A stretch of DNA of 64,000 nt from Hydractinia symbiolongicarpus (Eukaryota; Cnidaria; Hydrozoa; Anthoathecata; Hydractiniidae). Below, piece after piece: positions 1 to 64,000 of the stretch. Within the stretch, counting starts at the first letter, position 1; each line of letters starts with the position of its first letter. The DNA lies in NCBI RefSeq assembly GCF_029227915.1, contig NC_079886.1, positions 20,128,501-20,192,500 of the forward strand, in the 5' to 3' direction. Both the position numbers and the translations under genes were made by a program. The notes under the pieces are model-generated. The model worked only from the letters and a program-made list of their open reading frames with translations. It was not told the DNA's origin and made no database searches.

Positions 1-1099
1 ATTTTTGCAAAATCCGTTAAACCGGAAAAGCCTCTGCAATGAAGAGCGAAAATATTTAGAAGCTTAAATGTTGTATTTTTGCTAATAATATGGAGTGAAT
101 CAATACCGTAATGCTTCGAATAAACTTCTCCCCCTTCTATTAAACGCTCCCCTCGAATAGACGCCCCTTTTTAAGTCATTTTCTAAATAAACGCCCTCTT
201 CTAATAGAATAGACGCCCCTCCCTCATAAGGGGGCGTTTATTCGAGGCGATAGTAAAAATATATGAAAAAGTTAATAACTGTTATTGTTTTGCTCTTTTA
301 ATTAATGGCAATTTTAATGGTGCTATTATAGTATAGAAATTTCATAAATACAACTAAACACAATCTCTCATATTTGATACATCGGTAAAATAAGGAAATA
401 AAGAAATAAACACCTTTTTTCCTAAATCTTAGGTTTAAGCTTGGAAATTTAGATATATTGCAAAGTTTATATTATAGGTATCCATAAAAACTGCAAAAGA
501 GACGAAGTGTAAAAAATTTAATAAACGCCCCCTCTTTTAAACACTCCCCTCGAATAGACGCCCCCTAAAAATATCAAAAAATTTAATAAAGGCCCCGGCG
601 TTTATTAAATTTTTTGACATTACGTCAAAAAATAAACAAAAAACTAGAAACAATTTTCTCAAGAATAAAACACACTTAACTGGAATGCCCCTGCTCGTAG
701 TAACACTCGTTCGAAAGAGTTTAAAATACTATAACCACTGAGCACAACAACCTGAGACATTAATCTTATTGTCGTGGTAAACAATAAGCAAAACGAAATG
801 AGTTACGCTTTTGTTGTCTCTCATACAACTCAGTCGGGCGTGTATGATCGTCTGGGCTGAAGGTAACGCTCTTACAAGTATTAGTATTAGAAGTATTAGT
901 ATTATTAAGTAACATTAAACTTTTTGTGTTTCTGAAATTGATAAAACGTTAAAATCTTTTTTGCAAGTAATTTGTGTTAAATTCGCATAATTTTGTATTT
1001 GTCTGAAAATTTTGTTCTAACGGCCATTTGCTTGTGTTTTTTTTTTCTTGTAGCTACTTCTTTCATAATTGTTAGTTATTGAGTTTTATTCTGATTTAG
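1..1099. other. DARS1 intron with dispersed GC-tract repeats
   Basis: No coding sequence is visible. The stretch precedes the first recognisable DARS1 exon, whose acceptor AG is at 1098-1099, so it is most likely intron. It holds several copies of a short motif around AATAAACGCCCC and CCCTCGAATAGACGCCCC at about 130-255 and 520-605, some inverted relative to each other, which looks like the debris of a MITE-type element. The rest is AT-rich and featureless. Confidence 0.5.
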
Positions 1100-4000
1100 G
1101 TGATACAAACAATAGGTGATATGTTTGTATCCATTTTCAAAGGATTGAGAGACAGGTGAGAAATATTTTAAGACATTTATCAACTAAACACCGCCCATCT
1201 TTTATTGTTAAATTTGTTAAAACGGAATGTATGACAATATTTGCGCTGTATTATGGATTACATGCAATAAACATATTTAGTACCGTTTTTTTCTCAATTA
1301 ATAACAACTTAAATGAACTTTAACTTTCTTTCGATTTCCATCATTATATTCTACGCTGCCATTAATAGGACTACAGTACTCTCTACTTTGTTATTTAAGA
1401 TATGCTGATGAAATCGAGACAGTTGGTAAACAATTTCCATGCGAGCCGTTCAAGTTTTTAGAACCAAGGTAAGAAAAATTACCAGCGGTTGTGTTTAAAT
1501 TAGATATGAAAGTATTTTTAATTGAAGTGAAAGATAGCGTTGATCACGGTTGCCTTAAGGGGGGGCTTTGCGGGAAGAAGTTTTTTAAAATTGCAAAATT
1601 GTTTTGTTTTGTTTTGTTTTTGTTTTTTGCGATTGGTAGCTTTTACGATAAAAAAGCGGATTAATGTTTGTTTTTTGATTTCGTATATTTCTAAAAATTA
1701 AGGAACACGATAGCAGGAAAGTGTTTTTTTGAATAACGTTTTATCATAACAGATCTTTAAACATCATTTCACTCAGTGTCAAATATTTCAAATGTTTTTA
1801 CCGTTCAATAATTTCTTTAAAAATTTGCGGAACTTAATTTTGTGATTGATTTAATTTTGGGTGTAATTTTTTCGGAACTTATTTTTCGCGATTAACCATA
1901 AAAATTTTTTTCCCTAAGGTAGCACTTTCAATCAATAAGGATGCCCTTTTTAAGCATTCGCGCGCCTAGGTTACACTTGTAGACTTATTGAATAAGCCTG
2001 TTTGTAACTCCCGAGTACCTGTTTCTGACTTCGCAGATATATTTTTAGAGACCAACCCGTTGTATTCTTAAATGCTTATGGTAGGTATGCTTATGAAAAC
2101 TGCTGCAAAAGTAATTTTGTTTCTACTTGTGTTTTCATAGTCTTGTGCTCACATTTCCCGAGGCTGTAAAGATGTTACGAGAAAATGGTGTGGAGATAGG
2201 AGACGAAGACGATTTAAGGTAGCCAATTTTGCGTATTTTTGCGATTTACGACTATAAAATCTATATATAAATTTTATTAGTTTGAAAAATCGCTTACTAG
2301 AAAGAGTATTATTAAACAGTAATATTAATTTATTTACTAAGGCTAAGTAATTGATGTGACCTGTTGTCTATTCTGTGATACATCATTTCCTTGAATTATT
2401 TTTCTTCTTACTGATATGCGAGATAAGAATATAACATTTGGCTGAAATCAAGGTTAAGAAAAGTTGTGTTATTAATAAAACGGTTAAAGCTGTGGTCGTG
2501 AATATTACCATAAGATATATTTTTTCTTCACAGTACACCCAACGAGAAGTTTTTGGGAAAATTAGTGAAAGCAAAGTATGATACGGACTTTTACATATTG
2601 GACAAATATCCTTTGGCTGTGAGACCGTTTTACACCATGCCTGATCCCAATGATCCGGTAGGTTGTACATCAGTATATATCTAGTATTTTGTTGCAATAT
2701 TTCCGGTGAGGAAACTGCGATGTACTGTGATGTTAAAATTTTCGCAAGCAGTATTTTACTCTAATCGCACCATACACGAAACTTTATAGAATTCGCGAGT
2801 ATTTAGTTTTAGGAATCGATCGATTTAGGACATTTGCAGAAATATATTTTCGCGACTACGCCTTTTCCAAAGCATGATTTTTTTAACTAAAACAGATATA
2901 CATAATGTGTCTGAAAATTATCGTTTGTAATTAGGGATCAAAATTACTAAAATCTTCTTCATCCGAATTACCTAAAACTTCTTTATTTGAATTAGTAAGA
3001 ACTTTTTCATCTGAATTACTAAAAACTTCTTTATTTGAATTACTAGAACTTCTTCATCCGAATTACTAAAATCTTTTTCACCTTAATTACTAAAAACTTC
3101 ATCAGATTACTAAAAATTTCTTCATCAGAATTACTAAACACTATTAAAAAATTTCATCAGAATTACTAAAAACTTCTTCATCTGAATTACTAAGAACTTC
3201 TCCATCCAAATTACTAAAAAATTCTTCATTAGAATTACTAAAATCTTCACGTTTAATTTTTCGTTACTTCTCTTCAGCAGAATTAATTTCACAAGTGACA
3301 ATAAAGAAAACGTAAAAATATATATTTTATGAATACAAAAAATATTTTTCGTGGTAATGTAATTTCGGAAGTAAGATATGCCAATTCTCAAAAATTTCTC
3401 ACATTAAAGTAGTTTTCCGGTAACGCAAGTTTTACTCAGTAGTCTGCTTTTAAGATCACAAAACTGCAACCTTGTAATGAATTGATTATGCGTGCTAATA
3501 CACTTCAATTATTGTTTTGTCATTGAATGAATCCTTTCAGATCACTCTACACTCTTTCAGATCACTCTACACTCTTTCAGATCACTCTACAAACATAATA
3601 CATTGTGATATAGGTTCAGTTATATTGAAGCGGATAATCACACTTCCTTTTGTTTTAGAAAGCAAGCAATTCCTATGATATGTTCATGCGAGGTGAAGAA
3701 ATTTTGTCCGGTGCTCAGCGAATTCACGATCCTGATTTTATAACAGAACGGGCAAAGTATCACGGAATAAGTATGTTCATATTGTGTTGTTATGCCTTTG
3801 ATAATTGTTTGGTTTTTGATTTACGCATTTTTTATTATGTATTTTTTCAATTTCAACACTTCCAGTTGATTTACCATTCTGGTCTTAACTGGATTTCTTG
3901 ATATTATCGCTGACATTGTTTTCTTTTTCAGACATTGAAGATATCAAATCATACATTGATTCGTTCAGATATGGCTGTCCACCCCACGGTGGTGGAGGTA

Positions 4001-5021
4001 TTGGTAAGTCGTACATTTTTTTACCTTGATAACTTTTGCGACTGTATGTATATGTATTTATTCGACGATATTTTGAAAATACACATGTCATGAAAAAAGA
4101 ACATAATGGTTAAATAATTCTAATTTCACTAATTTTGCGGTTAGTGTAATCTTTTATAGAATTTTAGCAAAGATTTCACGAATGGTGCTCATTATATAAT
4201 TTTTGCGAAGATGTTGAAAATCCGCCAAATTCAATCAAGAACAACCTTTCTTTATGATATGTTTCACCCTGGTTCTGTATAGTTTTAATCGAAATACCTT
4301 GTTATAAATGTTTTTAACTCGAACGAGGTCTTCTTTTGGACCATTGTAGAAGTACCTAAAAAACATTTTCAACTGTAGGCGCGATCCAGCTGAAGAAGTT
4401 TACATTACCTAGAATGGTGTCGACATTAATTTTGAACATGAGAACTATAACATGGCGAACTCTTTATCCCATTAGGCTGGGTGTCTTATCTTTACCTTGT
4501 GTATTGCAGACCACGAAAGCCTTGAAAAGTCATGAATTTGAGAACAAGTGGCCTCTAGAACCTATCAATCTAGATTAAGTTTTTTCGAAAAACCTTAAAA
4601 CTATTGGAATGGACTATTTGTACTTTTGACGTGTACAAAACACCAATTTTGTTCGTCATAGGTTTCGTAACATTATGTTTTTCATTAAAGATTTTTTAAG
4701 AGAAAAATCTTCATTTAAGACCCTAGAAAATCAAATAAAAATTAAGCAAATTACCTTGAATAATTCTGAATTTGATCCAATAAATTTGGTAGACACCGTG
4801 ACGTTCACCGAAATACACTAATTTAGTCCCCTGTGTGCGGTTACAATAATGCCTTCAACCCCTGTGCACTCATTTGATTCAAGAAGTACGTCGTTCCAAC
4901 AGTCAGTCACGAATTTTTTGTTTATTTAGGACTGGAACGAGTTTTGATGTTATATTTGGCGCTTGGTAACATTCGCAAGACTTCCATGTTTCCTCGTGAT
5001 CCAAAAAGACTTACACCATAA
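1100..5021 (+). CDS. DARS1: Cytoplasmic aspartyl-tRNA synthetase, C-terminal exons (5' partial)
   Basis: Charges tRNA-Asp with aspartate in the cytosol (class II synthetase). Seven exons can be read: 1100-1155, 1400-1468, 2141-2218, 2534-2657, 3659-3770, 3932-4003 and 4930-5021, all with GT/AG borders and compatible phases, ending in TAA at 5019-5021. The joined product runs through the segments [89 protein letters not shown] and ends [12 protein letters not shown], which follows the animal cytosolic enzyme closely. Class II motif 3 is the [13 protein letters not shown] segment, split by the last intron. No frame breaks are seen, so this is probably a working host gene. Earlier exons (anticodon-binding domain, motifs 1 and 2) are outside the window. 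Confidence 0.95.
2940..3246. repeat. 24-bp minisatellite in a DARS1 intron
   Basis: About a dozen imperfect tandem copies of a unit close to AATTACTAAAAACTTCTTCA plus TCTG or TCCG. Unit length varies around 21-24 bp. It lies in the intron between the 2534-2657 and 3659-3770 exons. Reverse-strand reading gives a false repetitive ORF. Confidence 0.85.
3541..3590. repeat. 20-bp triplicated sequence
   Basis: ATCACTCTACACTCTTTCAG occurs twice exactly in a row, preceded by the last bases of a further unit and followed by a half unit, 70 bp before the DARS1 exon at 3659. Confidence 0.8.
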
Positions 5022-6451
5022 AAAACAAGCACCTAATGGCAAATAGGAAGTATTACTTGACATGTATTACTGCATAAATAGATAAATAAATGTGTCGAAT
5101 TAGTCATCATTTTGTTTGTTACTCTGTTTTTCATCAAGTAACTCCGTTTTTCACCAACTAACTACAGTACCAAGCCTAGGTGATCTTGCACGTAATGTAC
5201 CCAGATATTTAAATATTTCAAAAATTATGTCGTAGAGTTTTGTAGAATAACGTAGAACATTTATCATATTTGTATTTTCGGCGAAAATTCTAATCATGGG
5301 CCCAAAAAATTTAAGGAACGAAAAACGGATTGGCAAATTTGATTTGGCTTTGTCGTCCCTAGAAGGTCTTGTATTTATCTAACGTCTCCTGAAAATTAGA
5401 TTTCAATACAAAAGGAAATATTGCTTTAAAGCATTAGGAAAACAGATGCACAAATTAAGCACTTTACTTAAACTTACAGTTACGGGCCGTTCAAAAATAA
5501 TGGACTTATAATATCATATATTGTAGGATATGACATACGTCTTTCTATTTTCTACTTTTTTTTACTATTTTCTTGACGTCGTTCTTAATTTTAAATTACA
5601 TTGAATTACGGAGGCTATTTTTTTGTCCTTATTTTCCGGAAATCTATGGTTGTGTTTTCTCACCAAAGAGAGAATACAAGAACCTGAACTTTTTGCATCT
5701 ATGTAGCGAGACAATGAATTTACAGGTTAGCCACCAGCCTAAAAATTCCTAAACTGAAACTGAAATAGAATTTTAGAACAGAAGTATTTATTCCTTCTAA
5801 AATCTAAAAATTTTATGCAACGAACATTTTTTTTTCGAGCATTTATACTTTGTAATAACTTACTCTTTATGTTCTCGAATTTTGTCAAAATTTTAAAGTA
5901 TTGAAATGGTTTGCGGAACTTCAGGAAGATGGATTGGTGAGTACTATCTTTAAAAAAAACATTAAAACAAGGATATTATGATCACAATCTCCAGTAAAAC
6001 GTCACATTGACTGCGAGATAAAATTTCAGCAATTTTGTTCAGTATCACCATAGTTAATAGATCAAGAATAACCTGGTTCGGAAGATCAAGAATAACCTAT
6101 TCAATTGTGTTATTATTACGCATATTTGATTTTAAAGGGACATGATAATGCACAACTCATTAGCCGCGCATAAACCTTCAGTTAAAAACACATGAATTTG
6201 TTAAAAGTTTTGTTGTTTTATTTTAAAAAATATCTATACAGTTTTAAAATAAATCTAAAAACCGTTAATAAAATAATATTTTACATAAAACATTAAAAAT
6301 TAGTTAAGAACAAAAATATTTATGTATAAATAATGGTCTTTAAATAAATTTTTTACAGGTAGAAAGTTAGTGTTTAGTTAGAATAGGAAGCCACCATAAG
6401 AACGAAAGTTTTGATACAGGTAACCATGTTATAAAAAGGTAAAGTAATAAA
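5022..6451. other. Intergenic, no gene seen
   Basis: DARS1 3' flank and intergenic DNA. No ORF with recognisable content on either strand. Late in the stretch there are AT-rich segments that may belong to the transposon relic beginning near 6450. Confidence 0.5.
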
Positions 6452-6487
6452 TTGATCAAAACAATTCTGCAAAACTTAGCACACAAG

Positions 6488-7971
6488 ATGCCAGGTGTAA
6501 GTTGTAGTGTATTCGGGTGCAGTATGTGTAGAAGAACAAAAGGCATTGGTATTTTTAGAATTCCTGCAGAACATGTTCAGAAAGAGTGGCGTCAACGGTG
6601 GCTGTCTGAAATAACCAAAACTAGTGTAGTAGATATGAGAACTTTAAAAAACAAATAGCTAATATTTTATAAAGAAGACATTGAAATATGTAAGTATCCC
6701 TTCTATATTGCTTTAGTTTTTTTTAGATTTTTAGGCTAAAATGTTCTTAATTTGTTCTTAACAATTCTAAATAAATCTTTTAAAAAATGCCTCATATAGT
6801 TGTTGGGGCAAAGATGACGAAGAAGAAATTAAAACATGGTGCTATCCCAACATTAAACATGCCAGTAAGAAGTTTCAGTAAACAAGGTACCTCAAGGCCA
6901 CCAAGAAAGACTTTGAGTACTCCTGCAACTATTAACCCCTATTACAAAAACCTTAAAGATTTAAACACACGCATTAAAAACTTAAAATCCTTAAATGCTT
7001 GGGAGACATTTTTAACTGACAATACTACTACATTTAAAAGGTTTACACAACCCTGGAGTGAGCCATACTTAGAAGTGTGTATTAATGATGGTTTGGGCAT
7101 CATAATTCAGGCATATAAGTGGTTTTTACCAGAAGATCATAATTTATATAAAAATTGCAGAAGATCACTTAAAAACATTACTGTTTCAAATCTTTTGGTA
7201 AGCATTGAAAACTTCACATTTTGCAGTGACACTCAACCAGATCTTTCTAGCTAGGTCATAGCACACGCAATTCGTAAATCATCCTTGGAGCTACTTAACA
7301 GAGAAGATCAATCACTACAACCATATGAAAGTTTTGTGTATTACAGGACTAAAAACTGTCTGTTGCTTATGGAAAGTCAGGACGAAACAATTTGCACTTC
7401 TTGCAGTGAAGTTTTCAGAAAAAAAAAATTCTGCCAAAGTTTTAGAAAAAAAGCTGCACACCCCAGCTAAACTCAAAGCACCCTTATCAAAAACTGCACA
7501 ACAACGAGTTATTATTAGCCTAAAAAACAAACGCTTAAAATGTGCACAACTAGAATCAAAATTAGAGAAAATGAGGCTAGAGTTAAAAACAACAAACAAC
7601 ATACAGAGCTCCATAATGACTTTGTCAGTATTATGTTCAACACTACTCGCAAAATCACGCCATTTATGAATCTATTTTGGCAAGAACAAAAGAAGATGGC
7701 AGCAGTTAGTGCATCAGGGGTACGTTACCATCCAATGATGATTCACTTTTGTCTATCGCTTTGGTCTAAGTCAGCATCAGCCTATGAAGAAATAAGGAAT
7801 AGCAATACATTGACATTACCAAGCACTAGAACTTTGCGAGACTATAAAAATTTTATAAAGCCAGAAACAGGATTAAGAACACAAGTGGTCGAGGATTTAA
7901 AGCACATTACTAGCAATTTCATTGGCATTCAAAGATATATTGTCCTGCTCTTTGATGTTAATTTTTCTTAA
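6488..7971 (+). pseudogene. THAP-domain / P-element-like transposase relic
   Basis: The segment at 6488-6658 begins MPGVSCSVFGC and has the spacing of a THAP zinc finger (C-x4-C near the N-terminus, FRIP and W-x3-W further on). From 6787 the reading continues with KLKHGAIPTLNMP, typical of the linker after a THAP domain, then a coiled coil around 7500-7600 and a P-element-like region (RYHPMMIHFCLSLWSKSASA, TLPSTRTLRDYKNFI). The frame is broken by an in-frame TAG at 7252-7254, by a shift in the A-run near 7425 and by another near 7600, and the catalytic remainder is missing. This is a dead transposon-derived gene. Assignment to P-element rather than another THAP-bearing transposon is inference. 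Confidence 0.6.
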
Positions 7972-8351
7972 ACTAACATTATATTAAACTAACATCATAT
8001 TTTTCACAGATTATTAATATTTTTTGAATTGGAAGAGAAATTTGCCATAGTCCACCTCGATGTAAATGAGAAATCAAATTATTGACTTCTTCCCCCTTAC
8101 TTGCTTCCATAAGTGCTATTGCTTATTGGTATTCCAGACTGTTCCAATTTTTTGAACTTTTCAAATTTCTTGAAGTTTGTGTAAAATATATCCCCCAATA
8201 TACTGGAGTCCTCCTATTTCCTTTTCTGATATATTAATATTTTTGGCAGCAGTAGCACTTGTAGTTTCATTAATCGTAGACCATAATAAGTCACCAAGCT
8301 TCATGAGAACTATTTTGAAGTATTTAGTGTTTATCGATGGAGGTATAAAAT

Positions 8352-8776
8352 TTATAGCATGTGTAACAATATTTGTATAGTATGAAGAATAGAATTTTTC
8401 TGATGATTTGTTATGGCTAATTTTATTCTATGTTGGCGAAATTGATGTACTATTTTTTGTGAGATAGCTCTGTCAAAACCATACTCTTCATATGCTTGAA
8501 ATTCTTTTGAAATAATTTCTGAAAAAACATTGTCACTAGTTACTACATTTTCCAATGCCTTTCATAAAAGTTTGGTTATAAATTCTTCATCAACTAGTTC
8601 TTCCTTTTGTTCCTCTTCCTTCTTAGCCTCAAGCTCTTATTATTGTGCTTCTTAATGTAATGAAGTTTTAATCCACCTTTACTTTTGCACACTTTGTCAC
8701 ATACTTCACAGGGAAAGTTGCCAAGTTCGATCTTAAATGATAATGTGGTCATATTAACATTTTCTGTGACATACAA
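8352..8776 (-). pseudogene. C2H2 zinc-finger fragment
   Basis: The minus strand encodes one good C2H2 finger (FPCEVCDKVCKSKGGLKLHY, then IKKH; C-x2-C-x12-H-x4-H), a basic tract, then a Glu-rich stretch and a further open segment to 8352 in another frame. There is no full-length gene, so this is probably an exon fragment or part of a repeat. Function unknown. Confidence 0.4.
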
Positions 8777-11066
8777 AAAGCTTTCCCTTTCCCCCCCAAC
8801 AGTCGAGCTTGTTAGTCCTAGCTACATTTTCAATCAAAACAGCACAAACAAAACAAAACATTACTTACTTAGTATTAGCCAGTTCTACTTCATTGAATAT
8901 AAAATCTTAACCAGCGGTCCTTGGAGAAGTACTACATTCCTTTGATTATTGTCAGCCCTCTTTTTCTAATTTACTACGAAGCAAAAATTTTATGTCGTAT
9001 TTGCTATGCTTCTTTTTATCTTCTATCATGCATGCTGACTCTACACTTACCGTATACTTGTATTCTTAGCCATGATGTCCCTTAATGGCCGAATAACTTT
9101 TGCAAACACTAAATAATGCAAATTTTTATGAAAGGCGTTGTCATAGACGTTTGCTCTCCCTTCTTGCACTCTAATCCCACCCGCGTATAAGTCCACCCGA
9201 GTAAAGACCCATCTACGTATAAGCTCATAAGTCGACGGCTTATCTTCGGAAGAATACAGTAACCTACACAGGGTGTCTACAACCTTGATATTGGTGATTT
9301 AATGAGACACAAGGATAATTTTGGAGGTATGGGGAGAGATCAAATTTTAAGAGAAAGTATAAAGAGTTTGTTTATTTGACAGGTGGTACGCGACAATGTA
9401 GTGATCTCTCTCATCACAGTTTCACTAAAAAGTCTGTGTGTTTAAGTGTGTTTTACTTCCTTTACTTTACGTGCTGTACTTAAGTGTCTTTATATGAAAA
9501 ATTGGATCCTGCGTGAGTTGGGCAGGATCACGGCTTAGACAAAAGGAGATAATTTTATTATATTCCAATTGGAACGTCTTATCTCGGCAATCGTCCCGCC
9601 CTTGTGCACACAACCCTTGATATTTTTTAGCTGTCTTTCTTTTCGAGTACGTTAATAACCGTCAACCGTTGTAACAAGATCAGGCGAAAACGAGAATTTA
9701 CGCTATATAAACAAAAAAAAGAGAATAATTTTTATCATTTACTTAATTTTTTATTTTTTTGGAAACTCCATGATACTTGTATTAGAAGTCCTCTTCTTTA
9801 AGTATTTCGTACTATAACACCAACATTTGAGTATTGGTGTATTGTTGCATTTTGCATATTGAGTTTGCTGTTTTGTTTTCCGTTTTGTAATATGAAGGTA
9901 AAGTCATGCGGCACCGTACTAGTGAGTGCATGTTGTTTATTTATTTAATATTGGTTTATCTAAGGGTTACCTAAGTGTATCGTTGTGTAATTTAATTGTA
10001 AGAAAGTGTTTTTGTAAAGACTAAAGACCTCTTTCTGATGAACTGTTCGTGGCTGAAGCTCTCAGCGTTAAACATTTGGACATTTTTTATTATTATTTTT
10101 TTTTCTGCTTGCGATGTCTTTATTCTTTGGACTGATCCAATTTTGAAGCGTTTGTAGATGGAGAATTTTTTTAACAACAATGAAAATTCAAAATACACTG
10201 CCATCTTTAATGTAATTGAAAGTGACAAAATTGCTCACAGACGTAAACGCTGAAAGCTGCTTTTGGAAACGATTTAGTTGAAAGCAACATTTAATATACG
10301 CGTATAGTTTATGTCCTTGTAATTGGAAGAAATTCATTTTGTAAACAAAAAGGCAATTTTTATTAATTTTCTGCCTAAAAATGCTTTTCAGAAAGCTTTG
10401 CTGAATTAGAATTTAACGTCCCCTATTTTTGTAGCAAGAATTACGCGATAATTAATTAGAGGTAACTTAAAGCGAACTTTTAGAGGTAAAAAAGGAAAGA
10501 TTTTAATCAATCTATTGCTTCCATCTTGGTCCGTGTGATCTGATTGGTTAATTTTGATCCTCTAATTATTTCTTCAAATAATAAATAGCCAAAGATGATT
10601 ACGACAATTGCCCGTCGAAGACAGCTGTAGCTGTCGAAACGTAGCCTTGAATAAACTCACTTGTTCATGACATGAAAATATCTATATTATTCAATGACAA
10701 TAACTGAACAGACAAGTGGCAATATTTTTAAAATTACAAAACATTTTATTAAACCACATCATTTGCCAAAATTATCAATTTCAACAAAAGAATCAACAAA
10801 ACATTTGATTTCACCAAGTCATTCGCGTTTATTGCCACGAAATTTGTAAATAACGTATGTGTATTGCGTATACGGAAATTAATTAGTAAAATATATCCGT
10901 AAGGCAAAATATAGGACATCAATTCCCTTTAAATATCTTTCAGAAAATAACGGGAGACGTACAAAAGCATAATTTAAAAGTAAATCAAATAAGCTCATGT
11001 AGGTGAATCAATATTCACTAACATCATGCATGTTTCCTTCAACCTTGCTTTATTATCTATCTTTGC
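8777..11066. other. Intergenic, no gene seen
   Basis: AT-rich DNA between the zinc-finger fragment and the 3' end of the first VWA gene. Short ORFs have no recognisable content. It contains the stem-loop listed at 10620-10642. Confidence 0.4.
10620..10642 (+). repeat. Stem-loop with GAAACGT tail, retroelement-end type
   Basis: GACAGCT and AGCTGTC form a perfect 7-bp stem with a 2-nt loop, followed directly by GAAACGT. A stem followed by CGAAACG(T) recurs at the ends of Penelope, DIRS and some LINE families in animals. The hammerhead core CTGATGA is absent, so no ribozyme is claimed. Confidence 0.3.
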
Positions 11067-14000
11067 TCAGTCGGTAAATTTTCGTCGTTTGCAACAACGC
11101 CGTTTGCAAGATGGAGAGCAATGCACTGCACATGACTGAGGACACTGTTGATTGCAATTTCCATTATTGCACGGTATATGGTAACCTGGATGACATCCTT
11201 GAGGACACGTTTGAGCGCCAGTGTAAACAGAACCTTGAGGAGCGCAACAGTTGATACATCCGCCAGTTTGACAAGTAGGAGGACATATTGGTGGACAATA
11301 TGGCGTAGTTGTAGTGGTAGAAGGTTCCGGTGTCGTTGATACATCTTCTGTTGTTGGGTTAGGTGTCGTTATTACAGGTGTTGTGATATTCGACGTTGTT
11401 GTTTTGATAGTGATCGTATATTGTGTTGGCGTCGCAGTTGACGTTGCTGTTGCCGTTGTTTTTTCAGTCGTTGTGGACTCTGTCGGTGTTGATTCTGTTG
11501 TTGTCGAAGTTATTGGTAGCGGTGTTGTTGTTTCTTCAGTCGTCGTGGATTCTGTTGTCGTTGATTCTGTCGTTGTCGTAGTCGTTTCTTCGGTAGTTGT
11601 GGATTCTGTTGTTGTCGGTGTTGTTGTTTCTTCAGTTGTTGTGGATTCTGTTGTTGTCGGTGTTGTTGTTTCTTCAGTTGTTGTGGATTCTGTTGTGGTT
11701 GTAGAAGTCGTTGGCCTCGTCGTAGTAGTTGTTGGCGTCGTAGTAGTAGTTGTTGGCGTCGTAGTAGTAGTTGTTGGCGTCGTGGTAGTAGTTGTTGGCG
11801 TCGTTGTAGTAGTTGTTGGCGTGGTAGTAGTAGTTGTTGGCGTCGTTGTAGTAGTTGTTGGTGTCGTGGTAGTAGTTGTTGGTGACGTAGGAGTAGTTGT
11901 TGGCGTCGTAGTAGTAGTTGTTGGCGTCGTGGTAGGAGTTGTTGGCGTCGTAGTAGTAGTCGTTGTAGTTGTGGTGCTGGGTGGGGGCGGATCTAAAATG
12001 TTTAAGTCTCGTTAATATGCTATATGATCATATATCTCTACTGAACGTTAATTTTTCACAACAATTTGCTGTTTTAGAAACTTTAAAACTGATATACTCT
12101 GCTCCATACCCTCTCCTTTATACAAAAATTATGTACGGTGTTTTTTTGCTTCCGCAATAAATAAACAAGTTGAGCTCATATGGAAGACCTTTAAAATTTG
12201 TTTGGAGTCTTTGAGAAAAGTCTATAATTTAAGTATTATAATTTATGTAAAATGAACGCTAAGCTGAACGACAAATAACATATTTAAACCTATATGCTTT
12301 CACAAAACTGTTAGATACAACACCTCTCAAGAGATGTTCATGATGTTGTGCATAGTTTGGGGAACTTAAGGACCGTTCAAGATTTTTTTTAAATGTATGC
12401 GAACTCCTAGACAACTTCTTAAGTTCTTTCATATGAAATTAACTTGTTTTTTTCACGGGAGAAGTTCCTACCTTCGCAAATCCGTTTTGAAATGTTCGCA
12501 ACAATCTTTAAAAGCCCATCAAAAGTTCTTGATCTGAAAATGCTGAGGTCAGTAGAAGCAATGTCAATTAATTGACCAATATGATAGCGTTTGCCAATTG
12601 CTAAAGCATACATATGCACGCCTTTTGCTTTCAAAGGTCTTGACGCTACATCAAGTTTAATTGCTCCTGGTGCATCTTCAGTTTGTCTACCATCTGTCAT
12701 TACTAATGCTACCTGCAATAAAGAAGTGAGAATCTTTTGTTAATAATATTTGAGTACTACAGTTTTTTCAAAACCAAATAACACACCTTTCCTGCGCCAA
12801 TTGCATTACCAGTTTGACATTGGATCGAACCTATGCGTGTTGCTGCATTTTATAATTTTTTTTATTTTACGAAGTATAAAAAACATCTATCTTTTTTCAC
12901 AAAATTGCTTACATTTTTTTGTGGATACGAAAACGTAAGCAAAAAGACTTACTCGCCACAAAGCAAATGTATTTATACATCAAAAATATCAAATCTTTAG
13001 ATAATGGGTAGATAATGGGTGCTGCAAGCTTGTGAAAAAAACAATGCAATGGAAAAAAGTTATTTACTGAAACAAAATCTGTCGAAAACAATTTTGCGGT
13101 TTAAAACAGTGTAGATTGTGGTACATCTTTAAAGAAAATATTCTGACTGTTTTGTTACCGTAGAAAGCGAAATATTTTTTTAGAGCCGATGTAGAAAAGA
13201 TCATACTGAATAAAAACATCATTTCCTTGCCTCATTGTCGCACCAATGTTATTAAATTTAAATCAGCTTTCCAACAATACAGAGATGTTTATTTTTATAA
13301 TCTTTTTTGAAAATTGAATATTTTTTTCAGTAAAATTTCTTCGAGTCACTTTTGTACTTATTTGTGGTTGGCATACATGAATTGCGCTGAAAGTGGAAAG
13401 GGGAAGTGAGAGAAAATGAGGAGGAATGTCCCCATTTTTTTGGTAGATAGCCGTTTCAGAAGTTTCAGAGAAGTGAAATATCTTTAGTGACGCCCAACCC
13501 ACGGTGGAGAATATTTTTTTGTCTTGTAACATAATTTGTCTTCTTTCAAAAAAATTCAATATTGTGCTGCGTAATTAGCATCAAATAATGCTGCAGTATG
13601 GTAAGAAGACACAAAAGTAGGTACCTTCGCAGGACACATTCCTTGGTACAGACAGACGTACACATTATAAATGATCCTTTCCTAGGATCTTCAGGCTCTT
13701 CATGGGTATTCCCAAGGCAAACAAAGTCTGTAAAATACTCTTAGTATAAACTAGGCGTCAACCCGTGGAAAAATCCACAGGGTCGCCCGTCCTTTATATA
13801 TCGCATTTCGTGTTTTCGTAACAGAGAAACTAACAGACGGTTGCTATTGTTATAGAGGTACGTTACTTACTCTTCTTATGTCAGAACGAGATCCTGCCGC
13901 AGCACTGAACAAATGACTGTCAGCGAGTTGCAGAGCAAGATCAATTCGTGTTTCGCCTTCTGTGTTTTTAATCTTGTTAATCTCATCGATAATATTTTCC

Positions 14001-16898
14001 TTGGTAACATCGCTACCCTTAAACTTGTTGAAATTAAATGCCACGTGTGCAGAATCTGAGTAATAAATCACACCCACGTGGGTCATATCCTTTGAAACTG
14101 TGAACGTATTCACAACGGCGGCTGCAAAATCTTTGATTTTTTGAAAATGTGCATCTGTGATTGTGCCAGACACATCAATAATGAAACCGAAATCAACTGG
14201 TACTGGGCAAACTAAAAAATAGGCTAACATCATGAAACATTTAATGCAACAGTAATTTCAGTTGATAAATATCTTAGGAAAGAGAAATATCATAGATAAA
14301 ATCTTTTGTAAAGAATGATGCTCTCTAGTTTTTTTATACTTTTTATTTATCTAGCCTCAAGGCATCCTGAATTGCCCCCAGGTTTGTTTTTCGTGAATTT
14401 TGTTGCTGCGAGAAACCAATCAATACGTTTAACACAATGGAAGAAAGTAAACTTGTCTGTATGTAGCATGTAGTAATTTATTTTGACTTTACTGACACAA
14501 TTAAAAGAAAGAGCAACAACAATAATTCAAACATGTGAAGACCCATAGTCCACTTACACTTCAGTGGGTTCAGCCTTGTTTCGCCTGTTTGCTGGCAAAG
14601 AAAGAGAAAGTGAAACAAAACAAAACAAATATAATGAGGAAAAAGAAGCCATTCAACTTACGTTTTGTGCCAGTATTGCTTCCGTCTAAAAAAAATTGTA
14701 GCGTACCAGAATAATAAAAACTACACCCAGTAACAGCCGATTTTATGCAAAAGACGCACGGAATAGCGTTTCCTGAAATATGAACGCTTGGAAAAATTTC
14801 GGCAGACAAACTGGTGGTTTTGTCCAGTCTTACAACTAGTCTTTTGTAATAACATAATAATAATAGCAGTATTCTGTCCGTAAAACAAAATATTTACGCG
14901 CGTCCAAATAGCAATTGGATTCAACTGCGACCTCGCAGAATAAGTCATTAAGTCGAGTTTCCACTAGGCGTTCCAGAATGCGCTGCTAAAAGCGGTCCGC
15001 ATAACGCGGTTTCAAAAGTCAACTCTACTTCGACTTTTACGCGCGTTTTTAAAGCGCTATCTAATTAAAATTTCCAAGATATAAACAACTTTTTGCGAGG
15101 GCCATCAAAACTATCATTTTTAATTCAAATTCGTGAGCTATCACAATTTGAAGCTTTGAGATAACCCTTGTCGTGCAAAGCATCCCAAATTGCAAGACAT
15201 GTTTCGTGAAATATTCTCCCAACAACAGCAGGACTCGTTTGATAATTTGCTTGAGCATCACCTATGACTAGATATCTCATAGTAAACAAAGCCTTTTATT
15301 TGCACCTATCGACTTTTAATTAAAAGAGCAACCCAAGATAAAAGAGTTTCAAGTTTAGTGGGTGACATACGAAAATACTGAAAAAAAGTTGATTGTCATA
15401 AAATTTCATATCTTGAACGAAAAGATTGAATTCTCCTTTTAGTTTTCGAATACAGCTGTCTTAACCAAAACCTTCCATACTTCTTTGTTGTTTTTTTATT
15501 AAGCAACAACAATAAAATATTTATTTTCTTAAACAGCAATAATTTTCTACGTCGAACATTCATGTTTACTATTTTTGTCGTTTGAAAGTTTACGCGCTCT
15601 TTTGGCTGCTTTTGACAAGTGGACATCAAAAAATAACATTCGAAGCAGATTTATAAGCGGCTATTGTTTTAAAACAATAGTTGCCTACCCTCAGCGCATT
15701 TTAGACCACCCAGTGGAAAATCGCCTTTACTGTAATCTAAAAATGGACGAAATGTCCCGGTCATTTTTTCACGGAGCAAAAACTATTTTCTTTGTATACA
15801 CACTGTGAACAAAGAAATGAAAAACAGGACCTTTGTTTTCTAAAATGTATATAACGAGACAAAAAGCGATACTAAAACACCAGGAGTTTTATTTACCGTT
15901 TTTGGCAAATGTCAGCATTTCATGATTTAAGGGAGGTGCATTTCCATCAGGTAAAATTTGAAACTCGTGCCAGATTCCGCTTAGGATGAAGTTATTAGCA
16001 TCAAGCATGCCGAAAACTCGCGCAGGCGCACAAGCATATTCCTAATTGCTGGCACGAATAGCGTAACGAAACTATTTTGTTTTGTCGGTACTGTGTTTTG
16101 GAAGCAATGAAGCATGAATTGTGTATGTCAACTTTCAGTGACAGCTTGTCAGCCATATTTGCTCACTAACAATCATTTTGTTTTACCTGGTAGCTTGCAA
16201 AAGATTTTGTAGAGAAACATAGCAAAACATAATAGAATATAAACAGAAAACACTAATTCTTTTCCACAAGTTTTTTCTAAGGTTGGAATCTTATCAGCAT
16301 TAACAGGAAGTAAAACGGCCGTTAAGAATTATTCTTAATTTTAGCATTGCAAACATGCCAAAGTCAGTTTCTGTTGAGGTATACTGTTGCAGCCTTCTTT
16401 TAAGCCCACTGGGATAAACATTATTTTAAGCACAGTCTTTTACAATCGGTCCCTCTTTTACTTTTCACTCTTTCAAATGTCTTTTAATGATCATGGTGAA
16501 ATATAGGTGCACTGCTACAACCCTCTTTCAAATAAAATTTTGTTTAACAATATTTAGCAGTATTGCATTATTTTTAATGCTTTGTTAAAATGACCATCTA
16601 GATCTGTGCATTATTTTGGATGCTTTGTTTAAATGACCATCTAGATCTGTGCATTATTTATTAAACTACCACATAATATATTGAACTAAAATCAAAGGAA
16701 AGCGTTAATGGAGTTCCCGTATTTATAAAAAACAATATAATTACCATATTGTCGGCGACTGCTTGCTGCTTTAGGATTAATTTTCCACATTTGCGATTTG
16801 ATGGAACCTTTTTCCACAGCATGTCTGCCATGTTTTCTAATACACGCAGCACACACAATAAAAAGCCACAAAGCAAGTAACTTCAACCGCAAAGACAT
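11067..16898 (-). CDS. Secreted VWA / mucin-like / minicollagen-Cys-rich protein, paralogue 1
   Basis: Exons on the minus strand: 16745-16898, 13871-14211, 12472-12712 and 11067-11992 (GT/AG borders, phases 1, 0, 1), giving 553 aa. Residues 1-20 are a signal peptide (MSLRLKLLALWLFIVCAA), then a basic stretch ending SSRRQYG, a possible propeptide site. A von Willebrand A domain spans about 58-245 with metal-site residues D64-x-S66-x-T68 (usual pattern DxSxS), T139 and D172-G173. Residues 246-470 are Thr/Pro-rich with TTTTPTT and Thr/Glu repeats, a likely O-glycosylated stalk. The tail has CPPICPPTCQTGGCINCC and, at 529-546, CPQSCAVHCSPSCKRRCC, the C-x3-C-x3-C-x3-C-x3-CC minicollagen signature. 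No Gly-X-Y collagen is present. Likely a disulphide-linked nematocyst or extracellular matrix component; location is inference. Tandem paralogue at 19424-25293. Confidence 0.88.
11521..11960 (-). repeat. Coding tandem repeats of the Thr-rich stalk
   Basis: Two arrays inside the last exon of paralogue 1. At about 11720-11960 a 21-bp unit encodes TTTTPTT roughly eleven times. At about 11520-11700 a longer unit encodes Thr-rich repeats with Glu-Ser and Glu-Glu, with near-exact neighbouring copies. On the plus strand the arrays give a spurious Val-rich ORF. Copy number is likely polymorphic. Confidence 0.85.
16554..16650. repeat. 44-bp direct duplication in intron 1 of paralogue 1
   Basis: Two adjacent copies of a segment that starts TGCATTATTTT and ends GACCATCTAGATCTG, differing at a few positions, about 100 bp inside the donor of exon 1. 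Confidence 0.75.
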
Positions 16899-16924
16899 TC
16901 CGCAACCCCTAAAGTGTCTCTGGC

Positions 16925-17045
16925 TTTAACTGTGAAGACAGAAGTCGTATAATGTTGGTTTATGATACAGAATGTGTGCCGCAAATAAAATTTTGTCACC
17001 AAATGAAGTAAGAAACAACAGATCATGCGCAATGTGCTGAAGCGT
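16925..17045 (-). promoter_or_regulatory. Conserved upstream region of paralogue 1
   Basis: Lies 27-147 bp upstream of the start codon at 16898. It shares two blocks with the matching region of paralogue 2: one containing AAGACAGA, and one reading (plus strand) GTCACCAAATGAAGTAAGAA then ATCATGCGCAATGTG. On the coding strand an AT-rich TTTTATTT sits between the blocks and could serve as a TATA-like element. Conservation against diverged introns suggests core promoter or 5' UTR. Confidence 0.5.
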
Positions 17046-17049
17046 TAAC

Positions 17050-19423
17050 GGCCATCTAGCCATTGTGTTTTCTGTAAATGCCATCTACTAAAACTGCGCC
17101 CCTAGTAAACTTAACCCTTGTCAATCGCCGTAAACTAACAAACGCCTCCAAATATAATTAGAACAATGGCAATAAAATACACCCTCTGAGGATGTGAATT
17201 TTCGTGATTATTAAATTTTGTGCTCATTGAATTTTTCCAGTCTTCAATTTTTTTATGTTGTCAAAATAGATATATTTCCTTTGCCAGCAAACAGAGAAGT
17301 CTTAGATTCATCCATTTATTTGACCTTTTTATCTTCTTTATAATGACCTGAATAGAAAAATCATAGTTTTTGAATAGGACTAGGAAAAGTTATGAAAAAT
17401 TCGGAACGAAAAATTGTGAATTTGAAATTGTGGGATACTGAAAATAAGGTAAGATTAAATACTGTGGAATAAAGCCTTTTTCAATTATCGTCTTTGCAAA
17501 ATCAGCTGCAGTAGAGAAAAATCAAAACATTGCATGAAAACGAGGTTAGTTTAGATAAAGTTAAGGACACCAAGTTATTTTGTTGTTTTGACCTTAGTTA
17601 TTAACAAGCTGGTTTTATAGTTTTTAACTGGCACATTGGAAGAATCTGTAGTGGATGCAAGTATATAGAGGCTATTAGTAGTGTTGTCATTGTATTCTGG
17701 TTGTTTGTTAGTGCTTTTTGACGTTTCTTAATGGTTTCCCGCTTTAGTAAGTTGGATAAATTTCCTCTGCCCACTCCCTCTCCCCCTAGCATTGAAGAAC
17801 CCACAAATAGCCCAGCATAAATAGGGTTAAGCATCAGAAAATCCTGTCAATAGGCCGATGTATTCTGATTTTTAGAAGTGATAATTTTTACAATTTTTAT
17901 GATCTTCGTGCTTCTTCTTAGCCCCTAACTGATTAATTTTTCTTGAATTTTTTCCATAATGTAGTTTTTCCGGTTCCAACATTGATGTATCGGATATAAT
18001 TACATATGCAGACTCACAGAGTGTGTTATAACTGTTTTGAAGTCGTCTACAATATTAGAATATATGACTCATGTGAAAGTAACTTAATACTCATACTCAA
18101 CACATTACTCTTTCAATTTTAAATATAATGAAACAAATCAATAAAAAACATGGAAGGTAATATTAAACAATGTGTATGTATTGAGAAAGTATAAATAATA
18201 GAGGTATTCTGGGTTTCAATAAATGAAGAACGCATATTAACCCTGTTAACAGTCTTTCCTGGTATGGTGTAGCATCAGGCAGAGGCAAAATGTAAAAAGC
18301 AAAATAAATTAGTGAAGTCGGTGTTAGTAGTTTCGAAGGGGACGTTTATATCTTTATGAATATAGATCAAATTTGTATCACCAGCAAATAAAATTGACGC
18401 TCTAGACGCTCTAAATATATCATTGGTATAAATAAGAAACACCAGTGGTCCTAAAATTGCCCCTTGAAGTACTACACATTTTATTAATGTATTTATATTG
18501 CCTTCGTCATAAGAAATAATTTGTTTTTTTTCGAAGATGTAGTTTTGAGTTTTTCTAATAGAATCGCGTGGTTGAATGCATCGAATGCCTTGTTCAGATC
18601 AATAGAGACCCCAATTGTAAATTTATTCTCATCAAAAGCTAGAAATATCTCTTGACTTAATTAAATAACCGCGTGATCGGTTGAATAACATGCGTGGAAA
18701 CCAAATTGCTTATTATACAAAATATTTATATTTTTCTAGAAAAAATAAACTCTGCTGTACATGATTTTCTCTGTGTTAATTTCAAACAGTTGAATGTAGG
18801 TAGCTTTACCTATTTTTAGAACTTGCTTAATTGTTTCAGCTATAGGTGGGTAATGGAGGACTAAGTATCCAAGTCGCGTTTCGTAAGCTAAACCTTTAAC
18901 CATAAAAGGGGAAATGTTTGACTTTTTATGTTGCTAAATGTTAGTAAATATTTGAGAATAACTCGCTTTTCGTGAAACTGATTCAAAAAATTATGCCCAG
19001 TTGCCGCAGTTATTCTTACAAGGCATTTTTTATCACGATACAAACAAATTGACTCGTTTTTAGGATTCCCTGTTGTTCACGACATTGTGATTTTCGTGCG
19101 TCCATGCGAGCAAGTTCTCCCATATTGGGATTATTAGCAGGAATATATAATGCAGACTTGAACAGCCATAAGTAGTTGATTTTACTTTTGCATAGCGAGA
19201 TATATACTTATGTACATTTACAGGTGCTTTATTGAGAAACAAACAGGACTGATTACTAGTGAAATGCATCTTTAGTTCAATTAAAACAAATACATAACAA
19301 CAATTTATAAAAGCAATATGTTAGAACACATACTAAAGTTCAGATACTAATATCTATATTTATCACAGAAAATTGTGATACTTTGCCAATTAAATATCCC
19401 TTAAATCCTGTGTTTAATCAACC
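17050..19423. other. Intergenic between the two VWA genes
   Basis: No host gene is visible between paralogue 1 and the stop codon of paralogue 2. It contains the minus-strand RT relic at 18340-18720 and otherwise AT-rich unique-looking sequence. Confidence 0.5.
18340..18720 (-). pseudogene. LINE reverse transcriptase fragment (CR1/Jockey-like)
   Basis: Minus-strand reading gives, in order, LYNKQFGFHACYSTDHAV, FTIGVSIDLNKAFDAFNHAI, then VLQGAILGPLVFLIYTND and FAGDTNLIYI. These are RT motifs 2a, A, B and C of a non-LTR element (usual forms S.DHAV, DLSKAFD, GVPQGS.LGP, YADD). The motif C box is mutated to FAGD and frames shift, so it is inactive and truncated at both ends. Confidence 0.75.
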
Positions 19424-22400
19424 TCAGTCCATAATTTTATGTCTATTGCAGCAATGCCTTTTGCACCATGGAGAACAATGTACTGCGCATGATTGAGGAC
19501 AGGGTTGTTTACAATTCCCGTTCACACATGGTGTATGATATTCGAGATGGCAGCCTGCAGGGCATGTTGGCGCAGTAGTGTAAACAGAACCTTGTGTTGT
19601 GCAGCAGTGTGTACACTCTCCATCCTCACATTTAATCGGGCATAATGGTGGACAAAATGGAGTGGTTGTTGACGTGGTTGTTGACGTGGTTGTCGGTGTC
19701 TCTGTTGTTGTTGTCGCCGTTTGTTTTGTTGCAGGTGTTGATGTCGTTGTTGCAGATTTTGTTACTGTGATTATAATTGTTTCAGAAACAGTTTTTGCTG
19801 CAGGCGCTATAGTTTTCGTGACAGTAGTTGTTATCAGTTGTGTTGAAGTAGGTGCTGGCGCTGGATTTGCTGGCGTTGAAGGTGCGGGCGCTGGAGGTGC
19901 TGCCATAAAAGATGCTGGTAAAGTGGGTGTTGGCATAGCTTGCGCTAATATATCTGCTGCGGGTGTTGCTATTACAGGTATTTTTGCTTCAGGCGTTGCT
20001 ACCGGTGCTGTTATTACCGGTATTGTTACTATGGGCGTTGTCATCATAGGTGTTGTCATAACAGGTGATGCCATGACAGGTGTTGTCATAACAGGTGATG
20101 TCGTAACAACTGTCGTCATAAGAGGTGCTGTCGTCAGAGGCGTTGTCGTTACGGTTGTTGTCATGGCAGGTGTTATCGTTGCAGGTGTTGTCATTACCGG
20201 GGTTGGAGTTGTTATTACTGGTGTCGCCATTACAGATGTTATTTCATCGACTGTTACTGTTTCGATTGGATTTCCGTCATGTACTGTGGTTGTTACGATA
20301 TGTGTCGGGTCTTCTGTAACAGTAGACGTTTCTACGACAGTTGTTGTATCATCCATACTCTCGGTGACAGTAGGATACGCCGTGCGTCTTGTTTTGGTAG
20401 GAGCAATAGTAGTTGCTGTCGTAGTAGTAGTTGTCACTTTCTTAGTAGTTGATTTTGACGGTTGTATCTTTTCTGTCTTGGTTGTTCCAGTTGATACATT
20501 TTGTGACAATGAATCTAAATTGCAAATTATTGTCAACGCGTCCTTATGCATTGTTATACTTGTTTCCATATAAATGTACTTTAAAAGAATCACAAGGGAT
20601 GGTTTTCGTAATTAATACTTATGCAAAAAATTTCTACCTTTACATATTTTTCTGGACACTTTCCCAACCATTTCCGACATCCCATTAAACGTTTTTGACC
20701 TGAATATGTTGTCGTCTGCAATGTTACCATAATATTCTTTGCTAATTGTTAAAACGTACAGTTTCACTCCTTTTGCCTTTAAGGTCTTTGAAGCTACATC
20801 GATTTTATTCACGCTGGAAAGATCTTCTGTTCGTCTAGCGCCCAAAATTAATAATACTACCTATTATAAAGAATCAAATAGTATGTATCAATCCTTATCA
20901 AAAAGGTAACTACTTTAATTTTGATGTTATATTATAAGACATAGGCATTAAATTATACCACTTTTTATTAAAACTGAATCTTCACCGTTTGCTCGCATTT
21001 GTCTTTGAAGACTTTTTTGAGAGTGTTTGTCCAAAAAAGAAATGGGTGCTTTTATTGTTTAAAACTTTTATTAGGACACACTGTTACTAATTTCTGGATA
21101 ACTAAAAGCCCATATGCTTAAACTGTTTCGTCAGTACAATAGGACACTAGATGTTGTAAGTAATCAAAGCTGGAAAACCAATAAGTATGGGCGAAGGATT
21201 AATAGTAAAGATATTATATTTGTCAAATTTAAATTTTAATTCTCATGGTAACTAGCTTACCTTTTTCAGTTATATACAATACAATACACCTAAATATTTT
21301 AAAAATTCAGTTTTACAATGTTTTTAAATAATGTTCCATCAATAAGGGTTAAGTTTTGACTTTTTAAGTCAGTTCGAAATATTTTGCTGAAAAAATTTTT
21401 GTCTTAAATTTTCCTTTTGGTTGCCATTGCAACGAAATGGAAGAGTTTGATATTAATTTCAGTAATACAATCATTATTCTTATGTTTTTTTATTTACATT
21501 CCTGTCCTAAAAACACCTGAAAAATATTGAGAATATCTTCGTGAAAAGCAGGGAGTTTGAAATATGATAACGTTATCAAAAAATCAACCACGTCATCACA
21601 TATTATCATGTCCGCAGCTTAGGGGATAAATAAAAGACACTTCAGTTTGAGTAACCCCTAAAATACCGGTGCTAATTGGATTAGAGTTAGCAAAGAAATA
21701 CAGAAGAGTTAATCATACAGTTTAATCCTGCAATATCGATGAAGTTGGTTTTCCCTGAGGAATTAAACTGCAAACTATGTAAAAACTATAAGTTTAAATT
21801 TCGTTGGTTGTTTTGCACATTTCAATTAATACTTTTATGATTCAAATAAGTTCGAATTTCGCCAGTTCAATGATTATCATTTGAATTTTTAAGTTTCTTT
21901 TTGTAAGGTCTGCTCTGTTAAAAAATATTGAAAATAATGTTGATGGCTTTTTTCGTTATTGGCTGGTATCATAAAGTACAAAATGCTTAATTAAGAAAAC
22001 CAAAAACAAAAGAAACAAAAAATAACGGAATACAATCTACGCAAATTATACCTAAAAAAACTGCTACTAGATCAAAATCAGAAAAAAGAAAAAGATAACA
22101 ATAACTAACGGTCGTTATTCATTGTGCACCGGCCCTTCTTTTTCCAAATCAGAGATAGAAAAGTTATTTTTACTGAGTAGCTAAAGCAAAGACTATATTC
22201 CAGCAACCGAGGGTTATCGGCATCCACTTGTTAAGTTGAAGTTATGACAGAACTATGAATTGAACAAATTTAATGAATAAAATGGGAGCAAGGAACGAAT
22301 CCTTTTTCAAGCGCACGAAAATGTACCAACCGCCGGGACTGATTTTTTAAAATTTATTAACTGTCGGTCAAAGCAGAGTTAAACTGATAGCATTAAACCT

Positions 22401-25293
22401 TAGCTACTATTAAAGAAAAGAGGCTAACTGAAGTAATCTTTTGGATTTACTAAGTTCTCAGATTTTCTTATCAATTTTATTCATTTAGGAAGATAAGAAG
22501 TGGAGCTAGTTAGTTTTAAAAATTCCATCTTTCAAAGAGATTTACATTGCCTACTAGATAACTTATGCCTATCATCTTGGAGCTATCATACCGAAGGAAA
22601 AGAATTATTTTACAAGCCGAATAAGATCCCTTTATCTAATAGATATGCGGAGTTATAAAATATAAAAATGCTAAACAAAATGGTGTCTGCAAATTTCAAT
22701 CCTTGCCAAAAATTGTATCCACAACGGCAGTTTTAAAGCCATTTCCTAAAGTTAGCAAAAAGCATCAACTCTTTAAAATCAACATCCGGCAGTCTGTCAA
22801 ATGGCCAATTCAGATGAATACTTGCGTAAGCACTTTTTAAAATACGCCAATTGTACTTTCTAACATGCTACAGTTACGGAATGATCCACGTGAGGGCCAA
22901 AGAGGAAATGTAACCAAAGATCTTTATACCCTAAGTCCGTCATTGAAATTGACAAATGAACTTTTGCAACTTGACAATGCGTGAATGAAATATATCTACC
23001 ACCAGGATGAATGTGGGAAAAACCATGGAGTTTTTCAGTCTTTTACCAATATGTTGTAGCAAAAATCTAGTAGAGCACCATTTATTGTGGAAGCAAAACA
23101 GAATTACTAGCTCCTCAAACTACGACATAAAATTTATTGGCAAACCTTAGTGACTGAAATCAGAGTTTTGATTTATTTTTTGAACGGGGACATACTTATC
23201 AACTGAGATGGTCAGTTCCGGTATCATAAACAACAAGTCATAATGAAAATAAGAAAGACAAAATAACATAGATGTTTAAATATACACTTTCTGCCAGAAC
23301 AATTTTGAGGACGAGGCTGGGAATAACTAAAAAATAAGAGCAAAATAAGTACAAGGGGAAATTGGAAGTTGGAAATTTAACTGACTTTCTCTCTTTTCTT
23401 GAAAAATACAAAAAATATATGGAGGAATACAATTCAAGCAAATAATTCGTTCTTACGCATTTTCGAAACTTGCACTTGTTAACGTGTTGTAAAATAAATC
23501 ATAAAAATGCTGGGAATGCAAAAATAAAAAGAGAACGTCGTATGAGAGATTATTACAATCCATATATTTATCCATATATTTTATCATTAGGACTTAATAG
23601 CACCATCTTTTAGATGTGTTGAACGTTTTTTTTTCTATTACGTTAACGTTGTTAAACAATAATGTTACACGGCGTTAGCGAAGCCAGTCAAAACACCCAA
23701 CCGCCTATTTGACAATAGATTACCGGCTCTAGGTGTATTCAAAGCTAAATGAAAGTCTTAAAGACCTACCTTAGGATTCTGAGTACGACTTCCACCAGCT
23801 AAGCTAAATAAGTGAATATCGGCAAGTTTCAGTGCAAGATCGACTTGTGTTTCGCCATCTGCGTTCTTGATTTTTTTTATTTCTTTGATAATGTTTTCTT
23901 TGGTAATGCTGTTCCCTTTAAACTTGTCAAAATTAAATGCCACATGAGCAGAATCTGAGTAATAAACCACCCCAACGTGCGTCATATCCTTTGAAACTGC
24001 AAACGAATTTACAACAGTGGCTGCTAACTCTTTAATTTTCTGAAGGTATGCGTCTGTAATCGTGCCAGAGGCGTCAATGATTAATCCGAAATCAATTGGA
24101 ACAGGGCAAACTAAAAGAAATATTAACTCATCTAACCATAAAACTTAAGTAGGCAAAGGATGTTTGCCTTCTAGAGTTTTTTTTACAGAATTGGCTTGAA
24201 TGATTATTTGTGCATTTAGGTCAATAAAAATACAATTTAAAGCATTTAACGTAACTAACGTAACTTGTGTGTAAAAGTTATAAAAATTAGGCTTCAGCTT
24301 ATGGGAACAAAAAAATGGTCAGTTGTAAAAACTTTATTATGATCAGCATTAACCACACCTACAGGGTACAAAAGTCGCTAATTTACCCCGTAGCCCCAAG
24401 TCCTGAATCCACGACGTCTGGGTTCCTAAAGTCGCTACTTTTTCGTCCTGGACTTTGACACTGGTGCAGGCTTCACTTTTACGACGATAGGCCAAGTTGT
24501 TTTTGTTTTTATTCACACTATCATACTATAGATTTAGAGCATATTATTTTGCTTAAAAGTCTTTTTGGTAGCTTTGAAAATGTTTTAGTGCTGGTGGTGC
24601 AGATAAAAAAGGAGGTATGGAAAGGGGCAAGGTCCCTCGAGCTCTCAATGGACCGGACGAAAAATATTAGGATGGGGCGATTTTTAACACGACTTTCAGA
24701 TAATGAGATAGCGGAGTTTTATGAAGTCAAAAGAAAGACCCTAAAGTACCTAAAGTCGAACACGTGTAAAATAACTAAAAAACAAAGATTACAAAAAAAA
24801 TTAAGAAACATTCTATAAGCAAAGTTTTCTGAAAAGTTTGAAATAATGATAGTGTCTCAATATTAATTTAAAATAGCGTTACAAATTTTAGTTAGCGAGA
24901 CAAATTTTAGTTAACGAGACTGTAAATGCTGACGGGACCAAGTTTTTGTTCAAGAAAGAGTTACTATGGTAACTAAAGACATAATTTATTTAAAGAGTAT
25001 TGCAGTGCAATTGCTGTTTTTTCTTCCTTAGGTTGTGACGAGCCTGTATGACACTGTAACTATGCTAAAACTATTTAATGGTAATTTTTATTAACCCCTT
25101 TGTCTTTTTCAAGAAGGTATTTTTCACTTGTGTCCAAACTAGTCTCTTCAGTACCACAGTATTCACATACAAAACACTTCTACTCACCATATTGTCGACG
25201 AGTGCCCACAGCATGTTTGTTATGTTTGCCACTAACATTATAACTAAGTCCAAATAAAAACCCAAGAACGAGAAATTTTAGGCACAAAAGCAT
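19424..25293 (-). CDS. Secreted VWA / mucin-like / minicollagen-Cys-rich protein, paralogue 2
   Basis: Exons on the minus strand: 25188-25293, 23770-24110, 20638-20860 and 19424-20514, with the same phases as paralogue 1, giving 586 aa. The signal peptide starts MLLCLKFLVLGFLFGLSY and exon 1 ends TRRQYG. The VWA domain begins VCPVPIDFGLIIDASGT (D48-x-S50-x-T52), but where paralogue 1 has VMTDGR this protein has LILGAR, so the third metal-site Asp is lost. The second VWA exon is 18 nt shorter. Residues 224 to about 510 are Thr/Pro/Val/Ala-rich with many TTPVMTTPV-like units. The tail carries CPPLCPIKCEDGECTHCC and CPQSCAVHCSPWCKRHCC (562-579), the minicollagen Cys-rich pattern. Likely partner or diverged copy of paralogue 1 in a disulphide-linked matrix; nematocyst location is inferred from the domain. 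Confidence 0.88.
24549..24818 (+). other. Unrecognised basic ORF in intron 1 of paralogue 2
   Basis: An 89-residue open frame, antisense to the host gene and within its first intron. The second half is Lys/Arg-rich (RRKTLKYLKSN-like, KKQRLQKKLRN). It may be a piece of a transposon ORF. No family recognised, and it may not be a gene. Confidence 0.2.
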
Positions 25294-25321
25294 TTTGCTT
25301 CAATATATATGCTCTTCGGTC

Positions 25322-25432
25322 TTTAGCTGCCAAGACAGAGTCCGAAAGAGTATCATGCAGAAGGATAAACGCAATAAATAAAATAGCGTCACTAAATGAA
25401 GTTAGTAACATATCATGCTCAATATGAGCGCT
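25322..25432 (-). promoter_or_regulatory. Conserved upstream region of paralogue 2
   Basis: Plus-strand GTCACTAAATGAAGTTAGTA then ATCATGCTCAATATG, starting 95 bp upstream of the ATG at 25293, matches the block 97 bp upstream of paralogue 1. The CAAGACAGAGTC block closer to the ATG also matches. An AT-rich TATTTTATTTATT on the coding strand lies between. Likely the shared core promoter inherited through the duplication. Confidence 0.5.
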
Positions 25433-26054
25433 AATTTACTCAGGCACTGGTTTATATTTATGCACATAGCTACTATGGTAACGCGTTACAACCTCTCATC
25501 ATTCACGCTTTTTGAATGTTGCTCACTTCGAAAAACAAGACACAAGTGACGTTTTTACAATTTTGCCTTTTTGTAATAGTTGATGTAAAAGCGTGTCCTT
25601 CGGCAGCATTGTTTGGGTAAAGCCGTACGAATATTTTTGTTAGCAGATTATTAAGATTTTTACGTCATGAAGAGAATGAATAAATGAATTGACCTTACAC
25701 ATATTTCATTTCTATCGCTTTGAGCCAATCGAATCTTCAGAAATGGCCACATGAGGGTGTTTGGTTTTTTCGAACAGGCTAAAAAAGGTTGAGTAAATAC
25801 CTGCGATTTATGAAATATTGTACGCGACGATTTAAACCTTAGCCTGTGTAGCTCCACCCACATTCTTTTGATACGGTTTCTCACATTATACTTATGACCA
25901 GTCATATGGTCAATGGCAAAATTCACTTATGCATTCACGAATTAAGCACTACATCTTTTTTTACTTTGTTGAAACCTTCGTTATAGGAAAATTAAGGCTG
26001 CCGTTTGGCCAATGTTAGGAACACCTTAACTGTATTAAACAAAATACACGAGGT

Positions 26055-26190
26055 CTGTTTGACAAATGACAAATTGAAAGACTATTTTAACAAATGCCGA
26101 TTTTAACTGAACAGACATCATTTAAGATAATAAGTAAAAGGCGGAGAAAGGAATTAATTCATCTTTTCTTGTATATATGTTAAGGAAATT
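26055..26190 (+). repeat. Dispersed repeat X, copy 1
   Basis: Shares about 125 bp with 27645-27765, including AATTGAAAGACTATTTTAAC, TTTTAACTGAACAGACA and GGAATTAATTCATCTTTTC, with scattered substitutions and small indels. Noncoding; possibly the two ends of one inserted element or two MITE copies. Confidence 0.7.
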
Positions 26191-27122
26191 CCATTTTTTG
26201 TATTAAAACTTAGTGATGGAAACGTTAAATATGTAACAAACATTGAAGAAAATAACAACATTATTTTCTTCACATAATCGATTGAGCTTTTGGCTCTTCC
26301 AGAGCCATGATCACAATATTACAAAAATTTTCTGTTTATAACAAGTTTATAAAGTTATTGACAATTCCCTTGCAGATAAATTTATTAAATAAATATAAAG
26401 GTGCAGATGTAATCAAACGATTGAGTACAGGCTCTTTAAGAATAAAGAGGCTCTCCTTAATCTCAAGTAAATAATTGCGTGCATCGGATTACAAAACAGT
26501 AAAATTATTGCCGTCAACCGTGTGTGACGACATAAGTAAGTATTCGCTAACCGCAGAGGGTTGTTACGTAGCAAACCTATTACCAGTGAGATGAGAAAAT
26601 CCTAGATGTTTTTGTGGCAATATTTTTTTCCACGATTGCAGATATGGACAGCTTTTCCATTACAATTTATACAAAAGATTCTGTGCTGTTCAAGTGTTTA
26701 TTCCGCCCAAGTTTTATTCTTGTAGTTCATTACAACATTCGTATTTATTGAACATAATTATCATGGCGCCCAAAGACCGCAGTTCGTGTTTTTAGATCAC
26801 TACCGCAACCTTCTGCGTAATTTGATCTTGTTCGGAATAACAAGCAATTATTGGCCATATTTAATTAACGAGTGTTTTTTTTAGCAGTAATACAGGTTTG
26901 GCTGGATGTTATTTCTTAGTGATAATAGTCATTATTCTTAGCGATGATAGTCATAATGTATCTGGCAAAATTATTGCGCAAAAAAGGGTCGAGAAATTAG
27001 GCGGAGCCAATGTAAGATTGTTGTCATTACATACAGCTTTTCTAGATTAGAATTATTTCCTTCAGCCCTTATAATATTCTATCGATCTTGTCAATCGTAA
27101 ATACTACAGCATAAAAAGAAAG

Positions 27123-27335
27123 TAGAGAGAAATAAAATAATTTACAAAGAGGTGGCAAGCCACCACAATGATGAACTCAACGTGTTAGGTCTTTGGAAAT
27201 AAGCTAGAGGTTGTACTCATCTAGAGAAAATGCCTCTAAAAGCACAATTCTCTCTTTTTACAAGGAATTAATTAAAAAATATATAAAAAATTATAAAGGA
27301 CACAACACATTTGAAAAGATGAACAGAACTTTAAA
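27123..27335 (+). repeat. Dispersed repeat Y, copy 1
   Basis: About 210 bp, highly similar to 49049-49256. Starts near ATAATTTACAAAGAGG, includes the small hairpin GGTGG-CAAG-CCACC, and ends near GATGAACAGAACTTTAA. Probably a short noncoding mobile element. Confidence 0.8.
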
Positions 27336-27644
27336 TGATTAAGAAATTTTTCTGTCGCTTGCAATGTGATTACTTACATAGAGAGAAAAGCCTAAACTGT
27401 AGTATATATAGTGAATAAAATTTATTGTTAGCATGCATGTTTAGTTATATAAGGAACGACTATATAAGAAACTAACTAATCGCCTTCCAAACCATTAAGA
27501 AACTTTTCCTAGTTGTAAAAAGAAAAATTTTCAAGTAAGAAACGTTTTTAACATTGCCTCCAATTAATCAATGGTATTCGAGTAGCAAAGTACTATTACC
27601 AGGTATGACAAGAAATTGGACAAATATGGCGTAGGTTATGCTGA

Positions 27645-27765
27645 CGAATTGAAAGACTATTTTAACAATAGCCGATTTTAACTGAACAGACACCATTTAA
27701 GATGATAAATAAAAGGCAAAAAACGGAATTAATTCATCTTTTCTTGTTTAAGGAAATTCCAATTG
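27645..27765 (+). repeat. Dispersed repeat X, copy 2
   Basis: Direct-orientation partner of the copy at 26055-26190, ending in AAGGAAATTCCAATTGTTGT. Confidence 0.7.
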
Positions 27766-28718
27766 TTGTGGCAAAATCATGTTTTTAATAAAATATCCCT
27801 CTTATACACGTTAAATTAAGAAACTGTTTTAAAATGTAGTGTTAATCTATTAAATATAAATGACCCTATAACCTTTATTAAAGCTTCTATTCGAATGACC
27901 AATCACACATTAGCCAACAAAATGCAAAATCTTGTGGAAGGTACGACTTTGATGCATGAATGTTCTGCCAGTGGTTATCCACAACCTATCATTTTCACAT
28001 GGTGGTTGGTTCCACAAACATTACTAAACACAGTGTTTCTACACTTGCTAATTTTATGAATAAAAACGAGTTTGACATTGGTTTACTTGAATGTTTGGCA
28101 ACAAATGCATTTGGAAATGTTTCTCGCGCTACAAATATCGTTGTAAAATGTAAGACATGTTTTCCTTATTTTTGTACCATTTCTACAGAAAACTACAATT
28201 GAAAAGTTAGCTAAGACACGATAGAGTGCAAATGTTTAACAATTATTAAACAATAAATTAAAGGTACTGTCTGCTAAAAAAATAAAATTTGAGTATCAAA
28301 CAACATAGTGGAAAAAGAAACAAAACCTGTCTTTAAAGTTCGCCATCCTTATCTTGTGTTAACACAAAGAGAAATATATTCTTGGCCATGTTAGCGCTCA
28401 ACTTTTCGAATGACTTGCGCACAAAAAAGACTGAGTAAATAATTTAATATGCGAAATTATGCATTTGACGTAGACATTTGTATAGAAAACGGAAGGCGTG
28501 ACGTGGAAGGCGAGCAAAAAAATACTACACCCCCAGATTCTTATTGGATACTTTTTAATTTTATTTCCTAGCATTAATTTTAGTTGGATTTTAAAAATAA
28601 TTTAGCTTTTTTTCAGAGAATCTAAGTATTAGCAGAGCTTAAATGTGTTTTTATTTTTACAGAATTCAAGACAAAATTGTTCTTATTAGGTTTGAACACA
28701 CAATGGAATTTCCCTATC

Positions 28719-28822
28719 ACGGCTACTCTCTATCTCAAACTAAAATCTCGGTCCCTTTGTGGTCCGTCTAAGGTATTTTCCTTTCTTTATCTCGAACAAA
28801 TTTTTTAGTCCCTTGCGATATC
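28719..28822. repeat. Tigger-type terminal sequence fragment
   Basis: Contains CTCTCTATCTCAAACTAAA, ATCTCGGTCCC, TTTATCTCGAACAAATTTTT and GTCCCTTGCGA, the same subterminal words found in the Tigger element at 61308-62612. A short non-autonomous remnant. Confidence 0.6.
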
Positions 28823-28879
28823 AAGATGATAGTTATAAGCTTTTGCTGTAGAATAAAAACAAGTTATAAATATATTTCA

Positions 28880-29500
28880 CAAGTCTATTTTCATATATTT
28901 TAACAATCTTTCGATAAATGCGTCGCGAGAAGGCCTTTCTTCTGGTGCAACTTTAAGTTTCAGCTGACGCTTTTGTCAGTCCTTTTTGCTCTCCTTCTTT
29001 TATTCGTTAGCGCAGGCAGTACTTTTTTTTATAATGTTCGACAAGTAGTTGTAATTTTTCTCCTTCTGTTACCACCTTGGCCACTAAACGTTTTGTTGGC
29101 TTTGAATATGGCAGAATAGTTGTTTTATCTCCCCTTCATCATCTTTTGCGCATTTCTAAGGACAGAAAATTTGAATACAACTAACTTTCTTTGACTTCCT
29201 TGATTTAAGCTTGGTTTCCAATAAAGACCATAACTTTTGTGCAACTGTTATGTAAAAAGATACAAGTTATTGGAAATCAAATTACTAACTGTGTTTCGGC
29301 TAACATTTTCTCCATGTGGTAATAGCTGCTTTATAGAAGATATCGATTTTGAGAGAATGATTGACCTCAAGCATAGTTGTATGAACTGATTCGGTTATTT
29401 TCTCAAGATCTTTCATCACTCCGGGCTTGCTAACTATTTTTATTAACTTTGAGTGTGTCTGCGGGCCTATGATAAGCCATTCTTTTCTTCGCACGTCATT
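28880..29500 (-). pseudogene. Transposon-derived ORF fragment, unclassified
   Basis: Minus strand reads RRKEWLIIGPQTHSKLIKIV, KPGVMKDLEKITESVHTTML and EVNHSL, then, after frame shifts, APEERPSRDAFIERLLKYMK close to 28890. The pattern (HSKL...LLKDL...T..LE..HS) resembles a transposase-like protein family I have met in cnidarian and fish repeats, but I cannot name it. Broken and partial. Confidence 0.4.
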
Positions 29501-30924
29501 GTCAGACTTTTTTATAGTGCTTATTATACGGGAAAGAGTACTTATTTACGCAGTGATGTACTTATGACTCAAACCTTTCTATCAACTCCTGGACATCCCC
29601 CTGTATGTTGCTATGGATCAGTTAAGGTCGTTAACGATGGCTGGTGCCCATTTTCTTAGAATTTTTGAATGTAAGGAAAAATTTAAATTGAAAACACAAC
29701 ATAAAACGTATCACCGAAAAAAAAACTAGCTGCTTTAGGCACCTTTTCTTTTTGATTCCTTTACATCTTTTTTTAGGAATTCCTTTTCAAATATACCATG
29801 GATCAATTTGATGATGGATTTTGATAAACCTAGGTTTATAAAGAATTCTTAGAATCTTTATATTTTGACATTGACTAAGTGTTTTAACCACGACGCACCT
29901 CAAACAAAAATAAAAAATTACCGTGGATCTGTGCTCATGACTTTCTTAATTGAGGCGTGCTATCGGTTGATATGAGGGAAATTTGCAGATTGAAACAGTT
30001 TTGACTGGTATTGATGCAACGGATAAATAATCCTTTACCAATGGCTGAGAACTAGTTACTCCCTAAAAATTTTCCAGACTTGGTGGCACGTGCGCTTTAT
30101 AAATAATTCGCTTACTTTTTGTCCCAGGGGTGAAAATTATCAATTCGCTTAATTTTGTGCTTGGATTAAAAAAAACAACATCAGTTTAGTTTGTTTTGAT
30201 TTTTTCTGTACAAATCTCTACGCAGTACGTATTATAACAGCCTCGCATTAGTTTTAAAGATAAATAAAAAGTAGCGTTCGTTGAAGGTGAGCAGGCAGGA
30301 AAGTTTGAACTTTATTAAATGATATTGTTCTGATGATTATTTAAAGGATTAAGATAGCAAATTTGTACTTTATATACTTTTATGCTCAACTAAGTAAAGA
30401 ACTATTTTTTAGCAGACACTACCTTTAGCGAATATTACGGTCGAATTCGAAATCTTATCTTGAGACGGACAAACTAGATATCATGCATTAAGCTGAGAGT
30501 AAGGAGTTGGCAACCATCACATGGTACAAGGATGGCAAGAAGATGTTGCATGATGCTAACATTAGGATCGTTTTAATTCCTGGCATTGGATCAACAAAAT
30601 CAAAAGTATAATAAATTTCCAGTAACATTGGAGTCTGGTGCAAACAGTGTGGGTAATGAAACGGTTACAATCAAAACGAGAGTTGTTTGTAAGACATTTT
30701 TTACGCATTTTTTCTCTTAAACAAGATTGTACAGCTACGTCCGATCTGCTCTAAAAAGCCACTTGAGAGTCAATATAGATATGGAGTTTTAAATTGCCCT
30801 TTTTCCCTCAATTTTAAGTCTATTTCTTTTATGACTGCGACACTAACAGTGGAAGTAGGGAAGAAGAAAGGACTGGGTTAGAGGGACGGAGGGAACAGGG
30901 GACAGGAAATTTAAACAAACCTTA

Positions 30925-31085
30925 GCGGAGACCTCCATATGGCAGACACCTCCATATAGCGGACACCTCCATATAGTGGACACCTCCATACAGCAGACAC
31001 CTCCATATAGCGGACCCTCAATTCTCTATATCAGACACTTCTTTAAGGTGCCGATAGTGTCTGATATAATAAGGTTCACTGTATT
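30925..31085. repeat. 17-bp tandem array at the edge of a MITE-like end
   Basis: About five tandem copies of ACACCTCCATATAGCGG (variants with TGG, CAG) at 30925-31015, followed by TCTGATATAATAAGGTTCACTGTA, which looks like a Tc1/mariner-type terminal sequence. No matching opposite end found. Confidence 0.6.
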
Positions 31086-31649
31086 TTGGAATAAATGGCT
31101 CTCTACAGACTTTTCTTTATGCAATAGAAATTTGGCAAATTTAGCGAGATATAAAGATCACTTGAGTGTATCAATAATTTTGGTTTAAATCATACTGTAG
31201 TGGATACTGTAATAATTTTTAAAGCAATTCAATCTTACATCGAATCCTTTTTTAGCATTAGATATTGCGTATGTACGAAGATTTCCTTTAAACATGACCT
31301 ACACTGGCAAGACGCAGACAAATTACACAATGGAATGTGTTGTATTGGGAAGGGTTGCGCCGCTAATTGTTACAGGTTGAAAAACAATAAACCCATTTTA
31401 TTTCCACATCTAAACTATTATCAGTCAAATTTAAAATCTGCAACGAATGTTTCCTCCACGTTGAGAATAGTCAAAGTAGGTTTAAATGATTTTGGGAAGT
31501 GGACTTGCCGAGTAAGCAGTAAAATTTATTGGAAGTTCATAACTCATGATGTGAAAACAACGTTGCTAAAGTTGTCATTTTTTCTTATTTTATGTCAAAT
31601 AACCTTGCGTTTAATTCAGAAGAATATTTTATATCTCTTCAAAAGTGAC

Positions 31650-32110
31650 TGGTATGTTTTCATACGCGCAATATATCTTAGCAGTTCTACGCTGCTTTTT
31701 CATAAGCAACACAAAATACTGGTTGATATAAGCCTCCTTTAGATCTATTTTGCATAGACATGTCCTTGTTCTAGAAGGAATTTCAAGCATTGTAAACCTT
31801 CAATTTCAAAGTAACTGCATGGGATAAAGCAGTTCAGGTTCTTGAGGTTTATCACACGGCGGTTTTCTCCGTCATTTTTTGAGGCAACACATTGCTCAGA
31901 AATTCGTCCCCCACAGGATTCACTTTTTTGAAGGCTTCCTTGCCCAGTATTTTCAAAACTTCATGGTCCACTAGCCGTTGTTGATCTTTGGACATGTGTG
32001 TTGGGTGTGGAACCCTTTGTTGGACGGTGTATAGTGAAATGGGATTTTGTAACCGTTTACAATTGACAATATCTCGTTGTCGTTGGTCAGCTTTTCCTAA
32101 GCTTTTGTAA
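31650..32110 (-). pseudogene. DIRS/Gypsy-like reverse transcriptase fragment
   Basis: Minus strand reads GDEFLSNVLPQKMTEK, then, after a shift, RRVINLKNLNCFIPCSYFEI with EGLQCLKFLLEQGHVYAK and DLKEAY. This is the fingers-palm start of a DIRS-type RT (usual form RPVINLK.LN.F....HFKMEG...LKDLL..GD.M.KLDLKDAY). Several frame breaks; truncated just after motif A. It abuts the third Ig exon. Confidence 0.65.
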
Positions 32111-32779
32111 AAAATTTTAGTCTTTCTGCCAGAGGTAAATCTGGAATGCTCTCTGAGGTTAGTGGCATCAGAGTTGGAAATGACTTGGCCAAGGGAGCCT
32201 TTTTTGGACTTGGATTTTAGGTTATTTGGTTAATTCAAGCTCTTAAGCTGTGCTAATTGCTGCTGATGTCAACATGCCCCTCCTCAATATTTCAGCATTG
32301 GTACGTGATGTCATTGTTCCGTAATTATGGCATGTTAGAAAGTGTGGCTACCGTATTATAAATGCTGTTTAACATGCATGTTATGTTTGTCTTTTGCAAC
32401 TTCCTGGCTGCAGAGTAAAAATGCTGTTTAGTCAAATTTGAAGTTACTGATTGTAGATCTAAAGTTGCTTAATGGTTGGTTAATTTTACTCAAGTAATTT
32501 TTATTATTTATATAAAAAAGGAAAAGAAAAAAATGTAGCCAGATTTTTTTCAGAAGTTTATTAACAATTTTTATAATAAACCCGACTTAGCTGCTCATAA
32601 AAGAATTGCTTACATAAAAAATATCGTGCTCAGTTGTGCTTTAACCCACCTTTTTAATGTTGCCAAAGCGTTAACTTTTCCCGTTATATAAATTTATGTA
32701 AATGTATATATAAAATAATTATATGGAATCAAGGTGTGACCATTTGTTTTGTAAGATTATTCTTTTGTTGTGTTTTAGA

Positions 32780-34424
32780 TAAGGTGTTAACAAATAATAC
32801 TTTAAATTCTGATAGTGACACCGATTATGTTGTCTCATTACGTGTCTTAAGACAATAATGGGATCGCTTATGATGTTGACAATGATTGGCACACGCTGAA
32901 AGAAAGCAAAGGTTTGTGTTTTTTCGTTTACGCGTTTTAATTTAAACGTCTTATAATGTCTTATGATACAGTACTTATTGATTATTTAAACTATTAAGAG
33001 ACGATGTAAATTACTAAGGGCGTAGGACTGCAAAGCGAGAGAGGGTCTTTTTAAAATGGATGAAGAATTCAAGGTAAATTTTTTTTTCTAGCAAGATTTG
33101 TCCACTTTTTTTGTGCTAATTTTTGCGCAGCTAGATACTAGACGGTTGTTTAAAAACATAAATTAAAAAGCTGTCCTATTGTTAACCCTTTTCTTGCCTG
33201 GGGAAATGGGGAGGGAGCAGTAATGTCTGTAAATAACTCCATAACCATGAAACTTTTTGAAGCAGTTGGTTTCTTAACTACGAGTAAGGTAAAAAACAGA
33301 TGTGCCAAGGTTGTAAATCCGTGAGATAACCACAGAAAATGTCTTTTACTAATTGTTATTAAATACTTCGAGTATAAACACTATTTTTCTTATTAATTGA
33401 TGTTCTTGTTATCGCTTTTCTACTGTTGATGTTACCCAAGAAAATATTTTTTATGTTAGAGAAAGTTTGAACCATGGTCAAGTTTTTTAGTGGGATTCGA
33501 AAGCACTGATTATTTATTTAGGACCGATTACCGCCAGTGGAACAAAAAAATAGGAAACAAGTTGCTTGCTTCCTTTGGTAACTTTATTAAGAGAAAGGAA
33601 AGTTCCTGGCCAGGTATGGTTAAAGGTTTCGACGCAAAATCTCTAATACTAGGTACTTTTGGTACACGATATTTCGATCTGGTTGTTCCATCTGCTACAT
33701 TTGACATTACTGTGGTAAATGAACTGCTCAAAAAGCAGTCCATCTTGAGCAATTAGAACTAATGATGAAATGGTTCTGCTCTGAAAATTGTTTTTTTTTG
33801 CATTTGTTTTTCTTATTAAAAGTTTTGGATAATTCCCATTAAGGAGTTAAAATTCACCTTGTTTAACTTAAGCTTAAATTATATTTACTTTCAAATTCTG
33901 ACTCGCAAAACATTGACAAAATTTAGAAAGCAAATTGATAGATTGACAGGGATTTCGTTGAAAGTATTTTTATGGCTATAAAGCAGGAGTGTGAGTACAT
34001 AAACGTATCCTCCAATTTAAGAAATATCCAGGCTAAACACAAAAGTGTGTTTTTTATAAAAAAAAAGACGCGTATTGTTACAGTGTGGCGAAAGTACTTT
34101 GATAATAGCTATGACATGTTTTTTTAATGAAATTACAAGCATAAATTTTTTTATATCTGTCATGAAAATTTTCGTACATTGGCAAGTAAATAGTTTCGGT
34201 TAGGCTATAATACTTCCCTTTTTTTTAACAACTTATCCATAATTTTATTTGTTTCCACAACAGGAAGAGAGGAGATAAACAAATTCCTAAAGGAGAATGT
34301 GCTGGAGTTAAGTTATTACAATGTGCGAACGAAGCTGACAAACGAACGAGTGAAATGGGACAGGCTACATAAAGCAAAAAGTACTAAAACGAAGCAAAGA
34401 TTAAAAGAACTAAACTTCGATTAA
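32780..34424 (+). other. Possible exon series with unrecognised ORFs
   Basis: Plus-strand open pieces with plausible splice borders: 32780-32911 (contains YDVDNDWHTLKESK before a GT), about 33028-33073, an uninterrupted 88-residue frame at 33490-33756 (SSWPGMVKGFDAKSLILGTF region), and 34264-34424 (acceptor AG at 34262-34263, ending KTKQRLKELNFD then TAA). No domain recognised. They could be the 3' end of the Ig-like gene or an unrelated relic. Confidence 0.25.
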
Positions 34425-34570
34425 TTTTTTAGTTCGTTAAGGTGATGTATTATAGATCTTTTTATTTTGTTACTGGTTTTAAACATGTTTTTTTTTATTA
34501 CTTTATCTTATTAATATTTAAACAGGTTGTATACCTAAAACTTTTAAAAATTTTATCTTTTTAATTTCTT

Positions 34571-35005
34571 TGTTTCCGCCCTGGTTGTGACCTGGATTAG
34601 ACTATTCAACTAGCCATACTGCCTCTAATGAGCTTGTTTTTTATATTTTTGTTTCATGTTTACGCACGACCTGTAATGTGTATGTATTATATTATGTTGC
34701 GACAATAGCCATTTCATCTTCTTTCTTCTGTTTGCGCCCTGGTTAGTGACAATACAAGTAGCCATACTGCCTCTAACAAGCTTATGTTTTATATTTCTGT
34801 GTCATGTTTACGCACGACTTGTAATGTGTATATATTATGTCATGTTGCGACAATAGCCGTTTTATCTTTTTAATATTTATGTACTGTTTGTGCCCTGGCT
34901 GGTGACAATCCAAATAGCAATAATTCCTCAAACAAGCTTGTTTTTTATATTTTTGTTTCATGTTTACGCACGACTTGTATAATGTATCATGTATGCATTA
35001 GGTTG
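34571..35005. repeat. About 158-bp tandem repeat, three copies
   Basis: Units begin near 34571, 34729 and 34889 with GCCCTGG, share CATGTTTACGCACGAC and GTTGCGACAATAGCC, and diverge moderately. The third is truncated. Satellite-like, noncoding. Confidence 0.8.
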
Positions 35006-35444
35006 CCGATTTTGATCTAAATATATTTGATACAATCCACACTGTTTACTTACTTCCTCTAATCAATAAGGGTATTTGTTCTGTGTTTAACGGTTGCTAC
35101 GGCGAATGTATGAGCGTTGTCTATCATTTTCAACCGATTCCCAAGTCCTTGAATGAGTTGGAAAAACATATACAATTTTTTCCCCAAAAGACCTGCATTA
35201 TACTTTGTCCCCCTATGGCGATATTATAGTTATGTCCCTCTAAATCGAAAATTTAGGTTGTAAAAATTTCCGGGGACAAAATTTTTGTATATTTTGTATA
35301 TCTAACTAAAACATGTTATAAGGGCTTGCCACAATTGCGCTTGTCAAAATGTATACAAGTCGGGCGCTAAATATTTCAATTTTACTGGCAATTTGGGTTA
35401 AGATTTTGTGCCCTGTTATCCAATAAAAGTTAAAGTCCCCGTAA

Positions 35445-35653
<209 letters not shown>

Positions 35654-36663
35654 GGTAGAACAAGTAACAAATTACAATTGTGTAGCAACTCTGAGTTTCA
35701 TGTTTTTAACAATCGTCAGGTTACAACTATTGCTGATACTAAAACATATTCTTATATGCAGTCTCATAATACAATAGGGAATACAAATATGTAGCCTATT
35801 TTAAACTTCTTATAAGAAACTTATTCCTATGATGACATCTTGAAAGCAACTCAGTGCGTTTGTTAAGGATTTTACATGGTTCCTGTAACGCGCTTTGAAC
35901 TTGCCCCCACTGGCACTAAAATAGACAGATATGTTCGTGTTCGTTTTTACTTCGGCCTTATATACAATACATTGCGTAAGGCACATATATATAAAAATAT
36001 ATAAGATATATATTCTACTGCAGAGAAATAAATTAAGTAAAATTGTTAGAAAATCGATGTTTTGTGATTCAATATTTAGTGTCATGGATACCTCCCACTC
36101 ATTAGAATTAGAACAACCAATAAAGTCTAAAATACACGGTAAGTTTATACAGGCAGTTTAGTTGTAAAAAAAAAAACTCCTAAGCTTAGTTGCAGGTAAT
36201 ACGTCTACATGTTAAGATAAAATGTATAAGTTTTTTTTAATAACTTTCCTTTCACAACGAATACCAAAGAAAGAATGTATATCTTTTACTGCAGTTAATG
36301 ATATAACAGCAGGGATAATGGTAGAAGAAAAAAATGGGTTACCTATGGTTTTTAAAGCGACTAAAACATGGTGACCACGAAGCACTATTGAATAGTTTTC
36401 GAAGAGAAGATTCAACGGGATTTAAACATTTTCTGTGCATGGATGGAAAAACATTCGACGAGCACTGGTTGTGATTGTAAACTGAAAAAATATGCTCAAA
36501 TCTTTAGTTTAACCAATAGCTCATTAGGACCTCTTAGGACCTGTGACAAATATACGTTTTAAAGAATGTATAACTATCATATTTTCTTACTTTGAAATAG
36601 AAAATGTCACATTTCAATTTTGAAATTTTTATTTTTCGTGATACCTGACGATGAAAAATTTAT

Positions 36664-36823
36664 TTCGGACGGAAAATTATAATTACTTTTTACTCGAGAA
36701 TAAAAATCTGGTGATCTCTGATAGCTGTTGTTTTAAAACAACACCATTGTGTTATAAAAGTCATCCTTTTTTTTCAAAAACAAGTTTCATAAGCTTTATA
36801 TACAAAAGAAATTTTCCGTCCGA
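36664..36823. repeat. Short inverted-repeat element (MITE-like)
   Basis: TCGGACGGAAAATT at the left and AATTTTCCGTCCGA at the right form 14-bp inverted termini enclosing about 130 bp, with an internal palindrome TGTTGTTTTAAAACAACA. A related CCATCCGACATAATTTT occurs near 37000. Confidence 0.5.
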
Positions 36824-37429
36824 CATAAAATTTTAGCGAAAAAGTTGTAATTTCCAATCCAAAAAAAATGTTTTTCATGGTTAAAAATATTCTTTTTTAT
36901 CTCGTTTATGAGCTGCGAAGTTTATTTTATTACAATTTTGAATTATATGTATCTTGTTTTCTTTGTCTTGATATATTGTAATTTTTTAGAATAAATTCCA
37001 TCCGACATAATTTTCAAATTTGGCCTAACAAAACTGGATTCTCATTCTACTGTAGATAGAGAAATTGTTATGATGTTTCCAATGTGGAAATGATTGTATT
37101 ATGCTTTTTTGTGTGTTGGAAAACTCTTCTTGTTACAATGGAACGTCTGAATTCGAATATTTTCTTTTATTCGAATGTTTCCAATTTTCGAACACTTTTT
37201 GTTCGCTTTATTGTTTGTTGGATGTGGAACTTATCGCCAGTAATAAGAACTTATATGATTAGGATATGATCAGAAGCAAAAATGGGTCAAAGAATTTCTT
37301 AATCGTCCTGATTACCTTACATCAACCTAAAAGGAAGGGATAACGTATATATCGGGACATTTAACAAAGTTAAAAGGTATGCTCAGAATCGCTATTTATT
37401 GTAGAAAATTAGAGATATTTTTGATATGC

Positions 37430-38490
37430 TCAATGGGTCGAAAATCATGGAAAATAATCGATCTTCTTCTGACACATTTGAATCTACCTTTGGCAAAAGA
37501 ACTAACATTTCGTCAATTGTACGACGCTCTTAAACAAAATAAGATGTGAGATGTAAAAATGCTGTTTGTCTACTCAATAGTCTAAAAAAAAAAGCTTTTT
37601 CCTGAATGGCATCTTCCTGCAACCGTCGATAAGCTTGTGGTGAGATTTTCGTGTTCCCATAAAGGCGATCGCATGACAGGAAAGTGTGTTAAATGCTCTT
37701 CTGCGAAAATCAGTACAGATCATTTTAATACGGAATTGCATTCAGATGCTAATTATTTGTCATCTAACGACTCAAGTGATTGCGAAAATGTTGAAAACAA
37801 AACCAAAGATTCCGTCTCATATTTCAATGAAATCATTAAAGCAGCATTTTTTGTCCAACGGGTGCAGTTCAATCATTACAACAACTTAAAGAAGAAACTT
37901 GGAAAAAACGACATTCTTGTCCATGTTGACTACAGCGAAAGTGAAGAAAACAAGCAACAAAGAGAGATCCAAAGCGTCTACTTTGGTTATACTACGTTCA
38001 GCATTTTCACTGCGTGCTGCTCTCTTTGTGGTAATGAAAACAACCTAGTTTGTGGATCGGTTACCATAACTGGTGAGCCTGATCATTCTAGAGCTGCTGC
38101 AATTACTTGCGTAATTGCAGCAGCTCTAGAAGATTATTTAACACATGCGAGAAATTCATCAGCATTTACCTCTGAAAATTAATGCAGTTGTCTGGAGTGA
38201 TTATTGTGCTGCTCAGTTCCGTTTTCAAAATGCCGGCGGATGTCGATTCTTCAATTAAGCCGAGGGCTATGCAACAATATCGTTTAGAAACAATGTTCCA
38301 CAGGAGAAAAAATGATTTCTGTAAGCCCGCAGTTTTTTCAAAAAATATTATAATGACAAGTTTTTTCCAAGATCTACCACGTCTTTCTCCGCCATATTTA
38401 GCAGTTTGTTTTGATTTAAGAACCACCTGCTATAATATGAATGGCCGAAAATCTTTTATGCCCACTGCGATTTTCAGTTTGTAAAATATC
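37430..38490 (+). pseudogene. DDE-like transposon ORF, degraded
   Basis: The open frame 37637-38182 reads NDILVHVDYSESEENKQQRE, IQSVYFGYTTFSIFTACC, Cys pairs and DHSRAAAITCVIAAALEDYL. After a frame shift near 38160 it continues LKINAVVWSDYCAAQFR and then decays. Upstream LPLAKELTFRQLYDALKQNK (about 37480-37545) belongs to the same protein. The D-x-SE(N) motif, EIQS.YFG and VVWSDGCA-type motif recur in an unclassified transposase-like family of invertebrate genomes; which superfamily it is I cannot say. Confidence 0.5.
38086..38131. repeat. Perfect 21-bp hairpin inside the DDE-like ORF
   Basis: Left arm 38086-38106 and right arm 38111-38131 are exact reverse complements, separated by TTGC. 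The arms contain CTAGAGCTGCTGCAATTAC. It encodes the segment around SRAAAITCVIAAAL. Confidence 0.9.
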
Positions 38491-38556
38491 ATTTTGAAAA
38501 AAATGCTGACCACGCGATTTACAAAGTAAACAAACTTGAATGAGCACGAATGAGAA

Positions 38557-38829
38557 ATGGAAAGCGAAAGCGTTTGTTTTATTCATTCGGATTGTGTAAG
38601 CAATGAAACCCTCGTACGTTGTGGTAGTGCAAGATTAAGTAGAACTATAGAATTTAGAAAAGAGTGGATTAAATTAAATAGCGTAGAGTGTGCAATTGCC
38701 CAAACGTCTTACGACGTATTTTCCAAGAGTGAAGAAACGAAACTAGAAAACAAGGAATTCCCGCCTCTGTGTTATCACAGAAAATGTTATCAGTTGTTTA
38801 TCAACATCAATAAATTAAAACGAACGTAA
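38557..38829 (+). other. Short zinc-binding-like ORF beside the transposon relic
   Basis: A 90-residue open frame with C-x4-C (CFIHSDC), a following ETLVRCGSARL and the downstream FPPLCYHRKCYQLF. This resembles the N-terminal zinc-binding segment of transposon-derived cnidarian proteins. A possible next exon begins near 38955 with a basic stretch. No function assigned. Confidence 0.35.
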
Positions 38830-39369
38830 GATAAAAATAAAGGGAACTTCAAATTTCTAAGGTATGTGATGTTCAAGATTTCAGCTGCAGTGTTAGTTTA
38901 ATTGTGTATAGCTATATTTTATATGTTTTTTTTCTGTGATTCAATTTCTCCATAGAATTATGCAGTCAAAAAAACGAAAGATAATATTGTACCTCCTACA
39001 AGAAAAAGTTGCAGAATTTCTCAGCCTACGAAATTTTCTGAAAGATAGAAGCATTTTCTAGCCTCGAATGTAGAATAGAATGTATTACAATGGACGCTTT
39101 ATAACTCGAGCAGCCACGGTGAATTTAAAACTGTTCGAGTTATGGAGAGGTTCGGGTAATAGAAAGTTGGGAGCTTTTTCAAGTTTTTTTTATATAAATG
39201 TTGTATAAATGGGCAATTAAGCGTGATTTTTCCTCCGTATATGGAATGGGGGCGAAATCTTTTTGTACAGGATAACATCTCGACCTTGTAGGCTAAGAAC
39301 GGACTGAAAAAATAAAAAATACAAAATATTTTATCTCAACGATTTATTCTTGGGAAGAAAATAAATCCG

Positions 39370-39762
39370 AAATTAGCTTTCTTGTATGAAGAACATCTTT
39401 TTCAACAGTCTGATTTCAGCCCCTTGGTGATCTTAACATTGCCTCCCAGAAATTTGAAAAAGGGCTGAAATCTTCAAGAACACTTATAGCTTTCCGCACT
39501 TCGTTCGTTGGTTTGGTTACTATATCTTCATATCTTCGTCGTTATTTTCTTCATCCTCTTCGTTTTCTTTTTGGGTTCCAGTTACTTCAACAATTATATC
39601 AACAGTTGTTACTCTGCCATGCGATGTGGTTACTTCGTTGTCGAAATCCACATAATCGTCGGTTGAGATGTCAGTGTCGATTTGCCCAGCAAACATTTCT
39701 TTAGAAACTGATAAATTAGCATTTAGAGTCTGAATAACGTCTATCTTGTGAAGAAATTCCAA
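39370..39762 (-). pseudogene. Tigger/pogo transposase C-terminal tail
   Basis: Minus strand reads SMEFLHKIDVIQTLN-type sequence, an acidic stretch (KENEEDEENNDEDMK), then in another frame PTNEVRKAISVLEDFSPF and HTRKLISDLFSSQE. An acidic linker followed by a helix of the form EA..AL..L..F is the usual C-terminus of Tigger/jerky-type transposases. No DDE domain remains. Confidence 0.45.
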
Positions 39763-39858
39763 TTGTCAGATTTATTCAACATGAAATTATTGCTTTTGTG
39801 TTATCACGTTTATAAAGATAATTGGACCCCCTCAGTCGGAGATGAATTTTAAGGTTTT

Positions 39859-40137
39859 ATGGAGTCCACAAATATAATGGAGAAGTACGCAGTAGCCGTC
39901 AAAATAGACGAAGGAGAAGTTACTGGTCATCTCCCGCTTGGAAGATTTGGAAAGATTGCAAAAACTGTTTTATATTTTCTAACTAGTGACAAGAGCCATG
40001 GGTGCACAATAACCGTCACTGGAAAGGCCATAAATGCTGTAGATGGCCTCGGGATGAAAGTTCCATGTAAACTATTTTTTCTCGCCGAAAAATTTTTATT
40101 GATATTTTTGCAAGATAAGCCAACAAAATTTTTGTAA
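39859..40137 (+). CDS. HIRAN-like domain ORF, copy 1
   Basis: A 92-residue frame reads KYAVAVKIDEGEVTGHLPLG, FGKIAKTVLYFL and CTITVTGKAINAVDGLGMKV then PCKLFF. The order YAV....G..VGHLP....K...FL......I...VTGK......G...VPC.L matches the HIRAN-like domain of many animal repeat-encoded proteins. A clear relative is at 62104-62346. No start or partner exon is certain. Known HIRAN domains bind DNA ends in HLTF-type remodellers; any such role here is inference. Confidence 0.5.
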   Translation: MESTNIMEKYAVAVKIDEGEVTGHLPLGRFGKIAKTVLYFLTSDKSHGCTITVTGKAINAVDGLGMKVPCKLFFLAEKFLLIFLQDKPTKFL

Positions 40138-41352
40138 AACATTATGTAATTTTTCCAAATGAAAATAAAAAGTTGATTTACCTGTCTTTCCAATTTGTAA
40201 CCCACCCCTGTGAAGCATGAAATGATTCAACAGCCAACTATTTTGCAAACTCTAGGGCTTTTCATTTAGCATCGGTCCACTGATAGGAACATTCTCGCTT
40301 CAGAACATAAGCAACCCTTTGTAGACAGCTTTGTTCACTTGCTCATTTTTTTCTGGGATGACTCGTTTTGATAACTGCCCACTGTTATATTGATTGAATA
40401 TTTTGTTTTGTTTTTTTCCATGTTGAGAATGTACTGCTAGGTACAGCGAATCGGGCAGCATCGTCAGAATTTTCATTCTAACTAGGAGAATCTGCCTTGG
40501 TGGAAATCTAGGGTGAAACTTGCACTGCCCAGAAGTATGCTGATAATAATTTATTGAAAATCATGAAATTATATTTTCTTACAAAAATGTTCTCTGCAGC
40601 TCAAAGAATAATCAACATCCACATTTGAGTCACAGAAAGTTACAAAAACATACAGGTAGCTTATTTTTTGACAACAAATATTGTTGTATGTTATTATAGC
40701 TCTCATATTTTGTTATTTTATAAATATATATATATATATATATGCGGTATGTTTGTATTTATAATTTGAATAACTATAAAAAGCCTTCAATTCATGAAAA
40801 ACAATCGAAGCATGATTCAACTTTTTGATTGTATATTATTGTGGGTGTTGATATACATTTGTCTACTGAAGATGAACTTAAATGAGTATATCTGTAATTC
40901 AGTTTTATTATTAAGGCGCAGTCAATAAATGATGATTATGAAACGGCATTACAACCTCTTATTCTCTATACTAGAGTCAATAACTTTTTTATATTTTTTA
41001 TTTATACTTTTTTTTTTTAATTTTCTTTATTTAAACATAGTATATATTGATCATGTTCAAAACTCATATATTATTTATGAATTTGTTGATGACTTCTATT
41101 TCTTTTTCTCTTTAAGAACTATTTCTGGTTTCCAAAATTTGGATATTTTTTCTTGTCAAAACCAGGGTACCAACCAGGTTGTGTAAACAAGTTATATGAA
41201 AGTTTCCTTTAAAACCAAACATGATCGATCTTCCTTACATTTTTCATCCATTTTTAAGTTAATAATTTGTACTTAAGTATTTGGTTTACCCTTAATGTGG
41301 ATTGCTTGTTAGGACGGGCTTCTTGGAACCTCCGCTGATAGAGAAAAACTGA

Positions 41353-44300
41353 ATGGATACTGAGTTTTTATATTCTTTGCAAGTTGATCAAGCAAAAAAC
41401 GAAAACAAAAATTTACAGCAAGAACGCTCAAAGAAATTGCCTGACCTGATGAATAAGAGGAAGAGCAGTGTCCCTGTGCGTGATCCCATTTTGGGCTCAA
41501 AGCTACGTATTTTCAAAGCAGGATGTCAGATGTTGCATGTTTGCGATTGGGTAGGAAGTCTCTGTGATGAACCAGAATACTTTGGAATTTAGGACTTTTC
41601 ATCGAATACTATCTATCCTACAGTAAGTGTCTATGCTGCCGTTTTCAAGGTGATAGAAATTGAGTCTCCCATGCTTATGTCAAAGGACAGAGAAGTTGCT
41701 TTTTATGATTATAATGTTGTTAAAGAGGATTTTCAACAAAAGGAAGATAGTCAACTAACAGAAGATGCTGAAAGCAATACATTTCAACAGGTATATTATA
41801 AATATGTCACTTTCTTTTGACACAACCTTTTTTTAAATCCAATGTTTTTCACTATGCAACTTTTCATTGTTCATTGTTTTGTTATTTTCTAGGCGAAAAG
41901 GAAAAATTCAGCTAATTCTATAGTACGATCCTTTCGATTCTTACTGTAGCAAGCCCTTGGTATTTTCAAGGTGCACCACTATTATAATTGTAGATCTTGT
42001 ATGATTTTGAATGGTCCTATCAAGATATCGGTGGGTTAAGTACTTCCTTATGGTAACATATAGCTGAACAACTTCTCTACTAAGTTATTACACTTTTTTG
42101 TACATTTTTTTTTTCTGTAAAAATTTTTTGCAGAAATAATATTGCCTTATGGGAATTTAATTTGGCACAACTGTGTTGAAATTGTAAAGTTTCGAAAGCA
42201 TGCGAAATGTATAGCAGAGGTCCTCATAAATTAGCAGGAACGTGTCAAATTTTTTTCAGAAAACGGTGAACCTTTTGGGCCATCCTAAGTTTCATTTTTC
42301 GGCATCTTTATTTCACATAAAGAAAATGCGGTATGACATTATTGCAGTGTTCCATTGTTCAATTGAAATTGTCCACATGTGAACGATCCTCAACAATATT
42401 GTTTGGCTTCTGCCTATTTTTATCTCCCATTATTTGGCTGATAAATTTTTAACACATCAACCACTTCCTTATAGTTAACAATATTTTAATAAGAATATTC
42501 TCGGGTTGTTATTCATTTGATCTCACCTATAGAAATATCAATAGAAACATAATGGCTTCTCTATCTTTTTTTTTTCAAAACAAGATTTTTTCGATATGGG
42601 ATTTCCACTTGGTCAGGCTTATATGGTCTTGGAGAAATTTAAGGACAAATGTTCAAATCATCGTGAACGTGACTCTGAAATTTTGCATTCCTATGTCACA
42701 TCTACAAGGGCAGGTAATTCTAATAATTCAAAATTGGCATCATCAAATAAAAGAAGATCCACATGGAGGTGGAACAAGGTAAAAATCAGTGGATAGAAAA
42801 TCATCGTATAAGCAGCTGTTAGATATAGCTGAGAATATGTTTTTCCCCAATGGTAAAAGCAAACGAGGAATGAAAAGATTTGAAACAAAACTTGGTGGGG
42901 TTGGTGTTGAAGATTTATCAGATAAATTAGAAATGAATGGTGATTCTGTTGATTGTACTATTGGTTAATCTATTGAACAACTTGAAATCACCATATAAAC
43001 TGTATTTACTTACAAAATCTACCCACATTCTTACCCATTACTTCCTCACCCCACTTGCCTCTATCTTCTTCATTGAATAAACAAACAGAACCAATAGAAA
43101 TTTACTTTTTTAAGTTTTGTCCAAAATATTTCTGATAGACTTAAATTTTTGACCTTTTATAAGAACTTATGGCTTCAGAGGTCTATAAATTTATAAAAAT
43201 TTTCAAGAAGTACTCCATTTTCTTCCAACTGAGACATGACATGATTTTATGCATAAAACGTATTTAGTTTATGTCTTATAGGGAAGTACCAGGATACAAT
43301 GAAACTGCTTGAAACAATTTAATAGCTACACAAAATATGGAGTTTACTGCACCCCTTACAGCTGATCAAAAAAAAGAAGATAAACAACGAAAAACAAAAC
43401 TTTTGCAGGAAAGAACGAGAAGAATTTTGGTAGAACCAGCTGTAGACGTACCTCATGTTATCATAACCGTGCGACATTTGAGTTGTGGTTCGAAAACACG
43501 TCTTTTTAAAGCTGATTCAAAAAATGGCACAGGTATATGATTGTCGATAAACCTATCCAGTTGTATCTGAAAGGTGAAGTGGCATTTAATGGTTTCTCTG
43601 TAGCAGATGATTTTAAAAAACTAAATAAAACACGGAAATTAGAGCATGAAGCACATTTTAATAACACATATGAGCAACAATCAAAAGAATATGTTAATCG
43701 GGACAATTTTTACAATGACATGATTGATATTTATTCATGTGATGAAATTATGAAATCAGGGATAGTAATCAGTTATTTTGGCGAATCAGGGGTTGGTCAT
43801 GGTGTCACTAAGGACATTTTCTCTAAATTTTTTATCGTATTTTAAAGTATTTTAAACTAAACAATGTTGGAAAAGCACTAACACATTCTTTTATTCAATT
43901 TGGACAGTTTCCAGTTTCTCCTTGTGAGGCATCTTTGGAACATGCATTAATTATTTGGTGATGTGTCTGACAAAACTCTGTTTGGTTCTTTCCTCCATTA
44001 TTTACCCATGTCAGAAAGATCTATGATTCTCCAATTTGTGAATAAAAAATATCCAACAAATGACTTCCAGCCAATTGTAGATGTTTCAAGTGAGTACAAA
44101 GTATTTGACAACCTAACAATGTTAACATAAAGAGTCTTTGTATCAGGGCTGCTAACACTGCATTAATACGACTACCAAATTTTTCTCTAACATACATCGT
44201 TAATGGCATGGGAAACTTTTGGAAAAATATTAGCCGGTCTGAACTTAAATCCATTTATCGATGTGTCATTCCTACTACAGAAAAGGTCATAGATGCTATT

Positions 44301-44624
44301 TCCAACAATGAAGAGCAGCAAGTAGACCAAAAAATCACCACTTGGTTACACAGATTTTTACGTTCTTGTTGCCATGACGATTTGCCCTGTTTTATGACAT
44401 ACATTACTGGATCACATAATTAATGGCCTAGTGACATATTGAAAGTGGAATTTGTAGATCAACCAGTTGACCACTTAAGACCAACGACCCAAACATTTTT
44501 TAAGGTATTGCTACTACCAAGACAGTATGTGTCGTTCGGCCAAATGTCGGAAAATATTAAAAAGTTTATTAAAACAGACGAGTTTTGGTTGATACAAGAT
44601 GATATTTTAGACTTGAACGAGTGA
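41353..44624 (+). pseudogene. HECT-type E3 ligase-like gene, degraded
   Basis: Pieces in order: 41353-41592 (QERSKKLPDLMN, LRIFKAGCQMLHVCDWVGSL), 41593-41800 (SVYAAVFKVIEIES), 42596-42796 (PLGQAYMVLEKFKDKC), 43337-43845 (a second N-terminal-like piece, then YSCDEIMKSGIVISYFGESG, VGHGVTKDIFSKFF: start of a HECT N-lobe), 43850-44200 in shifting frames (LTHSFIQFGQFPVSPCEASL, LFGSFLHYLPMSERSMI) and 44208-44624 (CFMTYITGSHN, LRPTTQTFFKVLLLPR: C-lobe). In the usual C-lobe motif T-C-F the thioester Cys is Phe here. Several stops and shifts. Probably a transposon-spread HECT copy, inactive as a ligase. Confidence 0.6.
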
Positions 44625-44957
44625 GAACCTAATCCATTTGATATTAAAGAACCTCGAATTGTTGTGTTTTTATACTAACTTTCTGTTGTATTGATTTTGT
44701 TCGCTTTTGCAGTTTGCTGATCACAAAAAAATTAGCCAGTAGACATTTTTTTTTAATTTGAGCTGTTTTTGATAAGACGTTATTCTTTTTCTTTTGAACA
44801 AACACAGGTAGTCGCTTTACATACATATTCTTAATTGTTTTGTTAGTTGTCATTTTGTTATTATGAACACACTTACACATGTACTATGTCTGTGTTATCA
44901 AATGTTCCATCAATCAAATTCTTAAAAAATACTGACAATAGTCAAAATCTGTGTCAG

Positions 44958-46184
44958 TCAACAAACGTTAAGATTATGTTTTCGAAAATAATGAGTACTG
45001 CACCTTAAAATAGTTGATCCAGGATTGTACATAAGAAATTCGGAGTTTGGTCCAGTAGGATTCAATCCTTTGATTTGCTGTGGATGTTCCAAATTGGAAT
45101 CTTTTTCCACCAGCAAAGGACTCGGTCGCACTTCTTCTATGTCTTGCAAACTCCTGCAATGCTCAGATTTTCTGTACCACAGTCTGCTTTGATGTGACGC
45201 GCAGTACCTTGAAATCAATAAAACGAATTGATTTAATCTCTGTATTAATAATAGCAGTGGCGGAGGAGTTCCTTTTTCACAAGCTTTGGATTTGTAATAT
45301 AGTATTATCATACTTCCTTTTATTACGTACCTATTTATCCGCCACATTCTAAAATTGTCTTGAATGAAAAATGTTAAAGAATACCTTTTATACTTTCTAC
45401 AAAGTCTAGATAGTACGTAGATATAACGGCTGGGTCATTATTAGTACTTGATACTCTCAACCATAAAATCTTTCTTGAGTATCGAAATAACACTGTTATG
45501 TGAAAAATAGAGCTTCCTAATTGTCACCAATATAATCAAACCGTAAAGCTTACCCATCAATGCACACGTGAATACAAAAACCGTAAGCTTATCTCATAGC
45601 CATCTAGAGAGATGCCACGTGTAATTTGGTCCCTAAGGTGTAAAAAATCAAAATTGCTAGTTCAATCTATCTTTTTTTCTATTTCTATTTATGCTGACCT
45701 TTGATATATATTTTCTACGGCAGAATCTTCGCTTGGTTCTTGCTTAAACTCCTTCCGGGTCAATACATTTCAACAATTGTCGAATAATTTCACTAATAAA
45801 ATGAATGTTATACCAAGTTTATTACCAAAGCAAAGGTTATGTGTTACTTTAAAATAATTAATTAGGTTCCTGCTTTCATTGATACCATATAACATAAGCA
45901 ATCGATTTTTCATTGCACGATAACCACTATGTTGGCCGCTCTCTTTTAATTCAACCTTAAACAAATCATACTGCTATAATGATTTGAAAATATTCAAAAC
46001 ATATCAATGACAGAAAAAAGTTGTTCACCTGTAACGCTGCAATCACAAATGTTAATGGAAGTTTTCCCATTTTTCTTATCAGCATCAGCGACTTTAAGAT
46101 GCGATTCAAAGTTCGATTGCTGAATACAAAGATTGCGAGTGCAGAGATGTGAGGCTGAACAGACTTGAACACTAATTCTCTCAC
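44958..46184 (-). pseudogene. Integrase-core (rve-like) transposon ORF, degraded
   Basis: Minus strand, N to C: SNRTLNRILKSLML (HTH), ELKESGQHSGYRAMKNRLLM with LYGI, a catalytic-type ADCGTEN reading near 45175, then FARHRRSATESFAGGKRFQF and TANQRIESYWTKLR with WINYFK. This order (GYR.M...L, D.GTEN, ..Y.T..NQRIE.WW..LR) matches an integrase-core protein family common in cnidarian genomes. Frames shift several times. Confidence 0.6.
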
Positions 46185-46416
46185 CTTATGTCTACATTAT
46201 GGACTTGTTTCAGAAAGCATGATAACGTTTTATGATTTCATTACCTGCGTTTAGTCAAGTTGAGATACATAATGTAACGTATGTCATGTAATAATGTAGT
46301 TAGCAAATAAAGCATTTAAGATAGCAGAAAAGATACGGGATACTCCTTCTATCATTAACAAACTTTTCTGCAAACTCATTATAAATCCAGTGAAATCGAA
46401 ACAACGTGCGAAGGTT

Positions 46417-46541
46417 ACAACTCGAGTTAAAGTTATAACTCGAGTTATAAGTTAAAACTCGAGTTATAAGTTAAAACTCGAGTTATAAGTTATAGCTCGA
46501 GTTATAACTTATAACTCGAGTTATAACTGGAAAACGAGTTA
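46417..46541. repeat. Palindromic satellite built on AACTCGAGTT
   Basis: Six or more copies of AACTCGAGTT, each a perfect palindrome, separated by ATAAGTTAA or its inverse, so the whole block is near self-complementary. It lies just before the LINE fragment at 46645. Confidence 0.85.
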
Positions 46542-46644
46542 AATTTTAATATAAGTCGAGGTGGCACAAATATGCCACCGTAATGTTGTAATGTATTTTG
46601 AGTTTTAATATACCTCCTTTTTCCAAGAATTTGTTTCACAACTC

Positions 46645-47691
46645 ATGCTTTTTATTGAATCAAAGCTTTCGGTCTTCTTCTCTGCTTACAGAAGGAATTA
46701 TAACACACAACATGTTATAATTCGTCTGTTGGAAGAATGGAAGAAAAAATTGGACGTAAATTATGTAGTCCTAATGGACCTATCTAAAGCCTTCGATTGT
46801 GTTCCACGCGACGTTGTCTCGATATAAATTCACTTAAATTTATTCTATCATATCTTACGAATAGAAAACAATGTACACCAGTTAATGGAACTTACAGCCT
46901 TTTCGAAATAATCTTGTCTGGTGTCCCACAAGGATCTATATTAGGACCTATTATTTTTAATATTTTTATAAATGATTTATTTTATTTTATCTCTAAGTGT
47001 AACATACATAACTACACAGATGACAACACCCTATCTGCTTTCTCAAATTCGCTTAATCAATTGATTACACTGCTAGAAAATGACTCTACATTCATGGCTA
47101 GAAATGAATAAAATGATAGTTAACCCAGACAGATTTCAAGCAATTACTTTATTCAGAAACAAAAAAGATAATTCTGATCTTGAAGTAAGTATTGGTGAGA
47201 AAATGATTAAAACAGAACGCACCGTAAAATTATTGGGTGTGACCATTGATGATAAATTAAGTTTTAATGAACATTTGAGAAAAGTTTGTAAAACGGCATC
47301 AGCACAATAAAATTCTTTGTTTAGACCTAAAAATATTCTACCCCTAAAAGCAAAACAAATCTTGTCACCAAGTTTCGTGTTTTCAAATTTCAACTATTTC
47401 CCTTTGATATGGCATTTCTCGTCAACAAAGTCACTTTTAATGGTGGAGAGAATATTCAAAACACTGACAGGCAATAACCCTTCTTATATGAAGGACATTT
47501 TTATCTTAAAAAATAAAGTCAGACCCACCAGAAAAAACAATGTTAAAAATCTAGAAGTTGTAAGATTTAAAACAACTACGTTTGGAACAAATAGCCTGCG
47601 CTCTTTGGGGCCAAGAATTTGGAACGATTTACCGTTTCATATCAAAATCATTAAAAATTTAATTGATTTTAAGAAAAAGATTAAACTTTGA
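46645..47691 (+). pseudogene. LINE reverse transcriptase, 5' truncated
   Basis: Readings in order: SAYRRNYNTQHVIIRLLEEW, VVLMDLSKAFDCVPRD (motif A), SGVPQGSILGPIIFNIFIND (motif B), YTDDNTLSA (motif C, YADD to YTDD), LLGVTIDDKLSFNEHL, then the C-terminal RPTRKNNVKNLEVVRFKTTT and IWNDLPFHI before TGA. Three frame shifts (near 46800, 47090 and 47315) split it. The tail is typical of the CR1/Jockey/RTE group. Inactive. Confidence 0.85.
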
Positions 47692-47869
47692 AATGGTAAG
47701 GTTTGTCTTTGCAACTTGTGTGAAAAATATTTCCGTGTAAATAAATTTATTTAGTATATACGCATTTTCTTTTATAGTCGGTTTTCATTAGTTTTTGTAT
47801 GTATTTATTAAAAACTACTGTAAATTATATATCCGACTTTAAATTATTTAAACAAACAAACAAAAAAAC

Positions 47870-49055
47870 TACAGGAAAATTGTTGGTCTTAATCTAGAAA
47901 ACAAGTATGTGGTTGCAGCTCCAACAACAGGATCAATGAAGACAATGAGAGGAAACAATAGTATGTACAAAATACTAAAAATAGTGGGATGTTTGCAGTC
48001 ACCTGAAAGATTTCGATCTACAGAGATGCGCAAATACTGTGCCACAATAACTCAAATAGCAGACTTTGAAAATTATCTTCGCTGGATGGCAACACATTTG
48101 GGACATGACATAAGTGTGCATCGCGAATATTATCGCTTGAAGGAGTAAACTGTTAAAATATTAAAAGTCTCAAGACTGTTAATGGCGATTGATTAAGGTA
48201 ATGCTGCAAACTTTTCTGGCAAGAAATTATCTGAAATTTCAGTAGAAGGTATGCCATTGTTCATAAATTCATGAATGCTTCTATCGTGCTTGATTTGATG
48301 GCTTAACTTCCACCACGGTTCAGCTCGCACCTTACGGGTACAAATTTTGCGACTGCAAAATATTTCGTTACTTTCCAAAGCATGTTGTCGGTCAAACCCA
48401 TCGCCAAGCAAATTTTCACGTTCGTTGTTACTGATTGCAAAGTGATCCAAAAAGTCTTCCAAAAGTTCCCAAATCTCAATCCAAAATATTGAGTACACCA
48501 AAATATATCATTTTTTACATCCGTGAAAACTTGTATCCTTGAATTATTTATTGTGTATTTGCTTTACGTAGATCATTCCTTGCATGAAAGTAGTTGTAAA
48601 CGGGAACGTTATTTTTGTACGCTGTTCAACTGAGAGCACTGAACGTGACCTCTTTCTCCACACAAGTGTGAATTAATTTTATTTTTTTGAACTGCCTGCA
48701 CTGATCCCTGATAAGGACGACTTGCAGGATGATGATGGTGGTGAAAAAGGTGGTACTGAAAATATTACGTCACCTGGTGCAGCACTACCAAGCTGGTGAG
48801 TGATAGTACATCTCCGACTGATTGTTTCTCCAACCTATTGCAGCTTTTCCTTCTTTTGAGCAAGTGATTTGATATTTTTCAGATCATACTGTTAGAGGTA
48901 AGAGGCTATCGTCGAAAAGGGAAATGGATGTAGTATTTAAGTCGTTGCACAAATACGTAAACACGGACAAGCTGCCCGGAAAAGCAGAATGTCTAAAGCT
49001 CATCGAAATAAAACCTGTCCTCAAGGGCAGAAAATGGACGAACATAAAGAGATAG
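47870..49055 (+). pseudogene. Tyrosine-recombinase-like transposon gene, two exon-like pieces
   Basis: Piece one (about 47873-48180) reads KIVGLNLENKYVVAAPTTGS, FRSTEMRKYCATITQ, LRWMATHLGHDISVHREYYR then, after a stop, VKILKVSRLLMAI. RK...(T), HLGH....H..YYR fits the C-terminal boxes of tyrosine recombinases, with the nucleophile Tyr in REYYR. Piece two (about 48878-49055, after an AG) reads KYVNTDKLPGKAECLKLIEI, KPVLKGRKWTNIK, the small PGK..C..... EP.L..R.W..IK module that follows such domains in related repeat proteins. Frame lost between them. Function inferred from family resemblance. Confidence 0.45.
48193..48501 (-). other. Unrecognised ORF between recombinase-like pieces
   Basis: A 102-residue open frame with EDFLDHFAISNNERENLLGD and IPSTEISDNFLPEKFAALP. 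No domain recognised. It lies antisense between the two recombinase-like pieces and may be part of another inserted repeat. Confidence 0.25.
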
Positions 49056-49256
49056 GAAAATAATTTACAAAGAGGTGGCAAGCCACCGCAATGATGAACT
49101 CAACCTGTTAGGTCTTTGAAAATAAGCTAGAGGTTGTACTCCTCTAGAGAATATGCCTCAAAAACCACAATTCTCCCTTTTTACAAGGAATTAATTAAAA
49201 AAATATAAAAAAATAAAAAGGACGCAACACATTTGAAAAGATGAACAGAACTTTAA
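49049..49256 (+). repeat. Dispersed repeat Y, copy 2
   Basis: Same orientation and near-identical to 27123-27335. Its end coincides with the start of the minus-strand LINE tail at about 49257, so the LINE may have inserted at its edge. Confidence 0.8.
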
Positions 49257-49303
49257 CTAAGGGCAGGTAGGTTTCGACCCATATTTCTGAACCTAAGTAC
49301 CCT

Positions 49304-49366
49304 GGATGTCTAGCTGGGTCACCTCGAAGAGGTCCGCGGACAGTCATCAGCAGAAACTAGACATCC
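49304..49366 (-). other. Inverted-repeat structure in the 3' tail of copy A
   Basis: GGATGTCTAG (49304-49313) and CTAGACATCC (49357-49366) form a 10-bp stem. Inside are ACCTC-GAA-GAGGT and, overlapping it, GTCC-GC-GGAC. It lies close to the 3' end of the LINE, where RT recognition structures usually sit. The role is inference; it does not fit a hammerhead core. Confidence 0.45.
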
Positions 49367-49432
49367 CTATCTTCCTAAAATAAACTTTGACCACTTTCTG
49401 TTCAACTTTGCTATTCTTTGTTTTTAAATCAG

Positions 49433-49715
49433 GTAATAAGTGGAGTCGTTACTCTCCAAAGAGAAGATCATGTGTGATCAAACCCCCCTGCTAATATTAT
49501 ATTTTTTATTTTTATTTTTATTTTTATTTTTTTATAACTGGGGTAATAAGTGGAGTCGTCACTCTCCAAAGACAAGACCTAGTATGATCAAACCCCCTTG
49601 TTAACTTAATTTTTATTTGATTTTGTTTTTATTTTTATTTTTGACTTGGGTAATAAGTGGAGTCGTCACTCTCCAAAGACAAGACTGAGTGTAGTCAAGC
49701 CCCCTTGCTGACTCA
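49433..49715 (-). repeat. Triplicated 3' UTR motif of copy A
   Basis: Three copies about 105 bp apart of (plus strand) GGTAATAAGTGGAGTCGTCA-type sequence, then CTCTCCAAAGACAAGA and TCAAACCCCCTTG, separated by T-rich spacers. The same motif appears once, in the opposite orientation, at 58440-58495 after copy B. Confidence 0.85.
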
Positions 49716-49732
49716 TTCTGGTTAAAATATTC

Positions 49733-52260
49733 TTACCTCAGCTCTTCTAAAAAGAAAACATATGACTCGTGACTGTTAATAAGGCGGTCATCACAGAAAA
49801 TTACTGCTCTATCGTTGCAATGTATCCACCTGTGAACCGTTTGGTCGAAGGCTATGGTTGTGTAGTGACCATTATTTAAGTTGCCGCAATGGTTGATAAT
49901 AGCCCTTAATTGAAATTTTTTTACGAAATTTCACTTCTCCATCTACGGTAAAAGTTATGGAAAGGGTACCAGGGTAAGCAGTAATACGAGAGGCAATTTT
50001 TGACACAAGGCCGTTGGCACTGGCAAAACGTTTTAGCTGTAAAATGAGATGGGAACCGCACGACACTACCTTTTTTCAACTAGAGCAGTTTGATGAGCGT
50101 TGCAAAAATGGCAGAAGTAGGCATTGGTGTCTGACAACTCCAAGCTTTCGAAGAAATTATCTAAGGAAGATTGTAACGTAGGGTGCAGAGAAAGTTGGAT
50201 GCATGGTGCTATAACTTCTGAGGAGCTGGCAATATGACATGAATTGCAAGTGGTTGATGTCTTGATGTCAATACTAAAAAGACTTCCAAAAAATGGGAGG
50301 GATCAACTGGACTTCTAGAACCAGCCAAACTTTGAAAAACACCTACAAATGCTTCGCCTAACTTTGAGGTTGTTTTGCTGAGAGAAATGGCTTCTTTAAC
50401 TTTTGGAAGGTTATAAAAACATTGTAAGATGGAGTTTGCACAACATGTGTTTCCCAAGTTTTTTAGACCGCTATTCCTAAAATCAGGGTTAGATGGCAAT
50501 GGGACTGTTGTTTTGGAAGACCTTGTAGCAAGTTTTTCAGGTTTTTTGATTTTACAAGATTTTGTGTGATTTGCGGAAGATTTCTCAGGGGTTTTTGATT
50601 TCTTACATTCCATATTTGTAACAGAAGAAACTTCAGGAATGATTGGGGCCTTTTCAGGCTCAACCCAAGTGGTAGAATTTCGAGACATCCAGATGTAAAA
50701 AGAAGCACTCATGGAGGTAAAAGTTAGGGATTTTAATAGGGAACGTAAAGGGTTGTTAGGGAAAACAAGGCGACGAAAACAGGTCCTTACTGATTCTGAG
50801 CAGAAACCCCTTGCACCCACCTCAATGGCAATGCACGATCCATCCATTGTTTCTCATAGCATAACAAAGTGAAGAATATTTGTTAAGCTTTCGTTTGTGC
50901 CAATATTCCGTGTTCTCTTCACATGGACAAGTTAGTTCTAACATATTAATAACACGTCTGGGCGTAGTTGTGTTATTGCAATGTATGGTGGAACAACTAA
51001 AACGGAATCTAAATCTGACAGTATTTTCCAATCGGAAGCAAGGTGAAGAAGGCCTGGACACTTTGTATGCCTCTTCTTAGATTGTGATTGACCGGCCAGA
51101 ATGAAATTAATTTTGTTGCAATTGGAAAGCTTAAGAGGTTCATATGATACCAAAAACTCTTTCAATGCCTTAACCCTATTCGGTCCAGTGGGGGGGGGGG
51201 GGGGGGGGGGGGGGGCTGATTCCGCCCCCCCCCCCCCCCCCTTGACGATTTTTTTTAATAACTCCTGATTGCTTTGTTATATGGCTATAATACTTACTGA
51301 GTTTCAACATTTATCTATTAGACACCTGCATGCTAATTTTTTAGGTCCCATACCTTTCAGGGGCTTTGATATTGGCCATTACTCGAAACTACCCCTAAAA
51401 ATCTCTATGAAATCCTTATAATGGGGAAAATATAATAACTCCTGTTAGGATTATCCTTAGAACTTGAAACTTGCAACATAACTGTGTATCATCAAGAAGA
51501 ATCATTTTGAATAATTTAAACACGTGACTAATCCGATTTCCCGATTTTGTCGGATTTTACCCGAAAATCGGAAAAAACGGATTTTCGGGCAATTTTTGGC
51601 AATTTTTTGTCCGATCCATGTAAAAACCGGAAAATATGTTAAATAACTTTTATTTAGCTTTCAGAAACTTCAAACAGAATGTAAAAATTCGCTCTAGAAC
51701 AAAAGTAATTATATTTTAAGCAGATAGTGGCATTTTTAACAATTTTCAAGCTTTTGATGACGTCACAGAAAATGTGCTGACGCAAGCAAATTTTTTTTGG
51801 CGCCATTTTGTTCCTTTTATGACGCACTATAAGTGTGCCAAGTTTCATTCAATTTGAACAACCCTATGAAAAGTTATTGAGGGGGGGGCGGAATCCCCCC
51901 CCCCCCCGGTCATAGTATGTTCGAAAACCCCCGGACCGAATAGGGTTAACCAAAACTATTAAAACCGAGTCATGACGGTATGTGTATCTACCCTGCGTAA
52001 GGGAGGTCCTACAGGCACCCAATATGTGAGAGACATTTGAGGATGGTTTCTTGCACAGAATGCAACTTTTGTCTTCTTTGTCTTCCCCATCTCACAAGAT
52101 TGGTTGGAGAGGGAAGGGTGTCGTAGGTTGCCCCTATACAAAAGGAAGTTAGGCATTGTGGCAGTGAAAGAATTGTTCTCCAAGATAAATCATTTTTTCA
52201 CATAAGAGCATCATTTCGTCCAATTGCCTTGCAAATGCAACTGTACGGAAAGCTTTTAAA
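49733..52260 (-). pseudogene. Zinc finger - RLE endonuclease - USP polyprotein relic (copy A)
   Basis: From the right: QLHLQGNWTK and TATMPNFLLYRGNLRHPSLS, a C-x2-C...H-x4-C region in shifted frame (near 52050), the MITE insertion, then LLHLASDWKILSDLDSVLVV, AITQLRPDVLLI and LELTCPCEENTEYW (PD...E of a restriction-like endonuclease), then NNGWIVHCH. The frame 50847-50209 is continuous from AIEVGARGFCSESV (endonuclease end) through a Lys/Ser linker into GLKNLGNTCCANSILQCF, the USP Cys box. The USP His box follows near 49860-49790: NNGHYTTIAFDQTVHRWIHC then NDRAVI. Ends EELR with TAA at 49733-49735. Two in-frame stops and several shifts make it dead, but the continuous endonuclease-USP frame supports a true fusion. 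Confidence 0.8.
51174..51945. mobile_element. piggyBac-type MITE with G/C tracts, nested in the LINE
   Basis: TTAA target duplications at 51170-51173 and 51946-51949 bound 772 bp whose ends are inverted repeats beginning CCCTATTCGGTCC, as in piggyBac elements (TTAA plus CCC). Just inside the left end lie 26 consecutive G then, after CTGATTCCG, 17 C. The right end has 8 G, CGGAATC and 13 C. No coding region. Excision would rejoin the LINE reading HDSVLIVLVKALKEF, so it inserted after the LINE. Confidence 0.85.
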
Positions 52261-52439
52261 AACATGTAAAAATAAATTTTTAGTAAAACTTTTTTTAAAA
52301 AAATTATACTCAACATTAAAATAGTGTTATCATGGCAACACTTCGACATAATTCCCCAAAAAAATTTTGTGAAAAAGAAAGTTAAATAAAAGTTAGGAAA
52401 AGTCACAAAACTTGAAGGTGTAAAAAGTTATTAAAAAAA

Positions 52440-53620
52440 GTTTAGGACGGGGGAAGGGGGGGGGGATGTTAAGAAAAAAAAGGAGGGTCCTCTACAAAAA
52501 ATAAAAAGCCACTAGAGAACTTCTGTATTCTTCCCTTTACAGGGATGATCGAAAAGCTAATGGATTTCCGCTGTACTGAAATTCACTCATGCTTGGGATC
52601 TGGTCCAGGCCCTTGAGTAAGCCTCCCCTGCCTCCTGCAAGGCTCCAGCCGCATTCACTGCAACCATCCGCCAAAACCAATAACTTTTGTTAAACGTTGA
52701 AAAAAGGACAGTCGACAACTGCAAATCGTATCGTTGTTCCTTTTACCTACTGACACAGAGACCAGGGCTAAGAAAGGTACACTTGGAAGCCAGCCCTTAG
52801 AAAGGTTGTGACAAAGAATGTAAAGCAGCAAACCTGGAAACAGAAAAGGTTTCTGACCTCAGACATGAACGCTTGAGAAATCGCATCATAATGCTTGGGG
52901 TGACTAGAAACTGCCCCTTAGAAAAGTAGACTTGAAACCCTGCGGCGGCAACCCAGAAAACCATTACATATCTTAAACAAGTAAATCACTTCTCCATCCA
53001 GTCAACTATTATGCTTTGAAATCTGCCGCTCCTGTCTTTGGAAGAAGTTTTCAATAGTCTCGACATTGCAATTGAAAACCCATCTTAACAAATGAAGAAC
53101 ACACGCTATTCGTCATCGCAGAAAGCACCTAACTTTCAAGGGAGAGACCACTCCCGCTTTGTAAAGGAAAACCATCACTCTCACGTGAACGATGCACGGT
53201 TATGACTTTTGCAGCATCTGTTAAGCGATTCAAAGCACCACCATTAGAATTTGTGTTCAAAGGGTCACTGCCAACACTCCAGGAAAAGTTTCAAATCAAT
53301 GGGCAGAGAAAGGTTCGTATCGTATTCCTTTAAGGAGAAGTTAATAAAATGAAAACAACCAGCAACTTCAAAGGAGTCGAGAAACAGATAACACCTTCTG
53401 GAAGCAGTTCGAAGAGAAAGACGTTCCGAAAACTTAGATTAAGGACTTGAAGATGAAGGCGTGGAACTGTATGAGGGTGATGGTGATGATATGGAAGAGT
53501 ATGAAGTAAATGGATCAGATGTATGTAGCGAAAACGACGAAACTGAGGAGCAATGTGATCTGCCACCACCAGACACGGAAGTACAAGAGCCTGAAGTCCC
53601 TGGAAACTAGTTTTATACGA
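52440..53620 (+). other. Less AT-rich stretch with an acidic ORF fragment
   Basis: No recognised gene. At about 53450-53610 one plus-strand frame is open and acidic (GVELYEGDGDDMEEYEVNGS then SENDETEEQC, ending VPGN and TAG); the sequence before it has stops. It may be an exon of a decayed element. The 52550-53300 part lacks long ORFs and has fewer T-runs than its surroundings. Confidence 0.25.
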
Positions 53621-53647
53621 TCGAGATTTGAAATTGTCAGAGAATTT

Positions 53648-53801
<154 letters not shown>

Positions 53802-53837
53802 TTTAAAGTGGCTAGCCTGAAAGTTTCCAGTTATTGT

Positions 53838-53996
53838 TTCATACTTAGTCCTGATACTCTCCCAGTCTTTTCCTTGTTGTTCATTTTCCACTTTGTAGGC
53901 TTTCACTGTCTCCAGCAGAATCTCCTTATCAGTCCATGTGAACGAGCCCTCAGACGCCATTTTGTTTACTTTCTTAACGCTCTTGCTCATCCACAT
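53838..53996 (-). other. Myb/SANT-like domain start
   Basis: Minus strand reads MASEGSFTWTDKEILLETVK then NEQQGKDWESIRTKYETI, with the W...W spacing of a Myb/SANT or MADF-like DNA-binding domain seen in transposon-associated proteins. The reading then runs into the ATA microsatellite. Probably the first exon of a transposon gene, cut by the repeat. Confidence 0.4.
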
Positions 53997-54369
53997 AATA
54001 TTTAGTCCAGTTATATGATTAACTGGACTGGCTGGGCGAGAACATCAAACCATTACCCCTATTTTTCATGTGAACATGCCGGTCGCTGGGCATTTCGAAA
54101 CAGTTATACTCCGGAACGAAGTCTATCCGCAACGTGTGAACATGGCCATAGTTACCACTAATACGCTCTGTGTCATCCCGCGATGTCTGTCGACCCATGT
54201 TGTCCGATATTTTGAACTGTGGAAAAAAGACAATATGGGCAGCCCTCCGACAATATGGGTAAACCGACAATTTAGTGCAGCACGGTTGTTGTGTGTGGAT
54301 CGTGGGTATTGTGGATATCTAGCTAGCTATATTTTCCTCAGTTTGTTTATATAAGTTTGTTATTTTACT

Positions 54370-54675
54370 TTGTTTTTTTATCCTTTTCAGGGATTATTTA
54401 GATTTGAGTTTTTAATGGAGAATCTTTTGCCTAAAAATGATCTGGGGGAACATAAAAAACAGTTCCAGGCCTGGTTGGAGGTGGAAGCGTGCAAAAAGAA
54501 TTCCACAATAATGTCCCAAGAGACCTATCACGACATTGTTTTATACTTGAAAAAACAATAGAGCGATGTATCAGAAAGTACTGTTAGGCGTATCAGACGA
54601 AACAAATATGTTTTGATGAGTTACCCTACACTTGGGTTGGTGGATATTTTATGTGTTCCTAGCACTACAGTTGAT
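54370..54675 (+). pseudogene. Retroelement integrase N-terminal-like fragment
   Basis: Plus strand reads MSQETYHDIVLYLKKQ, a TAG at 54559-54561, then DVSESTVRRIRRNKYVLM and a GT donor-like end at about 54676. E.Y..IV.YLK...-S...R....R....Y resembles the zinc-less N-terminal segment of integrase-derived (GIN/KRBA2-type) genes. Very short and broken. Confidence 0.3.
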
Positions 54676-55081
54676 GTAAGTCATTTTTTATTCTCCTTTA
54701 TAGTTTAATTATACTGTATTTTATTACACATTCATGTACCTAGGTATATATTATATATATACTTTTTTATACTTTTTATGGTGTTTGTAATTTTTTCATT
54801 TTCCATTGTGAGCAATGCTTAGCTATTTGTCATCTCTAAAGGCCAAAAATATGAACAACAAACTACAATAGCAGAAGAGTAAAGATACATGTTGGTTAAT
54901 ACTTATGGATTGTTTCTTTGGCAAGTTCAGTTTTGGCATGACCTCTCAATTATGTTTCAGTTACTGTGGTAAACTGAGATGGTTTTTTATCCTGTTATGT
55001 AATTTTTCTTTTTTTCTTGTTATTTCTGTATATATACCATAATTCTTAGATAATAAAATCAAGATTCATTGACTGACTTTC

Positions 55082-55150
55082 GATTCAGTCATCCAATTGG
55101 TAGGATGTCCTGTTAACAGGATAATGCAGGTTCGAATCTTGTCTGAATCA
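55082..55150 (+). tRNA. tRNA-like sequence, defective anticodon arm
   Basis: Acceptor arms GATTCAG and CTGAATC pair perfectly over 7 bp. D arm is ATCC-AATTGGTA-GGAT. T arm is GCAGG-TTCGAAT-CTTGT (two G-T pairs). Discriminator A. The anticodon arm TCCTG-TTAA-CAGGA has a 4-nt loop instead of 7, so the 69-nt sequence is about 3 nt short. GTT overlaps the loop, which would suggest Asn if bases were lost. Best read as a tRNA pseudogene or tRNA-derived element. It lies about 65 bp before the truncated 5' end of LINE copy B. Confidence 0.5.
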
Positions 55151-55196
55151 ATTCTGTTCTTTATAATGGCTATATACAGTAGATGTTTTTGTAGGT

Positions 55197-57341
55197 ATGT
55201 ATATATATATAATTGTTGATTTGACATACTGGCTAGATATAGCAAGTGCTTACCCTTCAATTCCTCATCGACTTATCTTTTTTGCCTTTAAGCGCTATGG
55301 TGTTCCTCCACAGTGGATATCTTTTATTAGAAATTATTACATTGGCATCTACAGCAAATCATTCTCTCCCCTTGCACCAAGTAATTGGCATAAACATTCG
55401 CGGGAAATTTTTGCAGGCTGTACACTATCCATTATCCTTTTTCTTGCAGGCATCAATATTATTCTTGAGTATACATTACTGGCTTCCGCTCCCAGGTTTA
55501 TCACATCAAGCAAAGTGTCACTCCCCTTGATTAGAGCCTTTATGGACGATATCAACCTGATGTCTTCATCAGTGTCTGGTACCCAAACGCTTTTGTCCAG
55601 GTGTACTGCAGCACTAAAATGGGCTGGCATGGATTTTCGTGCCAACAAATCACGCAGCATCGTGATCATAAAAGGTAAGTCCCTCAATTCAACTCCTTTT
55701 GCTCTCCAAAAGCCTGCTGACCCCACAGACTTCTCTTCCTACATTCCTTCTATCCATTCCATGCCTGTGCAATTTCTAGGCCGTATTATGGATGGTTCTA
55801 TCTCCGATAGGAAGGCTATTGACGAACTTGATGAGAAGTTATCTGCAGGGGTCTCGATTATTGACAAGTCGTTTTATAAAGGCCCTCAGAAGCTGTGGAT
55901 TTTACAACATCTATTAATCCCGCGCATTCAGTGGCCACTGCTGATATACGAAGTCTCAATGTCTTGTGTCAGCACCCTTGAACGGAAGGTGTCAGTATTT
56001 ATAAGGAAATGGCTCAATCTTCACCATTCTACCACTAATTTATGTCTTTATGCTTCCAGCTCACCTTGCTCTCTACCGATAAAAAGCCTAACTTCCATAC
56101 TCAAGTCCGCTAAGATCAGTGGACACTTGCTGCTAAGGGATTCTAAAGATCCATTGGTTTCGGCAGCTGTACCAACATTAAAGGCCGGTAGATGGAGTGT
56201 GTCCAATTCAGTCAGAATTGCCGAAGCAGAATTAAAGATTAAAGAAATTATGCGTTCACCCCATTTCGGTAAGGGCGGTTTAGGTCTCTGTCCTAAACCT
56301 AAGGGAACTTCTCTTAGACAGTCTCATTCTTACAGGAAATTAGTATCGGTGACTGCAAAAGAAATTGATGGTGAAAAGGATATAAGCAGAGCTTTGCAAC
56401 TACAGGTACAAGGAAGTTGGACCAGATGGGACAACTACATTAAGAACGACCTCTCCTGGAAGTCCTTGCTTGCCATGCCACCAAACCTGTTGTCGTTCTG
56501 TTTAAGCTCCACCTATGATATTCTTCCTTCTCCGAGTAATTTAAGGCGTTGGCGTATATGTACCGAATCCTTCTGTTTCTTGTGTGGAAAACAAGTCTGC
56601 ACTACAGCTCACATTTTAGGGGCCTGCAAAACGGCTTTAACACAGGGTAGATTTACGTTTCGTCACGACTCTGTCTTGCGCGAACTTTCACAGTTGATCA
56701 CCACGTTTTCCAAATCTATTTCCTCTCCTGTAAAGCACCTAAATAATGTAAAATTTGTTAAAGCAGGTAGTCACTCATCTAGCAAAAAATCAAAACCGGT
56801 AGGCCTTTTGCATCTTGCCACTGACTGGTTATTTCTTTCAGATTTAAATGGTGAACTTATTTTTCCTGGTCATATTGCCATAACATCGCTTAGACCAGAT
56901 CTTGTCCTGTATTCCAACAACAGCAAACCTGTTATTTTAATTGAACTTACATGCCCTTGTGAGGAAAACATGGAAACCTGGCATTCCAAAAAGCTCTCTA
57001 AATACATCCCTTTGATAAATATCATCGAGCATAATGGATGGCACGTAAATCTGTTCGCGATCGAAGTGGGTGCACGCGGATATTGCTCTCGGTCAGTTGC
57101 AATTTGTTTAAAAAGATTGGGTTTCCCAAACAAAGAAGCTTTCCAAGCCGTCCGGAAATTAGGCGACATTTGTATGAAAGCATCCTTCTGCATTTGGCTA
57201 GCCAGGAACTCAATTACGTGGAACCAAGGCAGCTGCAATCTTGTACCAGGCTCAACATCTGTGCCTACCCCTCTATTGCCAAAGGTTACAAGCCCGCAGC
57301 AACAAACAACAGCATCAACAACGCAGGCCAACTGTGGATAA
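55197..57341 (+). CDS. RT - zinc finger - RLE endonuclease ORF of LINE copy B (5' partial)
   Basis: A 714-codon open frame. The LINE begins at about 55212, so the N-terminal part (fingers motifs) is missing and the first ATG at 55197 belongs to flanking TA-rich DNA. LDIASAYPSIPHRLIFFAFK holds RT motif A, FAGCTLSIILFLAG motif B, AFMDDINLMS motif C (FMDD). After the thumb region, CFLCGKQVCTTAHILGAC is a C-x2-C-x8-H-x4-C knuckle, then LRPDLVLY, ILIELTCPCEENMETW and SKKLSKY supply PD, E and K of a restriction-like endonuclease, followed by AIEVGARGYCSRSV. This order is that of R2/NeSL-type non-LTR elements. The frame ends in a Thr/Gln-rich linker at TAA 57339-57341, where a shift separates it from the USP part. 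Confidence 0.85.
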   Translation: MYIYIIVDLTYWLDIASAYPSIPHRLIFFAFKRYGVPPQWISFIRNYYIGIYSKSFSPLAPSNWHKHSREIFAGCTLSIILFLAGINIILEYTLLASAPRFITSSKVSLPLIRAFMDDINLMSSSVSGTQTLLSRCTAALKWAGMDFRANKSRSIVIIKGKSLNSTPFALQKPADPTDFSSYIPSIHSMPVQFLGRIMDGSISDRKAIDELDEKLSAGVSIIDKSFYKGPQKLWILQHLLIPRIQWPLLIYEVSMSCVSTLERKVSVFIRKWLNLHHSTTNLCLYASSSPCSLPIKSLTSILKSAKISGHLLLRDSKDPLVSAAVPTLKAGRWSVSNSVRIAEAELKIKEIMRSPHFGKGGLGLCPKPKGTSLRQSHSYRKLVSVTAKEIDGEKDISRALQLQVQGSWTRWDNYIKNDLSWKSLLAMPPNLLSFCLSSTYDILPSPSNLRRWRICTESFCFLCGKQVCTTAHILGACKTALTQGRFTFRHDSVLRELSQLITTFSKSISSPVKHLNNVKFVKAGSHSSSKKSKPVGLLHLATDWLFLSDLNGELIFPGHIAITSLRPDLVLYSNNSKPVILIELTCPCEENMETWHSKKLSKYIPLINIIEHNGWHVNLFAIEVGARGYCSRSVAICLKRLGFPNKEAFQAVRKLGDICMKASFCIWLARNSITWNQGSCNLVPGSTSVPTPLLPKVTSPQQQTTASTTQANCG

Positions 57342-57344
57342 AAG

Positions 57345-58274
57345 TCACTCACACCCGGACCCAGAACCGCCTACCAACAGCACTCCAGCAAAACCAACTC
57401 ATGCTGGTCTGATTAATAAAGGGAATACATGCTATGCTAATTCTATCCTGCAAGCATTATCTGTAACTCCTGCACTTTGGTCACAAAGTGCATCGGAGTC
57501 CTCTTTTGTTTCCCCCCTGGCCAAGTCCGTCTTGCTGACTATGTCTCTGTTGTCTAAATCCACCTCAGTTGTAGACCCTTCCGCCTTTCTCCGAGCGTTA
57601 CAACGTAAGATGTCCCATGCTAGGAACAACCCATTTAATATTAACACACAGCAGGATGTTCCTGAGATTCTACCTCATGTATTAAACGAGTTGACAGGGC
57701 CATCAGTTATCGTAACAATATTATTACCAACAAAGTAACTACAACAATATCTTGTAATTCATGCCTCTTGTCTTCCAGTAGGGAGGAAAGTATGTCCATT
57801 CTGCCACTCCCTGTTTCAAACAACATAACAGGCTCCATTAAAGCTTTTTTGCAACCAGAATATATGTCTGGAAATGACAGATGGATGTGCCCACAGTGCT
57901 CTTCCCTTCAAGACAGTACCCGGGAAACTGTCTTCACCCAGTGTGGAGATATACTGATCATCCAACTGAAAAGGTTTAACTGTATCCAAGGAAGATCTGT
58001 GAAAAATAATAAATTTGTTTCTTGCCTCGCCCAAGGTCACGACACCCTAAAAGTTTATTCCCATCCTGCGGAAGATATATCATTCACAAACCAATATAAA
58101 TTAACCGCCACTATTAATCATTCAGGCACACTGGCGGCTGGTCACTACTGGGCTTTCATAAGCGATCAGGGTGTTAATACATGGTTAAAATGTGATGATA
58201 GGGCAGTGATTAGTGTCAAGCCATCTGATCTAGATAACTCCACAGTGTATGTGTTATTTTTTGTCAAAATTTAA
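57345..58274 (+). pseudogene. Ubiquitin-specific protease (C19) domain of LINE copy B
   Basis: Frame one (to 57738) reads HAGLINKGNTCYANSILQAL, the USP Cys box, with the catalytic Cys codon at 57430-57432, then DPSAFLRALQRK and QQDVPEILPHVLNEL. After a shift near 57705 the second frame reads ISCNSCLL and WMCPQCSSL (zinc ribbon Cys pairs), GDILIIQLKRFN, and the His box TLAAGHYWAFISDQGVNTWL with His codon 58143-58145, then CDDRAV (third triad position) and TVYVLFFVKI before TAA. All USP boxes are present in order at near-minimal length. Two frame breaks (near 57300 and 57705) disable it here. A deubiquitinating role for the LINE protein is inference. Confidence 0.85.
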
Positions 58275-58439
58275 ATAGTGTGAATTCGCACTAAAACGGG
58301 AGTACATATCAAAAGGGGGAGGGATCTCTTTTTTCTAGCGGTTTGAAATTACCCCTGCTGTGTGTTTTACATACAGTTTACCGTTATTCACGAGTTCGCT
58401 CACTCGCCGCTTTCCTAGAAAGCAATTATAAGAAGCTTA

Positions 58440-58560
58440 GCAAGGGGGCTTGGCAATTGCCTTGTCTTTGGGTGTAACGACCCCACTTATAACCCCAGTT
58501 CTGTAGGGAGGCTAAGTTGGCTCACTTAGTCTACAGGGTTATCGATCCTGCTATACCTGA
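58440..58560 (+). other. 3' UTR motif and inverted repeats of copy B
   Basis: GCAAGGGGGCTTG then CTTGTCTTTGGGTGTAACGA and CCCCACTTATAAC is the reverse complement of the copy A motif. It is followed by nested inverted repeats: CTGTAG...CTACAG enclosing CTAAGT-TGGCTC-ACTTAG (58503-58540). Candidate RT recognition structure. Confidence 0.6.
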
Positions 58561-58758
58561 TGTTACGAAGAAGCTATATAAGGGGTTTTCATTTCTATCT
58601 TTCTTGTTTCCGTGACTTTACATCCACGTTCATTACGCCACTGTCTTCAGGCTGGTCCTGACTTACGGCTGGTCCGAAGCAAATGGCTGGTCCAAAGCGA
58701 CAACTACCCGTGTAAGGCTGAGTGTTGGGATCCCGTAACACATGTGGAAAGCTACTGC

Positions 58759-58897
58759 CAGGTTCACAAGTCCTGGCGCTCGGGTGGTTGTCTACTCATA
58801 TTTATAGTTTTATATTTATTTATTTTTATAGTAAATTCTTTGTTGTATTGTTGTCGTTATGTCTGTCTTCTGTTTTCATGTTGTCAGTTTTTGTGTA
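58759..58897 (+). repeat. Duplicated segment B, left copy
   Basis: Starts CAGGTTCACAAGTCCTGGCG and ends TTGTCAGTTTTTGTGTA. Near-identical to 63858-64000 in the same orientation, with a 4-bp indel in the TTTA run. Confidence 0.9.
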
Positions 58898-59070
58898 CCG
58901 ACCGTTAGTTGTACGTATTGTATTGTGTAGGGAGGGTTGTTTGGTTCAATTACCTTGAATCTACTGGCCAAAACTATTGGAATTTAGCTGTCCTTCCCCC
59001 CTACCCCCATACACAATGTTGATTTGTGTTAAATTTTGAGCATTCAAGGAACAGCCAAAGTCAACACTGT

Positions 59071-59138
59071 TTAAGGGGGAGGGGGCAGGTTTCTTCAGTC
59101 CAACAAGAAGGAATTCCATTATATATTGGCCAGGATTG
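59071..59138 (+). repeat. Duplicated segment A, left copy
   Basis: TTAAGGGGGAGGGGGCAGGT to ATATATTGGCCAGGATTG, near-identical to 63788-63857 in the same orientation. The two A copies flank the Rep-hairpin-Tigger-Tc1 block. Confidence 0.9.
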
Positions 59139-59513
59139 TCTGAGAGAAATATAAATTATATACAGTTCAGTAGGGGGTGTACATTTTCAAAATAAGACAT
59201 CTACCAAGCACAGAGCTACCACAGCACATCAGCCAGCCTTGTTAGCCACCATTTTTTGATCTGAAACATGTGCAGCCTCTTTTTCGAAATCGCAGCCTCA
59301 TTTCAATGTCAAAATGTAAACAAACCAAAAAAACAGGCTGGCAAGTGCTGTGATAGCCAAATAACAGCCGTAACAAACTTATTTGACATGTGATAGGGGT
59401 GGGGGGTTGTGATACACAAGGAATCTCTATCCACAAACACAAATATAGGCTTTTCTTTGACATATACTATATATAAAATGTCTATATAGATAAAACAACA
59501 AATAAACAAGAAG
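59139..59513 (+). promoter_or_regulatory. Upstream region of the Rep gene with TATA-like box
   Basis: No ORF of note. TACTATATATAAAATG at 59465-59480 lies 34-49 bp before the Rep ATG, and CTATATAGATAAAAC follows. A plausible promoter, though TATA-like words are frequent in this DNA. Confidence 0.35.
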
Positions 59514-60800
59514 ATGGCTGAATGCTCAGATCAAAGACAAGTTTACCTTGTCACTTACAGCCGTGCCGACTTGGAAAAGGTGAAGACAAGGGAGGACTTC
59601 GCCGACATTGTGGTACGTGTCTTAAGGGAAGTCGTACAGCAATGGGCTTGTTGTTGTGAGAAACACAAAGAGGAACCCCAGCAAGTTCATTTCCACTTGT
59701 CGATTAAATTGAAAACGGTTCGGCGTTGGAAACAAGTGAAGGCGAATGTTACAAAAAGCCACGGGATAGTTTGCCACTTTCAGGAATTCCCAGCAAATTA
59801 CTATGATGCCTACCGCTACGTCACAAAGGAGGATCCCGATTACATCACTTCCGAGGGGCACCCTTTGTTAACAAATTCACCACAGTCCAAGCCGGCATCG
59901 GCTAAACGTAAAGCTATTCGGTCGGCCTCTGATGTGAACGTTCGCCCAGCCGTACCGAAAAAAAAAGCTGTAACAAAACTTGATGTGATGGATCTCTATC
60001 ACATCATAGTAACCAACAACATCAACACAGAGCGTGAACTTTGCGTCTTGGCGAACTTACAAAAAAATGAAGGAAAAATGGACCTTTTGAAATTTATTTT
60101 GACGATTTCAGATAAACGTCGTTGTGAAATAATACGTAATGCGTGGCGTGTGGAAAATTCGATGAAGGAAAATGATCGTCTGAAATTGACGGCAATTCAA
60201 ATCCTTCAGGAAGCACGAAAAAAGCCCTGTGTTTGTGCTGGTGACTATTATATACATGTTGGTCAAACTCTAGAACAAAACAACATAGACACAAACAAGT
60301 TCCGTGAGGCTGTTACTAATGCATTACGATACGGTAGAAAAAAAGGCAATAACGTCATGCTGATCGGTCCAGCAAACTGTGGCAAGACCTTCGTATTGCA
60401 GCCTCTAACCGAGATATACAACTCTTTTGTATCTCCTGCATCTGGTACTTTTCCATGGGTAGGAGCAGAGAAAGCCGAGGTGGTCTTTCTCAATGACTTG
60501 CGATGGAACGAAAAGCTCATGCCTTGGGGAGACTTTCTCAACCTTTTAGAGGGACTTCCTGTTCACATCTCTGCACCAAAAACACACTATGCTGAGGATT
60601 TGTTATGGGTGAAGAAAACTCCGATATTTGGAACATCAAGTACCAAAATAAGGAAATACGATGGTGGCATTATCAATGACCGCGAAACAGCAATGATGGA
60701 ATGCCGATGGAAATATTTTGAGTTCACTAAGCCTGTGGAGGATCCAAAAGATATTGTGAAGTGTTCCTCCTGCTTTGCCCACCTAATTCTTGGCTATTAA
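59514..60800 (+). CDS. HUH endonuclease - SF3 helicase Rep protein
   Basis: An intact 428-aa frame. Residues 11-16 YLVTYS fit Rep motif I, H59-F60-H61 the HUH metal motif, and Y102-V-T-K105 (within YYDAYRYVTKED) the Y-x2-K nicking motif. Residues 131-160 are basic. The helicase part has Walker A GPANCGKT (285-292), Walker B VVFLND (323-328), motif C IFGTSS (371-376), then ETAMMECRW and a terminal C-x2-C (CSSCFAHLILGY). This is the architecture of rolling-circle Reps of CRESS-DNA and parvo-like replicons and of eukaryotic Rep-encoding transposons such as Replitrons. Single exon, no frame breaks and a hairpin array directly downstream suggest a mobile or virus-derived replicon rather than a host gene. 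Which lineage is undecided. It would nick and unwind origin DNA in the nucleus; that is family knowledge, not shown here. Confidence 0.85.
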   Translation: MAECSDQRQVYLVTYSRADLEKVKTREDFADIVVRVLREVVQQWACCCEKHKEEPQQVHFHLSIKLKTVRRWKQVKANVTKSHGIVCHFQEFPANYYDAYRYVTKEDPDYITSEGHPLLTNSPQSKPASAKRKAIRSASDVNVRPAVPKKKAVTKLDVMDLYHIIVTNNINTERELCVLANLQKNEGKMDLLKFILTISDKRRCEIIRNAWRVENSMKENDRLKLTAIQILQEARKKPCVCAGDYYIHVGQTLEQNNIDTNKFREAVTNALRYGRKKGNNVMLIGPANCGKTFVLQPLTEIYNSFVSPASGTFPWVGAEKAEVVFLNDLRWNEKLMPWGDFLNLLEGLPVHISAPKTHYAEDLLWVKKTPIFGTSSTKIRKYDGGIINDRETAMMECRWKYFEFTKPVEDPKDIVKCSSCFAHLILGY

Positions 60801-60854
60801 GTTTATGTTACTTCAAACTCAACACATAGTATATTAGTTTTATCGAATATGTTC

Positions 60855-61300
60855 AGTTCGCGCCTGTGAACCATCGAAGTATATCAAAGTATTACTTCGA
60901 CGGTTCACGCCCGTGATTCGTTGACTATAAGAAAGACATATAAAAATCTATTTTTTATTATTTGACGGTTCACGCCCGTGAACCGTTGAATTTTAAAAAA
61001 GAATTATCAAATATATTTTCTATAATTTTGACGGTTCACGCCCGTGAACCGTCAATTTCTAAAAAAGAATTATCAAATATATTTTTTATATTTTTGTCGG
61101 TTCACGCCCGTGAACCGTCAATATAAGAAAGACATATAAAAATATTATTTTTATTATTTGACGGTTCATGCTCGTGAACAGTCAATTTCTAAAAAAGAAT
61201 TATTGAATATACTTCTTTAAAATTTCACGATTGACGCCCGTGAACCGTCGAATATAAGAAATAATACTGTTTATATGCTGACAGTCGAAGTCTGTGAAAA
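60855..61300 (+). repeat. Tandem hairpin array downstream of Rep
   Basis: Seven or eight copies of a palindrome with arms GACGGTTCACG and CGTGAACCGTC and a CC loop: starts near 60855 (diverged), 60899, 60964, 61030 (perfect 11-bp arms), 61096, 61160, 61226 and a remnant near 61276. Spacing is 64-66 bp. Spacers are AT-rich and of two kinds, one with ATAAGAAAGACATATAAAAA, the other with TTCTAAAAAAGAATTATCAA. Immediately 3' of Rep, so a candidate origin or terminus region. Confidence 0.9.
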
Positions 61301-61643
61301 AGATATACAGTTGACTCTCTCTATCTCGACTACCCTCTATCTCGAACATCTCTCTATCTCGAACCAAAGTCTCGGTCCCTTGGACATTTTTGTAGGCTCT
61401 AAGCTATTTTCCTCTCTTTATCTCGAACCTCTCTATCTCGAATACCTCTCTATCTCGAACCAAAATCTCGGTCCCGTCTGACTGTTTCTCTCTCTATCTC
61501 GAACTTTTCCGGATTTAAGAACCTATTTACACTAAAAATCGAATTAAAACGTTCCATTTTCGAACGAAAATGTTTGACGTTCGAATTCTAAAGTCACTCA
61601 CAAAACATTGTTTACAGTGTTTTGAACCAGAAACCTTCTTGAG

Positions 61644-62039
61644 GTGAAGATGTCGGCTTTAAAAAGAAAACTCAATAACGTTTCTTTAATTCAAAAATGT
61701 CAAATAATTCGGGAAATCGAGAAAGGAATGTCAAACAAGGAGGCAGCAGAAAAAAACGGGATCCCCAAAAATACAATTTCAACTTGGATGAAAAAAAAAC
61801 ATAAGATCCTACAAAGCTTGGAAGAACAAAAAACCGCGTCTGGTTCGAAAAAGGTTCGAGGCTGTGATTATGAGCAGATAGACAAGGCTGTTTTCAAATG
61901 GTTTACTGTTCAAAGAAGCCAAAACATTCCGATCGATGGCAATTTGATAAAAGAAAAGGCACTCAGTTTTGCTAAAAACTTTGATTGTTCAAGTTTCAAG
62001 GCTTTCGATGGTTGGCTGGACAAATGGAAAAAAAGGTAA
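61644..62039 (+). CDS. pogo/CENP-B-type HTH protein without DDE domain
   Basis: A 131-aa frame beginning MSALKRKLNNVSLIQKCQII (an upstream M at 61644; the second M at 61650 is equally possible). Residues 10-60 form the pogo/psq HTH (IREIEKGMSNKEAAEKNGIP, KNTISTWMKK) and 75-130 a CENP-B-type second HTH (IDKAVFKWFTVQRSQNIPID, KEKALSFAKNF, FKAFDGWLDKWKKR). Full Tigger transposases continue with a DDE domain; here a stop follows directly. Likely able to bind the element's ends, but not to catalyse transposition. An exon joined elsewhere is possible, since GT follows the terminal AAAAAAAG. Confidence 0.8.
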   Translation: MKMSALKRKLNNVSLIQKCQIIREIEKGMSNKEAAEKNGIPKNTISTWMKKKHKILQSLEEQKTASGSKKVRGCDYEQIDKAVFKWFTVQRSQNIPIDGNLIKEKALSFAKNFDCSSFKAFDGWLDKWKKR

Positions 62040-62103
62040 ATAACATAGTTATAATTTTCATTTCGTGTATAAAAACAACCTGATTACATATCAAACACTA
62101 AAA

Positions 62104-62346
62104 TTACAGCTTCTGTTTTTTCAAAATCTCTACCATTGACTTTTGCCCGGATAAGCTTAGAACACGGGGGACCTGCATTCCATCACCATCTCCAAGATTA
62201 ACTGCCTTTCCAGTAACAGTTATATCACATCTCCCAAATTGATCAGCACGGAGAAAATAAAATATGGTTTTAGCAAACTTTCCATTTTCTCCTAACGGCA
62301 AATGTCCGACTAGTTTCCCATCTTTTTTAATGAAGACAGAGTGGCA
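62104..62346 (-). CDS. HIRAN-like domain ORF, copy 2, inside Tigger
   Basis: Minus strand from 62346: CHSVFIKKDGKLVGHLPLGE, KFAKTIFYFLRADQ, CDITVTGKAVNLGDGDGMQV then PRVLSLSG and a Lys-rich end before TAA. VGHLPLG...K.AKT..YFL......ITVTGKA.N..DG.GM.VP is shared with the ORF at 39859-40137. The upstream end is not certain and may need an exon. Converges with the HTH ORF within the same element. Confidence 0.6.
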   Translation of the reverse strand, partial: CHSVFIKKDGKLVGHLPLGENGKFAKTIFYFLRADQFGRCDITVTGKAVNLGDGDGMQVPRVLSLSGQKSMVEILKKQKL

Positions 62347-62655
62347 TCACTTAAACAAAAAAACATAACCGATTTCTTTAAATGAAGCTGTAAATTTATT
62401 TTATGTATTTATTTTAAAAGAAGTCTTGTGCATTGAATATTAACATTTTAACATCTCTCATTGACCTCTATCAACTCCCGATACACTGAAGGTTAAACAT
62501 ACGTTTTTTACGAAAAAATCTAATTTTTGTCAATTTTTCTCTATCTCGAACTTTCTCTATCTCGAACAAATTTTCTGGTCCCTTGCGAGTTCGAGATAGA
62601 GAGAGTCAACTGTATACAGACCAAAACATAAAAATAAGATTTTGTGTTAATACCT

Positions 62656-63771
62656 TCAATATTTTGTTCGCAAACCTTTGCTTTTGATGATTTCGTTCAA
62701 ACGCCTTGGCATAGATGTAATCGTTCGATCGATTATGTCGGTGGAAAACTTTGTGAGTGTTTGTTTACACCTACGGCTAAATTGTTTGTACGTCTCTTTT
62801 GTGATATTCAGTGTTAGAGCATCTTTCTTATGTTTGTTGTCCACCAGATGGAAGATGTTTTCAATGGGATTGAGGTCTGGTGATCTTGGCGGTATTTTGA
62901 AAACTTTGCAACCAATCGCCTCCATCTCTCCCCGTGCCAGGGCACTACTTTGAGATGGGCAATTGTCTTGAAGAAATTGCCTGTCAACGTTATTAGCAGA
63001 TATCTGAAACATTCCTGGTAAATGCTCCCTAACAAAGTTCGCACATGTTTGTCCATTCACATTTCCAGCATACTGGTGACACTTGATTACACCTCGACCG
63101 TGGGCAATTGCAACGAAGAAGCGAGCCATGCGACCACCGACACCTTCTTTCTTCCCCTTCGCTGTGCAGTGTTGGTCGAGACGTTCGCCACGTTTTTTCC
63201 AGGTACGGGTTCGAGACGTACGTGCGTGTTGTGCTGGATTTGTTTTATGTGCCCATCCAACACCGTCGAAATAAAATGATATGTTCTCTGCCCAAAAATT
63301 TGATGGAAGATTCTTGCATCTTCTTGCAAATTCCAACCTTTTTTTTAGATCTTCAGTTAGAAGTTGACCTTTGCGGCGACATTGCGTGAAACCGTATCCC
63401 GCTTTGTTCAAGTACCGTCGAACTGTTCGGTTTGACACATCTCGTTCTGATAAACCTGCCTCTCGCTGTATATCCGTTGAAGAAAAGTCACCAACCGTCT
63501 TGCGTAGTTTTGTGACACTCGTGATAATTTTCCGCATTTCTCTACTTGTGATTTTGCGTGGACGACCCCGTTTTCCCTTAGTGACAGTCAACTTTTCTTT
63601 AAAAACTTCGGCTTTAGGGAGCTTCATGTGTCTATAAAGGGTCGTCCGGGCATACTGAGGGTACATATTTTGCAAGTTGCGAAGTGTTTCACCCTTTTGT
63701 TGATGTAGATAGCGTAGTACCAACGAAAGTTGTAACGGTATCGGATCGTACCGGCGTTTTGTTTTATTCAT
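62656..63771 (-). CDS. Tc1-like transposase, DD34E, intact
   Basis: A 371-aa frame. Residues 10-55 are the first HTH, KGKRGRPRK (66-73) is the GRPR hook, and 75-125 the second HTH. The catalytic residues are D169 (FYFDGVGW), D269 (FLQDNCPSQ) and E304 (SPDLNPIEN), with 34 residues between the last two, the Tc1/IS630 spacing. No frame breaks. Cuts and pastes its element at TA sites, by family knowledge. Terminal inverted repeats were sought on both sides and not recognised, so the element ends are unknown. It follows the Rep block and lies between the two A segments. Confidence 0.92.
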   Translation of the reverse strand: MNKTKRRYDPIPLQLSLVLRYLHQQKGETLRNLQNMYPQYARTTLYRHMKLPKAEVFKEKLTVTKGKRGRPRKITSREMRKIITSVTKLRKTVGDFSSTDIQREAGLSERDVSNRTVRRYLNKAGYGFTQCRRKGQLLTEDLKKRLEFARRCKNLPSNFWAENISFYFDGVGWAHKTNPAQHARTSRTRTWKKRGERLDQHCTAKGKKEGVGGRMARFFVAIAHGRGVIKCHQYAGNVNGQTCANFVREHLPGMFQISANNVDRQFLQDNCPSQSSALARGEMEAIGCKVFKIPPRSPDLNPIENIFHLVDNKHKKDALTLNITKETYKQFSRRCKQTLTKFSTDIIDRTITSMPRRLNEIIKSKGLRTKY

Positions 63772-63787
63772 GGCAACAGGTTTGTCT

Positions 63788-63857
63788 TTAAGGGGGGGAG
63801 GGGGCAGGTTTCTTCAGTCCAACAAGAAGGAATTTCATTATATATTGGCCAGGATTG
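63788..63857 (+). repeat. Duplicated segment A, right copy
   Basis: Direct copy of 59071-59138, here joined directly to segment B, with a slightly longer G-run. Confidence 0.9.
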
Positions 63858-64000
63858 CAGGTTCACAAGTCCTGGCGCTCGGGTGGTTGTCTACTCATAT
63901 TTATAGTTTTATATTTATTTATTTATTTTTATAATAAATTCTTTGTTGTATTGTTGTCGTTATGTCTGTCTTCTGTTTTCATGTTGTCAGTTTTTGTGTA
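63858..64000 (+). repeat. Duplicated segment B, right copy
   Basis: Direct copy of 58759-58897 running to the window end; its full extent is not visible. Confidence 0.9.

Follow-up and report, generated by a model that had tools for sequence, protein, structure and literature searches.

An RLE-type LINE with a C-terminal ubiquitin-specific protease in Hydractinia symbiolongicarpus

Introduction

Insertion into specific repeated genes is common, though not universal, in the NeSL/Utopia clade. Dualen/RandI LINEs, which have a dual endonuclease, encode an OTU-like protease and thereby share a deubiquitinase-class cysteine protease with the element described here, although it is of the OTU and not of the USP type. 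R2 elements carry no protease to our knowledge. Nematode NeSL elements and Utopia-1_TSP possess an N-terminal Ulp1-like protease that does not occur in all Utopia elements (excerpts of PMC4640811). For R2Tg, a structured 3'UTR of 65–67 nt was described that forms the last part of the RNA and starts reverse transcription (excerpts of PMC12222951). Outside the retrotransposons, a Trichomonas transposase_11 protein with a Peptidase C19 domain was reported (excerpts of PMC2836005). A C19/USP domain in a retrotransposon was not described among the full-text matches listed in our literature search, outside of which lay subscription journals and Repbase. We know of no functional test of the role of ubiquitin or SUMO proteases in transposons.

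The element reported here is apparently a new variant of the protease-bearing RLE-LINEs, set apart by its deubiquitinase. Compared by description, it resembles NeSL and Utopia-1_TSP, as far as the cited excerpts characterize them, in combining RT, zinc finger, an RLE after the RT and a ubiquitin/SUMO-type cysteine protease in one protein, but their protease is Ulp1-like and N-terminal, whereas that of the element is a USP (C19) at the C-terminus. With R2 (R2Tg, R2Bm) it has in common a related RT, the order of CCHC and RLE and a structured 3'UTR RNA. Ginger1 and other DNA transposons with OTU or Ulp1 domains, as well as the Trichomonas C19 protein, share a deubiquitinase-type domain with the element but are DNA transposases according to the same excerpts.

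Results

From sequence alone, a non-LTR retrotransposon encoding a ubiquitin-specific protease had been predicted in the window, a stretch of 64,000 nucleotides of the Hydractinia symbiolongicarpus genome (C12:20128501-20192500). Our checks confirmed that the arrangement of RT-RLE and USP is real. Copy 1 is an RLE-type LINE with a C-terminal USP (C19) at 55224-58271 on the plus strand, 5'-truncated and frame-broken, with the following features (A1 is an alignment of 16 rows; residue numbers are those of P0004):

55224..57235 (+): C-terminal half of the RT, followed in a single open frame by thumb/linker, CCHC knuckle and RLE
55539..55550 (+): RT catalytic box FMDD, from translation; D308/D309 invariant in A1
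56574..56627 (+): CCHC zinc knuckle CFLCGKQVCTTAHILGAC, from translation; C651/C654/H663/C668 invariant in A1
56892..57005 (+): RLE core RPD...IELT...KKLSKY; R759 P760 D761, E776 and K792 invariant in A1
57236..57399 (+): RLE-USP linker of low conservation; the reading frame of copy 1 shifts around here
57400..58271 (+): USP (C19) domain in two frames, about 57400-57735 and 57699-58271
57430..57432 (+): USP catalytic Cys in the GNTCYAN box, from translation; Cys in 39/39 complete LINE USPs
57753..57899 (+): USP zinc-ribbon pairs CNSC (57753-57764) and CPQC (57888-57899); each of the four Cys in 39/39
58143-58145 (+): USP catalytic His (GHY), from translation; His in 38/39
58194-58196 (+): third triad residue of the USP, Asp (CDD), from translation; Asn/Asp in 39/39
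58438..58500 (+): structured 3'UTR RNA motif, single, common to copy 2 and other genomic copies

Pfam searches identified RVT_1 in the frame 55212-57338 (E 1.2e-9) and UCH/C19 in the next two frames (57202-57735, E 2.1e-11; 57666-58271, E 7.6e-22), and the translated USP frames also contain the QQD box and QLKRF. The RT, CCHC, RLE and USP boxes named in the original prediction were thus verified by translation and Pfam, except that the RT is reduced to its C-terminal half: homology to full-length relatives begins at 55224, corresponding to residue 436 of P0239, so that copy 1 lacks its 5' part (67.8% identity between 55224-57221 and residues 436-1102 of P0239 in tblastn). The notion that the USP directly continues RT-RLE had to be given up for this copy, in which the USP is out of the RT-RLE frame after two frame changes. 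Since these shifts lie after the RLE and again within the USP, copy 1 is dead.

A second copy in the window, at 52249-49739 on the minus strand, had escaped the original prediction. It is divergent and more decayed than copy 1:

49739..52249 (-): copy 2, UCH 2.8e-8 (Pfam); tblastn
52249-51930, 51174-50275 and 50281-49739 (-): pieces of copy 2, namely thumb/CCHC, RLE-linker-USP N-part and USP C-part, respectively
49425..49713 (-): 3'UTR motif of copy 2, three tandem units, array period 107-110 bp

The order of RLE, linker and USP is the same as in copy 1, and RLE end, linker and USP start share one frame in copy 2. Among 17 query proteins, P0022 gave the top score with the RLE-to-USP piece. The 3'UTR stretch after the USP matches between both copies with a local score of 63, compared to 28 for the best of 500 dinucleotide shuffles. 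As copies 1 and 2 are divergent insertions that end in the same 3'UTR motif, the USP is located inside the element, and RLE, USP and 3'UTR travel together; the USP thus sits between the RLE and a common 3'UTR motif and not between independent breakpoints.

Searching the own genome (480.9 Mb) with the RT-RLE query yielded at least 70 match rows, with copy counts being lower bounds because 63 of 1294 first-look candidates were scored. P0001 from Hydractinia symbiolongicarpus was 96% identical across 83% of the window query. Twenty genomic stretches, hand-picked and therefore non-random, mainly for long or open matches, were fetched; the tblastn alignment with P0239 reached the USP in all 20, so that, judged copy by copy, elements without USP sequence were not encountered among them, and the claim of a USP-encoding non-LTR retrotransposon was borne out. 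The 3'UTR motif followed 3' of the USP in 19 of these copies, the exception being L021. Eight of the 20 have a single open frame of 1422-1426 aa, and in the four such frames that were scanned with Pfam, RVT_1 (5.6e-16 in L012) and UCH but no Ulp1 were found. Six frames of 1426 aa differ pairwise by 1-10 aa, and the family A copies that were compared are 99.4-99.9% identical across 4.8-6.4 kb on six contigs; this near-identity indicates that the family moved recently in the genome. Ten family A copies share their 3' end to within a few bases and L027 is 5'-truncated, so the dispersed copies combine a uniform 3' end and 5' truncation with the absence of LTRs, as is characteristic of non-LTR elements. 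Among the ten longest genomic frames inspected, L015 has the Cys box GNICY instead of GNTCY.

Nineteen versions of the 3'UTR motif fit two hairpins beneath a G/C-rich closing helix. In this structure, which was drawn from the same, related 19 sequences that were used to evaluate it, 95.1% of the cells were paired, compared to 87.2 after shuffling, and 23 both-side changes were counted (5.9 shuffled; none of 500 shuffles as high), while six pairs had a both-side change (3.3 shuffled; 5 of 500 as high). Further pair types, one of five measures, showed no excess (14 vs 13.7 shuffled), and pairing was lost when the partner columns were slid by 1-3. The RNAalifold consensus contained both hairpins, four both-side pairs and a slightly different closing helix at a weak energy of -1.65 kcal/mol. 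Rfam gave no match at the motif, nor did a first sequence pattern for the motif return any matches.

Proteins of the family are about 1430 aa long and consist of an N-terminal region, RT, CCHC, RLE, a flexible linker and a complete C-terminal USP. A search in which the best 8000 candidates were scored retrieved at least 150 relatives, and among the best 120 of these, 42 contain at least a segment of the USP and 29 the entire domain. With the USP as the only query, 35 proteins were obtained, of which 24 element proteins (E <=2.1e-37) are separated by a gap from 11 other USPs (E >=7e-18). Intact in-frame relatives with full-length ORFs of up to 1454 aa are known, and independent public assemblies also contain RLE-USP proteins. 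Named sources of the USP group among the proteins listed were Hydractinia, a 'Pseudomonadales MAG' (P0010), which presumably reflects eukaryotic contamination, and P0101 (JGI, 'ubiquitin C-terminal hydrolase'); no nucleotide loci were found in viral and GTDB contigs. The RT bears the catalytic FxDD and is followed by the CCHC knuckle and a PD-(D/E)xK-type endonuclease. Among solved structures, R2 proteins match the RT of P0239 best (9nl3, 3.9e-28), with LINE-1 ORF2p being weaker (7.8e-12), and the similarity between the R2 RLE and the element RLE is weak by sequence. For the placement of the RT, R2 and unnamed Ulp1-bearing relatives served as comparators. The RLE motif is separated from the USP by 80-162 aa (339 in P0101), and the linker is disordered in the predicted structure of P0027.

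The element USP has the fold of this protease class. Across the 39 complete LINE USPs, whose mean pairwise identity is 41%, the catalytic Cys, the Asn/Asp and each Cys of the two CxxC pairs are retained throughout and a single protein lacks the catalytic His; in the QQD box, the Asp is found in all 39, the first Gln in 37 and the second in 36. Pfam listed no N-terminal zinc fingers in 10 ORFs (sub-threshold C2H2-like matches occurred in P0112, outside the USP rows), and Peptidase_C48 was absent at E up to 0.1 from six long public and four genomic ORFs.

In an RT-RLE tree of 72 rows, no USP was found in 26, of which 20 fall within the USP clade. These 20 are uninformative and no counter-examples, since 18 stop before the USP, whereas P0007 (AGLINKG) and P0020 (GLTNLGNTCY) show its start and then run out of register; a UCH match was absent from the five that were scanned. 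P0112, next outside the USP clade, also ends too early. P0065, P0099, P0108, P0117 and P0119 stop soon after the RLE in the manner of the Ulp1 group, in which the RLE motif is recognisable in 114 of 121 proteins and 109 of these 114 end 40-70 aa past it. Peptidase_C48 precedes the RT in P0121, P0126, P0148 and P0170, the four checked among the relatives retrieved with P0117. The RT-RLE core of these unnamed Ulp1-bearing RLE-LINEs is about 33-34% identical to that of the window copy (P0121, P0126), but unlike in the USP family, the protease is an N-terminal Ulp1, and no USP was seen.

In an unrooted RT-RLE tree of 38 rows, thinned by taking out 12 rows by hand and with rows of unobserved C-termini excluded, the 26 USP rows lie on one side of a branch (support 98/97) and nine Ulp1 rows on another (100/100); in the tree of 72 rows, the R2 outgroup branch of 8.79 was too long for rooting. 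The 39 LINE USPs are separated (97/94) from four host USPs, this number resulting from a motif filter that removed 8 of the 11 other USPs and the addition of USP36 from PDB. RT-RLE and USP distances of 23 proteins were strongly correlated (Mantel r 0.92, a value that none of 9999 permutations reached). The USP is conserved within the mobile unit and inherited with it, and the simplest reading of the sequences is that it was acquired once and then passed on by shared descent. No one host USP subfamily stood out as the source: the closest solved USPs were USP8/USP36 in profile searches, USP36 with a single sequence as query and USP2 in the fold comparison. dN/dS was computable in two close pairs only, synonymous sites being saturated or nearly so between families. 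With very few changes in either pair, the USP exceeded RT..RLE in both L014/L015 (1.04 vs 0.44) and L012/L018 (0.54 vs 0.07), and recent constraint on the USP is thus not demonstrated by these values.

Discussion

We propose, with a probability of roughly 60%, that this RLE-LINE uses its inherited USP to deubiquitinate its own RT-RLE-RNA particle and possibly also proteins at the insertion site. The element would be copied by target-primed reverse transcription, as homology to R2 suggests, and the tethered USP, which is predicted to be active, may take ubiquitin off the particle, which would thereby be shielded from the proteasome and the ubiquitin ligases of the host. Further substrates could be proteins at the insertion site. 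Stripping of host ubiquitin, which the original prediction had also considered, is a possible activity. For human LINE-1 ORF2p, ubiquitination by TRIM41 and degradation have been described (abstract of PMC10716122), which is a precedent for an RT as target. The role of the USP for ubiquitin would parallel a possible role of the N-terminal Ulp1 of the relatives for SUMO or ubiquitin. More tentatively, and with somewhat less than even odds in our estimation, tag removal may be a required step in the life cycle of two related RLE-LINE lineages, which carry proteases of unrelated clans at opposite ends, with the USP countering host restriction by ubiquitin to this day in a living animal. A mobile element with its own deubiquitinase would be a direct parallel to viral deubiquitinases, and the USP may help the element to survive the protein-destruction system of the cell. 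The element is young, multi-copy and present in a laboratory animal, its RT is fused to a deubiquitinase that appears intact, and a related Ulp1-bearing group is available for comparison; this makes it testable whether a retrotransposon protects itself by removing ubiquitin.

The USP could also have an entirely different substrate than the protein of the element itself. In particular, it might act mainly on chromatin or repair proteins of the insertion site, such as ubiquitinated histones or proteins of repair signalling, and thus open the target or mute the damage response. The predicted disordered linker tethers the USP beside the endonuclease, and this would bring it to the nick; moreover, excerpts of PMC2836005 propose that OTU and Ulp1 domains of transposases are tied to ubiquitin/SUMO control of DNA repair. 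However, Pfam scans of 10 long proteins listed no domain that reads histones or nucleosomes. The nearest solved USPs in sequence and in fold, including USP8, USP36, USP15, USP2 and USP11, indicate no single substrate class either, and we consider this explanation rather unlikely. Cleavage of the element's own polyprotein, which would free RT-RLE from the protease and had been suggested in the original prediction, would fit the C-terminal position of the protease in one long protein and the long stretch that separates it from the RLE motif. USPs cut after the Gly-Gly of ubiquitin, but the RLE-USP stretch is devoid of Gly-Gly in 36 of 37 proteins (two of the 39 were unmeasurable), and no ubiquitin-family domain was detected above threshold in 10 proteins, in which APG12 matches stayed below it. 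We therefore reject self-cleavage as the main function and regard it as very improbable.

That the USP is a functionless piece of a captured host gene, carried along by one lineage, would agree with the capture of host sequences by transposable elements and with the elevated dN/dS of the USP in the two close pairs, based on few changes. A neutral passenger would lose its sites, its frame and its co-divergence, whereas catalytic and zinc sites are retained despite the low mean identity, the frame is open in several lineages and the USP co-diverges with RT-RLE, leaving little room for this view. Copy 1 by itself, being frame-broken, might be taken for a chimeric assembly or a chance neighbourhood. 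Repetition of the RLE-USP order in two divergent window copies, in all fetched genomic copies and in independent public assemblies refutes such an artefact, to which we assign a negligible probability. Deubiquitination of the element's own particle is our preferred explanation.

The similarity of the 3'UTR to that of R2 has its limits. The RNA element of R2Tg is located at the very 3' end according to the cited excerpts, whereas in family A the motif is located about 500 nt upstream of this end, and that it starts reverse transcription as in R2Tg is a guess by analogy. A common insertion target was not apparent, since the 3' flanks of nine family A copies all differ by eye, the tenth flank being the next unit; family A therefore matches neither the target-gene insertion known from the NeSL/Utopia clade nor the 28S specificity of R2. 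Convincing target-site duplications were found in none of six copies. Copy 1 has a tRNA-like stretch on its 5' side, and a tRNA as insertion target was dismissed because support was limited to this copy. Tandem partial copies of the element were also present, which is unusual.

Arrangement of family A units

The 3' part of another unit directly precedes each of the nine 5'-complete copies examined from family A, the near-identical recent copies of the USP-bearing LINE in this genome (L009-L013 and L017-L020). The junction between the preceding 3' part and the family A copy is identical in all nine (...AAACCTTTTTCAT joined to CTTATTGTTGACC...), and the length of the preceding part varies among them. 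The RNA that is mobilised in family A may exceed a single unit in length, or be multimeric or circular. Elsewhere in the genome, related copies recur about every 5.3 kb in an array (contig G000:C13, 23678933-23702141).

Two related LINE proteins are listed with bacterial MAGs as their source, namely P0010 from the USP group (Pseudomonadales) and P0170 from the Ulp1-bearing group (Cyanobacteria); these labels presumably result from eukaryotic contamination.

Sequences accompanying the LINE copies and other features of the window

55082-55150 (+): stretch resembling a tRNA, scored by Rfam at 46.6 bits against a gathering cut-off of 29
58438-58500 (+) and 49425-49713 (-): covarying 3'UTR RNA motif
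58759-58897 and 63858-64000: repeat pair
59070-59138 and 63787-63857: repeat pair
59490-60797 (+): open frame, 436 aa
62656-63813 (-): open frame, 385 aa, resembling a Tc1/mariner-type transposase by eye
11067-12011 (-) and 19424-20611 (-): two Thr-rich open frames, recognised by eye

The tRNA-like sequence lies 73 bp upstream of the truncated start of copy 1 and was not called as a tRNA by ARAGORN; PMC4640811 describes tRNA genes as the target of some NeSL-related elements. The 3'UTR motif had no match in Rfam. Both repeat pairs show approximately 96% identity, with the order of the pieces swapped.

The Pfam matches of the 436-aa frame, possibly an endogenous viral relic, to Rep/parvovirus NS1-like and helicase domains were weak, and none reached its cut-off. 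By eye, the Thr-rich frames share a Cys-rich C-terminal tail.
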